Part shown: positions 1-64,000 of the stretch, one piece after another
Layout of the letters: each line of letters starts with the position of its first letter
How positions within the stretch are numbered: the first letter of the stretch is position 1
Assembly: GCF_000165425.1 (NCBI RefSeq)
Contig: NW_001799624.1
Span: 124,001 to 188,000 of the forward strand
Length of the DNA stretch: 64,000 nt
Source: Paramecium tetraurelia
Lineage: Eukaryota; Ciliophora; Oligohymenophorea; Peniculida; Parameciidae
Direction of reading: 5' to 3'
Made by a program: the position numbers and the translations under genes
Notes under the pieces: model-generated
Seen by the model: the letters and a program-made list of their open reading frames with translations, nothing else
Database searches by the model: none
What the model was told of the DNA's origin: nothing

Positions 1-1
1 T

Positions 2-1685
2 ACTTCTTAATTCCTTATAAGATTGGAACCATTCACATCGATAGCAAAGGAGATCTAAGGGAATAAGTTTGATATTCCTGATCGTCTCTTTTATTCTCTG
101 GTGGAGAGTTTCCGTTGTGCAACAGAGGACATTGCAGATGTAAGAGAGTTGATTCCAGAAATGTTTTGTTTGCCTGAGATGTTTCTTAATTTGTAGAACT
201 TGCAATTTGGTAAAACACAGAATGGAATCATTGTTAACAATGTTTAATTGCCTAAATGGTCTCATAATAATCCATGGAGATTTGTGGCAGGTTAAAGGAA
301 TGCACTAGAAAGTGAGGAAATATAAAGAAATTTACCAGAATGGATTGATTTGATATTTGGATTTAAGTAGAGAGGAAAAGAGGCAGAGAAGAATTTAAAT
401 ATTTACTTTTATGTGACATACGATTAATAATTGACATTGTAAATGATGGAAGAAAATAGACTTAGTATTGAAGCTTAAGTTGTGAACTTTGGAATTACTC
501 CATTATAGTTATTCTTGAAACCTCATATTGGTAGATAGATCAATAATGAACATCATTTTGTTTCAAATTCCTAAGAATTAAAAGTCTATAGGCCATAAAA
601 TAAAAAGAAGGTACCCAATACCATGAAGCCAATTATTGATTTATAATAAGCAAGCAATAGAGCAATCGTTAAGATAAAATGGATTTCAGATGTGAGATTG
701 ATATGTATAAGAAAGGAAGGTAAGATTGATTTTCTTAAATGGACAAGTCAAACTGATGTTCAAGCCAATCAACCACCCTTCCAATGTGGTTTAGAAAGAG
801 AAAAACAATTCAACTTTGAAAAACCTCAGACTGAACTTTTCAATATTTGGGATGTGTCTGCTCAATTGTCTTCATATCCTATGTTGGTGTTTAATTAGGG
901 CAAACTCTTTATTTGTGGAGGGTATCACCTAGGTAAATTGATTATCATTGGTGATAACAACCAAATTGTTGATATCTATCAGATACATACTGCCACTATC
1001 ACAACGTTGGCCTCAGATAAAAAGGAATCTGTGATCATATCTGGAGATAAGAGTGGACATGTCATCTTATGGAATGTTGATAAGCAGAAGGATATCTATA
1101 AACTGCATGCCAAATGCATGTATTTTGATCATCAGAATCAAGTAATTGATTATTCATAATTTAGATCAATTGCATTCATGTTTCTACCAATATGAAACTA
1201 TTTGCAACTGGATGCACAGGTGGTTATGTTTATCTGTATAATCTATACAATGGGTAATTGATGAGATCATTCATACATCCCAATAAGAATCCAATCAATG
1301 CGATTGTCATGAGCAATAGACCGCTGTTCTGCATCGTTTTCTATTCAGCATTTGATCATCAAATTTATAGTTATTCCATCAATGGATTCTTATTGGAAGT
1401 TCAATAGGAGCAGAGTTCATCCTTGATTGATTGTCAAATTATGAGGAATAATCTCTTTTAAGACATTATGGTAACAATTTATGCATATCTGTATAGGTAT
1501 ATGGCACTGAAAATGGCGAATTGGTTAGAAGATAATTGCCTTATTTATAATAATTAAAAAGATTTCAAATATCAGCCAAATCCCCTGTATTATCAATTTC
1601 TTGCTCAAAGGATAAGAAGTTTTTCATTTGTGGATGCAACGACGGCGAAATTTCAGTAATGGCAGAACCTCAATAAAATAAATGA
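2..1685 (+). CDS. BEACH-WD40 protein, 3' part (neurobeachin/LRBA class)
   Basis: Large BEACH proteins are cytoplasmic scaffolds in vesicle traffic and membrane sorting. The frame is open from base 2. It begins inside a BEACH domain: FLIRLEPFT, FDIPDRLF, then RELIPEMFCLPEMF, LPKW, and the hallmark EWIDLIFGFKQRGKEA near residues 115-130. The second half carries WD40-like blades (for example SGDKSGHVILWNV, TGCTGGYVYLYNL and CGCNDGEISV near the end). Two introns, 1142-1164 (23 nt) and 1471-1496 (26 nt), restore the frame; stop is TGA at 1683. The remaining part is 544 aa; whole family members are usually over 2000 aa, so most of the gene lies upstream of the window. The class is sure; the exact orthologue is not. 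Confidence 0.9.
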
Positions 1686-1720
1686 ATTATATAATTATAT
1701 ATATATAATATTTTATTTTT

Positions 1721-2983
1721 ATGAAAAACGTGAACAAATTTGTGTTATTGTCATTTCTTGTGATGATAAACTATGCATTGGAGGATGTTGATATGAAATA
1801 ATAAATTGAATAACTTGATCAAAACAGATTTGGTCACACTCTTCTTGATACAATTTACTTATAATTGTAAACCTAAGAACCGATTGAAAGATTAATGGGA
1901 ACTTTACAATAAATAGAGGATAGATATTATTAGGATTAGAAAGAAGAGGATGTTTCACATAAGGACTATCAAGACTCCTGCACTGTGGTATTGTCTCTAA
2001 ACATTCCAAATAGGATCTCTAAAATTTAGATTAGAATATCAAAGTGAGTGACAATGAACGCATCAAGTTGGAGGCAAGATTGGAAGGTGAACTTTATCCA
2101 AAGAGACAAATCTTATAGAAATTAATCACTCAAAAGCAAGGAGAGCTTAAAGAATTCACTGGAGAGTTGAATGAATTGGATCAATAAAGAGAAGAAGAAG
2201 GTGAGGAGTATCAACATAAAATTCATGAACACGAAGATGTTATTGCCATCTTGATGTAAGCTAGAACACTATTCACAGAGAATCTATAGACACATGACAA
2301 CTCATTTATCTAATTGAATAACAATGGAATTGAATTACTGTAAAAACATTTCGGAGCATCCATCAAAAGAGCAAGTACTCATTATTTCAAACAATATCAT
2401 AGGCAAATTTACTTACAGAACCTCTTGGGGTAAAATGTTCAAAGCTTTAGCCACTATTACCTCTAGAGTTCATTAGTTGTAAGATTCAGCTCAAGTTGAG
2501 AATGTCATCTTGCTTATTGATTAATTATTAGAATAAGTTCATGATTCAATGGATCTTGAGAAGTTCTCAGAAGAAAAAAGAATTCAAGCATATGAGAAGA
2601 CTCGAAATTTGCTTGTCATTTCAATCAACACAACTGAAAGCACTTTGGCATCTGCAACAACTGATTTGGCATTGTAATTTATATATATATTTCTAGAGTG
2701 AGTGAAATAATCGAATAAACATAAGCTACTCTGGACAATGTAAATTAGAGATTACAAATGCTCCAATTATCTAGAGATGATCGATTCACTATTTGTGAGT
2801 AGGAGGCTTAGGATTACTAGGATTCCAGATCATAGAGGTAATAATTGAGTTTATCAAACTCTTAGGGATTCTGACAGAGATGTTGTATCTTAAACTATTG
2901 GATTACTGAATAAATCATTAAGAACTCTGAAGGAACAATTAGCATTAAGAATGTCGGCGGGAGAAGAATTTGAATATTTTTGA
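1721..2983 (+). CDS. Trichocyst matrix protein family member (secretory, coiled-coil)
   Basis: Predicted 385-aa secreted protein. It opens with a signal peptide (hydrophobic core FVLLSFLVMI) and then is almost wholly amphipathic helix. Motifs fit the trichocyst matrix protein family, the crystalline cargo of dense-core extrusive organelles: FGHTLLDTIYLQL followed by a paired-Cys helical segment, then blocks such as NVILLIDQLLEQVHDS and a final VSQTIGLLNKSLRTLKEQL. Four introns, 1988-2013, 2375-2402, 2674-2696 and 2838-2865 (26, 28, 23, 28 nt), give one frame ending at TGA 2981. Family assignment rests on remembered helix-repeat motifs, not on a search; another coiled-coil granule protein is possible. 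Confidence 0.7.
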
Positions 2984-3132
2984 TGAAAATATTATCACTC
3001 AATTTCATGTTATTTAATATAGAATAAGATTAATTATAAATTTTTCATGGAAATTGCAAGAGGAATACCATCTAAATTTAAAAAACTCATTCATCAAAAA
3101 TCTCAGTCATTATTCAAGAAACATTAAGGATT

Positions 3133-3519
3133 TCAATCCAATACGAATGCAAGCCAATCTTAATCTGAGAGTTTGCTTTGAATATTTGATCTGTTCATTG
3201 ATTTGATTCTAATCTATTTTTTGCATGTTGATCCCCTTGTAGTTAAGCATTAATCAACAGAGAATTCTTTTCGTTTTTAGAAGGACGATTCTGGTCTCTC
3301 AGTAACCAAAAGCTTTTTATTGACATAGCAAATTTTGTCAAGTATTTCCTTAGCATGTTTCTGAGTTGGAGTCACCTAATGATATTCAAAGAGGGGTTTC
3401 TTAGTGTAAAAGTTCTTGTATTTCGAGAATCTTGGTTTGAATGAGTTGATTGACTAGTCACCTAAGAAAAGATGCGATCCTTCTATAATTAGTTATTATC
3501 CATTAGATTTGTGTCTCAT
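3133..3519 (-). CDS. Hypothetical protein, 128 aa
   Basis: A single-exon reverse-strand frame of 128 aa. It uses TAA/TAG as Gln at several sites and looks coding rather than random: balanced composition with a run such as FKPRFSKYKNFYTKKPLFEY and a lysine/arginine-rich C-terminus. No domain recognised. Its stop lies 149 bp from the stop of the convergent trichocyst-matrix-type gene. A 44-codon forward frame at 3047-3181 overlaps its end and is less convincing. Function unknown. Confidence 0.6.
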
Positions 3520-3818
3520 TAAATAAAATAAAATGATTTCGTCATAAATAGTGTGGTTTTATCATTAACCACCATAATATTAATTGGTCGCAATAACAAT
3601 TCTAAATTATGGATAATCGAACCAATATGTTAATTAATTTTAATCAGGATGCCTGGTTATTAAATAATACGGTAGAAGAATGCTATTAGAATATTCATAA
3701 TGTGTAATAAGAAGTATGAGTTATTATTAATAATTTTGAAATTAATGATATATTTGAAAACAATATTTAGGTTAGATTTATTTAATAAAAGTAATTGATA
3801 AATATATATTTAAACAAA
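3520..3818. other. AT-rich spacer upstream of the laforin-like gene
   Basis: Divergent spacer between the 128-aa hypothetical gene and the glucan phosphatase gene. It contains one short forward frame from 3609 (36 codons to TGA) that I do not regard as a gene. It must hold both promoters; no recognisable element is seen. Confidence 0.5.
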
Positions 3819-4862
3819 ATGAGCTCTATTTCCATTTAAAGACACGTGAATTACGGGGAAGTCATTCTAATTGTTGGCGATTGTCATTTAGTGTAATGGA
3901 ATGTGTAAAATGGAATTTAGATGGAATGGAATCCTGGAGATGTTTGGAGAGCCAGAGTAGAGTGTTGTTGTTTACCAATGAATTACAGATACGTGATAGT
4001 GAAATAAAGCAATCGACAGATAGTAGAATGGGAAGATGGAATAAGCAGAGTATTGAATTCCCAAAATGATGTGGAGGATGCATGGAACCATATCAAAATA
4101 AGAATGAAAGTGAACTCATTTCATGATTCCAAGATGTTTGTAAATTTATATTCAGAAAAGGGAAGAATCTAAAATTAGACTCGACTAATTCGTTACTGAA
4201 TGAGAATGAATTTGAGTATAGGATGGAATTGGAAATCCCAAGTAAGTCCATTCATTCCTATGCTTATAAATACCAATAAAATCACATCTGGGAACGAAAT
4301 GCAGTCAGACTATTCACTCAACATCCCATCCTTAACAATGTTATCGAAATCACGGATTCCGACGTTGATTTTGCACTCAGCTATAATCAACTATTGGAGA
4401 ACATCTATGTGGGCTCATTCCTCTACACTGAGTAACATTTCAACATAAGCTTTTAGTGAACTTCACGTTCTTTAGAATTTGGGAGTTGAAGCCATAGTTA
4501 ATTTATAAACCACTGAAGATCTGATAAACAAGGATTTGCAAGAGGATTACTTTGATCACATACGAAAATCTTGTGAATCTTATCAGATTACGTACTTGCA
4601 TTGTCCTATACAAGATTGCAATAAGCGATCCTTCTTGAAGAAAGGAATGCAAGCTCATCAGATCTTGAAGAAACTGATGCAGGAGGGTAAGTGCGTCTAT
4701 GTTCATTGCACTGATGGCATTCAGAGGAGCATTTAAACAGTCATTCTCTATTTAGTATTGGATTTAAACTATTCTCTGGAAGATGCAATTGCACTTGTGA
4801 AGGCGATAAGGAAGAGATCAAAGCCTATTCGAGAAGTATTGTAGTAACTCTTGGAGCAGTGA
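3819..4862 (+). CDS. Laforin-like glucan phosphatase (CBM20 + dual-specificity phosphatase)
   Basis: Predicted 332-aa enzyme that would remove phosphate from storage glucan (glycogen/amylopectin). Residues about 10-80 form a CBM20-type starch-binding module (start VNYGEVILIVGD, then MEWNPGDVWRARV and IVEWEDGISR). A second, more diverged carbohydrate-binding half-module follows (FEYRMELEIPS, YAYKYQQNHIWERNAVR). The C-terminal part is a dual-specificity phosphatase: VEAIVNLQTTEDL, the likely general acid in HCPIQD, and the signature HCTDGIQRS (Cx5R) near residues 281-289. Introns: 4136-4155 (20 nt, unusual GTTT start, tentative) and 4432-4456 (25 nt). CBM20 followed by a phosphatase is the laforin order. 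Laforin has been reported from several protists that store insoluble glucan. The 3' end is 76 bp from a convergent gene. Confidence 0.85.
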
Positions 4863-4938
4863 ATGATTTTGTATTTGTTATCCTTTTTTTTGTATTTTAT
4901 TTAAATATTCATGTATATTTTTATATGTTTGTATTAAA

Positions 4939-5381
4939 TCATTTACCATCGTATTAGGTGATGTTGTGTTTGAAATGCTCTAGTTATTCTTCTGCATGAT
5001 GTCTGTCTAATATTTATTCATTCAACTTCTTCTCTTCTCCTTCAAGTCCTTTTCCAAATCCCTATGTAATTAATTCGCAAATCTTACCAACACATATCTG
5101 GGTGGTTATTTGAAATGGCCAAACTAAAATTAAATGTGATTCATACTGTTTCATGTAAGACTCCTGGGTCCATGTAGGCACAAAAGAATCCAATGGCGCA
5201 AGTGATATAAAACATAGTTCTTCCAAATCTGTAATCTACTGGAGACACCCATCCAAGATGAGTTTGAGTATGACCCTTTTGGGCTACAATCATGCATTCA
5301 CAATTTACCTGTCAGATTTTAGTACTTGTTTTCATTAAAGAGGAGCCTGAAATTCCTATTGAAAATGCTAGCTTTTTGCAT
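4939..5381 (-). CDS. Small single-span membrane protein, possibly mitochondrial
   Basis: Predicted 122 aa after removing introns at 5284-5308, 5124-5146 and 5062-5087 (25, 23, 26 nt). The N-terminus is basic and Phe/Asn-rich (MQKASIFNRNFRLLF), which could be a mitochondrial presequence. One membrane span follows (MFYITCAIGFFCAYM). The C-terminal half is charged and helical and ends at TGA 4939-4941. I do not recognise the family. A small ciliate-specific subunit of a mitochondrial inner-membrane complex is a guess from layout only. Confidence 0.65.
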
Positions 5382-5453
5382 AAATTATAGATAAATAATA
5401 TATTAACTGGGGGGGAAGATAAAAATATAATTAAAATAATATAAAAGTCACTT

Positions 5454-6800
5454 TCATTTATTTTCTAATTGAAAAGAATCATCATCCATTTGTGGTTCAT
5501 CTTCATCTAATTATTTATTTATTTAAGGTAGTTGAGTAAGTTTGTGTTAGGTTGAAGGAGCACCTACATTAATTGAACCTTACCTTTTTAAATTTAATCA
5601 GCTTAAATAAGATTGATTAGTATTTTGCCAATCTACAAACTACAAGCAGCACAATCAATAGAAACTTTCTTGTCTATGGATACAAGAGTCCCAAATTTAC
5701 TTTTGTTGTCCTAGATTACGAAATTACCATCAGTCAATTTAATGGTGGCATGGTGTCTAGAAACTGTGATGTCCTGTGCTTTGATGTCGCTTTGGAATCC
5801 TCTTCCCTTGAATATGGAATAGTTGAATTACGATTTTGATGTTGTCCATGAGGAGACTGTGGATTAAATAGACTTCATTGCATAAATTCTTGTCCTTATT
5901 GATGTTCTAATGAATAGTGAGGGGGAGAGTACTTCAACAAGGATGTATTGCAAATCAGGGCGTTCAAGTGTAAAAAGATCGTAGAATTCATCCTCATACT
6001 GAACTCGTATTGGGAGACCTTCTTTACAGATGGAACATTCGTGTTGTTTGTTCCTAATATGGAGAATTAAATAACCATTTAAGAGTCAAACCAAATTGAG
6101 TTACTTCTTTGTTGATATTTGAATCTACCCAATAACGCAAACACTCCAGATGAACAGCCTATCCGTTGCCAGCACAACGACAGATATTAGTAAGAAAGAG
6201 TTGGTCCTTGCTCTGCCTTCCTTCCATGAAACAAAACTTACATTGATATGTCACATTGGAGTCGCTGAGGAAGGAGCTCTAAAATTTGATTGCCTAATTA
6301 GCATACCTTGATGGAGCAGGGAGCTTTGAAGGTCTGCAAGTGTTTATTGCGTTCTTCAATGACCTTGTACTCACTTTAAATTAATAGAGTATAATAAATA
6401 CACTCTTCCCAGACGAATGATAGAATTAACTACAAGGGGATATTCTGGCCCATTGGATGATTTGATGTCCTTGACCACCATGAAGGGTGGCTGCATTACA
6501 GACAACAGGATTTCGTATTGATTTTCTAATAAAGTTGAATTATCGATAAGTCTTACTTGATTTGCTCACTTTAAGGAGCTGATTCTTATTGGGCAACATC
6601 TCAGCACTCTCGGTGTAGACTTGATCTGCAAAATGCATTTCATTATTACTCTCTTCATATATCGTGGTTGAACCTCCTTTAAATTTCCACACTGGGAACG
6701 TGTCAGTCTGCTCATGATCAATCAGACCCATCCCCTACTTCTGATCTTGCTTGATCTGCACTTCCAAGTTGCTTTTATAGGCTGGCATAATTATAATCAT
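5454..6800 (-). CDS. RING-variant (RINGv) + FHA domain protein, putative E3 ligase
   Basis: Predicted 388 aa from eight exons; the seven introns (31, 28, 28, 22, 26, 25 and 20 nt) sum to a frame-correct product. After an N-terminal region ending IIRLGRVEYKVIEE comes a C4HC3 RING-variant zinc finger: CKFC, then ICRCAGNGQAVHLECL, then HECSIC. RINGv domains recruit E2 and act as ubiquitin ligases. Next is an FHA phospho-threonine-binding domain with ITVSRHHATIKL and IQDNKSKFGTLVS. The tail is acidic (LDEDEPQMDDD). The joint architecture suggests phosphorylation-dependent ubiquitination. It shares a 24-bp intergenic with the divergent gene at 6825. The start could also be the Met four codons downstream. 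Confidence 0.8.
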
Positions 6801-6824
6801 CTTGTTAATTAATAAAAATCGTTA

Positions 6825-7520
6825 ATGAGCAAGGTGTTCTCTCCAGATTAACGCAATCTAGGAGGTCGGCGAATTATATTGCAATAGATGCTCCAGCATC
6901 TGCATCATGTTGAGACTGCCAAGAGCACTCTCTCCCAAACCAACTCAAGCAGTAAACTACTACGTCGAACTCCATCTCCAGTTTTCAAATTCCTGGATCA
7001 ATACAAGGAAGTCCTTAATACCTTTGACAAGGTGCAAAAGATCCAATAAAAAAGACCGTCCGTTGAGAAATTCAAAAACAACTACTTCCTCAAAAAAGTG
7101 CAAACCACCAATACCGAACATCAAAAGAATTTTGAAAAATGTAAGAAGAGGATCCAAGAAATGAACAACAAGAACAAGACCACTCTCAATCCAGCCCTCT
7201 TCTTCAGGAGAGTGGATAAGAGTCTTATCAATAAGACTTGTCCAATAAAGTAATCAACTTCAATTTAATAAGTGCAGCCACGGCCACAAAAGAAAGAAAT
7301 ACAACAAGAGATTGATTGGGAAAGCATTGCTAAAAAAATACCCTAATTAGCTGATCCACTTTTTAAGAATAAAATAACTGACTTGATCGTTTCCAACAGG
7401 ATCTATAGCGATGATGATTATGCATTCCTAGTCTGCCTGATTTCAAGTGTGAATAATGCTGAATAATCCAAAATCATACTAATAATGAGCTAAATATTGA
7501 ATGAGTTGGGATTGTTGTGA
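6825..7520 (+). CDS. Hypothetical basic coiled-coil protein, 231 aa
   Basis: A single exon of 231 codons ending at TGA 7518, with in-frame TAA/TAG throughout. The N-terminal 150 residues are rich in Lys, Gln, Thr and Asn with short helical stretches (VLNTFDKVQKIQQK, NFEKCKKRIQEMN). The C-terminus is a hydrophobic helical segment (DDYAFLVCLISSV, ILIMSQILNELGLL) that may be a dimerisation element. No known domain. It is transcribed divergently from the RINGv-FHA gene with only 24 bp between start codons, and 81 bp upstream of the p28 gene on the same strand. Confidence 0.7.
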
Positions 7521-7601
7521 TTTTGGCTATTATAATTACTTTTTGTTATGTTTTTAAAAAATAATATATATATTATTATTATTACTAAATATTAATCAAA
7601 A

Positions 7602-8383
7602 ATGTCATAAATAGAAGAAACCTTAAAGAAATACCCCAAATATATGCCAACCTTGGTGAGATACGAGGAGCCAATTGAAATAAACGAAGATGAGATGCAA
7701 CTTGAAATGCAAGAGCAAGTGTTAAATTAAAAAAAAAAATAATAACTGTAACCTTTGGATCAAAAATGGTCCATTGATGAAATTTTGAATAAATTCTTCC
7801 CTCCCAGACGATTTGAACATGAAGCACACTTCTTCAAATAGGTGGTCAGTGTCAATGATGTCAAGAGAGATGAATTGAATCAATTGGAAGCAGAATTAGA
7901 TTAGAGACTGATCGAGAGATAGGCTCGGTAGAATTTAATTGCAAATATTATAGTAAGAGTGGCATATGTCCAGTGAGAGAGGACTTACATAGTTAATTAT
8001 TTGAAGAGATCATTAGACAGAGTGCAATCAATTGTCCAGAGAGAGGACTCCTCTTGATGAGAGTGTATGATAATTTGAAGTTAACTTTTGCAGCATATCA
8101 AACACTCTATGCTGGATCAGTTGTATTTGGAAATAGGAAGGCAGCGGAATCTGAAATTGGCAAGAGTGAGCAGGATTCAAAAATAGCTGATTATGACAAA
8201 AAGAAGATCTATTTGGAAAACTAAAAAATCTTATTGGAGAATGAACTCGATGCCATATAGAGAAGTTTTAAGGAGATCCGAGAATTGGAAGAGAAAAGAA
8301 TGGAATCTGAGATGCAATTTTTGAAGTAACAAACTAAGCATTTAGAGCATTTTTTGAAATAAGTGCAATAGAATTAATAATGA
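7602..8383 (+). CDS. DNALI1: Axonemal inner-arm dynein light intermediate chain p28
   Basis: Predicted 251 aa, close to the usual p28/DNALI1 length of about 250-260. The family core is very clear: LVRYEEP near the start, ILNKFFPPRRFE, then SGICPVREDLHSQLFEEII, INCPERGLLLMRVYDN and FAAYQTLYAGSVVFG, ending in a long coiled coil. p28 links inner-arm dynein heavy chains with actin/centrin in motile cilia. One intron, 7928-7953 (26 nt), lies just before the ICPVRE motif; removing it gives an intact frame to TGA 8381. Ciliates have several paralogues, so the exact member is not resolved. Confidence 0.95.
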
Positions 8384-8570
8384 TTTATTTAGAATATCAA
8401 TATGAATACAATTTATATGTCAAAGTATAGATATATGAAAGTTTCAAGAATTCGCATTGAATGTTGAAACAATTTAAATTGAGTGGATTTAGCAAATCAG
8501 TCTTGGTTATGTTAATTCAAATGTACAACTATCTAATAAAAATACATCTAAATTGTTAATTTATTTTATT

Positions 8571-11500
8571 ATGTTATTATTGATCTTGCTCTTTCAGACG
8601 TTGATGCCGTCATAACAATATGATTAAGAAATAATCGAATTGGAAATTGAGAAACAGTATGAGTTTTACGGGTATTGGTGTTTGATAAATGGCTATTAGT
8701 AAAGTGCCCGGTGGGTCGACATCCGAACTTTATGCAGTCCACTTCTATTAGTTCCTAGTGGAGAACGTAGTACCGAATGAGGACATATTCGTAGTGCTTA
8801 AGGCTCTGCATGATCAAAGCTCTTTCCCTTCCCTTTACATTAGTAAGGTGAATTAATAGTATGTGTGAATGTTTTAATTAGTCCAACTATCCACGATGAG
8901 TTATGTGGCAATAATGGGATGGATGTTTGTGTGATCGAGGAAGAGAACCTAATTGCTAATACAACTTATTATTTGGGAGTGTATTGTATGTAGGATTGCG
9001 ATTACGAATTAACCATCCATTATGAGGAGGAGGAAGTCTTGGCGTTGGGAGAGGCAGTGATAGTGAAATTCGCCAATGAAACAGAAAGTATCCTTAAGGT
9101 TGGCATGCCAAGCTCAATGGATGGGATTGATAGAATTCTAATTCGAGCTCATTACATTTAAGACAGGAACACAGTGTTAAAGGAGTCCTTTCATTTCTAC
9201 GTCAATGAAGGAAATGAAACACCATCCCCTGTGTAATTCTAGTATGAGGCAGAGGGGATTTGGATGATAGGAAAAGGAGTGGTGATATATAAAAACAGTA
9301 CCAATCTTAAGGGGAATTTGACTGTCTTGATATTAGGTGTACCCAATACTAGGATGTACTTTGTAACTACAATTTATGAGCGTATTCGAAGTGTCGGTCT
9401 ATTTGAGAGGATAGATGACCTTGTTATTGAAACTAAAACCAATTACTACAAACTCTCAGTTCAGGATGAATATTTCGAATTCTTAGATAGAAATTCATTG
9501 TCTTTTGACATCCATCCTTTTGAAGGCAATCCTGATGTTTATATAACACCTTGTCATAATGGCGAGTGCTCTTTGGATTATAAAGAGTATTTGTGGCAAT
9601 CGCAATTAGATCTAGGTTATGAATCAATCACAATCTCCAGAAGCAATAGGATTAAAAATGGAAATGAGAGGGAATTTATCATAGCCATTAATGGAGTGAA
9701 CAACTTTTCTAGTTTTTCCTTTGTGGCTTATTTGAGTAATTACTATAGTCGAGTGTTGTCAATTCATACCTTTGAATCTGGCTTTTTGGGGAAGAATGAA
9801 CTTGCAGAATACATAGTTGATACATATGATGAACTCAATCAAACATTTACCATAACTGCAAACTATCCCAGAGGACATGGTATCATCATCTTAAAGAAAT
9901 GCAGCAAGAACAAAATTGAGTTAAGTCAAGTGACCAACCATTTCGCTTACATCATCAATGCAGGACCTGATAATTATTATAATTGCTCAATTACCAAAGA
10001 GCAAATAGAACAAATCCAGATTGGACAAGTGTTGAAATCAGGAAGTTCAGAGTTGCATTCAGCTGAGAATACTATGCAATTCTATTATAATAAGACTGAG
10101 TGCTAGAGCAATGTTACAATGCTCAAATACGAGAACGTCTTGACTAATTGTTAATATGTGGTTGGAGTCTACAGCAATGTTGAATACATGAACTACCAGA
10201 TATTTATCAAGGGATAGGAGAAGCACGTTGAATTAACAGAGTCAACAACTCATCGCAGTTTCCTTATGGAATATAGCACAGATTTATATTCATTCACAAT
10301 CCACGATGATGATTTAGTCGAAGTAGTATTTCAAATAACAGCTATCACTGGTGAATATGATGCTTTTGCCTCCAGGCTCTACGAGAAACCCAATTCCACA
10401 TTCTTCGATAGAAATGCCAATATGGATTTGGATGTCTTGCAATACAAGGCAGAAACTGAAACCAACGACTTATCTGGGGAGTATTACATTCGAATAATAG
10501 CCAAGGCTTTGCTCAGATATACCATCACTCCAATTGTGTATAGAAAATCACATGAAGAGATCAATTACATCCAACTCACTGAAAGCATCCCCTATTCTCA
10601 TCTATAAACTAAGATCGATTCAATTACTTACTTTAACTTTGAATACAGATAGAACGGTCCACTCTTCATTCATCTCAATGGAATATATGGCTATTTCATA
10701 TGTTATGTTATTGGTTCCAATGGAGTCATAGATGACAGGAACCCTGATTCTAATAAGTATGATTTCGCACTTAGAAGTTCACAACATACACTGATCATTG
10801 ATAATCCAAAACAGTATTATTACATCTAAGTCAACTCCATTTCCCTTGGTCTTAATGAATCCTATGAAATTCAATACACCTCCTCTAGTTCCCTCATGGA
10901 ATTATTCTACGGAGAACCACTCATCACTCAATTGGACAATTCACATTAATCCTTTTATTACTATCAAAATCCATACGCCTTGGAAAAGCTCTTCATTGTC
11001 AGAACATTTCTCACTGAAAACAATGAATAAAACAACCTCAAAGTTTACATCAGCTTGAAGAATAAATTCCCAAATCAAGAAAATTGCGATTACGAAATTC
11101 CCAATTCTGCCACCTACTTGACTTTATCGAATATTGCTGAGAACACTATTGTTTATATTGGGGTGAATAGTGTTGGGTACAATGAATACTCCCTCCTGAT
11201 TAGAGGAGTGACTGGTATCACAGAAATATAAGATAACACTGTGTAGTAGGTACCCATCCCATCATTTGAATAATACTAGTCATCTAATTTATATTTCCTA
11301 GTTCCCAAGAATCTCAACAGCACTATTCAAATATAAGCATATACTCAATTCGCTGAAATCATCTTGTTTTGTGCTATAAAAGACTATGCTGTGGTCTCCA
11401 AAGATTTAAGAAGTAATAATCACTCCATATTCCCCAACTCCTCTACCAATGGCCTAGAAGAAGAAGCCAGTGCAAGTGTGTCTAATAAGTTACTCGTAAT

Positions 11501-13884
11501 CTACAAAGAGTAGTTACAAGTTTGTTAGACCTATAAACAAGGTTGTGTGTTATTGATAAGTGTGAAATTAGATTAGCAATCGCTATTTTCATACATCTAG
11601 GGCAACTCATATAACAACATCAGCACAGTGAATGGTGAGGATGGATATTTCAATATAATGATATCTACGCAATATTCGATAATCAAGAATGGGGAAATGT
11701 TGATTGGGTATGCTGGAGAGAATATGATGTCCTATTACTATTTCTATGTTGACACCCCTGTTTAATTCATTCAAATTACAGCCAGACCAGTTGATGATTG
11801 TGATCCAGATCTCTATGTGAATAAACTAATCAATGATACCATTTCATATCCAACTGAAGATTCCAATACTTATAAATCTATGTCGTATAAATCAGACATT
11901 CTGATAATCAGAGAGACTGACAATGTTGGGTCCTACATAATTGGAGTATCTGGATTTAGAAAGGAATGCACCTATGAGTTGCTGTTGAATTTCGCAGACA
12001 TTGAAATGTACTACATATCAAATGGTCAACTCGCAACTCATCAAATAAATCACACTGTTTATTACTTCTACCAACACATCAAAAAGGAATCCTTCCGCAT
12101 ATTGATTCAAAGAATGAATAGCGTCGATGTAGCCATCAATACATACTCCCAATACAATGACAGTGATGATGGTCTTTTTGATCTCCTACCATACTAGGGA
12201 ACAGATGACATCAAAATACTGTAGGAGCACAATGATAATCTCTTTGGAGGGGTCATCCAGATCAATCAAACAAATAAACACTTTTGCTATTACTGCACTT
12301 ACATCATTGCCTTGAAGCCATTGAGGAGTACTGAAATCTAATTATTGATTGCTTACAATTCAATAGCATTGGAGATTGAGCATGGAAGGATATACTATGA
12401 TCAATGTGTTGAGACTTGTAAATATCAAGTTGAGCATGGAGATCTGAATATCTATGTATATTCCTAAAACATTGAGTTGTACTTTTATGAAAATGAGACC
12501 TTAAAGTTTGCTATGAATCTGAGTAATTCTTAACACGCCATTCCAATAAATGCATCATACACAGTGAGCATTGTCAATCCTAATGTCAATTCAATTGCCT
12601 CGTATTGGTTGAGTTTGTAGAGCTAATAGAAATTTATTAATTTGCATCTTGGAAAATCCTACAAGGCTAATAACTCAGTTGCATAGAATGTTACTCAATT
12701 TACATTCACTCCAATTACGGTAGAGTAGGAGTATACTATAATTGTGAATTCCAAATCTAATGTAGGGGTGGAACTCTTTTACTTATCCAAGAATGTAACT
12801 GAATTCATTTTGATTAATCCCATTCAAGAATGGAGTGTTAGTAAATCGCAGTTGGAATTAAAATACATATTACCCAGTGTGGATTACTATTATAAGATTA
12901 CCTTGCGATGTTAGGGTCAATACAGTATCACTCTCAATTTGGAGGGTTTAAAATACATAGATCAGAATCAGCACTACATTGAATAAATACAATCTGCTTA
13001 AATTTACAACATATATGGAGCGAGGGGTCAAGAATTGCTGGTTGAAAAGATTGATTGTTTAGGCAAAACTGAAAGCAATTTGACTTCCTATCAATTTAGG
13101 AATTCAAGTGATATCTATTTCAATGTAACTCCCACTTCATTTGTCAGTTATAACAAGAATGGAATATCTATAAGGAGGAACATCTATAGTTTGATACCAC
13201 ATCTTAAATACTCGCATGATGCTTGGTACTACAGCAAAGCAATAACTTATCAAGCAGAAGAGAATACTGAGGATCAGACATTGACAGTCACTGTGGACAC
13301 CATGAAAAGAAATAAGACTGGCATCTCCTAACTCAGAATGCTCATGTAAGTAATTAATTGTAATGTAGTTATCAATTGCATTATTCAAATCAGGAACCCT
13401 TTATGAATGCCTTTGGATGTCAGATGGACGTTGAATCTCTAAAACACTACACAAGCAGCGAATTGTTCCACAGCAAATCCCTGTAAACAATTAAGGAGGA
13501 GGATGAAATAGTGTCATTTTAAAGTATCATTGTGAAATAACATTCATTTTAGTACCACTCCCTTAGGATGAGACCGTGCTTTATGGTTTGATTGTGTTCC
13601 AAGCATTCTATTAGGAATATGACGCTCCTTACACTTATTTCTACAACACTAGTTTGATTTACAATAGAACACAAATAAAGGCACCTATTAAGAAAGATCT
13701 ACAAGCAAATAATGATTATGTTATTATGATTTTGATGGCAGCAGTGACTGGTTTGGTTCTGTTGCTGTTGTTTTTGGGGATAAGAAAGGTTATATAGAGG
13801 AGAAAGCAGTCGTTGCAATTCAAATCAGAAAAGATAAAGAATGTCACAGTGGATGAGGAATAGGAGCAAGTGAAAACAGTATGA
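8571..13884 (+). CDS. Giant type I membrane protein with tandem PPC-like modules
   Basis: Predicted 1736 aa (introns 8672-8699, 8859-8881, 13346-13368, 13524-13552). A signal peptide (MLLLILLFQTLM) leads a very long extracellular region. One transmembrane helix lies near the C-terminus (VIMILMAAVTGLVLLLLFL), followed by a basic-then-acidic cytoplasmic tail of about 40 aa. The ectodomain is a chain of diverged beta-sandwich modules resembling bacterial pre-peptidase C-terminal (PPC) domains: repeated 'D-x-DLYV ... Y/W ... I-I-I ... G-x-Y-I-I-x-V-x-G ... C-x-Y-x-L' patterns, best seen at DPDLYVN ... SYIIGVSGFRKECTYEL near 11.8-12.0 kb and at the N-terminus. Many N-x-S/T sites. Likely a plasma-membrane or secretory-route adhesion/receptor protein. 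The PPC call is by pattern only. Confidence 0.8.
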
Positions 13885-13985
13885 TGATTTAATACCTATT
13901 TTGTTAAGTTAAATTTCAATACTGTAATTAGTACAAATATTAAGCATAAAGAATTATTAATAATAATTATTTTTCATTATAATCT

Positions 13986-16130
13986 ATGCAAGTTTTGGAA
14001 TTTCACATTTATGAAACGCAATGGATGCTACGTAAGGGGAAGTACAAATGCTTTGTAAACATCTCTGAGAAACACCTCACTCATCATTATTAATAGAGTG
14101 AACTGCCTGGAATCCAACTCCAAATGTAATTGATACGTCGATTGTTGTATTGTCGATTGAAAGTTATGCGTAAGCATTTTCTCAAGTTCAATTCGAAGCA
14201 GGGTCGGATCCTCGCTCAATTAGATCAGTGTATGCAACTCTGTCATACCATGCAGAATTATATTGCCAAATGTTAGGATGTTCTTACTGAGAGAGAAAAT
14301 CCTTCGAATCGCAAGAATAAATTCAAATAATTAGGTGATATGCAATCACCAAGAGGCAATTCCAAACTTAAACAATTCTTAATATAATTCGAACATGAGC
14401 CTTGGGATAAGAAGTCTCTTGTGTGGTTGAGATATCATGAATAAGAACTCTTTGTTTCCATCCAATAGATCCTCATGTTCAACTATTTGTACTTCAAGAT
14501 GACCAATCTCAAAGAAGCCACTCGTTTCTTACACAAACTAGTATAATTGAAATTTGTGAAAACTCAAAGATCAGTTACCATTTATCATGAAGCCCTCACT
14601 CTTCTCCACTCCGCTCATTTTGAGAACTCTTATGTCTTTCAAATTCAATTCTTTGATCCCCTCTCCAACATGCTAATGGACTAGTTGCGTGAGTACTATC
14701 GTCCCAAATCTGACTAGAAGAAATGCAAACGACTCATGAAACACTATGCCCAATTGTTTATTATCAACTTGGATTTGCAAAGCAAGTCATTGGAATACAA
14801 AGACAAGTATGATGAATCTGCATTAATGATATCCATGGCCAATTATGTATGTCAACACATCTTGACCTTTGTAGGAAGACAAGAGGAACTAATCAATTAC
14901 ATTAAATACGAATACGAATACAAACATGAAAAATATGAGCAAATCATTCTTGAGTAATAGGATCTCAATTAATTTGTTTCATTCTTGTATGGATTTGAGA
15001 AGAAACAGAATCAAGAACAAAAACAACAATTCCCTCACTAAACCAAATACGATATCAACAATAAGCATGTCTATATACTCCATCACACCAGGGCCAGGAG
15101 TGATTTCAAACCAATAGCTAAGGAACTCTCGAAAGAAGCTACCAGAGATGGAAGTTTGTTTATGCCCAATACTCCATCATGCAGTAAGGACAACACTCAG
15201 AGATTCATCAATAAACCACTACATAAGCAAAAAAGAAGGAGACATCAAGAAAACCAGAGTTACTTAAGCAAACTCATTTACTTAAGGAGTCTATCCGATT
15301 ACAAATTAGATTAAATGAATGTGGAGACCGATCTCCAGAAACATCTCAGAGGTTTGGAAGAGACTTTACACAAACTTGAACATCCCAATCAAATTAAATC
15401 TATTGACTAGGTTTTTAATCAGAAGATCGAATCAATTACCTTTGAAAAGTGTTTAACTCTAGATTAGGTTAAGGAAACGGCAAAGAAAATCATTGCTGCT
15501 GAGTGGGAAGTCCATAAAGAAATGCCTGTTACAAAGAGTCTGATGAAATCAATCTCAGTCTCAGATATCCAACTGGAGAAATTGTAGGAACAATACAGCA
15601 AATTATAAGAATACTTGGAACTTCAGAAAATTGATTATCATAATACACAGAAGGATCAGGCTCAATTGATTATGAAGGAGAATAAGGATTTGAAGAAGTT
15701 GCAATTAAATCAGCAAAAGTATTAGATGAAATTGAGACATCAGAGGGTCTAATAGTAATTCTAAATTCCAAAGAAATTATTGAATTTATAGACTGACGAA
15801 GCTGGCCTGTCTCCTAAATTCATTAAACGAAATTCTTAGATTTTGAATTCCTATAACAACACCATCTTTGAAAGAATTGATCCAGTCTTAAGACAAGATA
15901 AAGAATATTAGAAAGCGTAAAAACAATTAACGGATCTGATGGTTTCCAATCTCGAATAAAGGGATGAATTAAATTCAAAGAAACTAAACACCTTTGCAAA
16001 TGTGTTACCTAAGTCAGTAACAAGACTGCCATCACCCAAAAATTTAGATACCTACTCACAGCGATCTGATAACAAAAAGTCATTCGCTTTTTCCAATAAT
16101 TCTACCAGACTTGAAATAACCAAATTTTGA
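13986..16130 (+). CDS. Hypothetical coiled-coil protein, 714 aa
   Basis: One uninterrupted frame of 714 codons, no intron needed, ending at TGA 16128. The N-terminal 300 residues are helical with aromatic-rich segments (WLRYHEQELFVSI, MFNYLYFKMTNLKEATRFL). The middle is Gln/Lys-rich, and 500-600 is strongly heptad-like (LEKLQEQYSKLQEYLELQ). The C-terminus is Ser/Asn-rich. No enzymatic or binding domain recognised. The length and coiled coils suggest a cytoskeletal, ciliary or basal-body-linked structural protein, but that is inference. Starts 101 bp downstream of the PPC-like gene. Confidence 0.75.
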
Positions 16131-16332
16131 TTATCATTTTTATCAAATCCAATTTATGCTCTAATTTTACATTTTATTATATTAATATACTTTTTTTTGG
16201 AGGAATTTAATCAACACTCAACTATTAAACTAAATTGTACATTTCAAGAATCAAATTAAAATGTCGATTACTTTAATATTATATTATGATAATTCATTTA
16301 TACCTATGAAAATTAAATACACCACACAATAA

Positions 16333-18620
16333 TCATATGCCATCATCATCATCTTCTCTCAAACTAATGCGTTCTCCTCTCTCAAAATTAGAATAATAAT
16401 CTTTCTTCACTTCTAACTTCTCCTTCGCCTTCATTTTCTTCCACAACACAAACCCAAAGAATGCTATCAAAGCTATCAATATTCCAATAAAGAGAGAGTT
16501 ATTCTGTTAAATTCCAACATTTTCCTTGGTATTCTCACTGATTTTCACCTTCTCATTGAGTTTCTATTCTTCCTTAATAGAAACCTGTGGTAGCATTTGA
16601 GTTTGATTTGATAAACTTTATTGTAATCCTTCTTCACATGGTGTTTCAATTGGATCCAAGTCAACGCTTATAATATATAAAATTAATAGTACCCTCCTGT
16701 GCAAAAGTCTCCCACAATTTTCCTGTATCCTTATGATTTCATGTAAGTGCCAGTACAATTCTCAGGAGGCTTCAAAATATCAATGTATTCATCTTCTTCA
16801 AATAAAGAGGCTATGGGTACACATGGTCCCCCATCAATTTTATGATAAAATCCATAATCGCATTCCCAATCTTCTATTGTGCATTCACATGAATCAATGA
16901 AATGTAATTTATCATGCTATTGTTGATTGAAGCATTTGGCATCCCTCTTTCTACGAGTGTAACGATATTTTTATCCAAAAAGACATTTACCATTTTCATA
17001 ATTTGTAGGTATCCAAAATTCATAATCGCTGTCTGGATCTAAGGGATCCCAAATACCACTGCAAGTACGCTAATGTAAGGCAGTGAAATCCACATTCAAA
17101 ATGATTCCCTTTCTTTTCTCATCAATACCTGTGACAATGAAGTTGATGTACAAACTCCTGCTGGTGATAGAGGTGACAATCATCTTAGGAATCTTGATGG
17201 AATCCCAAGTTTAACCTTCATCCCATGAGTACAACAATTCTTCAGTTAAGGACTTAGCTTTGGCCATAACAATGATACCACCCCTATCCCCAAATGAATA
17301 GATATGATGTCCTTTCCTAATTTCATACCAAGTCAAGCCTCCATCTCTTGAAAAGTAGGTGTTAATGCTCTTTTCATCTAAATACAATCCAATATTGCCT
17401 GATGCCATGATCAATCCAACAGCCTTAGATTCTCTATAGATTTTGCTTACACTTCTACCTTGGAGATGCAATGAGCAATCTCCACTGCAATGGGTCTATT
17501 GTCCATTGACATCAGTGGCTGGAGCCTTGAGAGTATGCCAAATGGCTCCCTTGTCAAAGGTGATGACAGTCTTTTTGTACTTCTCTAAATCAGATTCCTT
17601 GACAACTTTGAGTTTCTCATGATCGTAGATGTTAGCTATGTAGACCCCTCTGAGACTTTCGATCTTTTCGAAATCACACTAACCTGTATTCAAGGATCTC
17701 ACATTATTCAACAGGGAGATGGTGAACTTGAATCCTTGGAAATCGGAAGTATAGATGTTGGTGAGTTTCTTGTTGGTTTGATTGTGAGATATGGACAGGA
17801 AGATGGATTCCGACTCTGTGTCTAGGAGAGTGTAGGAGTATTGCTAATCAAATGGGATGGAAATGTTGATCATTTGAGCATAATCATAAAAGGCAGGTGC
17901 CACATGTAATCTGTAGGCAGATTGAAATTTGGAGATTACGAACATATGGAATTGAGTCTAAAAGAAACCAGTTCCATTGTTGTGTATGATTTTATACGAA
18001 TTGTAATAATCGTCTGAATAGGTGACTCTGCTTTGATTGTATTCCAAATGACATGCCACAATTCGCTCATCTGGGATCAACTCACTGTCAATGAGTTTAT
18101 CCCAAGAAGCCATCATGGCTGCACTGAGGATCCATTGCCAAGTCTTGCCTCCGTCATTGGATTTGTGAACTTCTTTGTTGAAGGGTGGATGACAGCGTTC
18201 GCAATTGGAAAAGGCCAACATCCACTCGTCATCCATCGAATTCAACTTAAAATCAGATAAAGAGCTCGGGAATGTGAACCACGTGTAATGTGATCCGCAA
18301 TCCTCAGATCTTATGCCAGTGCCATTCTTGCCAAATACATAGACAACCTCTTTGTTGGCAGGGGATGCTTGGATCTCATAGAACCAATCGTTTATGCCCA
18401 TCTTCTCGAGGACAAGGGTTTCGTCACTCCACTTGTATCCATTGTCGACACTCTTGTAAATTCGTCCCTTCTCAGACAATGCGAAGATTGTTTCCAACCA
18501 ATCTTTGCCTTCCCGATTCGAATTGCGCACCTGACAAAACTGGGGAGAGTAGAGTGCGGAATCAGCTGAGAAGAGCGTGACATTGACAGCACTCACACCA
18601 ATTATTAACAATATTAGCAT
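16333..18620 (-). CDS. Vps10/sortilin-type sorting receptor
   Basis: Predicted 753 aa. A signal peptide (MLILLIIGVSAVN) precedes a Vps10 beta-propeller with repeated Asp-box-like turns: IYKSVDNGYKWSDE, VHKSNDGGKTWQW, YFSRDGGLTWYEI, LYSWDEGQTWDSI. The 10CC cysteine-rich module follows, including CECTIEDWECDYGFY and the conserved CTGGVDLDPIETPC. A transmembrane helix (IGILIALIAFFGFVLW) and a short tail ending in an acidic cluster (DDDDGI) complete it. One intron, 16667-16692 (26 nt, ending AAG), lies inside the CTGG motif. Vps10 receptors sort cargo at the Golgi/endosome; in Tetrahymena such receptors are needed for secretory-granule formation. The opposite strand carries several long shadow frames. 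Confidence 0.95.
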
Positions 18621-18651
18621 TGTGTTTTATTTTATTTTATGTGCTTTTAAA

Positions 18652-19037
18652 TCAAACAGCGAAGAAGCTCCTTGCCACATACTCTACTGCATCATTGACT
18701 GTTCTGAAACACTCCACATCAGTGTCTGGAAATTCTATTTCAAACTCTCTCTCAACCTCAACCATAACCTATATATTTTATATTTTTGGGGTACTTCTAC
18801 GTAAGCCATGTCTGACAAACCGATGTCAGTCCATGTGGATTGCAAAGTGATTGCAGAGGGATTCTTTACGTCGTCGTGCAAACTAATCACCTTTATCATT
18901 CGACGAGCAACAGCTTCTGGATTCACATAATAGCCTGACTTCTCATTTCTCAAAATAATTGGCTGTTCATTCGAGGCAAAGAATTTTGGTACTTAGCCGA
19001 ATTATTTGCTAAACATTTGCACAAGTCGTCTATTCAT
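18652..19037 (-). CDS. Mitochondrial acyl-carrier-protein-like protein lacking the attachment serine
   Basis: Predicted 119 aa, intron 18769-18794. The basic, Gln/Phe-rich N-terminus (MNRRLVQMFSKQFGQVPKFF) looks like a mitochondrial presequence. The body matches acyl carrier protein: helix VARRMIKVISLHDDV, then STWTDIGLSDMAYVEV, VEREFEIEFPDTDVECFRTV and VNDAVEYV. Canonical ACP has D-L-G-L-D-S-L-D-x-V-E at the start of helix II, where Ser carries phosphopantetheine. Here the same register reads D-I-G-L-S-D-M-A-Y-V-E, so the Ser position is Asp. It is therefore probably a structural ACP, for example in complex I or with LYR proteins, not an acyl carrier. Its start is 16 bp from that of the divergent gene. 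Confidence 0.8.
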
Positions 19038-19053
19038 ATCTTAAATAATTAAA

Positions 19054-19832
19054 ATGTCTTAAAATATATTAAAAGACATACTTGAACTGGTATGAGTAAT
19101 ATACCACATTTATAAGTTAGAAGGACCCTCTTCAGACTCTTTCAAAAGACTTGGATGCCCAATTGCTGTATATCAAAGGTGCCATACTCCAAAATTTACA
19201 GAATCAAGATTATCAGGAACTTGAGAAGTAAGTTTAAAAGTATGAGAGTGAAATCAGAAAACATATTAGAGTAAATTCATCATTCTCATCATTAGACTGA
19301 ACAATAAATTAAACTCTATTGTGAACAACTCTAACAGCAATTAGAGCAATTTCATTAAAATACTGTGAATCAGAACCTAATACACGTATAACTTCAATTC
19401 ATTTACTAGCAATTAAAAAAGGAAATTGCAACGTTATAAGAGTAAAAAAAGCATCTAATGGAAGAGAATACTTTTCTTAAGAAGAAGATACAAGAAACTA
19501 ATGAGACATAGACTCAAACCATTTCTAGCAAATAACCGCTAAAATTAGTTGATTTTATTCGGAAACAAAAACTGCCCTTTGACAAAGAAAGTTATCTCAG
19601 TAATACTATTGACACTTGCTCAATTTTAAAAAAAGAATAAATCAGATTAAACTCAAAGACAATCTCTCAATAAATCACTGAATAGAATTACGATCATAGT
19701 AGACAATTCATAAATAATTTCAATATTATTTGCAACAAATAAAAAATTACCTACAATGCTAACAGATAGAAGAAGAGTATTAGCGAACACAAGCAAATAA
19801 AACCTAAGTTAGATTTATCTTCAATAAATTGA
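19054..19832 (+). CDS. Hypothetical coiled-coil protein, 240 aa
   Basis: Predicted 240 aa after removing introns 19090-19120 (31 nt) and 19271-19295 (25 nt). The whole N-terminal two-thirds is Gln-rich coiled coil (LEQFHQNTVNQNLIHVQLQ, LKKEIATLQEQKKHLMEE). A basic C-terminal segment follows and the frame stops at TGA 19830. No recognised domain. It starts only 16 bp from the start codon of the ACP-like gene on the other strand, so the two must share promoter sequence. Function unknown. Confidence 0.7.
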
Positions 19833-20065
19833 ATTACTATATTTGTGTTTGATCATTTTCTAAATTATAACTAATAAATATTGACTTAAGATTTAAAATA
19901 GAAGAAATGCATTATATTTATTACATATATGTATAATATCGTGATTTGAAACATTTTAATGTTTTTGATTATAACCAAGGCTGAATCTTATTTTAAATTA
20001 AAAGCAGATTTGATTTTTAAAATATTTTTATAAATATAAATAAAAGCAAAAGATTCTTCATAAAT

Positions 20066-20798
20066 ATGGTTAAATCACAAGAATGTTCAGAAATACTAAA
20101 GCAGACCAAGAAATACCAAAAAATAGATAAGGAATAGCGCAAAATTGTCTTAGAGTTGCTAATAAGGGAAAAATTATCACTCCAAGAGGTATTCGCCATT
20201 TTCCCTAAATAATTCATCTATATATACTACTATATATATTGTTTATTCACTATTCATTTCTAGGTAGCCAACAAACTCAATTTAAAGTATTGTACAGTGA
20301 GAACGATTCAAAAAGCATATGAATAGGATGGCCGTATAGGAAAAAAGGAAACCAGAAAAAAGAAGCTCAAAGTGCAGAGCATACTCAAAGTATCGGTCTT
20401 GAATCCCCTCACGCTCTAAGTTCAACCATTGTGCATTCAATCTGATAATACTTAAGTAATACTCAATTCCGAAATTCTAGATGTACGTAGACAAGCAGCC
20501 ATCTCTGATGGATCAACTAAATTTGGCTAACGAATAAAAATAACTCATATCATCCCAATACCAGAAGCTCACCCAGGCTCTCACCTCAGAAATTAAAAAA
20601 GCCAGTTTAGTCCAACAATAGCTCTTGCAAAATCTGTTGCTCTCCTCACAGATGGTGTTCAAATAGATTCTGGACCCAAAGCCTTAAATTTAAATCAAGC
20701 AGGAATTCGATTCAGTATCCACCAGTCCCTACCCTTTTCAACCAATCTCATCCTACCCTTAATTTTACCCTTTGCCTTAACCTTTTCTCAGAACTTGA
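20066..20798 (+). CDS. Helix-turn-helix protein of the ciliate 'transposase-like HTH' type
   Basis: Predicted 210 aa. The N-terminal part is a helix-turn-helix: IVLELLIREKLSLQEVANKL followed by NLKYCTVRTIQKAYEQDGRI, a pattern common in ciliate small HTH proteins and resembling transposase/homeodomain-like recognition helices. A basic KKETRKKKLK stretch follows, then a Gln/Leu-rich coiled region and a Pro/Tyr-rich C-terminus. Two introns: 20456-20480 (25 nt) and an unusually long 75-nt one at 20189-20263 that interrupts the HTH exactly after LSLQE. Without both, the protein loses the HTH or the frame. Likely DNA-binding; target unknown. Confidence 0.7.
20189..20263 (+). other. Exceptionally long intron (75 nt) inside the HTH gene
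   Basis: All other introns I resolved here are 19-34 nt; this one is 75 nt. It begins GTATTC and ends TTCTAG. Removing it joins LSLQE to VANKLNLKYC, which restores the HTH. The stretch is a multiple of three without an in-frame TGA, so an unspliced message would insert 25 residues. The middle is a TATATA-rich stretch. Confidence 0.55.
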
Positions 20799-21034
20799 TG
20801 ATATTTACACATTTCGATCTCAATCTCCAATTTAAATTTCCGAATTTTCCAATTTTCTTAGAATTCTACATTTTAAACTGTTGACCAGATAATATAAAAT
20901 GGCTTCATTATGTTAATAGTTTGTCCATAATGCGAGCTCTTCATTTAATAATAGAGGAGTGTCATAATCACAAAATAATACTCACATATTAAGAATAGTA
21001 TGTTTAAATAAATATATATTAAAAACAAAGGTTT

Positions 21035-21100
21035 TTATTGCTCAGATTCCTTAATTCCAACTAGTCTGGAGTTCTTAAGAAAATCGTCATACTAGTAGCT
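21035..21100 (-). promoter_or_regulatory. Candidate SECIS element (form 2) in the 3' UTR of the SelK-like gene
   Basis: Read on the minus strand: the 5' core ATGA (21087-21090), 13 nt to an unpaired AA, and the 3' core TGA (21042-21044). Between them GATTTTCTTAA pairs with TTAAGGAATC (10 pairs, one bulged T, one G-T pair). Above it the 5' bulge GAAC holds the AA, topped by a mini-stem TCCA/TGGA with a 7-nt loop. ATGA...AA...TGA with this spacing is the eukaryotic SECIS consensus, and the extra mini-stem makes it form 2. AATAAA follows directly. Helix I below the core is weak. Confidence 0.75.
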
Positions 21101-21146
21101 CTTGTGTGTGCTACTATAAAATCCTTTGTTTTATTAAAAGTGCAGC

Positions 21147-21464
21147 TCAGCCTCAGCTCTTGCAATCAGCTCCTCCTCCCAGCCCTCTGACAATCTTTGG
21201 CTTAGTTCCTTCCTTTCCACCATCATCATCGTCGTCATCCTTAGGTTTCCGCTTGAAAGGCATCTCTATAAATAATCAACTGCAATCATTACTATCATCA
21301 ATAATATAATTTAATTCCTCCTTCGTATACTTATTTGATTCCTTCTTCATACCAATTAAGGTGAAAAGGAAGAGAATCACCGCAAAATATAGAGTCCGAA
21401 TTATGCTCCAGGTAGAATCGATGGCTTTCACCATCGGACTTCTATTGGAAGCCAATTTAACCAT
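21147..21464 (-). CDS. SELENOK-like: Selenoprotein K-like membrane protein, TGA read as Sec
   Basis: Predicted 96 aa if the first TGA (21153-21155) is read as selenocysteine and the next TGA two codons later (21147-21149) is the stop; intron 21266-21292 (27 nt). Layout follows SelK/SelS: short N-terminus, one membrane helix (IIRTLYFAVILFLFTLIGM), charged linker with an Asp run, Gly-rich tail (VRGLGGGADCKS), then Sec-Gly as the last two residues. Human SelK is 94 aa with Sec near the C-terminus. These proteins sit in the ER membrane and act in ER-associated degradation and protein acylation. The strongest support is a SECIS-like hairpin about 60 nt downstream. If TGA is only stop, a 94-aa Cys form results. 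Confidence 0.75.
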
Positions 21465-21506
21465 TTAAAAATAATATTAATATAAAAGTAATATATACAT
21501 ATATAT

Positions 21507-22665
21507 TCAAGGTTAGGTTTTTAAAATATCTGACATTTGAAATTTACTAAATTTCTTTAAATTTTCCAGATTCGGATACTGCTTTTCAAATCCTTTGGCT
21601 ACACTCAATAATTTATTGGCTGATTCCATGGCATCAGCGTTGTCCATTTTCAAAGTTGAAACTATCAATGGTATTACTACCTCGGATGAAAGCGATTAAT
21701 CAATTTGCTCTACAATCTTAGAGTCTCACAATCAAAGCAGCACAGGCAATTTGAGCATAAGTGTGACTGTTGACAAATTCATAGTCATAAAGTGCCTAAA
21801 ATAAATCATACATATTTCACTAATTTAGCAAGATACAGTGTTATTTAATATAACTATTGATTCATATTCAATATGGAGAGTACAATTGTAATGACATCTA
21901 GTACAGTAATGCCAACTAAATTAAAGTCTAGAGTGCTTAAAATATTGGTTTCTTTGTCTTTAATTTCATCCTTGGTTAGTTTCTTGTGTGCAATCTTCTC
22001 GTGTACAATTTATAATTTCACTGGATAGATTTCCTCGAATTTACAAGCCATAAACATAGTAGTCACACCAACTAAATGTAAATCTTGAGGGATATGCTTT
22101 TAAGTTGTTTTAGATAGATAGGAGTCCATCAATTTGACAGCTAAAAAGAAGGTTTAATCTTTGCACTTATATGAAGTGAGTACTTCAACCATCCAATCAA
22201 TCATCTTTGCTCTCAGATTTGCACTTACTGTGTGATTGGATAAGCAATTCTTTGGTGTTAGAGTCTATTTGTTTAATCTATAAATAAATACGTTCAATTC
22301 CAAATAATAATCTAGAATGGGTTCTGAATAGTTGTTGATCAACTTACACAACTCATTTGATTGTGTTTCCACTTATTTGGGCTTTACAGGGGATTATTTT
22401 TATGGAGAGGAAGTGGTTTGGGTTTTTAGTTTAGTTTCTGGTTTACAGAACACGAGGGGATGAGAGGAAATAGAGGTGTAATTGTTTTTAAGTTCTAGAG
22501 CTTTCAAGTCATTTTCTTATGGATATTTTATTTAATATTACTTCTATTTCCACCAATCAAGGATAGTGAAACCAATTGGGTTAGTGATTTATTCTAATGC
22601 CTAGGGTTATTGGAGACCTCAGCTTAATTCTCTTTTTCAAAGATCTTCTTGGACATGTCTTTCAT
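21507..22665 (-). CDS. Mitotic-type (A/B-like) cyclin
   Basis: Predicted about 357 aa. The N-terminal 130 residues are unstructured and Ser/Lys-rich. The cyclin box then has LRAKMIDWMVEVLTSY (the MRAILVDWLVEV motif), TFFLAVKLMDSYLS, VGVTTMFMACKFEEIYP and KDKETNILSTLDFNL. The C-terminal cyclin fold has YLAKLALYDYEFVNSHTYAQ. Cyclins activate CDKs. Introns: one near 22529-22554, one of 25 nt near 21795, and an uncertain third near 21720, where the frame moves from ...AQIACAALIV to ...VEQIDQSLSSEVV; only a 34-nt intron that removes CAALIV, or a 1-nt indel, joins the two. Everything upstream of that point is secure. Confidence 0.85.
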
Positions 22666-22816
22666 TATCTTAACAGTTAGATTTTATTAATAAAGTAAAA
22701 AATAATTTATTTATTATATTGTTTTATCTTTGTTTAACCCCCTTCTAAAATTGAGATTAAAAAGAAGAGAATTTAAAGCATTTTTATCAAAAAAAACCCC
22801 CATTTAGGTTATAAAA

Positions 22817-23280
22817 TCATACTGTTAATTTTCTGTACCTTTGAGCTCCGCATTCAGCACAGTGAATTTTATAGTATTAATTAATCTTTTCGCATTTTTA
22901 GCACTACCATTCAAACTCAAATAAATCATATTTTTGTTCTTCTAATTTAATTGTTTTTTACATGTTTCTTTTGTGATCTATTTCAAGATTGGTTCCATCG
23001 ATGGTAATTTATCAAATGAGAACTTATTGTTGCCATTATCTTTTTTCTCCCCAGAAGATTTATTAGATCTATCAGATATTGGTGGAATATCACCATTGCT
23101 CTCTGTCAAAAACAAAGCAGATTTGAATCCCTTATTTTCATTATCTTTATAATTCTTCAACGTATGGCATCTATTGCAAGTGTCTCTAAATGCAAAATTC
23201 ATATTATTGCAGCTACCACAAATCCAATCTCCCTACCGCTGTCTATGATTTATTTTATTCTTCCCTTTCTACTAAGCCAT
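22817..23280 (-). CDS. Protein with two RanBP2-type zinc fingers
   Basis: Predicted 147 aa; one 20-nt intron (near 22943-22962) is needed to join the fingers. Finger 1: GDWICGSCNNMNFAFRDTC followed by NRC. Finger 2: WQCQKCEKINQYYKIHCAEC. Both match W-x-C-x2-C-x3-N-x6-C-x2-C, the RanBP2/ZnF type that binds single-stranded RNA or ubiquitin. Between them is a low-complexity Ser/Asn/Lys linker. The protein ends soon after finger 2 at TGA 22817-22819. Two fingers on a short basic protein favour RNA binding (ZRANB2-like), but ubiquitin binding cannot be excluded. Confidence 0.85.
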
Positions 23281-23309
23281 TATATTTATTATAATAATTA
23301 ATAACAAAA

Positions 23310-24827
23310 TCAATCATCATCAGATAATTTAACCACCACATACGATGATGAACTAGAAGCATTCAAATGTAAATATTTGAACACATACAATGGGATCATA
23401 GCGAACATAAAGAAATAGAACAACAAAAACGCCACACTCTCCATCTATAAACTATCAAATCAATGACATTACCAAAAAGAACGAGGCTCCCCATTCATAC
23501 ATTCGACTATTCAAAGCAATCGATTCCACATTCAATGCAAAAATCCACCCTGGGATCGTAAAAAAGTTAGCCACTATTATTCTTAGAACTCTTCTTCTCT
23601 TATCTCCCTTGTACCATTCCAGTGAATTTATGTGTCTAAAGCAATGTGAAACTCCAAACAAAGCGCCAATCAAAGCAAAGATCACACTCGTTTTTTAGAA
23701 TGTAAAGTGAGGTCCCATCAACAATTACGCAGGTATTTTCATTGCATTGATATCTGTCATGTAGAGACAATTCATAAAATTATTGGCCCATTCTATGTTG
23801 ACCAATTCATACTCGTTGGATATCAACATGGCTGCTATCGTTTCCGTTATCAACAGGAAGAAGGATATGTAAAATACATATCGCTTTGAATCCTAAAATC
23901 TTAAATTTAATATTATTACTATGTTCATTATGGTGGAATGCTTTATTATATTGTTGATCTAATTCTCAAAGGTCACATAAAATGCATAAAATACAAAACA
24001 ATAAATCAAACCTAATATCATATTTATCAAATATTATAAAGCCATTAAAAATAACAATATAGAATACAGAAAAATAAAGAGTGATATGCAGAGTTAAACT
24101 ATTTTTACTTTTCTATCGATCTTCTCATCATAAGTCTTAAATGACCTTGTATGATTCTTAGTCTTGTAACAATATACGGTATAAAACAAAGTGAATGCCA
24201 ATTGGCAAACAAATGATGATGGATTTCCATAACTTGGTATACAAAGTGAAGTCACTAACTTATTCTTATAAATGACTATACCTTCTCATCCACCCAAAAT
24301 GGTCTCGGATCTGAATATATCAATTATAAGAATGCTACCAAAAACACGCTCAAATAAGATGTATACAATATTTTAACAGCGATCAATGCATCAAATCCAA
24401 CATATAAGGTAATAAAGTAATTTGTGAATATCATAATAGAGATACCATTTCTATGTACACTCCCTGCCATATCAAATAAAAAATTATCATTAAAATAATC
24501 CATTTCATCAAACTCAGTCAATTTTGATTTTCTTAAGTTGAATAGGTTCTGGAAATCACTCAAAAGCTCATTCTCAACCCCTATGATAATTGAATATAGA
24601 ATTCTTTCTAATATAATGAATAGGGTGATAATGAATAGAATTGTAAATTATCTAATTAATCTCTTTTTATTTCTCTCAAGATGATCATCATTGATCTTCT
24701 TTTACTTGATCTTGTCCTCAATACTTAAATTAGTGAATGTCCTAGGCTCTTCCTACTCATTCTAAACCCCTTCGTCTTCTTTTACTTCTGAGTCTTTATT
24801 TTCACTTTATATATTAAGTGGATTCAT
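23310..24827 (-). CDS. Multi-pass membrane protein, PAP2-like with altered active site
   Basis: Predicted 479 aa with introns of 23, 27 and 28 nt. It has an N-terminal charged cytoplasmic segment and about 8 membrane helices. The motif IYSDPRPFWVDEK followed by SYGNPSSFVCQLAF recalls the first two motifs of PAP2/lipid phosphate phosphatases (K/R-x6-RP and PSGH). Here the PSGH histidine is Phe, and I cannot find the third motif (SR-x5-H). If the family is right, the catalytic triad is incomplete. The C-terminus is Ser-rich and acidic. Only 29 bp separate it from the start of the RanBP2-finger gene. Confidence 0.6.
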
Positions 24828-25114
24828 ACAATATAATATAATTAATTAAATTATTATAACACGTAATACTAGAGATTCTCAATCAACCAAGTTCTTCAAT
24901 ATTTGTGATCTTATTTATCAAATTATTATAACATAGCCTATAAAACCTCTATTCAATGTTAATATTCCATTATGGCAGTTAGATATTCATAGTAGAATTA
25001 TATATTTAAAAATTCAACATTTTATGAAAATGGACAAATATTTCTATAGTGATAAGACCTTTTGAAAAAATCATTGTAAGAATTTAATTGTTTGTAAGGA
25101 TTTTAAATTCAATT
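24828..25114. other. Upstream region of the surface antigen, no gene seen
   Basis: 287 bp of very AT-rich DNA between the PAP2-like start and an assembly gap. No signal peptide or start of the antigen is visible, so the antigen 5' end lies in or beyond the gap. Confidence 0.5.
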
Positions 25115-25397
25115 NNNNNNNNNNNNNNNNNNNNNNNNNNNNNNNNNNNNNNNNNNNNNNNNNNNNNNNNNNNNNNNNNNNNNNNNNNNNNNNNNNNNNN
25201 NNNNNNNNNNNNNNNNNNNNNNNNNNNNNNNNNNNNNNNNNNNNNNNNNNNNNNNNNNNNNNNNNNNNNNNNNNNNNNNNNNNNNNNNNNNNNNNNNNNN
25301 NNNNNNNNNNNNNNNNNNNNNNNNNNNNNNNNNNNNNNNNNNNNNNNNNNNNNNNNNNNNNNNNNNNNNNNNNNNNNNNNNNNNNNNNNNNNNNNNN
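25115..25397. other. Assembly gap, 283 N
   Basis: A run of N directly before the antigen reading frame. The true missing length is unknown; surface antigens have internal near-identical repeats that collapse in assemblies. Confidence 0.95.
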
Positions 25398-28300
25398 GGG
25401 CTGTGCTTATCTTGACTCAAAATGTACACATTTTGCAGGATGTCAAGCATATGTTAAATCAACAACAACAGATTGCTAAGCAATATCCTATTTATGTGTG
25501 TCTGATGGAAATGCATGTATTGAAGCTAAGATCTGTAAAGAATACTCACAAACATAATGTGAAACAACCCCAAGTATTTCAGGAATTCTGAAATGCAAAT
25601 GGGACACAACTGCTGGAACATGTAGAGATTACTCCTGTTCTGAAGCTGATGTCAGCTTGAATACTGATATTAAATGTTCAGATTGGTTAGCTGGTTGTGT
25701 GACAAAAGGTTAAGGTTGTGTTAACTCTCCAAGACCATCATGTACTACATACACTGGAGATGATGCTGCTTGTTAATCCTATATTGGATCAGATGGAAAT
25801 TGTGAATTAGCAACTGGAACAACAAACTGTAAAGCAAAGGAATGCGCAAATGCACCAACATCTTTATCTACTGATGATGACTGTAAGGCCTATCAAAAAG
25901 GATGTATCACAACTGGTAAAGGTTGTGTTTAAGCAACAACTAAGCCTTTGTGTTCTAGCTACTCTGGTGATAACACTACATGTGTTGGATATGTTGGATC
26001 AGATGGAATTTGTGAAGGTGACGCTGGAGGATCTAAGTGTAGATAAAGGAAATGTGAAAATGGTGCATTCAATACCGATGATCTTTGCAAGTAATATTAA
26101 TCTACTTGCAAGACCAACGGAAAAGCTTGTGTTTCATCGCTATCAGCCTGTAACACATACAAGGGAACTGCTACAACTTGTGCAGTTTATATTGGTACTG
26201 ATGGCTATTGCAAGGGAACAAGCACAACAGCTGAAGCTGCTTGCGCACCAAAGGTTTGCGACGAAGCTCTAGATACAACTACAACAGACGAGGCTTGTGC
26301 CAAATATTAGGTTGGATGTGTTACAACAGGAAAAGGATGTATTTCAAAGACCAATTTGAAATCTTGTACTACTTATGATGGAGATGCCACCAGTTGTTAA
26401 TCAAGAGTAGGATCTGAAGGAAAATGTACATGGAAGAGTGGAACCAAATGTGTTGCTAGAGATTGTGTTTCTGCACCAAGTTCTGTAAACACAAACCCAC
26501 TTTGTGCCAATTATTTCACTAAATGTGTGACAACAGGATCTGGATGTGTTTCATAAACTACTTGTGATTTAACAGTCAAATAACAAAGTTGTGAAGGTAC
26601 TGACGGCTGTTCCTGGTAACCAATATGTACTAGTAATGCATAATGCTCTGATTTTAAGAAGAAATCAATTTGTTTGGCAAACCAAGCTAGAGTCGAAACT
26701 TTTGTTAAGTATGATGATAATGGAAAAGCCGTCTACAATTATGTATCTACAAAATGTGGTTGGTTAAATAATGCTTGCAAAGTTTTGGCATGCTCAGATT
26801 TAACAGGAGCTTATTACAATAATGATGCTAATTGTTAAGCAGAACTACCATCATGTATCAGTAATAGAGTTGATGGATGCATAACCAAATAAGATTGCGG
26901 TAAACTTTTTGGAAATCAAGCCACTTGTTTAAGTTACCCAGGATATTGTACCAATGTATCAACAGCCACTGAAACCACTGCTTGTATCTAAAAGAAGTGC
27001 TCAGATAATACTGATACTAATGCCGATAATGCTGCATGTGCTACATTCTTACCTGGATGCATTAGCAATGGAAAGGGCTGTATTGATTACACTACCCTTT
27101 GCACATCTATGAAAGGTACATAGGAAACATGCAACAAGTTATATGCTTATAAGAGTGGAGGTTCCTTTGATACTTTAGTAACAAATCAATGTTATAACAC
27201 ATCAACAGCAACTGAAAATGATTTCTGTTAAGTGAAAACATGCAAATTGGCTACAAACCAAACTGATAGTTCATGTGGTTAATTCTTAGAAGGATGTGTT
27301 TATAATGGAAATGGAGGATGCGTTGATCCAAAAGCTAGTGATACATCTTGTGGAAGCTATACAGGTGTCTCAGCATTTTGCTCCACAGCCATTGTTAAAG
27401 ATAATAGTGCTGGATATTGTTTTGGAACAGCCACATCAGGTACTTGCACCTAAAGACAATGTACAGATGACACAACAAGCACTAAAGATGACTAATGTGA
27501 TACCTTCTTATCAGGATGTATTGCTAAATCTGATGGAGGTTGTGCTAAGAGAGACTCAAGAAGCTGCGCCTAATAAACAGGAACAGTTACTACATGCTCT
27601 AATTTCAGCGGTGGATTATAAGTTGATTCAAAATGGAATAAGATTGCATGCGTCAAATATGATGCTTGTTAACTTAGAGGATGCACAGATAAAACCAATC
27701 CTTAAACAGCCTAGGATTGTTATGATTACAAAACATCATGTAGATTCTTTAAGGCCGGAGCTGCCTGTATCGATGCAGTAGCTTGTAGCAGTTACACCCT
27801 TCCTGATACAGCCACAACTGAACAATAGAAGTTTGATTATTGTACAGGAACCAAAAATGCTAGTGGAATACTATGTGGTTATACAAAGGGAGCAACTAAG
27901 TGTTCAGATAGAACTTGTGACTAATTTTTGAGCACCTATACCACCTTAGCATGCAGTTCATATTTGTAAAAGAATGTATCCACTACAGGTGATGATGTAT
28001 GTTCATCAGCTGGAACTTATTGTTATTTACAAGATAAAACTGATTGTGCATACGCTTTCCCCTCTGGAATCTTGGAGGCTGATAAATTAAGTTATTGCTA
28101 GAAATTCAAAGACAAGACAGGCATATTATGCTCATATAAAACTTCAGATGCAGCTTGTAGTGCATAAGACACTTGTGAGAAGGTAGTCTCTCAGACATCT
28201 GCTGTGGCTTGTAATGATGTACTAGTTTATGAAAAAGCAATATGCTAAAGACCTACTCCAAGCACAAAATGCTTATCTACAGTTACTGCATGCTCAGCCT

Positions 28301-31300
28301 TTACTCTAGAAACAGGGCTTACTGATGCAAATAAAAAGACAATCTGTGAATCTTTGAGACCAGTTGATGCTACTGCTAATTTTGGTACTGGAACTGCAGT
28401 ATATTCTTGGTGTACTTGGGTAAGCGGTGCTAATTGCGCAGATATTACATGCAGTGCTATATAATCACCAACCAGTTAAACTGATTGTGACAAAAAAAAG
28501 ACAGGATGTTATTATTATGCTTCTAAATGTTATGACCCAGTTGCTGCTAATGCTTGCCCAACAACATTTCCAACTGGTGTAGACACAGATATCAAAAAGG
28601 TGAATTACTGTAAATCAGTATATGAAACAGCCAAGGGATTCTGTGAGATAAAAAAAGATGGCTCAGGTTGTCAAACTGGAGCTAATGATAAATGCACTGT
28701 AATTCTAACAGACGCTTGGACAGGTAACTTTATGGGTGCTGCAGTAACAACTGCTGCTATCTGCCCAACTTTATCATCGAATGATAAAACAAAACTCTGC
28801 ATAAAAGATGGTGATACGGCTTGTAAAGCAGGAGGAACTTGTGAAGACATCCCATCCCCAAACAATCAAGGAGATTGTGATTTACATTTAAAGGGATGTG
28901 TATATGCAGCTACTAAATGTAGAACACCAAAGTTAGCGACAATTGCGGCTGCAGGAGATTGTGCAAAAACAACTATTGTTCCATTTGCTGCTGATGTTAC
29001 TGGTCTTTCTGGAAGTGAAAAAACAGCATATTGTTAAATCTTCTCATAAGATGGAACACAGCTCTTTTGTACTTATGATTAGTATAATGACACAACATAA
29101 ACAGTTTGTGCTGATGCGGGTAATTGTGATACTTACAAATTACCAACAGGTGATGAAGCAAGAAAAACTTATTGTTTGAGTAAGATCACCGCTGCTGGTA
29201 AAAAATGTGGATTCACAGCAGGAAAAGACAAATGTAGAGATTTTGATTGCTAAGATATTTCAAGTCCAACATCATAAGTCGATTGCGATCTCAATTCAAA
29301 TAAATTAAAATGTTTTTACTTTAAAGGAACATGTGTCAATCATGCTGCAACTTGTGATGTAGTTCCAGTTGTTGGAGGAACATTAAGTGATAAACAAGCA
29401 TACTGCAAAGGTCTTGGTCTTACAGATAAATGTACTTATTCAGTTGGAGCTTATTGTGCAAAAGTGGATGCATGCGACAAATATAGTGTGAAAGATGTAA
29501 CAGATAAAACTGCTACCTGCGGAACTTTAGTTAATGCAACTGGAGCAAAATGTACATACATTTAGGGTGATTTCTGTGTCAAATAAGATACATGTGATAA
29601 ATATGATGGTAGTACACCAGTAAATGGACCAGAAGCAGGAAAAGAGGAGGCTTAATGCAAAGCAGTTAAGTCAACTACTGGATATCCATGCATAGTAGAT
29701 TCTACTAAACCTAAGTTATGCAAAGCATAGACTTGTGCTGATAATAATGCCAGTGCCGCAGAATGTAGTAGTAATGCTGCTGATTGCCTCTATTATTAGA
29801 GCAAATGCATCTCAAAAAATACTTGTGGTGGTTACACCCCAGTAGGTGATGATCCTACAGCTAAATAAACTTGGTGTGAAGGAGTTTAGAATTCTACTGG
29901 AGACTATTGTGCTTGGGATTCAGCAACTTCAAAATGTAAAGATAGAGGTTGCGGCGATAAATAATTTTATACAGATTTTGATTGCTAAAATTACCTTAAA
30001 GCCTGTAAGACTGATGGAACCAAGTGCGTTGCAGTAGCTACAGCATGTACTTCATTCAGTGGTTCAGGAGATTATTGCAATGGTTTATTGGATCCAACAG
30101 GTAAAGATAAATGCAAACCATTGGCCACTGCTACCACCACAATTTCTGCATGTGCTAACAGAACATGTTATGACAATGTAACAGCCGAATCTGATCCTGA
30201 TTGTGATACCTATTTGAGTGGATGTGTCACACGTGGAAAAGGATGTATTCCAAATACAGTTGCATGTACAGCATACAGAGGAACCAAAACATAATGTGAA
30301 GCTTTCAAATAATACACTGGAGTAGATGCTAATAAGAATCCCATTTATGTTTATTGTTCTGGTGATGCTAGCAACATTGCCACTAGTGCTTGTAAATCTA
30401 GAACTTGCGCAGACAATACAACATCTACCTCAGATACTGAATGTGCATAATATTTGAAGGGTTGTATTACCAAAGGAACTGGATGTGTTGATGCAACATC
30501 ATAATGTACTGTATTTAAGGGACTTTAAACAACTTGCTCTAAATTCATGGGAAATTCAGGCAAAGATTACTGTTGGAATGCTTCAAATGCAGTGGAAACA
30601 GCTAGTTGCCAAAAGAAGAAGTGCACTGATATTTCTGGTAAAAACAACGACGAATGTTAGAGTGGCATGCCAGTATTCAAGAAAGGCGATGATCCTTTCT
30701 GCGTTTATGATGGAGCTGGTTGCGTTGATTATGGAAAGATTTGTAGTTAATTCAACGGAACTGAAGAAACATGTCCCTCATTCTTGGCCAAAGATGGTCC
30801 ATGCAAGGCTACTACAGTAGGAACTATCAAAGGAGCATGTGCTAAGAGAGTATGCACAGAAGCACCTAATACTATTACCACTGATGCTGAATGTTAGAAA
30901 TATCATTCATCTTGTTATACAACTGGTTATGGATGCTCTTCTGTTAAGCAATGCTCAAATTTAACAAGCCAAGCCTCATGCAAATTGAGAGAGGAATGCA
31001 CATGGGCCAATTTATGCGCAAGTTCAAGTACTACATGCTCTACTTTTAATGGTCAAGGTTACTCATAATGTACCAATTCTAAAGTCAATGGTAAGTTCTG
31101 TGCTTGGTAAGAGTCTAGCTCAACTTGCAGAGCTTAAGTCTGTGAAGATCAACCAGCAACCATTGCTTCCCATGCTCAATGCCAAGCATTTTCTGATAAT
31201 TGCACAACAACTGGAGCTGGCTGTATAACTATTACCACATGTCCATTATACAAAACTCAATCTATCTGTGTTGCTGCCTCAGCATCCAAGGATGGAGTTC

Positions 31301-32763
31301 AAAGATGTGGTTGGGATGCCACTTTAAATAAATGCAGAGCCAGAGCTTGCAGTGACAAAAATGGATTAACTGACGACGAGTGTAACACTTTCTTGGCAGG
31401 TTGCAAGACAAACGGAGTTGGTTGTGTAGCTGGAACCTCATGTACTGAGTTCACTAATAAATCATTCTGTCTCATTTCTAAAGCTGGACCATGTCTTTGG
31501 GTTAATCAATCATGTTATGATTACGATAGATGCGAAGATGCAGTCAAAAAGTCACACCCAGAATGCTAAGCATTTTCACCATTATGCACAACCAACGGAG
31601 AAACATGTATACCCATCACATCTTGTGCCAATACAGCAATTAAGGCTTCTTGTGTTGTTGGAACTGATGGTCCTTGTGGATGGTTGCCAACTGGAAAATG
31701 TTAGAAGTTTGGATTATGCACAGATGCTGTCGCTGCTACCAATGATGAATGTATGTCTTATGGAACTACTTGTATTACTGATGGAGCAGCTTGCATTGCC
31801 AAAACCACTTGTGGTTCATACAAGACATAAACAGCTTGCAATAACAATGGAACCGATGGTATTTGCTATTGGAATGCCACAGCTAATACTTGTAAATTGA
31901 AGGAGTGCGGCGATGAGCAAAAGGGTACAAATGACCAATGCAAACTCATCTCTGTCACTGGAGGATCATGCACTACCGATGGAACCAAATGCATCCCATT
32001 ATCCACTTGCTCAAGCTACCTTGAAGCTGGATGTTTCACAGGAACCGACGGAGAATGTACCTTTGCATTACCAATTGGAGCTACCACTGGAACCAAGGCC
32101 TGCAGATAGAAGCAATGTGAAGACATCACTGGAGGAACATCAAATGCTAATTGTACAGGTATCATCACAGGAAAGTCTTGCGTATCCAATGGAACCAATT
32201 GTATTGCCAAGGCTGCTTGCTCAACCTATAAGACCCTTACTTCATGTAATGGAGGTGGCTTAGAAAATAATAAAGCAACTGTTTGTGCCTTCACTCCCAC
32301 TGGAACTGATAAAGTCAACGGAACTTGCAAGACATTCACAGCATGTGCTGATGCTGTCAAAGACAAATTAGCTTGCTCAACCAATCTATCATGCAAATGG
32401 ACTGAAAACTCAACTGGAACATCTTGTGCCAATCACGCATGTGACACCTTTGCCACAGGAACAGACTGCAGACCAATTCCCAGCTTTGATGGTACTTCAT
32501 CCACTGTTTGCGTTCTCCAAAGTGGAAAATGTGCTGCTGCTGACCCAGGAACCATGACAGATGCCAAGATTTGCTACGTCAAATCAGCTTACACTTATAG
32601 TTGGAATTCTGCTACCAATAAATGTGAAAGTTGTATCTCAGGATCTGTCAATCCAAACAATTCAAATGGAACAAACAACAACACAGATAACGGTACAACT
32701 ACCACCGACAGTGCTTTCATCTTGTCAGCCATTTCACTCGGTCTTTTGGGATTAATGGCATGA
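25398..32763 (+). CDS. GPI-anchored Cys-periodic surface (immobilisation) antigen, 3' part
   Basis: One intronless frame of about 2450 codons runs from the gap to TGA 32761. Cysteines recur with strict spacing in units of roughly 70-80 residues, with a pattern like 'C-x-Y-x-G-x4-C ... GSDGxC ... C-x2-(R/K)-x-C-x8-T-D-x2-C-x2-Y-x2-GC-x-T-x-G-x-GC'. Thr, Ala, Gly and Asn dominate. The C-terminus is Asn/Thr-rich and then hydrophobic (FILSAISLGLLGLMA), a GPI-attachment signal. These are the large coat proteins of Paramecium, expressed one at a time on cell body and cilia. The N-terminus and signal peptide are missing with the gap. Codon choice is less AT-biased than the neighbours, as expected for a highly expressed gene. 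The antigen type cannot be named. Confidence 0.93.
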
Positions 32764-33271
32764 TTTTGATTTTCATATTATATATAGGGAAAATATTAAC
32801 ATTACAATTTATTTTCATCTCTTAAAACAACTTATTATTTAAAATAACACAGTTCACATTGCAAGATTATTATAGAAGTATATATTTCATCTCCAAGTGT
32901 ATATTAAATTTGATTATTCTCATCAGAGTTTATCAACATTATTATTTGTTGCCTCTGTAATAGATATTTTCTAGAATATAGTTTCATCATTATTCTGAGA
33001 TAAGTGATGTTATTAGAGTATCATTATTGAGAAAACTAAAGACACCCTTTCATTCCTAATAAAGAGATACCTTTCTGTCTGCCCATGGTTCAATTAAGCA
33101 TACATATATTGCTTCTTCAAATTAGAACATGGATTTGATTGAATAAAAGTGATGAAAGAAGCATAATCTTACTTCTTCTCTTGCTAAATCTAAATAAGAT
33201 GCTTCATTTGATATATTTTAGTCTATTTTAATTAATAAATTTGTTTAATAAAAGCCTTATCAATATTTAAG
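32764..33271. other. Intergenic, no gene seen
   Basis: 508 bp between the antigen stop and the Ulp1-like start. AT-rich; only short frames on either strand. Confidence 0.5.
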
Positions 33272-34540
33272 ATGTGGAAGGAGTTTTGCAGCTTTTGCAG
33301 CTTATTTAATTGTATTAAACCCAGGGATAAACGAATTGAGCCAGAAAGGCCTCAGATACCTGACGATTCAGAAGAAGTCAATAATTAAGACATCAAGAAT
33401 AATAACAGAGAGTTGCAAAATCAACCCAATGTAAATATTAATGAAGAAGTTTATATAACTCGGAAATTTACATACTTTGAGGGTTTTGAAAAAGTGGAGA
33501 TCAAAAATGACAAATATGATAAATTAATGATCTTTACAAATATATTGTTTTACTATTGTGAGGAGAGAACAGAATAGAATCAATTTAACCAATATGAAGG
33601 TGAATTATACAAGACTAAATATGACGAGGATATAAATCCGAAATTTGTGTTTGAATAAGGAATGTTTTAAATCAATTTAGAAGAAAAGTCCTTCAAACTA
33701 ATTCAAGAAAGCATAGAACAACCAATTGGCATAACTGAAGACTTTGATGAAAAATCAAATAACTTAATGAATGATTAAAATGATAGGTTTTAGGATAACA
33801 ATAAAAGAAAGATTAGGATTAATGATGCAGATACACATAAATAAGTAAATATAAACCATTCAGGTGATAACTATTAATTGCATAACTAAAAAAAGAATTA
33901 ACAAATGTTCTGTAAGTTCAATTAATCGTTAACAACTAATGATGTGAATATACTATCTGAAAAGAAATGGATGACAAGCAGTATCATTGATAGTTATGTA
34001 CTTTATCTAAACAAATCTGGAGAAGAGAAATATTTCGCATTACAATAAGAGTAAAGAAAATCTATTAGAAGAATTCTATTTTTTCCTTCTAGTCTGACCA
34101 CAAACTTTGGTTTGAATTTCGATTTATCTAAAGTAAAAGGGTTATTTGATAACGAAAAACCTTAATTTAAATAAATAAATTTTAAACTCTAATTATTGTA
34201 TCACTATATTGGATTCCCAATCAATAAAAATAATAATCATTGGTTATTTCTATTATTTGACTTAAATTCTAAAAAGGTTTTTGTTTTTGACTCAATGAAT
34301 AAAAACTTGTCATTTAAAGAATAAATAGACTTAATTGCTGAAATTCTTAATGTAAAAAATCCTAAACATATTCTACATCAACATTCTGACCAATAAAAAG
34401 ATGGTTATTCCTGTGGGTATCGTGTTTGTAGTCTAATGAAATTCTATTATGAAAATTAATTTTAAGAAACAGATGAAGCTAATTATAAATATAACGAATA
34501 GAAGATAATTGATGAACTAAAAACCTTAATAAAGATGTGA
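33272..34540 (+). CDS. Ulp1/SENP-like (C48) cysteine protease
   Basis: Predicted 422 aa, single exon. The N-terminal 230 residues are divergent and Asn/Gln/Lys-rich. The C-terminal domain follows the C48 pattern: KWMTSSIIDSYVLYL (WLTDEVIN-like), FKLQLLYHYIGFPIN, the His in NNNHWLFLLFD (about residue 316), Asp in VFVFDSM, Gln in HQHSDQQKDG and the nucleophile in GYSCGYRVCSLMKF (about residue 380). Such enzymes cleave SUMO or related modifiers from proteins. The catalytic set His, Asp, Gln, Cys looks complete, so it is probably active. Which modifier it acts on cannot be told. Stands alone in an AT-rich, gene-poor zone. Confidence 0.75.
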
Positions 34541-36315
34541 TGATTATAAACTTTTGTATAATAATATTTATTAAATTTCCAGTCTTTTTTGAAAATTAAG
34601 GCTTATATCTTTCTTTATCAAAAGTTCCAATTTAATCAAATTTTTTTATGGTCTATATATTTTTGATTAATCCTGATTAACTTTGAATAAGGCATTATGT
34701 GTTTCTGTGAATTCGGTTTCATATGTATTGCAATAATTTAAAAATAAATTTCATGTTTATAAATTAATATGTGGCTTTTTACAAAAATTAATGTATAAGG
34801 TCAGTGCTTACATCTTAGATGGATTCAGTTATTTACTATTTTAATATTTCTAAAATTGTTATTTTTTCATAAACCATTAAAAACTTTATATACACCAAAT
34901 AAATAAGAAAAAGAACACAAAAACGAATAATTTCATAACTCAATTGCTTATTGCATATTTTCGCAAATCTTATTGGGTCCTTGTATTAGTCTTTTTGAAT
35001 ATAGTGTATTTTAAGCTGCTGAACTTAAAACAGGCACTTTAATTCTATTTTGTTAAGTTGAGGTATAGCATTGACAAGGAACAGATTATTTGCTATCCTA
35101 AAACTTTTCTAAATAGTCTTATGTGTGCGATTCACATATACCCATATATTAAGCCAAAATAATTGAATTTTTAACTTTAAATATCTAACTTAAGAAAAGA
35201 GATAAATTAACGGATTTTATAAATAATTGATAAATATTTAACTGTTAAATCAACGTGATCATTTTCAAAATCAAATTATAAGTGATAGCCCTATATTCAA
35301 AAACAAGTCGTGTATCAGTTTGCTTTTGTTAAATCATAAATAAGACCTACTAACAGTTTAGAAGAACAGAAAACACGTGTTATCATCATTAATTTAGAAT
35401 CTCAAATTGGCAAATAGTCAAGATTGATTTAAAAAACATTCTCCATTTTTAAGAATTAGTTGATTAGAAGAAACTTCCTTGATTACTTTAGGATTTTTAT
35501 TCTTCAATTTAAATTTGTAATTTATTGTTTAAAATTTACATAGGTCTTTTCAATCAAATTACTCTTAATTTTGATATATACATTATGCAACAATTCAAAA
35601 TTATCAAATTCAAGAATAATTATCATAACCTTTGAAAATTGAAAATTTAATAAACAACTTAATAAATTACAATTTATTGAATTAATTTTATTAAATAATG
35701 CTTCATGCTTCTATCTCAACATAGGGTCAATATTTAATTTACTAAAATTGATTATTATGAATAATAATCAAAATTAATACATTATTTACGTATATAAACT
35801 GCTACTTCTATATCGTTCTTTATTTATGATATAGAAGCTGAAATCTTGTATAGTTGTAAGCAATTCTCAAATGAGAGTAGCTTAAGGCGATAATTACTTC
35901 GCTATCAAATAATTTATCTTGAATATATATAAATTAGATTTATTTAATGATTCTTAATTCATATTAATTATTAATTCTTAAACTCAAATTTCTTTTAATA
36001 TTGTTGAATTATAACATAAAATTACTTATTCTAAATAAACATCATTAGAAGTTAAAATACTGTGTAGTAAAGAGCTATTGGAGAACTTAAAAGGGAATTA
36101 TTAATTTTAATTCAAGAATGAGGCCTCTAAATTTGAAATAACTTATAGGCTATTTTGTTTTGTTAATTCTCTTTGGTATAAAATAATAATGAAAATAACA
36201 AATCTTAAGGTAGAAAATAACATTTGATTTAAGCTATTGTTTCTAATATTCAGAAAAACGTGTCATTAACAAAATTTTCTATAAATAAAATTGATATACA
36301 ATAAAATGTACAAAT
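34541..36315. other. AT-rich gene-free stretch, 1.8 kb
   Basis: No convincing gene. The longest forward frame (about 120 codons around 34.9-35.3 kb) has no recognisable features and is within what one-stop-codon, AT-rich DNA gives by chance. A perfect 10-bp hairpin (35805-35837) is listed separately. Confidence 0.5.
35805..35837. repeat. Perfect short hairpin, 10-bp arms
   Basis: CTTCTATATC (35805-35814) and GATATAGAAG (35828-35837) are exact reverse complements around a 13-nt loop. It lies in a gene-free stretch. No tRNA or snoRNA boxes recognised beside it. Confidence 0.5.
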
Positions 36316-37008
36316 TCAATAAATCTTACAACAACATCCTCCTTCAGCTTTAATTCTTTCATCTCTCAAATGATTTTATGCCTAGTTCGCTGATGAAAGA
36401 CTCAACTTTCCACTTTTCATTTGAACCAAAACTCTTTTTGTGAGATCCTCAATTACTAAGTCTACATTTTATCCTGTCATACAAGAAATCTCAAAATATG
36501 GAATATGTAATTAATTTGCCATTTTTTGTGCTTCTTCTTGTGATTCTTGATAATAATGATGGTCTGATTGATCAGATTTGTTTCCAACTAATATATATTC
36601 GACATCTAAATTTTCAAATCAAATCATACTCTAAGGTGCATGCATTACAATCTTAGTCATATCTTCTTTCAAATCTGCTAAGGTATAAGGCCTATCATTT
36701 TATTAAGTGATGTTTACCTTGTAAGATCAAAAATTAAAATAAAACCAAAAGCTGATTTATAGAATCCATATGAAGCAAATCTTAACTTTTCACTTCCAGG
36801 CTATGCTGTAGATTTAACATAATACTGTATCAAAAATGCAAAGCTTGTATTTATCATCTTCAATCATTTTGGATTTAAAATCCATTCCTTTACTTTCTTC
36901 ATATTTAGAGTCAAAATTGTTTTCACAACTTCGAGTTAGAAAGGCAGTCTTACCAACCTCGTTTGATCCAATCAACATATATTTGATCACTTCAAATTTC
37001 GCAGACAT
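36316..37008 (-). CDS. Divergent Rab-family small GTPase
   Basis: Predicted 205 aa; introns of 25, 26 and 24 nt. Motifs: P-loop GSNEVGKTAF (about residues 13-22), switch II DTPGSEKLRFASYGFYKSA, FILIFDLT, LVGNKSDQSD (G4 NKSD), a weak G5 ISCMTG, and a C-terminal cluster GGCCCKIY for prenylation. Rabs steer vesicle traffic. The catalytic Gln of DTAGQE is Ser here (DTPGSE), which in known Ras-type GTPases slows hydrolysis. The start was taken at MSAKFEVIKYML; an upstream in-frame Met would add 11 residues unlike any Rab. The exact class is not assignable by eye. Confidence 0.88.
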
Positions 37009-37560
37009 TATGTAATTTTTGATAATTTTTATATCTAACACAAAATTTAGAATTAAATGAAAGAACTTAACAATTTATGCTTTTTATCCAAGATAATTAG
37101 AATTCAAAGCAATTTCAAAATAAGAAATATAATAGTTACTTTAAATAATCCTAAGAATTCAACACAGGATTGTAAAATATTTGGAAATAGCAAATTTATG
37201 GAAATTAATTATATTTGGAAAAGAAATTTGAATAAACAAGATAAAGATAGTTAATATACTCATTTGAGATATTAATTATAATAATAATAAGACTCAGTTT
37301 ACTATTTAATACATTAATCCATCTAATAGTAGCTAGATGATTAAAATATACAATACTAATTTTATTTCATAATTATCAACTATTGAATAATTTTCCTTTA
37401 ATATTATCTATAAATATGAATTTTCAATGTAAAAGTAATGGCCTACTCAAATTAAATCAAGATATTAATGCTATTAAACATCTAAGTTTGAATCCAATAT
37501 GTTTTATTAATAATTCAAACTATTTATTTTATAATATTATGATTAATAATTAAATTAAAA
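37009..37560. other. Intergenic, no gene seen
   Basis: 552 bp, AT-rich, between divergent genes. A forward frame of 65 codons at 37057 has no coding character beyond composition. Confidence 0.5.
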
Positions 37561-38842
37561 ATGAAACATTTTTCATATTATTCTGAGGATATTTATACTT
37601 ATGAAAATTTGGATGAGTTAAAAAAAATTCTATAATTTGATGAGATTGGAGAAATAGAATACAATTAGGAAGATGAATACATTTAATATAAAATTAATAG
37701 AGAAGAATGCATTCGATTAAGTGATCTAATTTATTTTATAGTAAATATTTTTATTAATATAGTCATCTAATCTAGGTAGGATACATTTAGGCCAATTATT
37801 GGTCTTAATTAAATCCTTAGTGTCAAAAGTTTAACAATTGAAATCAGCTAACTTCGATCATTTATACTTAGACTCTAATAGAATTTGGCTTAAATTCAAT
37901 AATAAACAGTAAACATTAAATAGTAAATACTAAATTTTTTAATATACTGTTCATTTCACTGGTTATTAATGTCCAAATTATGAAGATTTAAATGAAAAAG
38001 AAAATTTACAAATAACCTCGTCATAAAAAATATTACTAATTATAAAAGGTCTAATTGATAACTGCTTTGATAATATCATACTAGATAAAACTAAAGAAAG
38101 AACAAATGTAAAGAATGATATTATTGATCCAATATTACATGAAATAAGTACCAAAAACTTAGATTAATTGATTGAAGAAATCAATTCTATTTTATAGAAA
38201 TATCAATATGATAAAGAAAAATAAACTATTTTAGTTGATGAGTATGTTGAAACAATACTTGAGGTTAGGCATGATTTACAAATAGGGTATAAATTAGACA
38301 TTTAATAAATAATGAAAACTAAAAAAAATATGGAAACTATTACTGATGCTTATTTAATAGAATATTGTTTATATTTAAATATTCCGAAAATAGTTTAAGG
38401 GTTTGAAAATTCTACAAATTTCTAAAGAATTGAATATGTTGGTGAGAAGACTGTAGAATTTTTTGAATAAATTTAATTGAAAATCTAAAATGAAAGATAA
38501 AATTACATTGAAGAATTAATTAAATAAGAAATTGAAAAATAATCTGAATACTATGTATAGTTTTATAGATTCGACTTTGATTTAGAACAAGTACGTGAGG
38601 TAATTACACCATTAATCAGAAATCATGCAATAATCAAATATTTTCACAATACCTTTACATATAATTTTAAGTATACAGAAAAGCCATATATTGATATTTA
38701 AGATACTCACAAATCTAATGTTAATAAACTTTAATAAGCAATGTAAAAATAGATTTCAAAAATAATCCCTCTTTATACATAACAATGTTTAAGCATGAAA
38801 ATAACAACCCTTATTTTAGAGCTGATAAATGATTTGATTTGA
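37561..38842 (+). CDS. Hypothetical protein, 419 aa
   Basis: Predicted 419 aa with one 22-nt intron (37741-37762), ending at TGA 38840. Acidic N-terminus (YYSEDIYTYENLDELKKIL). Long helical regions rich in Gln, Ile, Asn and Glu in the middle (QLIEEINSILQKYQYDKEKQ, VEFFEQIQLKIQNERQ). The region around LYLDSNRIWLKF ... VHFTGYQCPNYEDLN faintly recalls the catalytic loop of a very decayed protein kinase, but no HRD, DFG or lysine motif survives, so I do not assign it. Intron removal clearly extends the frame, supporting a real gene. Confidence 0.55.
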
Positions 38843-41437
38843 TCCAAATTATGATTAGTTTAAATTAGAAAATTAAACATTAACACATACTACATTTTTA
38901 ATTCCAATTTTTTCATTCTTTACTAATCTTAAAAATATTCAATCCTGAATCACAATAATTAAATTGTACGAATCAAATCAATATTATATATTTCTTTTGA
39001 TACTCCTAAACTTATAAAGAAGATAATTCTTAAAGTATAAAATTGTTCTAAGGTTTTATACTTCATAAAAATACTAATTGCTTTTCTGGTCCATAACATT
39101 CCTCAAAACAAAAATATTAATAATTATCATCTTCATTCTAACCAGTACTCTATAATAACATTAATGCTTTATTTTACTCAATTGGACGAAGGCATGAGCT
39201 AGAGTATTCAGAATAATGATTCTTTTTTAATTAAATATCAGATATTGGGAATCCTACAAGTACAATTGCTGATCTAGACCCACATTATTATTTCTAAGTG
39301 GATTGATTATAAGTAAACCTATAAAGACTAATATCACAAATGAAGTTCTTAATTGAAAGATACATTTATTCTTTAGACATACAATTAATTAAAATAATTA
39401 ATTATTCAAAGTTATACATCATAGACAAAAAATATAAATAATAAGGATATATTCGAAATTATAAGAATCACTATCTTTAAGAGTGACCTTCCACTCAGTT
39501 AGTTCCAAAAGGTACAACACGTGGNNNNNNNNNNNNNNNNNNNNNNNNNNNNNNNNNNNNNNNNNNNNNNNNNNNNNNNNNNNNNNNNNNNNNNNNNNNN
39601 NNNNNNNNNNNNNNNNNNNNNNNNNNNNNNNNNNNNNNNNNNNNNNNNNNNNNNNNNNNNNNNNNNNNNNNNNNAGATGATATTTAAAAAGATCGTATTT
39701 ATCTTAAAAGTAAAGGCAAAGAAGTTTTCTGTCGATAAAATTAAGTTTGGTTTAAAGTAATAAATAAAATTGAGTTATGTGGTTTAGTCATCTATCTTTT
39801 ATGATCAAAATGAAACTCCTAAAAAGTTATTGCCAAATAAAATTAATTGAAAAAGCACTTCTTAGAATAAAATGAAAAAAACTTAACAATTAATTTAAGA
39901 GTTACAGCATTACATTAGATTTAAAATATAAAAAATGAATTTTTCCAAAGCTCTGAAAAAATACAATTTTGATTAAGCATAAAATAATTCTAATTCTGAT
40001 AAAATCATAAGGATCTCTACTCCCTAAGATCTTGTGTAAATTAATTTAATTTGTCTAAATTTTTTCTTTACTTTTCAACTTAATAGATTTATAGTAATTG
40101 AGAATCTATTAATATATTGATATTTATATATCCTTTTTGATAACCTAATAAAGAGGTTCAAAATTATTCTCTTTTTAAAACATAAAAATAGAAATAGTAT
40201 TCAGAGCTTTTAGCATCTAAACTGATTATACTAATTTTTAATATTATCACAATTAATAAAATGCCTAAATCTTAATGATTGAAATAATTTTATGGATTGT
40301 AACAGATGTAACATTTTTATTGTAAAATCTTATCTTTGTTACAATTTGATCAGGAAATCTAACCTCACTTACATATTAGGTGAATCCATTAAAAATTTCG
40401 GTCTCTGTGATTTTGTCAACTACTACAATAAAAATTTGTAATTCAGCAATTCGTTTGTCATTATCCCATAATCTAAACCTCACTAAATTTATTTCATATG
40501 GGTGCAACAGCTCAATAATTATAGATTAATGTAAATTAAAGTCAATATGGCCAACATACTATGATAAATTATTAAAAAAATAGAGATAATCCCTTAAAGG
40601 ACTTGCAAGAGTACCTTAAAAGGAAAACAAATTATTTCTAGCTGTTGAGATGACGGCCCCTTTTTTTTCTGAAGCTACATCCACATAGTTTCCTCTGATT
40701 TTTGACTTTGTATGTTATAAAAATTAAGTGTTTTCAATACAATTTGCAAAAGCGAATTAATTTTGAACCTATAAGCTCCACAGTAGTATAATCAGGTAAA
40801 ATTTAATTATTTTGATATTTTACTATTTATATAACGATTGAATACAAAAATAAGTTAATTTAAAAAAATGAAAACAAATATTTTAAAACTAGTTAAATGA
40901 TTGTATTGCTAAAAATATAAAGATAGTAAACCTGCTTCCTTATTTGTAGAACATTAAGAATCTTAAAATTTCCATGTTATTTTGTTGAATAAACAGCCAA
41001 GTTGAATCAAGAGAAGTAATTTAACTAATAAATGGTCCATGATCATCAAAGGTATTGGATATCTTTCCAAAATTACTCCAAAAATAGTTTAGGATTGAAT
41101 TGCTCCGAAAATTGAAGCTTTTCAAAAGATTCTTAAAGAAAATAACCCTATTGAAATGCAAATATATGTATGAAAGAATTTTCATTGAAAATATCATTTG
41201 TAATTTGAAAATTAAATTATTGTATTTTTGTATAAATATTGACCTTATTGCTGTGGTTCTAAGGGGCAGTGTATATTTTAGTCCCTAAAGCTTATTCCAA
41301 ATTTTGCATCATATAATACCAATCTGATTATAAGCTGTGAGAATTAAACAAACAGTTTGGGCATTAGAGAACTTCTAACTTAGTGAGAAATGTTCAAAAT
41401 TCAAGAATATTGTAAAATAATATTATTTATATTATTT
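38843..41437. other. Gene-poor stretch with assembly gap, possible gene relics
   Basis: 2.6 kb of AT-rich DNA around a 150-N gap. Forward frames around 39.08-39.22 kb (with ALFYSIGRRHELEYSEQ just before a TGA) and around 40.5-40.65 kb (from ATG at about 40498, 51 codons) look slightly protein-like, but I cannot place them in any family. Best described as unresolved; some may be decayed genes. Confidence 0.4.
39525..39674. other. Assembly gap, 150 N
   Basis: Run of N. Forward frames that cross it are artefacts. Confidence 0.95.
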
Positions 41438-43425
41438 TCAATTAATCTAGACTTCTGTTATGATATCAAAATTGTCCTCTATTTCTTGTTATTCAACCTC
41501 TTCTTTTTCTACTTATTCATCACCATTTTCTATTTTTTCTAAGGCTTAATCTAATGTATTCTTTAATATATTACTCTTTATTTCCTTAAAAATTTCATTT
41601 TCTTCATAAACATCCAGCATTTTATCACAAAAATCCATAACTTCTTAATATTTTTTTAATTCCATTAAGCATTAAACTAAAAATTAAAGATCTATCACCT
41701 TTCAATATTTACATTTAACAAAAATCGGGATCTTAAGATAAAATAATGTTAAAAGTGGAGATAGCTTCTTCAAATTTTTTGCTTAGAAATAAGCATTCAC
41801 CTTTTAAGATTAAAGGAAGTTAATCGAATTGCTATTTGCTATACAACTCATCATAAAATTTTGTAGTTTATTCAGGATCATTTTAATTGAGAATTAATGC
41901 TAAAACTATTTAAGTATTTTACCTTTTTGCTTCAGTACTGATACATTTTATGGATTAATAGCCATAATGCTATCAAATAGTTCCAAACTTTGATCTATCT
42001 TATCCTCCTATAATAAGAACAATGCTTGAAATTAAATTAATATTCACCTTTGAAAAATTAAATCATCCATAATGTTTCATCAATTTCCTTAAGCTCCTCT
42101 ACTAATTTATTTGCTTCTGCAAAATCTTATAGCTGAGTTAATAGGGCTCCTTAAGATTATAGAATATACATACCTTTGTAGAAAAAAACCCTAATATCTT
42201 TTGGATATCTTTGAATCATTGTTTCACAAGTTATTAAAGCTTCTTAGTAATTTTCTAATGAAATAAGACATTCAACTAAAGTACATAAGTAAATTGTTAC
42301 TTTTCACACATAAGGCATTATAATTAAAAGGAGAATTTACTAAAATTTCGTCAAGTATTTGTGTTGCTTTATCCAATTCTAATTATTATGTTAACAACAT
42401 GCCTATTTTTCAAAAATTCTTACTTTTAGCAAGTAGAGTATAGATTTCATCAGATCCGGCTTGGATTATTTAATTGAAACATTCTCTTGCTTATTTAAAA
42501 TTCGATATTGCTTGTAAGCAATAACCTAATTATTTCTTTATCTTTTACCCTTAAGATAAATTGATTTAAAATCAGTTTTATTTTATTTTTAAAGCTTGAT
42601 CGTAACAAATAATTGCACTCTTGAATTTATGTAAATATCGTAAGCACTCTCCTAAAAAATCAATTATTCTAAACCTTGTTGAATGTAAACTTGAGGATTG
42701 CTTTAATTTATTGATTGTACTTTTTAATAAAATTCTATTGCCAAATTAAATTTTTGTGTGACCCTTAAACATTCCGCTTGAAATATGATGAGATATTACC
42801 CTTTCCAAATAAAGCCTCTTCATTTTAGGAATTCATATTTAAACATTCATCATAGTATTTAATAGCATCTTAATAAACTTATTATTTAATTAAATAGTTT
42901 CCTATTTTATTATTAAATCATACCAATTTCAACCAAGGTTTATTCATCCTTCTTTGTAAATATATTTAATTAACAATTTTAATAAACTTCTTCAATAGTT
43001 TTTTTTAACTTAGATATTTATGGTTCAATTGATTATTAAATTGAAAATTGAACTCTTTCGAATGTCAAAGCTGATGATAGTGTATCTTAAAATTCACTTT
43101 AACCCATTAAATTAATAGTTGCCTCTATTCCAAAGACTCTATCTTCTAATCCTTTGATTAAATTTTTGAACAAGTTCTAAACTTCATTAAATATATTTTT
43201 TGAAGTTGTAATAGCCTCTTTAAGTTTCCTCAATTCTCCATTGATAGTCAATTAAGCCTGCTCAAGTTTACCAACTTCAATCATATGTTGGAGATGTTCT
43301 GTCGTTTTCAAGCATTAAAAACAAACCAACCTTTCTTCTTTGCAATCTCTTTTGAGACAACAGAATTCAATATTTTCGTCAATGTGTAACTTACATTTAA
43401 AATTGATCGTCTCTTTCTACAACAT
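41438..43425 (-). CDS. TPR-repeat protein with N-terminal B-box-like Cys/His motif
   Basis: The N-terminal exon has a Cys/His cluster (INFKCKLHIDENIEFCC, DCKEERLVCFQCLKTTEH) of the B-box-like type that is common in ciliate multigene families. A coiled-coil stretch of about 120 residues follows (LTINGELRKLKEAITTSKN). The rest encodes TPR-like units, for example AIKYYDECLNMNSQNEEAL with similar motifs further down the strand, and an acidic C-terminus (EKIENGDEQVEKEEVEQQ) ending at TGA 41438-41440. Several short introns are needed; I did not resolve each one. Likely a protein-protein interaction adaptor. Boundaries firm at both ends, internal exons approximate. Confidence 0.7.
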
Positions 43426-43555
43426 AATTTTAATAAAGGCAGATTTCTAAAAAAATAATTTTTATATAAGAAAATATTAGATTAGGTTTAATAGAATTTT
43501 ATATACCTATATTTTAGTTTTCTTGTTGTAAATATATAGAAATAGTTGAAACACA

Positions 43556-43573
43556 ATCAATCAATCAATCAAT
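43556..43573. repeat. TCAA microsatellite
   Basis: About four to five tandem copies of a 4-bp CAAT/TCAA unit just upstream of the TPR gene start. Confidence 0.7.
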
Positions 43574-45016
43574 GAGAATAGTATTAACAAAATAAATGAC
43601 GAATTTGTGATTTTTAATCTAGATTACATACTGTATTTTGTTTATTCAAAATGAATAAATTTTCATTTAAATTAATTTATTTAATAACATCGAGTTTTAT
43701 TGCAATCCGGTTGATTAATGATATTTCAATTTAACTCTATATATTAGATTCTAAAACGCAACAACTTAAAATGATTATTTTTTTTTATCTAGAAATCAAT
43801 AATTATCTGTGTTGAACACGAAATTGAAAGGAATTATTTCAACATTACCCATCTGAAAATTTAAACTATTTAAAATTGGAATATTAGATTTAAAAGATTT
43901 ATCAAGAAAAAGATTACAATTAAAAAATATGAAATTAAGAAAATCCTGAGTTGATCTTACGAAAATAACTCAAGCCCATTAATATAGAATGGGAAATAGA
44001 AAGAAATATGATGATTATTATTTGATACGAAGTTGAATAAAAATGTTTGTTACTAAGGGAAAATTCGTAATGTGCTAAAATGGGATATTCGATTTAGAAT
44101 AGACTATTTATTTTATCCTTCAAGTTGAAGGCTTCTCAGTAAAAGCGATCGGTGATACCCTCCTAAAATCAATTGCCAGAAATTAGGAATTGTCCATGTT
44201 TTGATAGTGCTGAATAAATTACCTCTCTCATTAATTTAACTTATCTCCACAATATATAAACAAATACCTAAACATTTCATAAGCAAATCCTAAATTCATA
44301 CTTAGTTTATATTATCTTCCTATGAAGTGATAATCTCATCATCTTCAAAATAGAATTAAAAATACAAATTAATTAACTAGTTTAATTTATGTAATTATTC
44401 AATTAGCTTTTTTATATCTATATAAAGAATGAAAAAATAATTAAATTAGATAGGGTAAAATAAACAGTTAAAAGATTTTCAAAGATCTTGATTTCTTTCA
44501 AACTATTATAATGTTGTACTTTTCAAATTAATCCTAGTTGCTCTATTTTAAGGAACAACCCTAAAATAATTTTAAAAAAACGATATTAGCAATTATCGAA
44601 GCCTAATTCTGATTGAAAATAATAATATTGGAAACTTCGAGAATAGAAATATTAATTTTTAAGTTAGCAAGTATAAAAAAATTTTATTATTTTTAATATT
44701 AAGCTTTGAAAAAAGTGAGGATCTATAAAGAAAAGTATTTCATAAATTTCTTATAAACTAGCTCTATAAAAATAAAAAAGAGTTGACAATCAATCTGTTA
44801 GTAAACTTATAAAAAATAGATGAATTTAAAAAGAAAATCTTGTTATTCGTATTATAACAAGATGACAATTCTAAGGAGATTGTATAAAAACTCTAAGTTT
44901 TACATTTCAGAACATTTTTAAATAAAAAAAAGAGTATTCTGTAATAAATAATAAAGTTTTAAGATTTGAATAGTATTCAAAATAATCCAATTTAGGATTA
45001 TACTAAAACAATTCAG

Positions 45017-45153
45017 ATTTAGGTCATTTCTGTTTAGATCATTCTCATGGAGACCAATATTGGTATAATTTTAGGATTTCGTTAAACTAGAAAGTTTAAA
45101 TTCAATATTGGTCTACTTAATGAGCCTAAATATGCAATTTAGAAACCTAAATT
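45017..45153. repeat. Nested inverted repeat
   Basis: Inner arms AGACCAATATTG (45051-45062) and CAATATTGGTCT (45103-45114) are exact reverse complements, and each contains the palindrome CAATATTG. Outer arms ATTTAGGT (about 45017-45024) and ACCTAAAT (about 45146-45153) are also complementary. Together they could form a two-level hairpin in a gene-free stretch. Confidence 0.6.
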
Positions 45154-46081
45154 TTTGTTGTTTTAGTACAATCTGAAATATGATATATATTATTTATAAA
45201 TTTCTATTTAGTAATATTTTGTATATATCCAAACTCTAAATAATGGATGATAAAAAGAAAGAATTATAATTAAACTGGATCACTTGATTTTATTAATCTT
45301 CATATTCTAATTTTGTATTAAATTGTTAATCTACAGGGAATTTTAAAAACAATCGATTATGTTAACCAAGAAAAGGATTAGTAAATTATTATTATTCTGT
45401 TTATAATTACATTTGAAGTTATTTATTTCTAAAATCTCATAAATTTTGAATTATGCTTTTGATCTCAGAAGAGGCAATCAATTGAATGAAATTTATAGCT
45501 TAGGAATGTCTATTGTCATATATTTTTTGCTTTCTCAAGTTTGAAATTATAAAGTGGTTTCAGTTATAACTATCATAATAAATTTCTATGTCCTTATAGA
45601 TTTCAATTTTAAGATGGCAATCAGGATCCAGATATCCTATCTATTTTGTAGGGAATAAAAATAGTTTTGAAACTTTTATGTGGCTTTGTAACTTCTGCTT
45701 CAAATTAGATGTATTGCATTATATTACACAATTTAATTAATTATTATCGTATATTTTGAGTATTATTTTATGTATAAGTATAATATTAAAAATAGAGTAA
45801 ATACCGAATGAATTAGGAAAGCATATAGTATGTAATATAATAGTTAGTTAATAATTGAAATATGAAAAAAAGAAATACTTAGAACATCCTGATTTAGCAA
45901 TAACTAATTATTAGTAAAGGGTGGTTCACAAATTTTCTTAAGGACAATTCAACTTAATTATAGTAATTGAGAAATGTATTGGAATAGTTATTTATTTAGA
46001 TAAATAGATCTCGAACTGAAATAATTAAATAAAATGATTTAGTTGTAAATTCTTTGTTATTTTATTGTATAATCATTTATT

Positions 46082-48282
46082 TCAATTTTCCATCTAATCG
46101 AATCTAATTGATTTGACAATTTGATTGGATCTGTTTTACCAGGGACTAAAAATTAAATTAATAAAATTACATTGAATAAATGATTACTTCATATATCTAT
46201 TATTCAAATTCTGGATTTGAATAATTTAAATATATCTTGTAGTTGATTCCTGAAACAATTTATTCTTAAACACTAATAACTGAATCGAATTGATATCCAT
46301 CTTATTAAGGATTAAACTTAGTATTAATTTCCTTAATGGCTTCTTCAATGATCATTGAATTAGATTGTTAAAGTTCTGCAGTTTCAATTTATCTCCATGA
46401 TCCTGAAGCTGTATTTCTTTGAACCTCTTAATTGATTGAATTGTTATCTTGACTATTCTGTTGTTGATTAAGAGTGGGTTGTCTAACTTGAACCACTAAA
46501 ATCAGTCGGATCATCATTATATTTATAACCAGAGTAGTCACTGCTTGTAGCTTTAGAATCAATAGTGGTCACTGTAGTTTTTCCTTCGCTAACGACTTCT
46601 TTATTAGTATCGTTAAAAATTCCATTAATTGATTCGGAGGAAAATGAATAAGTGTAATTGTCATAATCGTAGGAGTTTTTTTATCGGCCTCCTGCTATAC
46701 TATCGAAGGTTGTGTTGGAACCTTCAAAATAGTTGGTTTAATTATCGAAAGATTTTGCACTGTTGCCAGAAGCAGTATAGTTATAATTAAAACCTTATTA
46801 ATTTTAATTATTAGAAGTGGAATTATTATAAGATGCGTCATATTATGTAGATTGTGAATTGTAAATACCTGCTTAATAGTCATCATGATAGATGGTGGTG
46901 CTATTATACTATCCTTAACTCTCTGATATAGAGGAAGAATCAGTATTTGAAAAGGTGTCATTTGTTCGATATTAAGAATTACTTTGGGTTGCATATTCAT
47001 TGATTTATGTATTTTCAAGCTGAGAAATTGATGAGTTATTTCCTTGAATAAAATTAGAGTCTATATAGTATTAGTTTTGGCTTTATGATTAACCTGAGTA
47101 TTTGCTTGAAGTATTTTGGTTAAAGTCTGCATCAGCATGGCCTTCACTACTATTTCTATATCTATAGGATGAGGTTGAGGATCCATTTTATTAATTTTCA
47201 TAAGTACCTCCATAGACGGAACTACTATATGAATAATTTCCTGTTTAATTAGAGTATCCAGCATTTCCATAAAAATAATTATTTTCACCATAATACAAGT
47301 TATTATTAAAGTCTGTTGAAAATCCATTGTATTCTCCATACTTGTTATATTATCCTGAAAATGTTTGATTTGTAAGAACGAGTGTTCCAAAGGCGTTTTA
47401 TTACTCTTTGTAATTTGTGTTGGTTGAGTTCTAGGCTATGATCAAAGAATAATTAAGGTTGAAGTTTCTGTATATCACATTACCATTATCATCATATTGT
47501 CTATCTAAAGTAACCTATGTGTTATTCTAATAGTAAAAATAGTTAGATTCAGTTGAATTTTCATAAATTTCAGTGTTATTATAAATAACTACGTACTCGT
47601 AAGTTCCACTAGATGTGTTGTAATAAGTAACATTTTAGGTGTTATTTTATATTTGTTCCTTTAGCATTTTTGAATTGTTTCTAACTCTCAATTATAGTCT
47701 TGATGGAATATATCTACTATTAATTGTTCTGTTGTAATTTGAGGAACCATTGGTTTAGTTAATAGTAGAAGTCTAATTGGTAGTGTTGTAGGATGAGGAA
47801 TTGCTGGAACTATTTGAAGTGGATGGATAATCATAGCTGTAGGTGAGGTTGCTGTAAGGATAAGATCCATTTGATCCATTTGTAGTATTTGATGAGTTGC
47901 TTGAGTTGCTTGAATTGCTTGAATTGCTATAGGTTGGATATTAGGTTGAAGATGACTGATATGTGTAATTGTAAGTTGAGTTGGGATAAGTACTATTATT
48001 TAAGTTGTATTCGGATTTCTTAACTTTAGCGAACAATATAGACTATTTCACGGAATCTTCTTAATATTATAATCGAGTACCTTAGGCAATAGATGGGACC
48101 TAATTAGGTGTCTCCTTCTCTTTCTTAATGCCCAACTCTGCTTCAAGCATTGATTTAAGAGTATCAATATCTTATGCTAAATGATATTAATCCTTAGTTT
48201 ATTCCAATAACTCTTTTACAGATTCTACTCTTGAAAGAGCAGTCAAGCACAACAATGCCATCACTAGTGGAAGATATTTCAT
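46082..48282 (-). CDS. Secreted N-glycosylation-dense protein with C-terminal cystatin domain
   Basis: Predicted 713 aa, introns of 34 nt (about 46516-46549) and 25 nt. A signal peptide (MKYLPLVMALLCLTALSRVES) precedes a short coiled coil. About 500 residues then are made mostly of Asn, Ser, Thr, Tyr and Gln with dozens of N-x-S/T sites (for example SNSSNSSNSSNSSN). The last 100 residues form a type-1/2 cystatin: GSWRQIETAEL, IIEEAIKEINTKF, the protease-wedge loop QIVSGINYKIYL (QxVxG) and the second hairpin PW in IYSIPWQNRS. Cystatins block papain-family proteases. All three inhibitory parts are present. So this looks like a glycosylated carrier with a protease-inhibitor head. Confidence 0.8.
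47893..47929 (-). repeat. 9-bp tandem repeat coding SNS units
   Basis: About four copies of a 9-bp unit inside the glycosylation-dense region of the cystatin gene, coding repeated Asn-Ser-Ser. Confidence 0.7.
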
Positions 48283-50078
48283 TATTTTAATATTTAATCT
48301 AAGAAGGAATTATTCCCCGTTTATATAGTGCTTATTCTGTAGTTAACATTGTATTTGAAGACTAAATTCCGCATAATTGATTTTATATGAAGATGATTTC
48401 CACATATCTCTAAGCTAGACATGTAATTCTGCTTTCATATCCCTCAAAATTACAAAAAGCCCAAGAAAATTTAAAGTTGCCACTTTCTACTTATTTCTTA
48501 TTCTAAAACATCCCCTTTCTGCTTGATATTGTGAGGATCTTCAATTTTTGATAAACCTACTAAGTACATGCATTATGTGAAACATTTGCAAACAAAGATC
48601 ATGATAAGTAGATCATGTGAATGTTTTGAGATCTTGTTTTTGCAATTAAGCTCTTAGAAGAAGTTTTCAAAATTTGATGAAAATCTATATTGTATATGTA
48701 AAACACAATATTAACAAGGAGGTGGATGCCCCTGCTATTTAGTTATATAATTAGCTATTAATAGATAAAAGAACAAAAATTAAATAGGAAATTTTTACTC
48801 TAAAATTCAAGGGAGAGTAATCTGCAAATTAACTATGTTGTGGAATTGACTCACTTACCCTTAATTGATGGTCTAATACAATAGGATGTCTGTACTTAGG
48901 CAATTTTCATAATTATAGAGATTAATCAATAATAAATTCCATAATATTAATATGTTAGATCTAAATGAGTCCAAATCTATGGATGCTTATTATTAAATCG
49001 ACTTTAATAGGGTATTTAACAAATGAAAAATTTTCTTAGTATCAACATATCCTAATTACAAAAGTTTAGATGTTGAAATTTACAAGAATTTTAAAATTAA
49101 GCTATTAAGACTAATTAATTTATGATTATAGAAATTATAAATATAATGAATATAGAATCAAAATTGCGGAATTAATAGTTGACTATAGAATAGAGATAAT
49201 TAGGTGGAAAAAGTGAAACCTTCAAAAATAAGCATCAATATTAAACTTTTTTACCAATTTTGATTTTTTACTTCTAATTTATAATAATAATTAACTTACT
49301 TTTTGTTATTCTTTGATTTAATTCATTTACATTTAACTAATAAAGATGAGATTTCACAGTGATTTATATTCATTCGTTTGGATTCCACTTATGATAAATT
49401 TGATATACAATTTAAGTGATATATCAAAGCATCTCGATTGATTCATTATCATTATAACAATCCTATCATCTATTTGATGATCAGTAAATAAATATTAAAA
49501 CATCACTGAGGAACAATAAATAGGTTAAATTCACCTATTTTTAAGGAGAATTAGTAAAGTCAATGTGGTTTCAAAATCTTAAATTGAAATCGCCATTATT
49601 CCCCATGGATGATTACAAACAACAAGGAGTATAATTGAGTAACAGTTGATAACACAATTAGAATGCAGAAGTTAAAAAAACAATCAAAATCAAATAAACT
49701 AAAGAGTTTACCTGAATCATGATTGTGACTAATTATTTAAAATAATAGTTTAATTGACTTTTAATCTGATTTAATTGGTTTTTATGATGACTAACAAAAC
49801 TAAATTTTCAGTACTTAATAGTTTTATTTTTAATTCCTACAGATTGTTAAATATTGTTTTTATTTATTTATATATTCTGATATTCGATCGATTAACTTTT
49901 TAATATAAAAGAAATAATAATTTATTGAAGTTTTTTATTAGCTGTGAAATAGATAGATTTAGTTTGCAATCTCAATTAAGACTTTAAGACTAATAATGTT
50001 GTTTATGCTCCATATTTTTTTTGAAAATAATAATAAAGTGAAATATTTTTAATTTATTTATCATCAAACATAAATTTC
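48283..50078. other. AT-rich gene-free stretch, 1.8 kb
   Basis: Divergent spacer between the cystatin and WD40 genes. I see no gene, RNA gene or clear repeat; only short frames. Confidence 0.5.
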
Positions 50079-51974
50079 ATGGATCATATTTTGCAGATAA
50101 TAAAACAAAATCTAAAAGAGATTTGGATGCCAAGGAAATAAAAAGAAGCTGAAACTGTAGTCTATAATTTAGTAAACCTAAAATAAGAACTCTAAAATTT
50201 GAGAACTTAATTTATGGAGAAACTACACTAAAGCTTGTTAATAATCGATGAAATTCTCTAATATTTACAGATTTAACTAATTTCTCTAAAAATGAGTATT
50301 GACTAGAACTAAAATTTGGAAATTAGGAATCCCAAACAATTAAAAGAATTAATAATAAGTCAAGAGACCCAATATAATACAAATATAGGCAATAAATTCA
50401 CAGATTTGTTAACAATATGGAATGACAACTTTTTGAAAAACTTTGGAAACAGAATGAAGAAAATTGCTTAGAGAACTTCTGATTGTGATTTAGAACCATG
50501 TTTCAATTCATCAAACAGACCAGGGAATGGAAATATTAAGATTTGCTAGGAGCATTACTAATAGATCAATTATGTGAGGACATCAAATATTGCAAATTCT
50601 TAAAATTGGTTGGCTTGTGAGAGATGCATACAACCAGATCAAAATTACATACAATTAGAAGAGCTTGAAAAAGCATGGGGAGAGCATGCTAGATTAACGT
50701 TAGGGAAATTTAATAATCATTAAAATAATTTGAGTCTTTATTGGAAAAAAATATTATAAATAAGTGAGGAGTTCAATAAATTTGTATCATAATAAATTAA
50801 TTTGAAAAATGACGCTCATTCACAATAGATGTGCTTAATGCAAAAGAATTGGTCAAGTCTATCTTAAGTAGAATTAAATGATATTGCTTGCGATTATAAT
50901 AAACAGCCAAATAACTTAATTTATGAAAAGATTGAGCAAGAATCAATAAAAAAGGAAGATCAAATTCAATAAGTGATAAGTTAATACCAAAAATTCTTAG
51001 AGAAATTAGGGATTCTAATTAATTAAACAAATCCTAAATTTGAATTACAAAATAGCATCAAATAAAACAAATGCATTTCTTTTGCGTTTTCCTTGGATTC
51101 TTCAGTTATGGTTGTTGGATAATATTGTATGATTAAAGTATTTTAGTTTAGAGAGGGAGATTTAACAGAATAGTAAGAATTGACTGAACACCAAGGACAT
51201 GTGAGATGCCTTTATTTTATGAAAAAGACTTTGCAATTTGTTTCTGGTAGTACTGACAACTTAATCATAATTTGGTCATGGAATGAGAAAAGAAAATGGT
51301 ATTGCGATCAAATATTAAATGGACATTCGGATTATGTCAGGGGAGGATTAATAATGAACAATAAGGAAGATTTAATTATCTCTGGTAGTGATGATAAGAC
51401 AATTAGATTTTGGGTTAAAAGGAACAATATATGGAGACTTAATTAAACATTAACTGATCATGTTTAGGAAATAAAGAGCATCAGTCTTAATGGTTCAGAA
51501 AATCAATTGGTTTCATGTTCAACAGGATATGAGATTATTGTTTTCAAACTCAACACAGAATAATAATGGATGAAAAAGTAATAAATTTAGGTTGATTAGG
51601 AAGGATATAGTTTATATTTCTTAAGCGACACCCTTTTTACATTCTTGTCTCATAAATCAGATCTCTTGTATATCTATGAGTTTGATGAACCATAACAGCA
51701 ATTTATTAAGACCAAATAAATAAAATTAATTTCTGGGGATAAAACAATTGATTACTTCCCTTAGTAGTATAATAAAGAGAAGTAAATATTGTTAGTTAAA
51801 ATTGGAAAAACTATTAATATAATTAAAACTATTGATCAATAATAATTCGTTCCTGTCTAATTTATAGAAAATAAAGATAATTATCTTTATGGTGCCATGA
51901 CTAATGATGCTGAATATTTAGTAACTTGGGAAAGTAACGATAATACGATAAAAGTCAGAAAGTGCCATCAATGA
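50079..51974 (+). CDS. WD40-repeat protein with N-terminal coiled coil
   Basis: One exon of 631 codons ending at TGA 51972. Residues 1-330 are helical and Gln/Asn-rich, with a Cys-containing segment (NWLACERCIQPDQ). From about residue 335 WD40 blades follow: CISFAFSLDSSVMVVGQ, TEHQGHVRCLYFM then FVSGSTDNLIIIWSW, LNGHSDYVRGGLIM then ISGSDDKTIRFWVK, and several weaker blades up to the C-terminus (LVTWESNDNTIKVRK). WD40 propellers are docking platforms. This layout occurs in many Paramecium paralogues of unknown role. Confidence 0.85.
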
Positions 51975-52824
51975 CTTCTCATTTATAATCTTATTAATGT
52001 GATATTAGGTAAAATAATATCCTTATAAATTTTATTAATTTAAATAATAATAATTTATTCGAAATTATTATGGTTAAGGCATTAGAATTTCCTATTTAAC
52101 CAAATATTATATTGCTTTTAATATAATTTGACATAATAGGGAAAAAGTATAAAAAATATCGGATTATATATAATTTTTCTATTTTTAATGATATCAACAA
52201 TTTTACTTGATAACATTCTTGCTCTATAGTATGTCTGATTTAGTTTACTAAAATATTATTTAAAATGATTTGCTAATTTCTGGAAATAGTTTCAAATCCA
52301 ATTATAATCGATTAAAAATAGATAAATAAAAGGATCAACTGCTTTAGTATTACTGCAATATGGAAACTCTTGAAATTAATGATGCATAATTTAATTTTTT
52401 TAATTACAAAATATCATTAAGATAATCAAAGAAAGCATTTTGTTGCCCTCATTCTATGATCTTCTTATGATTATTATTTCATAGAAATCATTTGAGATGT
52501 ATATAAATAATGGTCAATGAAATTTTTATTCTTTTACCAAAACGATTAAATACCTTGAATATTTATATCAAGATATTAAATCGAACTCATGTAAATGCGA
52601 TATCTTCAATGAAAAAAGAAGTTTCCTCAAATTTGAGGTTTCTAATCAAGAATTTCTGATCTAATTATGTTTGTGTGAAATAATATATTAAACTAATAAT
52701 AAAAAGTTCAAAATTGATGATATGTGGAATTGTGATATGAAGAATGTTGAATAAATTATTCAGTATGTATTCAGAAATTAACCTAAGCATTAAAAAGATA
52801 TTTTTACCCTTGCATATAATTAAA
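51975..52824 (+). pseudogene. Possible decayed gene fragment upstream of the large membrane protein
   Basis: From ATG 52231 a frame runs about 80 codons (QYYCNMETLEINDAQFNFF) and hits TGA. A second frame then continues from about 52455 with plausible coding character (TKTIKYLEYLYQDIK, KFKIDDMWNCDMKNVEQII) but contains a TGA near 52517 and runs into the next gene without its own stop. No short GT-AG intron I tried joins the pieces. Either a relic with a frameshift and a stop, or chance frames. No family recognised. Confidence 0.35.
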
Positions 52825-55800
52825 ATGATTAGAATTCACTTAATTCTTAGCACTCTCATTATACTTTCATAATAGTGCACTAATTTGTAAGACAATAAAC
52901 TTTTCATAACTTCAACCCCAGGGGAAACAATAACAATTCCTTTGTACTAGATATTCTATTCTAACGATTATGATTAGACTATATTTTAGCCTGTTGTTCC
53001 TCAGTTTACAATTCAAGCTCCTTTGTAGGAATAGGAGAAGATTCCTATTAATGGATTAAAAGGAGAGAAAATTTCGATCAAAATTTTAAAATCAACTAAA
53101 AGTAGTGAGCCATAACATTTAATGGCCATACTTCTCCTCAATGAAGGAACTTATTATTCTGAATATGACTTAAAATATTACTCTACATTCCCTAATTTAC
53201 AGGCTCTATTTCAAAGTACTGGGAGAGCAAATTCTATATGCTATGATATAGCTCTGTTGTCGACTCTGGTAATAACTGAATGCTCTGATGACGAAGGAGA
53301 TTACTTTAGCATTCTGAAAATTGATTAATCTCCCCACACTTATCTCCCAATTGAGAAGCCCAAAGACTCGTTTAGAAAATTAGATATGATTGACTAATAT
53401 CTATTGAGAGGTACTGTTGACAAGTTGGAACTGTATTAAGAATAAGGGGAGACACTAATATTCCTGAATAGCCTAGACTCGGCTGCTATGAAAACACTAT
53501 TAAAGTAGGTGTCATTTGACCTATAGATAAGAGATTTTTAAACTCATACAAATGGATAGATTAGTATACTGAATGCATCTGGAGAACTAATAGCTTTATA
53601 GTATAAGGATAATAAGTGGTAACTAATTCGTAAGATAGACACCTAGATTCCAGATGTCTATTCATATGATCTTGATGTCTACAAAAACTCATATGTAATT
53701 CTTTCAAAAACATAACTATTTCATAAAACAATCACCACCTAAGAATTTACTATTGCTATCGACTCCAAACAATCTGATAAGGTCTACTTATAAAAAAATT
53801 CGATTGTAGTGCTTTAGGAGAAGACTATAATCTTATATTCAGAATAATTATATAGATTCTAGTCTCAAATCTTAGGCGATTCTCAATATAAAATCAATTC
53901 GCATCCTAATTCTGATGGATTTTTGGTTGTTGATGAACAAAACTTTTACAGATACGTCATAAGTAATGATTATTCATTACAATTTTCATCGGGCTCATTA
54001 CCAATCGAGACTGAATATAAAATGACATAGCTTATTTAAAAGAACAGCTGCATTATTGATGTTTATTATATGGTTGTCGGCTTTGAATCTACATAGATAT
54101 ATTCAACTTAAGTACCTTAGGCATTGATAGCAGGCAGTGTATATTAAGACAATTTAGATGTCAAGTTGAGTTCCATTTATTAAGGCTCCAATCTAAAGTA
54201 TGAGTTTTCAGATAATGAAATTCTCAATCTAAAAGTAGAATAATTCTAGACCATTGAAGTATTTGGAGTTGGGGATGCATCGGATGTTATCTATAGAAAA
54301 GCATTGTCGAATTTAAATAATCCCTATATCTAAATTATTTAGCAACACAGCAATAAATAAATAAGTGGATTCACCTGTGAAATTTTATCTTTTCTGAGAT
54401 TAAATTGCTAATCAATTTTTAGTAAGAGATAATTCGAAACATTGCAAGATTCTGATAAATAGCTTTGGTGGTTTAATTATAACTCAATTTTCTTAGCAAT
54501 ATTGAAAGATTCTACAGTCACTATCTATTGTGTCTATTACAATTAAAATAGATTTGATGTGTTGACAACGATCAATTTCGACAGCAATCCCATATCGATT
54601 GCAACAGATGGTTTTTACTTATTCGTCTAATTATAGCAATCAGTTAAGATATATAAGGTATCTACTGAAAATAAAGCAACCTTATTCTCCACTTAAGATA
54701 TAGTGGGAAGGATATATGCATCTCCAGCCTAAGAAGACATTCTGTATATAGAGTAAGATAAATAATTGAATGTCTATTCCTTATAATATGAAAAGTTTAC
54801 TTTAATTTGGTTCACTGAAGTCAATGATAATTATGATCAAATGAATTTTATAATTTTTAAAAATTATTTTGCTAGAGTTATTAAAACCAAAGATGAGGAA
54901 AAATATAACATAAATGTGTTTAATTGTTAAAATATTAATAATATCTATTTGGAGAAAATAATAAAAATAAATGATTATTCTAATTTAGTGTTATCTTAGA
55001 TTCAGGTTAATTTTTAGAAAAACCTATTTTATATTCTTGGATAAAAAGCTGAATAATAAAAATTACTAATTTATAAAGTGAATGAGAACAGTTTAAATAC
55101 CATGTTCTTAAGCATAGATGTTGTTCCTGCTGCTTAATTCACAATTACACATAGTTATTGCTTTATTACGAATACGATTGCAAATAAGCAAGTTTAATAA
55201 AACTACTTTATCTCAGGAGATAACTTAGTATAATCGAAATTAAAGGAGAATTATCAATAGGTTGAGTACTCTAAAGAGATAACCTTGAAAGTCTCAATTA
55301 AGAATGATGCTCAAATAGTTGTTACCCAATAAATCCCAGCCCTAATAGTTAATAGAGGAGTATCAATATTTTAGACTAAAAGCTCATTGAATTTAACATA
55401 CAAAGCAGATGGTGCTAAAAACCATTGTATTGATTTGGATTAATCTTGGTATAGTGGCTAAGCATTTGACATCACTCAGACTGAAAGTTCATAAAAAATT
55501 AAATATGAAAAAACATTATCAAAGTAATCAGAAACTTTTGAATTTAGCCCATATATCTAAGAACTCAATTCAGATACAATAGTTTAATTGATGGAGTAGA
55601 AAATTGTCTTGATAAAGAAGTCCGATTTGAGCAAAGTTGAACTCACTTTGGATAAAACATATTTGGTCAACAAATTATTACTTATTCAAGATCAGCATAT
55701 ATATGTTGAAGTGTATAAAGAAGCCTTGATTTACTTAAAGGTCATAGAATGCAAAGATTCTAATTGTAAATACTTAGATGATGAATTATAATTCGAAAAT

Positions 55801-56841
55801 AATATTAATAAAGTATTCCTTCATTAAACCAACTACTTCATTTATTCAAATGCAATCATATCTGTATATGATACAAAAGGAGATCCTACTAAGTTGTCAG
55901 GATTTGAAAAATTCAATCAATTTATTTTATCAAAATAGCCATATTTAGTTGAATTTCAACATCTACGCGATGATATTTACACAGCTATTTCTGTGGATGT
56001 GAGAGGAAATGTGTACTTTAATAATATAGAGATCTCTAGAACCTCAAGTGATTAGTTGGAGATCCCTACCGATGTTCTTAATACACTTAAGAAAAATTAG
56101 TTGTATGTAACTAGCAATGCAGTTTGCGTTGGAATGGTCGTAAGAAAAAATGAAATAGTTATTGTATACAATAACATAGCGACATATTCATTTAAATATG
56201 AATTTGATTGTTATAGCTTTAAATTATGTGAACTCAAGTACTTTACATTGAGCGGTGTTTATCAACAGTATGGAGGATGGTTTATGTTCAACCTCTATCC
56301 TATCATATATTAAAATGAGAATATTTTGTCTATGGTTTATTGGGCGTATAACAGATTTGAATTACTCTTATTTGATCTTGAAAGTTCAAGCAGTAAATAA
56401 AACCCTAAGCTAGCCATTGCTCATTTGAACGGTCCTACTAGTGCGATACCAGGTCATTTCTATTAATTTTAATCATTTGTCTACTCTTTTAATGGGCAAT
56501 TACAACTATTGGCAACGACAGACTAAGAAATCAAATTATAACATTATACATTAAAAAGATCTTAATAAATTTGCACTTCTGCTTAATAAGCTAATGAAAT
56601 TATTAAATTAACCTTATAAAACTCTATCTATAATGAAAAATTAACTTTGAATGTCACCATTTCATAAGATAATCAAATTCCACCAGAACCTGAACCTACA
56701 AAAGATGATGATACAAAAGGTTTCCCCATTTGGGCCATCATATTAATTATCATTGGTGTATTACTAATTGGTTTAATAGTATTCAATTGTTGGAAGAATA
56801 AAAAGAATAAAGTAGATGATTAGAGAATATTGTTGGCATGA
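52825..56841 (+). CDS. Large type I membrane protein, beta-rich ectodomain (ciliate-specific)
   Basis: A single exon of 1338 codons. The start at 52825 gives a clear signal peptide (MIRIHLILSTLIILSQQC); later Mets, such as that at 53122, would lose it. The ectodomain is almost all beta strand with repeated short blade-like motifs (for example SISILNASGELIALQY, ISVYDTKGDPTKLS, IEVFGVGDASDVIYRK), suggesting irregular propeller folds. It ends with a Pro/Glu/Asp linker (PPEPEPTKDDD), one transmembrane helix (FPIWAIILIIIGVLLIGLIV) and a 20-residue basic tail. No adhesion or enzyme domain recognised. The same overall plan as the PPC-like protein at 8.6-13.9 kb, but not the same modules. Likely a cell-surface or endomembrane receptor of unknown role. 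Confidence 0.8.
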
Positions 56842-56878
56842 TAATTTATACATAATTTTTATAATAATAATAAATTAA

Positions 56879-58067
56879 TCATTAGTTAATATAAAATTCT
56901 ATAAATTGTTCGTGTTTTAGAACATAAGTTTATGGAGACTGATTCAAATTATTACCATCAATTTTAATTTATGTCCTTTCTATGGCAATTTCCATCTATT
57001 CAATGTTGATTTCGGTTTTGGGAGATTTCATTTCCTCCTTAATGAAATTGAATAAATCTAATAATTTTGCATTAGATGAAACTTCTAGATGATAAACTTG
57101 CGTATTGTTATTTATAATTATTTCAACCGTTATTTTTATTATTTTAGGAACTAATTTATTCAGAAAATCACCAAATTCCATGTAAGTAGCCGATATCGAT
57201 TTCTCAAAATTATCCAAAATTGTATCAAATTTACCAATTGTTGTTTTGAATGTGTCATCAAAAGGCAATTATCCGATTTTTGATAAAAACTCAGCGATAT
57301 TTTCATAGGTTTCTTTTGGAATCGGCTCAACTAATCGGTATAGATCATTAAATTGCTTTTAACAATCAAGAAAAAAATTTTGATGTGAGTTTATTGAGCT
57401 TTAAATTTAAGCCAGAATTTTATTTGTAATGCAATCCACCTTAAATCGTAATGAAAATATGAAATCTTTCATCTTTAACAACTTTGCAAATAGTCTATTT
57501 AAGCATTTATCTATACTTTTCTTATTCACAATATCCCTTCAATTTTTATTCGCATATTTAAAAGTTTTAAGCTGCATTCTGGCTGTCTTATGCACATAAT
57601 AATCTTTAATTTTTAGGAACATTTTATTCTAAATTGAATGCATTCACTATTTTTGCATTGTGTTGAGGGCATCTGACTTAGCATTATGTAAAAATATTAT
57701 TATCAATTAGACTTTTAAACAACTCTTTGATTTCTTTATTGGAAGGTTCAATTAATTTTTCAAATTTTCTTTATTATCTGGAACCTAAACAGAAAATATC
57801 AATTTTATTACTGAAAAATAATTCATCATAAGCGTCTAAGTTATTTCTCTCAACTAATTCTGAAGATAAAAATTCAGATTGCTCTCTTAAATTTTTTAAA
57901 TTTCCCAAGATTTTACTTTTATCTTCACTCCTCAATGCTATAATAGCATCTTCATTTTTTTAAATTCTTGCAAATAATTTCTCTTAAATATATCCAAGTT
58001 CCTCTTTATTCCTTTGATTCTTAATATGTAATTTTTGCACTATATCCTATATATAGAACACATCCAT
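56879..58067 (-). CDS. Hypothetical B-box-like/coiled-coil protein with a frameshift
   Basis: Intronless; 1189 bp, that is 396 codons plus one extra base. The N-terminus is coiled coil (MDVFYIQDIVQKLHIKNQRN). A Cys/His patch follows (CQVRCPQHNAKIV ... NQRLLCAQ), reminiscent of the B-box-like motif in many ciliate proteins. A long helical region and a C-terminal globular part (VEIIINNNTQVYHLEV, LLDLFNFIKEEMKSPKTEI) complete it. At the GGG at about 57535-57537 the frame moves by one: KLK in one frame continues as DIVNKKSIDKCLNRL in another. Dropping one base there restores a full protein. Could be a sequencing error or a recent lesion. Function unknown. Confidence 0.6.
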
Positions 58068-58231
58068 TCTATGTTCATCATGCCTAGAGTCCATATTGAA
58101 TGGATTAGAACAAAATTTATTAACACAAATTCGGGTTCGGACAGAATTGGTTATGGTAGGAGGCAACAGATCACTCTACATAGATATCTATCTGTATTTA
58201 TGTAAAATAAAAATTAATAATTTCTTGTCAT

Positions 58232-60301
58232 TCAATTCGTATATAAATTTCTCCCGTTTAGATTTTGAATAGGTCTAAAATTTTCCTTCTTTCCTATTAA
58301 ACGCTACATATTTTCTATTTAGGTCAGGGATATTGGCAATCTGCTCCTTCTAATGAGGTATTGGATATTTTCAACACAAGGAGGCACTGTCAGAGATCCG
58401 GTATAGTAGACAAATTCAGAAACATCTCTGACCAAATCAGCAAGTTTGATTTCCTTACTAATTTGAATTAATTCTCCTTTTTCAACAGCTCTGTAATTTA
58501 TACTCTTCGAAGACGGCAACCCAATTTATTCTAAAAATTCATTACTCTCATTAGGGTAAGTGTTATGTAAAAAGAGGACTAAGTAGAGAATGTCTCCATC
58601 AATTGATTTATGCATGATTTAGATTTCGCAATTCATTCTAAATTAGTTTTCCCCAATTGTATGTTCAGAAGGTGTGTGAAAGTTCAATTCAAGAGCCTAA
58701 AATATTTTCCCATTCCAACTCAAAGCTCCAAAACCTCCAGGATCACTAATCAATTTCAATTGATATCCGTCATTGCTCAAATAGAGTTCTTTTGGTACAA
58801 CATAATACGATAATATAGGTTCTTTAATTGGTTATTTGAGAAGATTTCTTAAATCGAGTATGATAGGAGATTATGACTTTCCTGTCTAGCATAATCTGGG
58901 CCAATTTTTGAATTGATCCATTTCTGAAATGATATCCCCTTCCTCTTCTTATTCTTCTAATTTTTATTATTCTTGCTTCTCCTTTATTTTGTTTTCATTA
59001 TATTCATTTATCTTGTCCTTACTCTTACTTGCTTGTCTTTCCTTAATTCTGGATTACAAGTCCAATTTACTTTTTCTATCGGAGTCTCCCCCCTCTTTTG
59101 AATTGTCTTGACCATTTAATTCTTGAGGTTCCTTAGTATCATCCATATTGTGTGGATCTGTCTCTTCAAAATCTTCAGGAATACTATTTTCTTGAACATC
59201 AATGGGTTATTCAATGTTGCTATTTTCTCTCTATTCTTATTGAGATTAAGAATCTATTGGTTACTACTCTATTTCTTTTACATCCTCCTAAACATCCTTT
59301 GCTTCTGGTTTCAACTTGATTATAAAGAAATCCTCTGTTCTTACAATCTTTCCTCCTGACTATCCTGAGGCAGTAAACACAAATCCATCTAATTCTAAAC
59401 CTTCACTTGCTCCATAAATATAAAAATTATCTTTCACAAGCTATTTGGAATTGTTACACATACCTTTTTGTCAACTTGATTCCTGGTCCTTTAAGTTTTC
59501 AGATCCTATTTGGTGTTCATTTCCCCATCTGTAATAATAAACAATGCTGGATCGAAATTCGCATAAATTGGTCGCTTCATCTCTTTCTATTCCCTAATGG
59601 AATATAAGAGGAGTTCTGGAAAGTCGATGGCTTGATTCGAAGACATATCATATATCTTAAACAACGTCAACCAAACCATCTAACCACAAGGAGGAAATGT
59701 ATCGCTTCCTTGGTAAACTAGAAATTTATCTAATTGATCAAATTATGAGACTTTATACCTGTGTCATCAAATAATACTCCCAAATCTATTGCTTCTGGAA
59801 CTACATAAAAATCTCCTGGCTGCAGTTCCTTGATTATGTTCTTACCAAATCCGAACTTTGCTAATAAAGCATTTTCAGTGTGATCTTTGTTTAGACGAAA
59901 GAAAACACTGAAACCTATTCTAAACTTTTATTATGATATTAAAAATATTTGCATTTCTATTGGATAAAAATAATCGTTTTCTGACAATGAGTGTTCTGAT
60001 GGAGATTTAAATTTTACTTGATAGGCATTAAATATTTTATTATTGTGCTTCACAAAACCGAATGCTCCCTAACACACCAATTCATATCCTGTGTGCTTTA
60101 TCTACAAGTCTCGAGCCTCCAAAAACTCAAATTCCAATGTTAGTTCTAGCTTTATTAATACACAAATCAACCAATATGTCCGAATGGTGGCTTTAACTAT
60201 ATTGGAGATTAGGCCAAGGTTTCATCCAAACACTATCCATACTCCTTTACCGGCGTATTGCCATAACTCACTCCAAAGAATATTAACACTAGAATATTCA
60301 T
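58232..60301 (-). CDS. Tandem carbonic-anhydrase-fold protein, zinc ligands mostly lost
   Basis: Predicted 663 aa; introns 60146-60171, 59730-59758 and 59441-59463. A signal peptide (MNILVLIFFGVSYG) leads a first alpha-carbonic-anhydrase domain: CLDETLAQSPIQL, YQVKFKSPSEHSL, YFYPIEMQIFL and VYQGSDTFPPCGQMVWLTL. A 120-residue Glu/Gln/Asp/Lys-rich linker follows. The second domain has CQTGKSQSPIILDL, ALELNFHTPSEHTI, NCEIQIMHKS and YYTGSLTVPPCVENIQYLI. In active enzymes zinc is held by the two His of Q-F-H-F-H and the His of E-L-H-L. Domain 1 has Lys, Lys, Gln; domain 2 has Asn, His, Gln. So both are probably catalytically dead, like vertebrate CA-related proteins. Presumably secreted; the partner is unknown. 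Confidence 0.85.
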
Positions 60302-60800
60302 TATATTATTATTATATTCTTTTAATATATATATATATAAAATTTCACTTTTTGCTTATTTTGTAACCTAAATGTAAACTGATTGGCTTTGAATATTTGA
60401 ATCGCTCTTTTCTCTTCATCCAATGAAATCACACTTAGAATTGTTGTAATTCAAAATTGGTAATTGGAATTTTCAAAAATGTCTAAAATTTAAAAACAAT
60501 ATATATTGAGTGTGTGAAATTTTTCAACGAACTATTTGTTAAATTTGTTTGGGATATTTATTATTAATAATCTTATTAATAATCATATTAATCATATTAT
60601 TATAAATACATACTTCTTTTATTTAGGAACAAAATAAATTTATGTTTAAACTCAATATAATAATTATTAATTCTAAAACTATTTCTAATTGATCCAAAAT
60701 ATATTTTTTCATATCATGCGTAATATGATTTATAATTGTATCACTAAAACCCTTATGGCCATTAGCTAAAAATTGTAATAAATTTAAATCTAAAATTTTA
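60302..60800. other. Intergenic, no gene seen
   Basis: 499 bp between divergent genes, AT-rich, with a (TA)n tract near 60325-60340. A reverse frame of 66 codons (60623-60823) is judged a chance frame overlapping the HTH gene start. Confidence 0.5.
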
Positions 60801-61147
60801 ATGAAAAAAGATTCTTCCACCAAAAGGCCTTATGAAAAAGTTTCAAAAATAAAGAGACAGAACCTTGTTAAGTTAGTGTTCCATCAGGGAATAAAAATAA
60901 AGCATGTATTATTTAATTCTAAATTTAGGCTGCTAAACACCTTAAAATTAACTATGCCGCTGCCAAAACTGTTATCAGTCAACATAGGTGCAATGTTATC
61001 CTACAGAATGTTTAATACAAGTCCAACTAGAGGTGTGGGTTCACAACAATCACAAATTCTAACAGATCATTCAGCTTAATATCAAAATTAGCTGGGGAAA
61101 TCATAAAGGCTACTGATCACACAATACAAGAGATAAAGAAGGTGTGA
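60801..61147 (+). CDS. Small helix-turn-helix protein, 107 aa
   Basis: Predicted 107 aa with a 23-nt intron, 60906-60928, falling inside the HTH. The join reads LVKLVFHQGIKIKHAAKHLK followed by INYAAAKTVISQHR, matching the ciliate HTH pattern (helix, turn, 'A-A-K-x-L-x-I-x-Y-x-x-A-K-T'). It has a basic N-terminus and a short C-terminal helix, ending at TGA 61145. The same HTH type as the gene at 20066, though the rest differs. Related motifs occur in transposase N-termini and in many ciliate paralogues, so an origin from a domesticated element is possible. If the intron is ignored, the frame gives a 92-aa product without the HTH. Confidence 0.65.
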
Positions 61148-62554
61148 GATTAACAAATTTTATTTCAAAAATGTTTTTCGACAATGGATTTTCAATCCAT
61201 TTGTAAACAAATTTTTTCACATTAATTTATAAATAATAAGAATAAAGTTCTCGAACTTTTAAGTATCTTTTAATTTTTTTGTAAATCACAATTAAATAAG
61301 AGGACTTAAAATGTTCAACAGAAAATTATGTAATTTATTTCCTTAACCAGTCTACAGGTTAGTTAAATCGAAATTACTACTTTCAAATTGACATTAATAT
61401 AACATCCTATTTAGGGTTTTAACATCTTCCCTTATTGTAATCAACTATTCGACTTTTCATAATGAGAAAATACAAGAATTGAGAAAAGCATTCCTTTTTA
61501 AAGTAATAAATTAATTGCAGAATTTACTGTAAATCCTTACACTTATATTCTTAATTTAGAACAATCTTCCTTTGAGTCTTTAAATTTAGTGGGCAAATTA
61601 CAAATATAGAGAACATTTACAGATTTTTTACTCATTCACATTTTGATAAAAAAATTGATTGAGTCTGCTTTTGATTTATAAAATATATAAAATATTTAAT
61701 TTTTTAATTATGAGAGTAATTACAAATTTATTCAATTTCTGGAAATTTATTCAGTTAATAAAATATGTTCAGCTTGACAAAAGAGCAAGCTTTCTCCTAT
61801 TTTTCTGTTCTTCTAAACCTTTAAAAAAGCGTTCATGATAAATGCATATTTAACAAATTGTCGATAATTAACTGATTATTGATTGGAGAATGCTACAGGA
61901 ATGCCTAAGTGATGAGTACATATTTAATCGACACAAAAAGAAAAAAGTATAAATATTTAAGGAAGAGGAAACTTAGTTAAAAAAATTGTTATTGAGTATA
62001 ATCCAAAAATCTTAATTATAAATAGAAATACAAAAAAAGTATTGAATTGAAAATACTAGATCTTATAAACTGAATGCTTTGAAGAGATAAGCCTCCCTAT
62101 TTTTTAATTAAGCCATAAACCATCTTATATAAAGGAGAATATTGAACTGAAGGAAATAGTGGTTTTTCTTTTGATGGAACGAACTAATGATGTGAAATAT
62201 GAGTTAAGCCAGGGAAAATGTAATTTAGAATTTTTGAATGTAAAGGGGATTATATTCAAAGCAGAAAAAAAGAAGTGATAATAAATTAACTATTTGGAAT
62301 AACATAATTAAAAATAAGAGGTAATGAATTCAAACTTTTGATAATTATCCATTTATTTTTTCTTAGGGTTTGTATGAATTATTAGAATTTGATCGTAACT
62401 ATTAAGTGAGAAATGAAAAATGAATTTAAATCCTTAGTTGACTTCAAAAGCAACAAATTTAATAAAATGTCAAAGAAAAACACAATCATTTTTAGTTTGG
62501 AAAGAAATTTAGATACTATTTAAATCTTTATATTTTATTCTATATTGCTAATAA
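61148..62554. other. AT-rich gene-free stretch, 1.4 kb
   Basis: Convergent spacer between the HTH and Alba genes. One forward frame near 62.13-62.28 kb (ELKEIVVFLLMERTNDVKYE) has some coding look but is under 60 codons with no clear start. Nothing else supported. Confidence 0.45.
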
Positions 62555-63556
62555 TCAAGCTTATTGTTAAGGTCTTGGACCACCTCTACTTTTTTGGGTT
62601 GTTGGTCTTTCATTATTAGCTTCATTCTATGTATTATTATTTCTTCTATCTTCTCTTTAATTGTCTCTGTTTTCTCTATTATCTCTGTTATCCCTTCTGT
62701 CTCTGTTATCTCTGCTATCTCTATTATCTCTTCTGTCTCTATTATCTCTATTGTCTCTATTGTCTCTATTTTCTCTATTGTCTCTATTGTCTCTATTTTC
62801 TCTATTGTCTCTTCTATCTCTATTGTCTCTATTATCTCTATTATCTCTATTATCTCTATTGTCTCTTCTATCTCTATTGTCTCTGTTATCTCTATTGTCT
62901 CTGTTGTCTCTATTATCTCTTCTATCTCTATTATCTCTGTTATCTCTATTATCTCTTCTGTCTCTATTATCTCTATTATCTCTTCTATCTCTGTTATCTC
63001 TGTTGTCTCTGTTATCTCTTCTGTCTCTATTATTTCTCTAGCTATCATTTCTTGGTTTTGAACTTCCACTTCTTTATCTGTCATTTCTTTCTCTGGGTGG
63101 TTGAATTTGATCAGCAGGCAATGGTTCCTAATTATAAAAATATATATTTACAAGGAATCCAGGCTCTTTTCTGTCTTATTCGGTTGGTGCTTTGGTTAAT
63201 TTGATTTGGAGAGAAGCCAAATTTTTAGTGACACTGACTTTCACTAATCCTTCTTCTAAAGGTTCATATTCTTCACTAATCTAGACTGACTAGATTTTGT
63301 TTATTTAATATAGTCCAGCAACTCTTCTTCTAACAACTTCTGCAATAATAACTGCTTTAGAGATGGCATTTTCAATGGCTGTGATATAGATTGTATCTAG
63401 GATAGGGGGTTGTTCTTCCTTGCGAGTGCCTTGAAGGAGCCATAAAGCTTTTCTAACTTGAGTTGACAATTAAGCTTTATTAGCAACTCTAATCACATTC
63501 AATTCTGGCTTTTAGTCCTCGACAACAAGCCTTAAATACTTTCTTCTGGTGGCCAT
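62555..63556 (-). CDS. Alba-domain RNA-binding protein with Arg/Asp/Asn repeat tail
   Basis: Predicted 325 aa, intron 63128-63151. The N-terminal 110 residues are an Alba domain: NVIRVANKAQLSTQVRKALW, LDTIYITAIENAISKAVII, VVRRRVAGLYQINKIQSVQI and VSVTKNLASLQIKL. After PADQIQPPRERNDRQR comes a tail of about 130 residues made of RDN/RDR units, then QKSRGGPRPQ at the end. Eukaryotic Alba proteins of this kind bind RNA in translation control and ribonucleoprotein granules; charged Arg-rich tails promote RNA binding and phase separation. The correct frame is set by the intron join: other frames give long Ile-Glu-Thr or Leu-Ser repeats that are artefacts. Confidence 0.9.
62665..63040. repeat. Triplet-phased tandem repeat in the Alba gene tail
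   Basis: Imperfect short tandem units (minus strand AGAGATAAC/AGAGACAAT-like) in the Alba C-terminal coding region. Because units are multiples of three and lack TGA, several frames on both strands stay open. Confidence 0.85.
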
Positions 63557-63613
63557 ATTAAATATTAATACAAATCTTTTTTTGAGTAGCAAAAACTTGT
63601 GTAATATATATGA

Positions 63614-64000
63614 TCATTTTTCTATCCTCATTCCTTTATACCACATACAATCGACGACTTTGCCATCCTTGTAGATATATTTTCCTTTACCATGACGCTA
63701 CCCATTCACCCATTCTCCCAAAAATAATTTACCATTATGGTATTCCACCCTTCCTTCTCCAACTTATTTGTCTAACTCAAAACTAAACTTACATAATTTT
63801 CATTTTACTTTCCAATAAATATGTTTCCATCTGGACTTATCAGAGTTCCTCTTCCATGTTTCACCCCATTTTTAAAAGAGCCTTCATATCTAGTTCCATC
63901 TATATTTACTTGCAAGCCCTCACCATCTATCTAATTATTCACAAAAGTTCCTTGATAATAAGACCCATCAGGATATATCATCTTTCCAAATCCTTATTTC
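63614..64000 (-). CDS. MORN-repeat protein, 3' part
   Basis: The C-terminal 120 residues of a MORN protein; the start is beyond base 64000. Five to six MORN units are seen: GFGKMIYPDGSYYQGTF, GEGLQVNIDGTRYEGSF, HGRGTLISPDGNIFIG, GEGRVEYHNGKLFLGEW, HGKGKYIYKDGKVVDC. One 26-nt intron, 63783-63808, is needed to keep the repeat register. MORN repeats bind membranes or act as scaffolds near the cell cortex and cilia. The protein ends RIEK with TGA at 63614-63616. Only 57 bp separate this end from the start region of the Alba gene. Confidence 0.9.

Follow-up and report, generated by a model that had tools for sequence, protein, structure and literature searches.

The 64,000-nucleotide stretch of Paramecium tetraurelia DNA analysed here (NCBI RefSeq GCF_000165425.1, contig NW_001799624.1, positions 124,001–188,000; hereafter the window) carries on its minus strand a gene that we read as a real and intact selenoprotein gene with a penultimate selenocysteine (Sec), at a probability of about 0.8. 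The product would be a 96-residue, single-pass membrane selenoprotein. Its proposed Sec codon is a TGA placed one codon before the TGA that closes the frame, and a candidate SECIS element follows in the 3′ untranslated region.

Gene structure and predicted product

An ATG at 21464–21462 (minus strand) opens a 96-codon frame with one intron, ending ...GLGGGADCKS-TGA-GGC-TGA. The gene model consists of the following parts:

21293–21464, minus strand: exon 1, with the N-terminus and the sole predicted transmembrane segment (residues ~21–39)
21266–21292, minus strand: 27-nt intron, GTAATGATTGCAGTTGATTATTTATAG, of the GTA...TAG form
21147–21265, minus strand: exon 2, with a basic and acidic stretch, the Gly-rich tail, the proposed Sec, Gly and the stop
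21153–21155, minus strand: TGA 1, proposed Sec codon (residue 95 of 96)
21150–21152, minus strand: GGC, Gly as the last residue (GGT in the broken duplicate)
21147–21149, minus strand: TGA 2, proposed stop

An in-frame TGA ahead of the sole stop codon had been noted in the first-pass annotation, and the gene model agrees: TGA-GGC-TGA lies at 21155–21147, with the proposed Sec as the penultimate residue. The earlier reading of the frame's end also stands, but it lacked the intron, which is needed to keep the frame open; with the intron left in, an intronic TGA ends the frame. The arrangement expected of a selenoprotein gene, an in-frame TGA followed by one or more sense codons and a stop, is present, with only one codon between the two TGAs. 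Once spliced, the frame translates as MVKLASNRSPMVKAIDSTWSIIRTLYFAVILFLFTLIGMKKESNKYTKEELNYIIDDKMPFKRKPKDDDDDDGGKEGTKPKIVRGLGGGADCKS, followed by TGA, GGC and TGA, for a total of 96 residues if Sec is read.

The splice that removes the intron is a prediction. Nine GT..AG options of 15–110 nt preserve the frame to TGA 1, and the chosen one has the GTA..TAG form and the size of a Paramecium intron, for which 27 nt matches the norm. Starting instead from another in-frame ATG, at 21500, would lengthen the protein by 12 residues; we place the start at 21464 because what precedes it resembles an AT-rich leader and, in the duplicate, does not stay in frame.

The hydrophobic segment at residues ~21–39, the only one in the protein, reaches a Kyte-Doolittle maximum of 2.2 over 19 residues. 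Across its 96 codons the window copy shows no frameshift and no extra TGA. Gln is absent from the protein, and the gene therefore has neither TAA nor TAG codons and is silent on their meaning; the genetic code is shown by other genes, the 1284-bp match to SepSecS holding 3 TAG and 14 TAA codons in frame.

A SECIS-like hairpin downstream of the double TGA

Pattern and fold place a SECIS-like structure shortly after TGA 2, with these elements:

21042–21090, minus strand: SECIS-like hairpin core, from pattern and fold
21090–21087 (ATGA) and 21044–21042 (TGA), minus strand: quartet of the core
21085–21075 with 21054–21045, minus strand: helix II, 10 bp with one bulged U
21073–21072, minus strand: unpaired AA, starting 13 nt after the ATGA
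21070–21066 with 21060–21056, minus strand: mini-stem of 5 bp
21094–21115, minus strand: side hairpin of seven pairs, 5′ of the core, from folding
21022–21132 (21132–21116 with 21038–21022), minus strand: long outer helix, a candidate helix I, enclosing the side hairpin and the core

The ATGA begins 62 nt from TGA 1 and 56 nt from TGA 2. The core has the form-2 SECIS pattern, namely the AUGA/UGA quartet, the apical AA on the 5′ side and the extra mini-stem, and both the position and the form-2 shape given in the first-pass annotation are confirmed by sequence and fold. When 156 nt comprising the hairpin and its surroundings were shuffled, 2 of 200 shuffles folded equally well. It is plausible, on this modelled structure, that the hairpin acts as a SECIS in the 3′ untranslated region. 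Both UGAs of the quartet are in frame with the gene (window 21044–21149, minus strand) and would be the next stops on readthrough of TGA 2.

The background frequency of such hairpins was estimated with a pattern scanner, in a third version that forces the closing pair and keeps the AA unpaired and is the only source of the counts used here. Two earlier versions had missed the window hairpin, one through a filter and the other through an unenforced pair; since the scanner was loosened until the hairpin was seen, its threshold is post hoc. All six published SECIS elements of Tetrahymena are scored by it, those of GPx2 and SPS2 in folds that differ from the expected helix. Among its 132 candidates in the window, this hairpin ranks third by energy (−6.7 kcal/mol), and the count of candidates at least as stable (three, itself included) is close to what is expected from 60 Markov backgrounds of the window (mean 2.9). 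Elsewhere in the genome, 40 kb of sequence held three candidates at that level of stability, and the 231,881 bases of retrieved loci held 25, a figure that counts real elements too. Judged only by its shape and energy, the hairpin is no better than chance.

Selenocysteine machinery in the genome

A search for the Sec machinery, suggested as a check on the first-pass annotation, covered the whole genome (69 Mb, 231 contigs) and found tRNA-Sec, SepSecS, a selenophosphate synthetase and eEFSec, with a weak match for PSTK; SBP2 was not among the loci read. One of 24 tRNA-Sec matches scored above the cut-off of 47, at 64.3 bits, and ARAGORN calls a tRNA-Sec with anticodon tca. SepSecS matched at one place only, with 619.5 bits against a cut-off of 224.85. 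The two eEFSec pieces, on contigs C34 and C55, reached 153 bits each, below the SelB cut-off of 242; the C34 piece contains the eukaryotic-SelB domain III, and its top PDB match is eEFSec, at 245 bits vs 98 for the best EF-Tu. These two loci (L024 and L025) are near-identical eEFSec genes, seemingly a retained duplicate pair. PSTK gave 24.2 bits against a cut-off of 382.

The SelD-type synthetase was matched as a pair of fragments scoring 104.9 and 89.1 bits, neither of which reaches the cut-off of 125 set for the whole protein. Because the SelD profile also matches in all 14 control genomes, its identity comes from reading the locus itself. That locus (L020, C162:409136-410537) encodes Cys, within GCGCK, at what we take to be the active-site place of selenophosphate synthetase; parts of it are read twice around a run of N.

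For SBP2, seven loci were read of 36 L7Ae-domain matches and the gene was not identified among them, which does not prove its absence. The seven resemble eL8, eS12, NHP2, SNU13 and broken copies, names that we assign from motifs presumed to mark these proteins. On the same motifs, L069 (C227) and L070 (C66) resemble broken copies of the ribosomal eL8 and eS12 genes. Nine matches were obtained for the GPx family; none of the six that cover profile positions 1–50 holds a TGA, and these are therefore taken as non-Sec forms.

Thioredoxin reductases with the same ending

A thioredoxin-reductase profile gave 25 matches, and the C-terminal ends of eight loci were read. Four of the eight end in Gly-Cys-TGA: L042 (C24), L044 (C200) and L045 (C14) as GC-TGA-GGT-TGA, and L051 (C56) as GC-TGA-GCT-TGA, with Ala last. 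For L042, L044 and L045, an intron precedes the last exon, which was read solely by its frame. Because L044 and L045 resemble a duplicate pair, the four loci are not four independent cases. A penultimate Sec is the known ending of thioredoxin reductase in mammals and other eukaryotes, according to PMC4967479. With four such ends, it is most likely normal in this genome for a Sec TGA to stand just one codon ahead of the TGA stop.

A SECIS-like element follows TGA 1 at 118 nt in L042, at 132 nt in both L044 and L045 and at 63 nt in L051. The first three are supported by the scanner, which also fires by chance. The L051 element is not among the scanner's three best at that locus; against Rfam SECIS_1 it scores 32.4 bits (E 3.8e-5, cut-off 35).

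The window gene shares with these four loci the penultimate TGA, the single intervening codon, the TGA stop and a SECIS-like element downstream, and its distance from TGA to element (62 nt) is near-identical to that of L051. The thioredoxin reductases differ in being large conserved enzymes of sure homology, with SECIS elements of form-1 shape that lie further downstream in three of the four. The window gene had been singled out as a compact natural test of stop versus Sec; the puzzle is a real one, but the special status of the gene was overstated, as the four loci of surer homology pose it too and are the better study material.

Recognition by covariance models

Rfam reports no SECIS at the window hairpin, even at E 10. 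Its sensitivity here is limited, because the element of the thioredoxin reductase L045 is also missed. Over the whole genome, Rfam SECIS_1 scored 132 of 1685 first-look candidates and returned no match; the local search scored the L051 element and the genome-wide one did not, so the latter misses real elements.

We also built a covariance model from seven elements, three of Tetrahymena and four of Paramecium thioredoxin reductases, leaving the window gene out. Its alignment (A3) takes its seven sequences from the ten in A1, leaving out TtGPx2, TtSPS2 and TtTR2; A1 and A2 were discarded for shifted 3′ ends. The model gives its own Paramecium members 42–47 bits, by construction. The window hairpin received 4.8 bits and was outranked by two further sites within the 601 bases searched, and in a search of the whole window, where the best score anywhere was 23.3 bits, it was not listed. 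The model is mostly form-1 with short loops and is thus a poor test of a form-2 element; we still count the result against the claim. Ciliate GPx genes with Sec and no detectable SECIS, and the reverse, are reported in PMC7409322. Going by those cases, SECIS prediction in ciliates both misses and misplaces elements, which cuts both ways here.

A broken duplicate of the gene

One further copy of the gene was found in the genome (L019, contig C68). It adjoins a copy of the cyclin-type gene (PF00134) that neighbours the window gene, and its origin is therefore placed in a segmental or whole-genome duplication. The two cyclin-type genes (21507–22204, minus strand, in the window) are identical in 618 of 698 columns (88.5%). 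The duplicate is broken: its exon 1, 74% identical to that of the window gene, holds TGAs and length changes, and its exon 2 has lost one base. It retains TGA-GGT-TGA.

The SECIS region of the duplicate is identical at 39 of 51 bases (76%) without an indel, compared with 41 of 56 (73%) in the spacer, where there are three gaps. For the stretch after the SECIS the figures are 55 of 70 (79%), six gaps and eight inserted bases. As the SECIS region is no more conserved than its surroundings, the duplicate is weak evidence, and only the absence of indels stands out.

Base pairs were also counted helix by helix. In helix II, on the modelled fold, 7 of 10 pairs are kept (five unchanged, two with one-sided changes) and three break; setting the bulge one base earlier by hand raises this to 8 of 10. 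The mini-stem keeps 4 of 5 pairs. The side hairpin keeps 5 of 7, two of them changed from G-C to G-U, with two broken, and the outer helix, on alignment A5 (which replaces A4), keeps 10 of 16 and loses six. No pair differs on both sides between the window hairpin and its counterpart.

Differences between the two copies fall on codon positions 1, 2 and 3 of exon 2 at 4/37, 7/38 and 18/37 sites. The third-position excess indicates past selection at the protein level, on exon 2 at least, during some of the period that followed the duplication. Exon 1, by subtraction, shows 13/56, 11/55 and 17/57, with little third-position excess. Since the duplicate carries frameshifts and has diverged further than the cyclin gene next to it, the features it retains may reflect inertia.

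Alternative explanations and proposed mechanism

The window gene could instead encode a short membrane protein of the ordinary kind, terminating at TGA 1, with TGA 2 as a back-up stop. The hairpin would then be an AT-rich fold formed by chance, or a structure at the transcript end. Tandem stops are reported to be in excess in ciliates including P. tetraurelia (PMC6879139). Here, of 193 stop-to-stop frames that span at least 150 codons, 6 are followed by a TGA at codon +2; hairpins of like shape and stability are common, and the covariance models do not recognise this one. With candidates this common, shape proves nothing and placement after the stop is what counts. We expect such a hairpin within 150 nt after one given stop about 0.003–0.008 times; multiplied by the frequency of a TGA at +2, this gives both coincidences at about 1–2.5 in 10,000 gene ends, a product that carries the post hoc threshold. 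Another TGA-GGA-TGA in the window, at 5996 (minus strand), has no scanner candidate in the following 300 nt. C-terminal selenoproteins typically combine a Gly-rich tail, a Cys and a penultimate Sec, as the window gene would, and the thioredoxin reductase L051 shares its type of ending at nearly the same distance from UGA to SECIS. On balance, we consider an ordinary protein unlikely.

Less probable still is that the window copy is itself decaying, its TGA-GGC-TGA and hairpin being remnants of a former selenoprotein. Paramecium often loses duplicated genes, and the duplicate on C68 is clearly broken. The window copy, however, runs through 96 codons without a frameshift or an extra TGA, has an intron of the expected form and keeps a complete hairpin.

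We retain the reading of an intact selenoprotein gene. The analysis shows the open frame, the two TGAs, the hairpin pattern, most of the Sec machinery and the parallel cases among the thioredoxin reductases; the splice, Sec insertion, the SECIS function and the cellular role are inferred from these. In this mechanism, the SECIS of the 3′ untranslated region would recruit eEFSec carrying Sec-tRNA-Sec, so that UGA 1 is read as Sec, Gly follows and UGA 2 is read as the stop. If UGA 2 were decoded as Sec too, translation would enter the SECIS, where the two quartet UGAs are the next stops in frame. By its size, topology and Gly-rich C-terminal Sec, the protein may work like SelK or SelS of the endoplasmic reticulum membrane.

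On a bolder reading, two identical codons, at 62 and 56 nt from the SECIS, could not be told apart by distance or sequence, and the rule would then be order or single use. A single-use rule would allow one Sec delivery per passage of the ribosome, after which release wins. We put forward only tentatively, as possible rather than probable, that two UGAs six nt apart are read differently in this way here and in the thioredoxin-reductase mRNAs, and that the gene is a ciliate-specific selenoprotein. If the selenoprotein reading is right, a small C-terminal selenoprotein is added to a ciliate genome in which standard annotation would truncate such genes. Together with the thioredoxin reductases, it would offer several naturally occurring UGA-Gly-UGA ends for measuring, within one transcript, how Sec is chosen over stop or stop over Sec.

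Comparison with known selenoproteins

The first-pass annotation likened the gene to SelK and SelS, and by sequence this kinship did not hold: the window protein has no Pfam match at E ≤10 (in a search where most weak hits are removed by HMMER's filters), and the SelK profile has no match at the window gene. Across the genome, that profile (PF10961) gives one match (L032), at 17.6 bits, below the cut-off of 23.3; it has a TGA inside and no SelK-like frame around it, and we regard it as noise. So is the NCBIfam sensor-kinase match of the window protein (10.8 bits vs a cut-off of 1550). Phmmer against PDB gave three matches, all with E >1. 'SelK-like' is accordingly a statement about architecture, the gene is not filed as a member of SelK or SelS, and it could be a C-terminal selenoprotein specific to ciliates. 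In the open-licence PMC literature we found no paper on a Paramecium SelK-type gene, which does not prove that there is none.

SelK has about 95 residues, one N-terminal membrane segment, a Gly-rich tail and a Sec near the end. The window protein resembles it in its 96 residues, its single N-terminal membrane segment and its proposed Sec near the C-terminus, but differs in lacking a match to the profile. SelK ranks among the most widespread eukaryotic selenoproteins (PMC2375036). SelS is a transmembrane protein of 189 residues with a penultimate Sec, as described in PMC3628699; the window protein shares the transmembrane segment and the proposed penultimate Sec, but is about half as long, at 96 residues, and has no Pfam match. 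PMC3737529 describes Sec insertion that depends on position under the control of the SECIS. The spacing of 62 nt in the window falls within the 51–111 nt of an older model quoted in PMC4967479.

Tetrahymena thermophila resembles this genome in using UGA as its sole stop and also for Sec, with a 3′ SECIS; six selenoproteins are reported there (PMC2612030), two GPx, three thioredoxin reductases and one SPS2, with no SelK among them. Where Tetrahymena is reported to have a Sec form of the synthetase (SPS2), the enzyme encoded here has Cys. In Condylostoma magnum and Parduczia, UGA means Sec, stop and Trp, and its use as both Sec and stop was shown on thioredoxin reductase (PMC4967479); these ciliates differ from the case of the window gene in the additional Trp meaning and in a Sec codon that comes shortly before the SECIS. 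The sharing of UGA between Sec and stop is thus already known in ciliates, from Tetrahymena (PMC2612030) and Condylostoma (PMC4967479), and the window gene, if read as proposed, adds one more case to a known device and not a new system.
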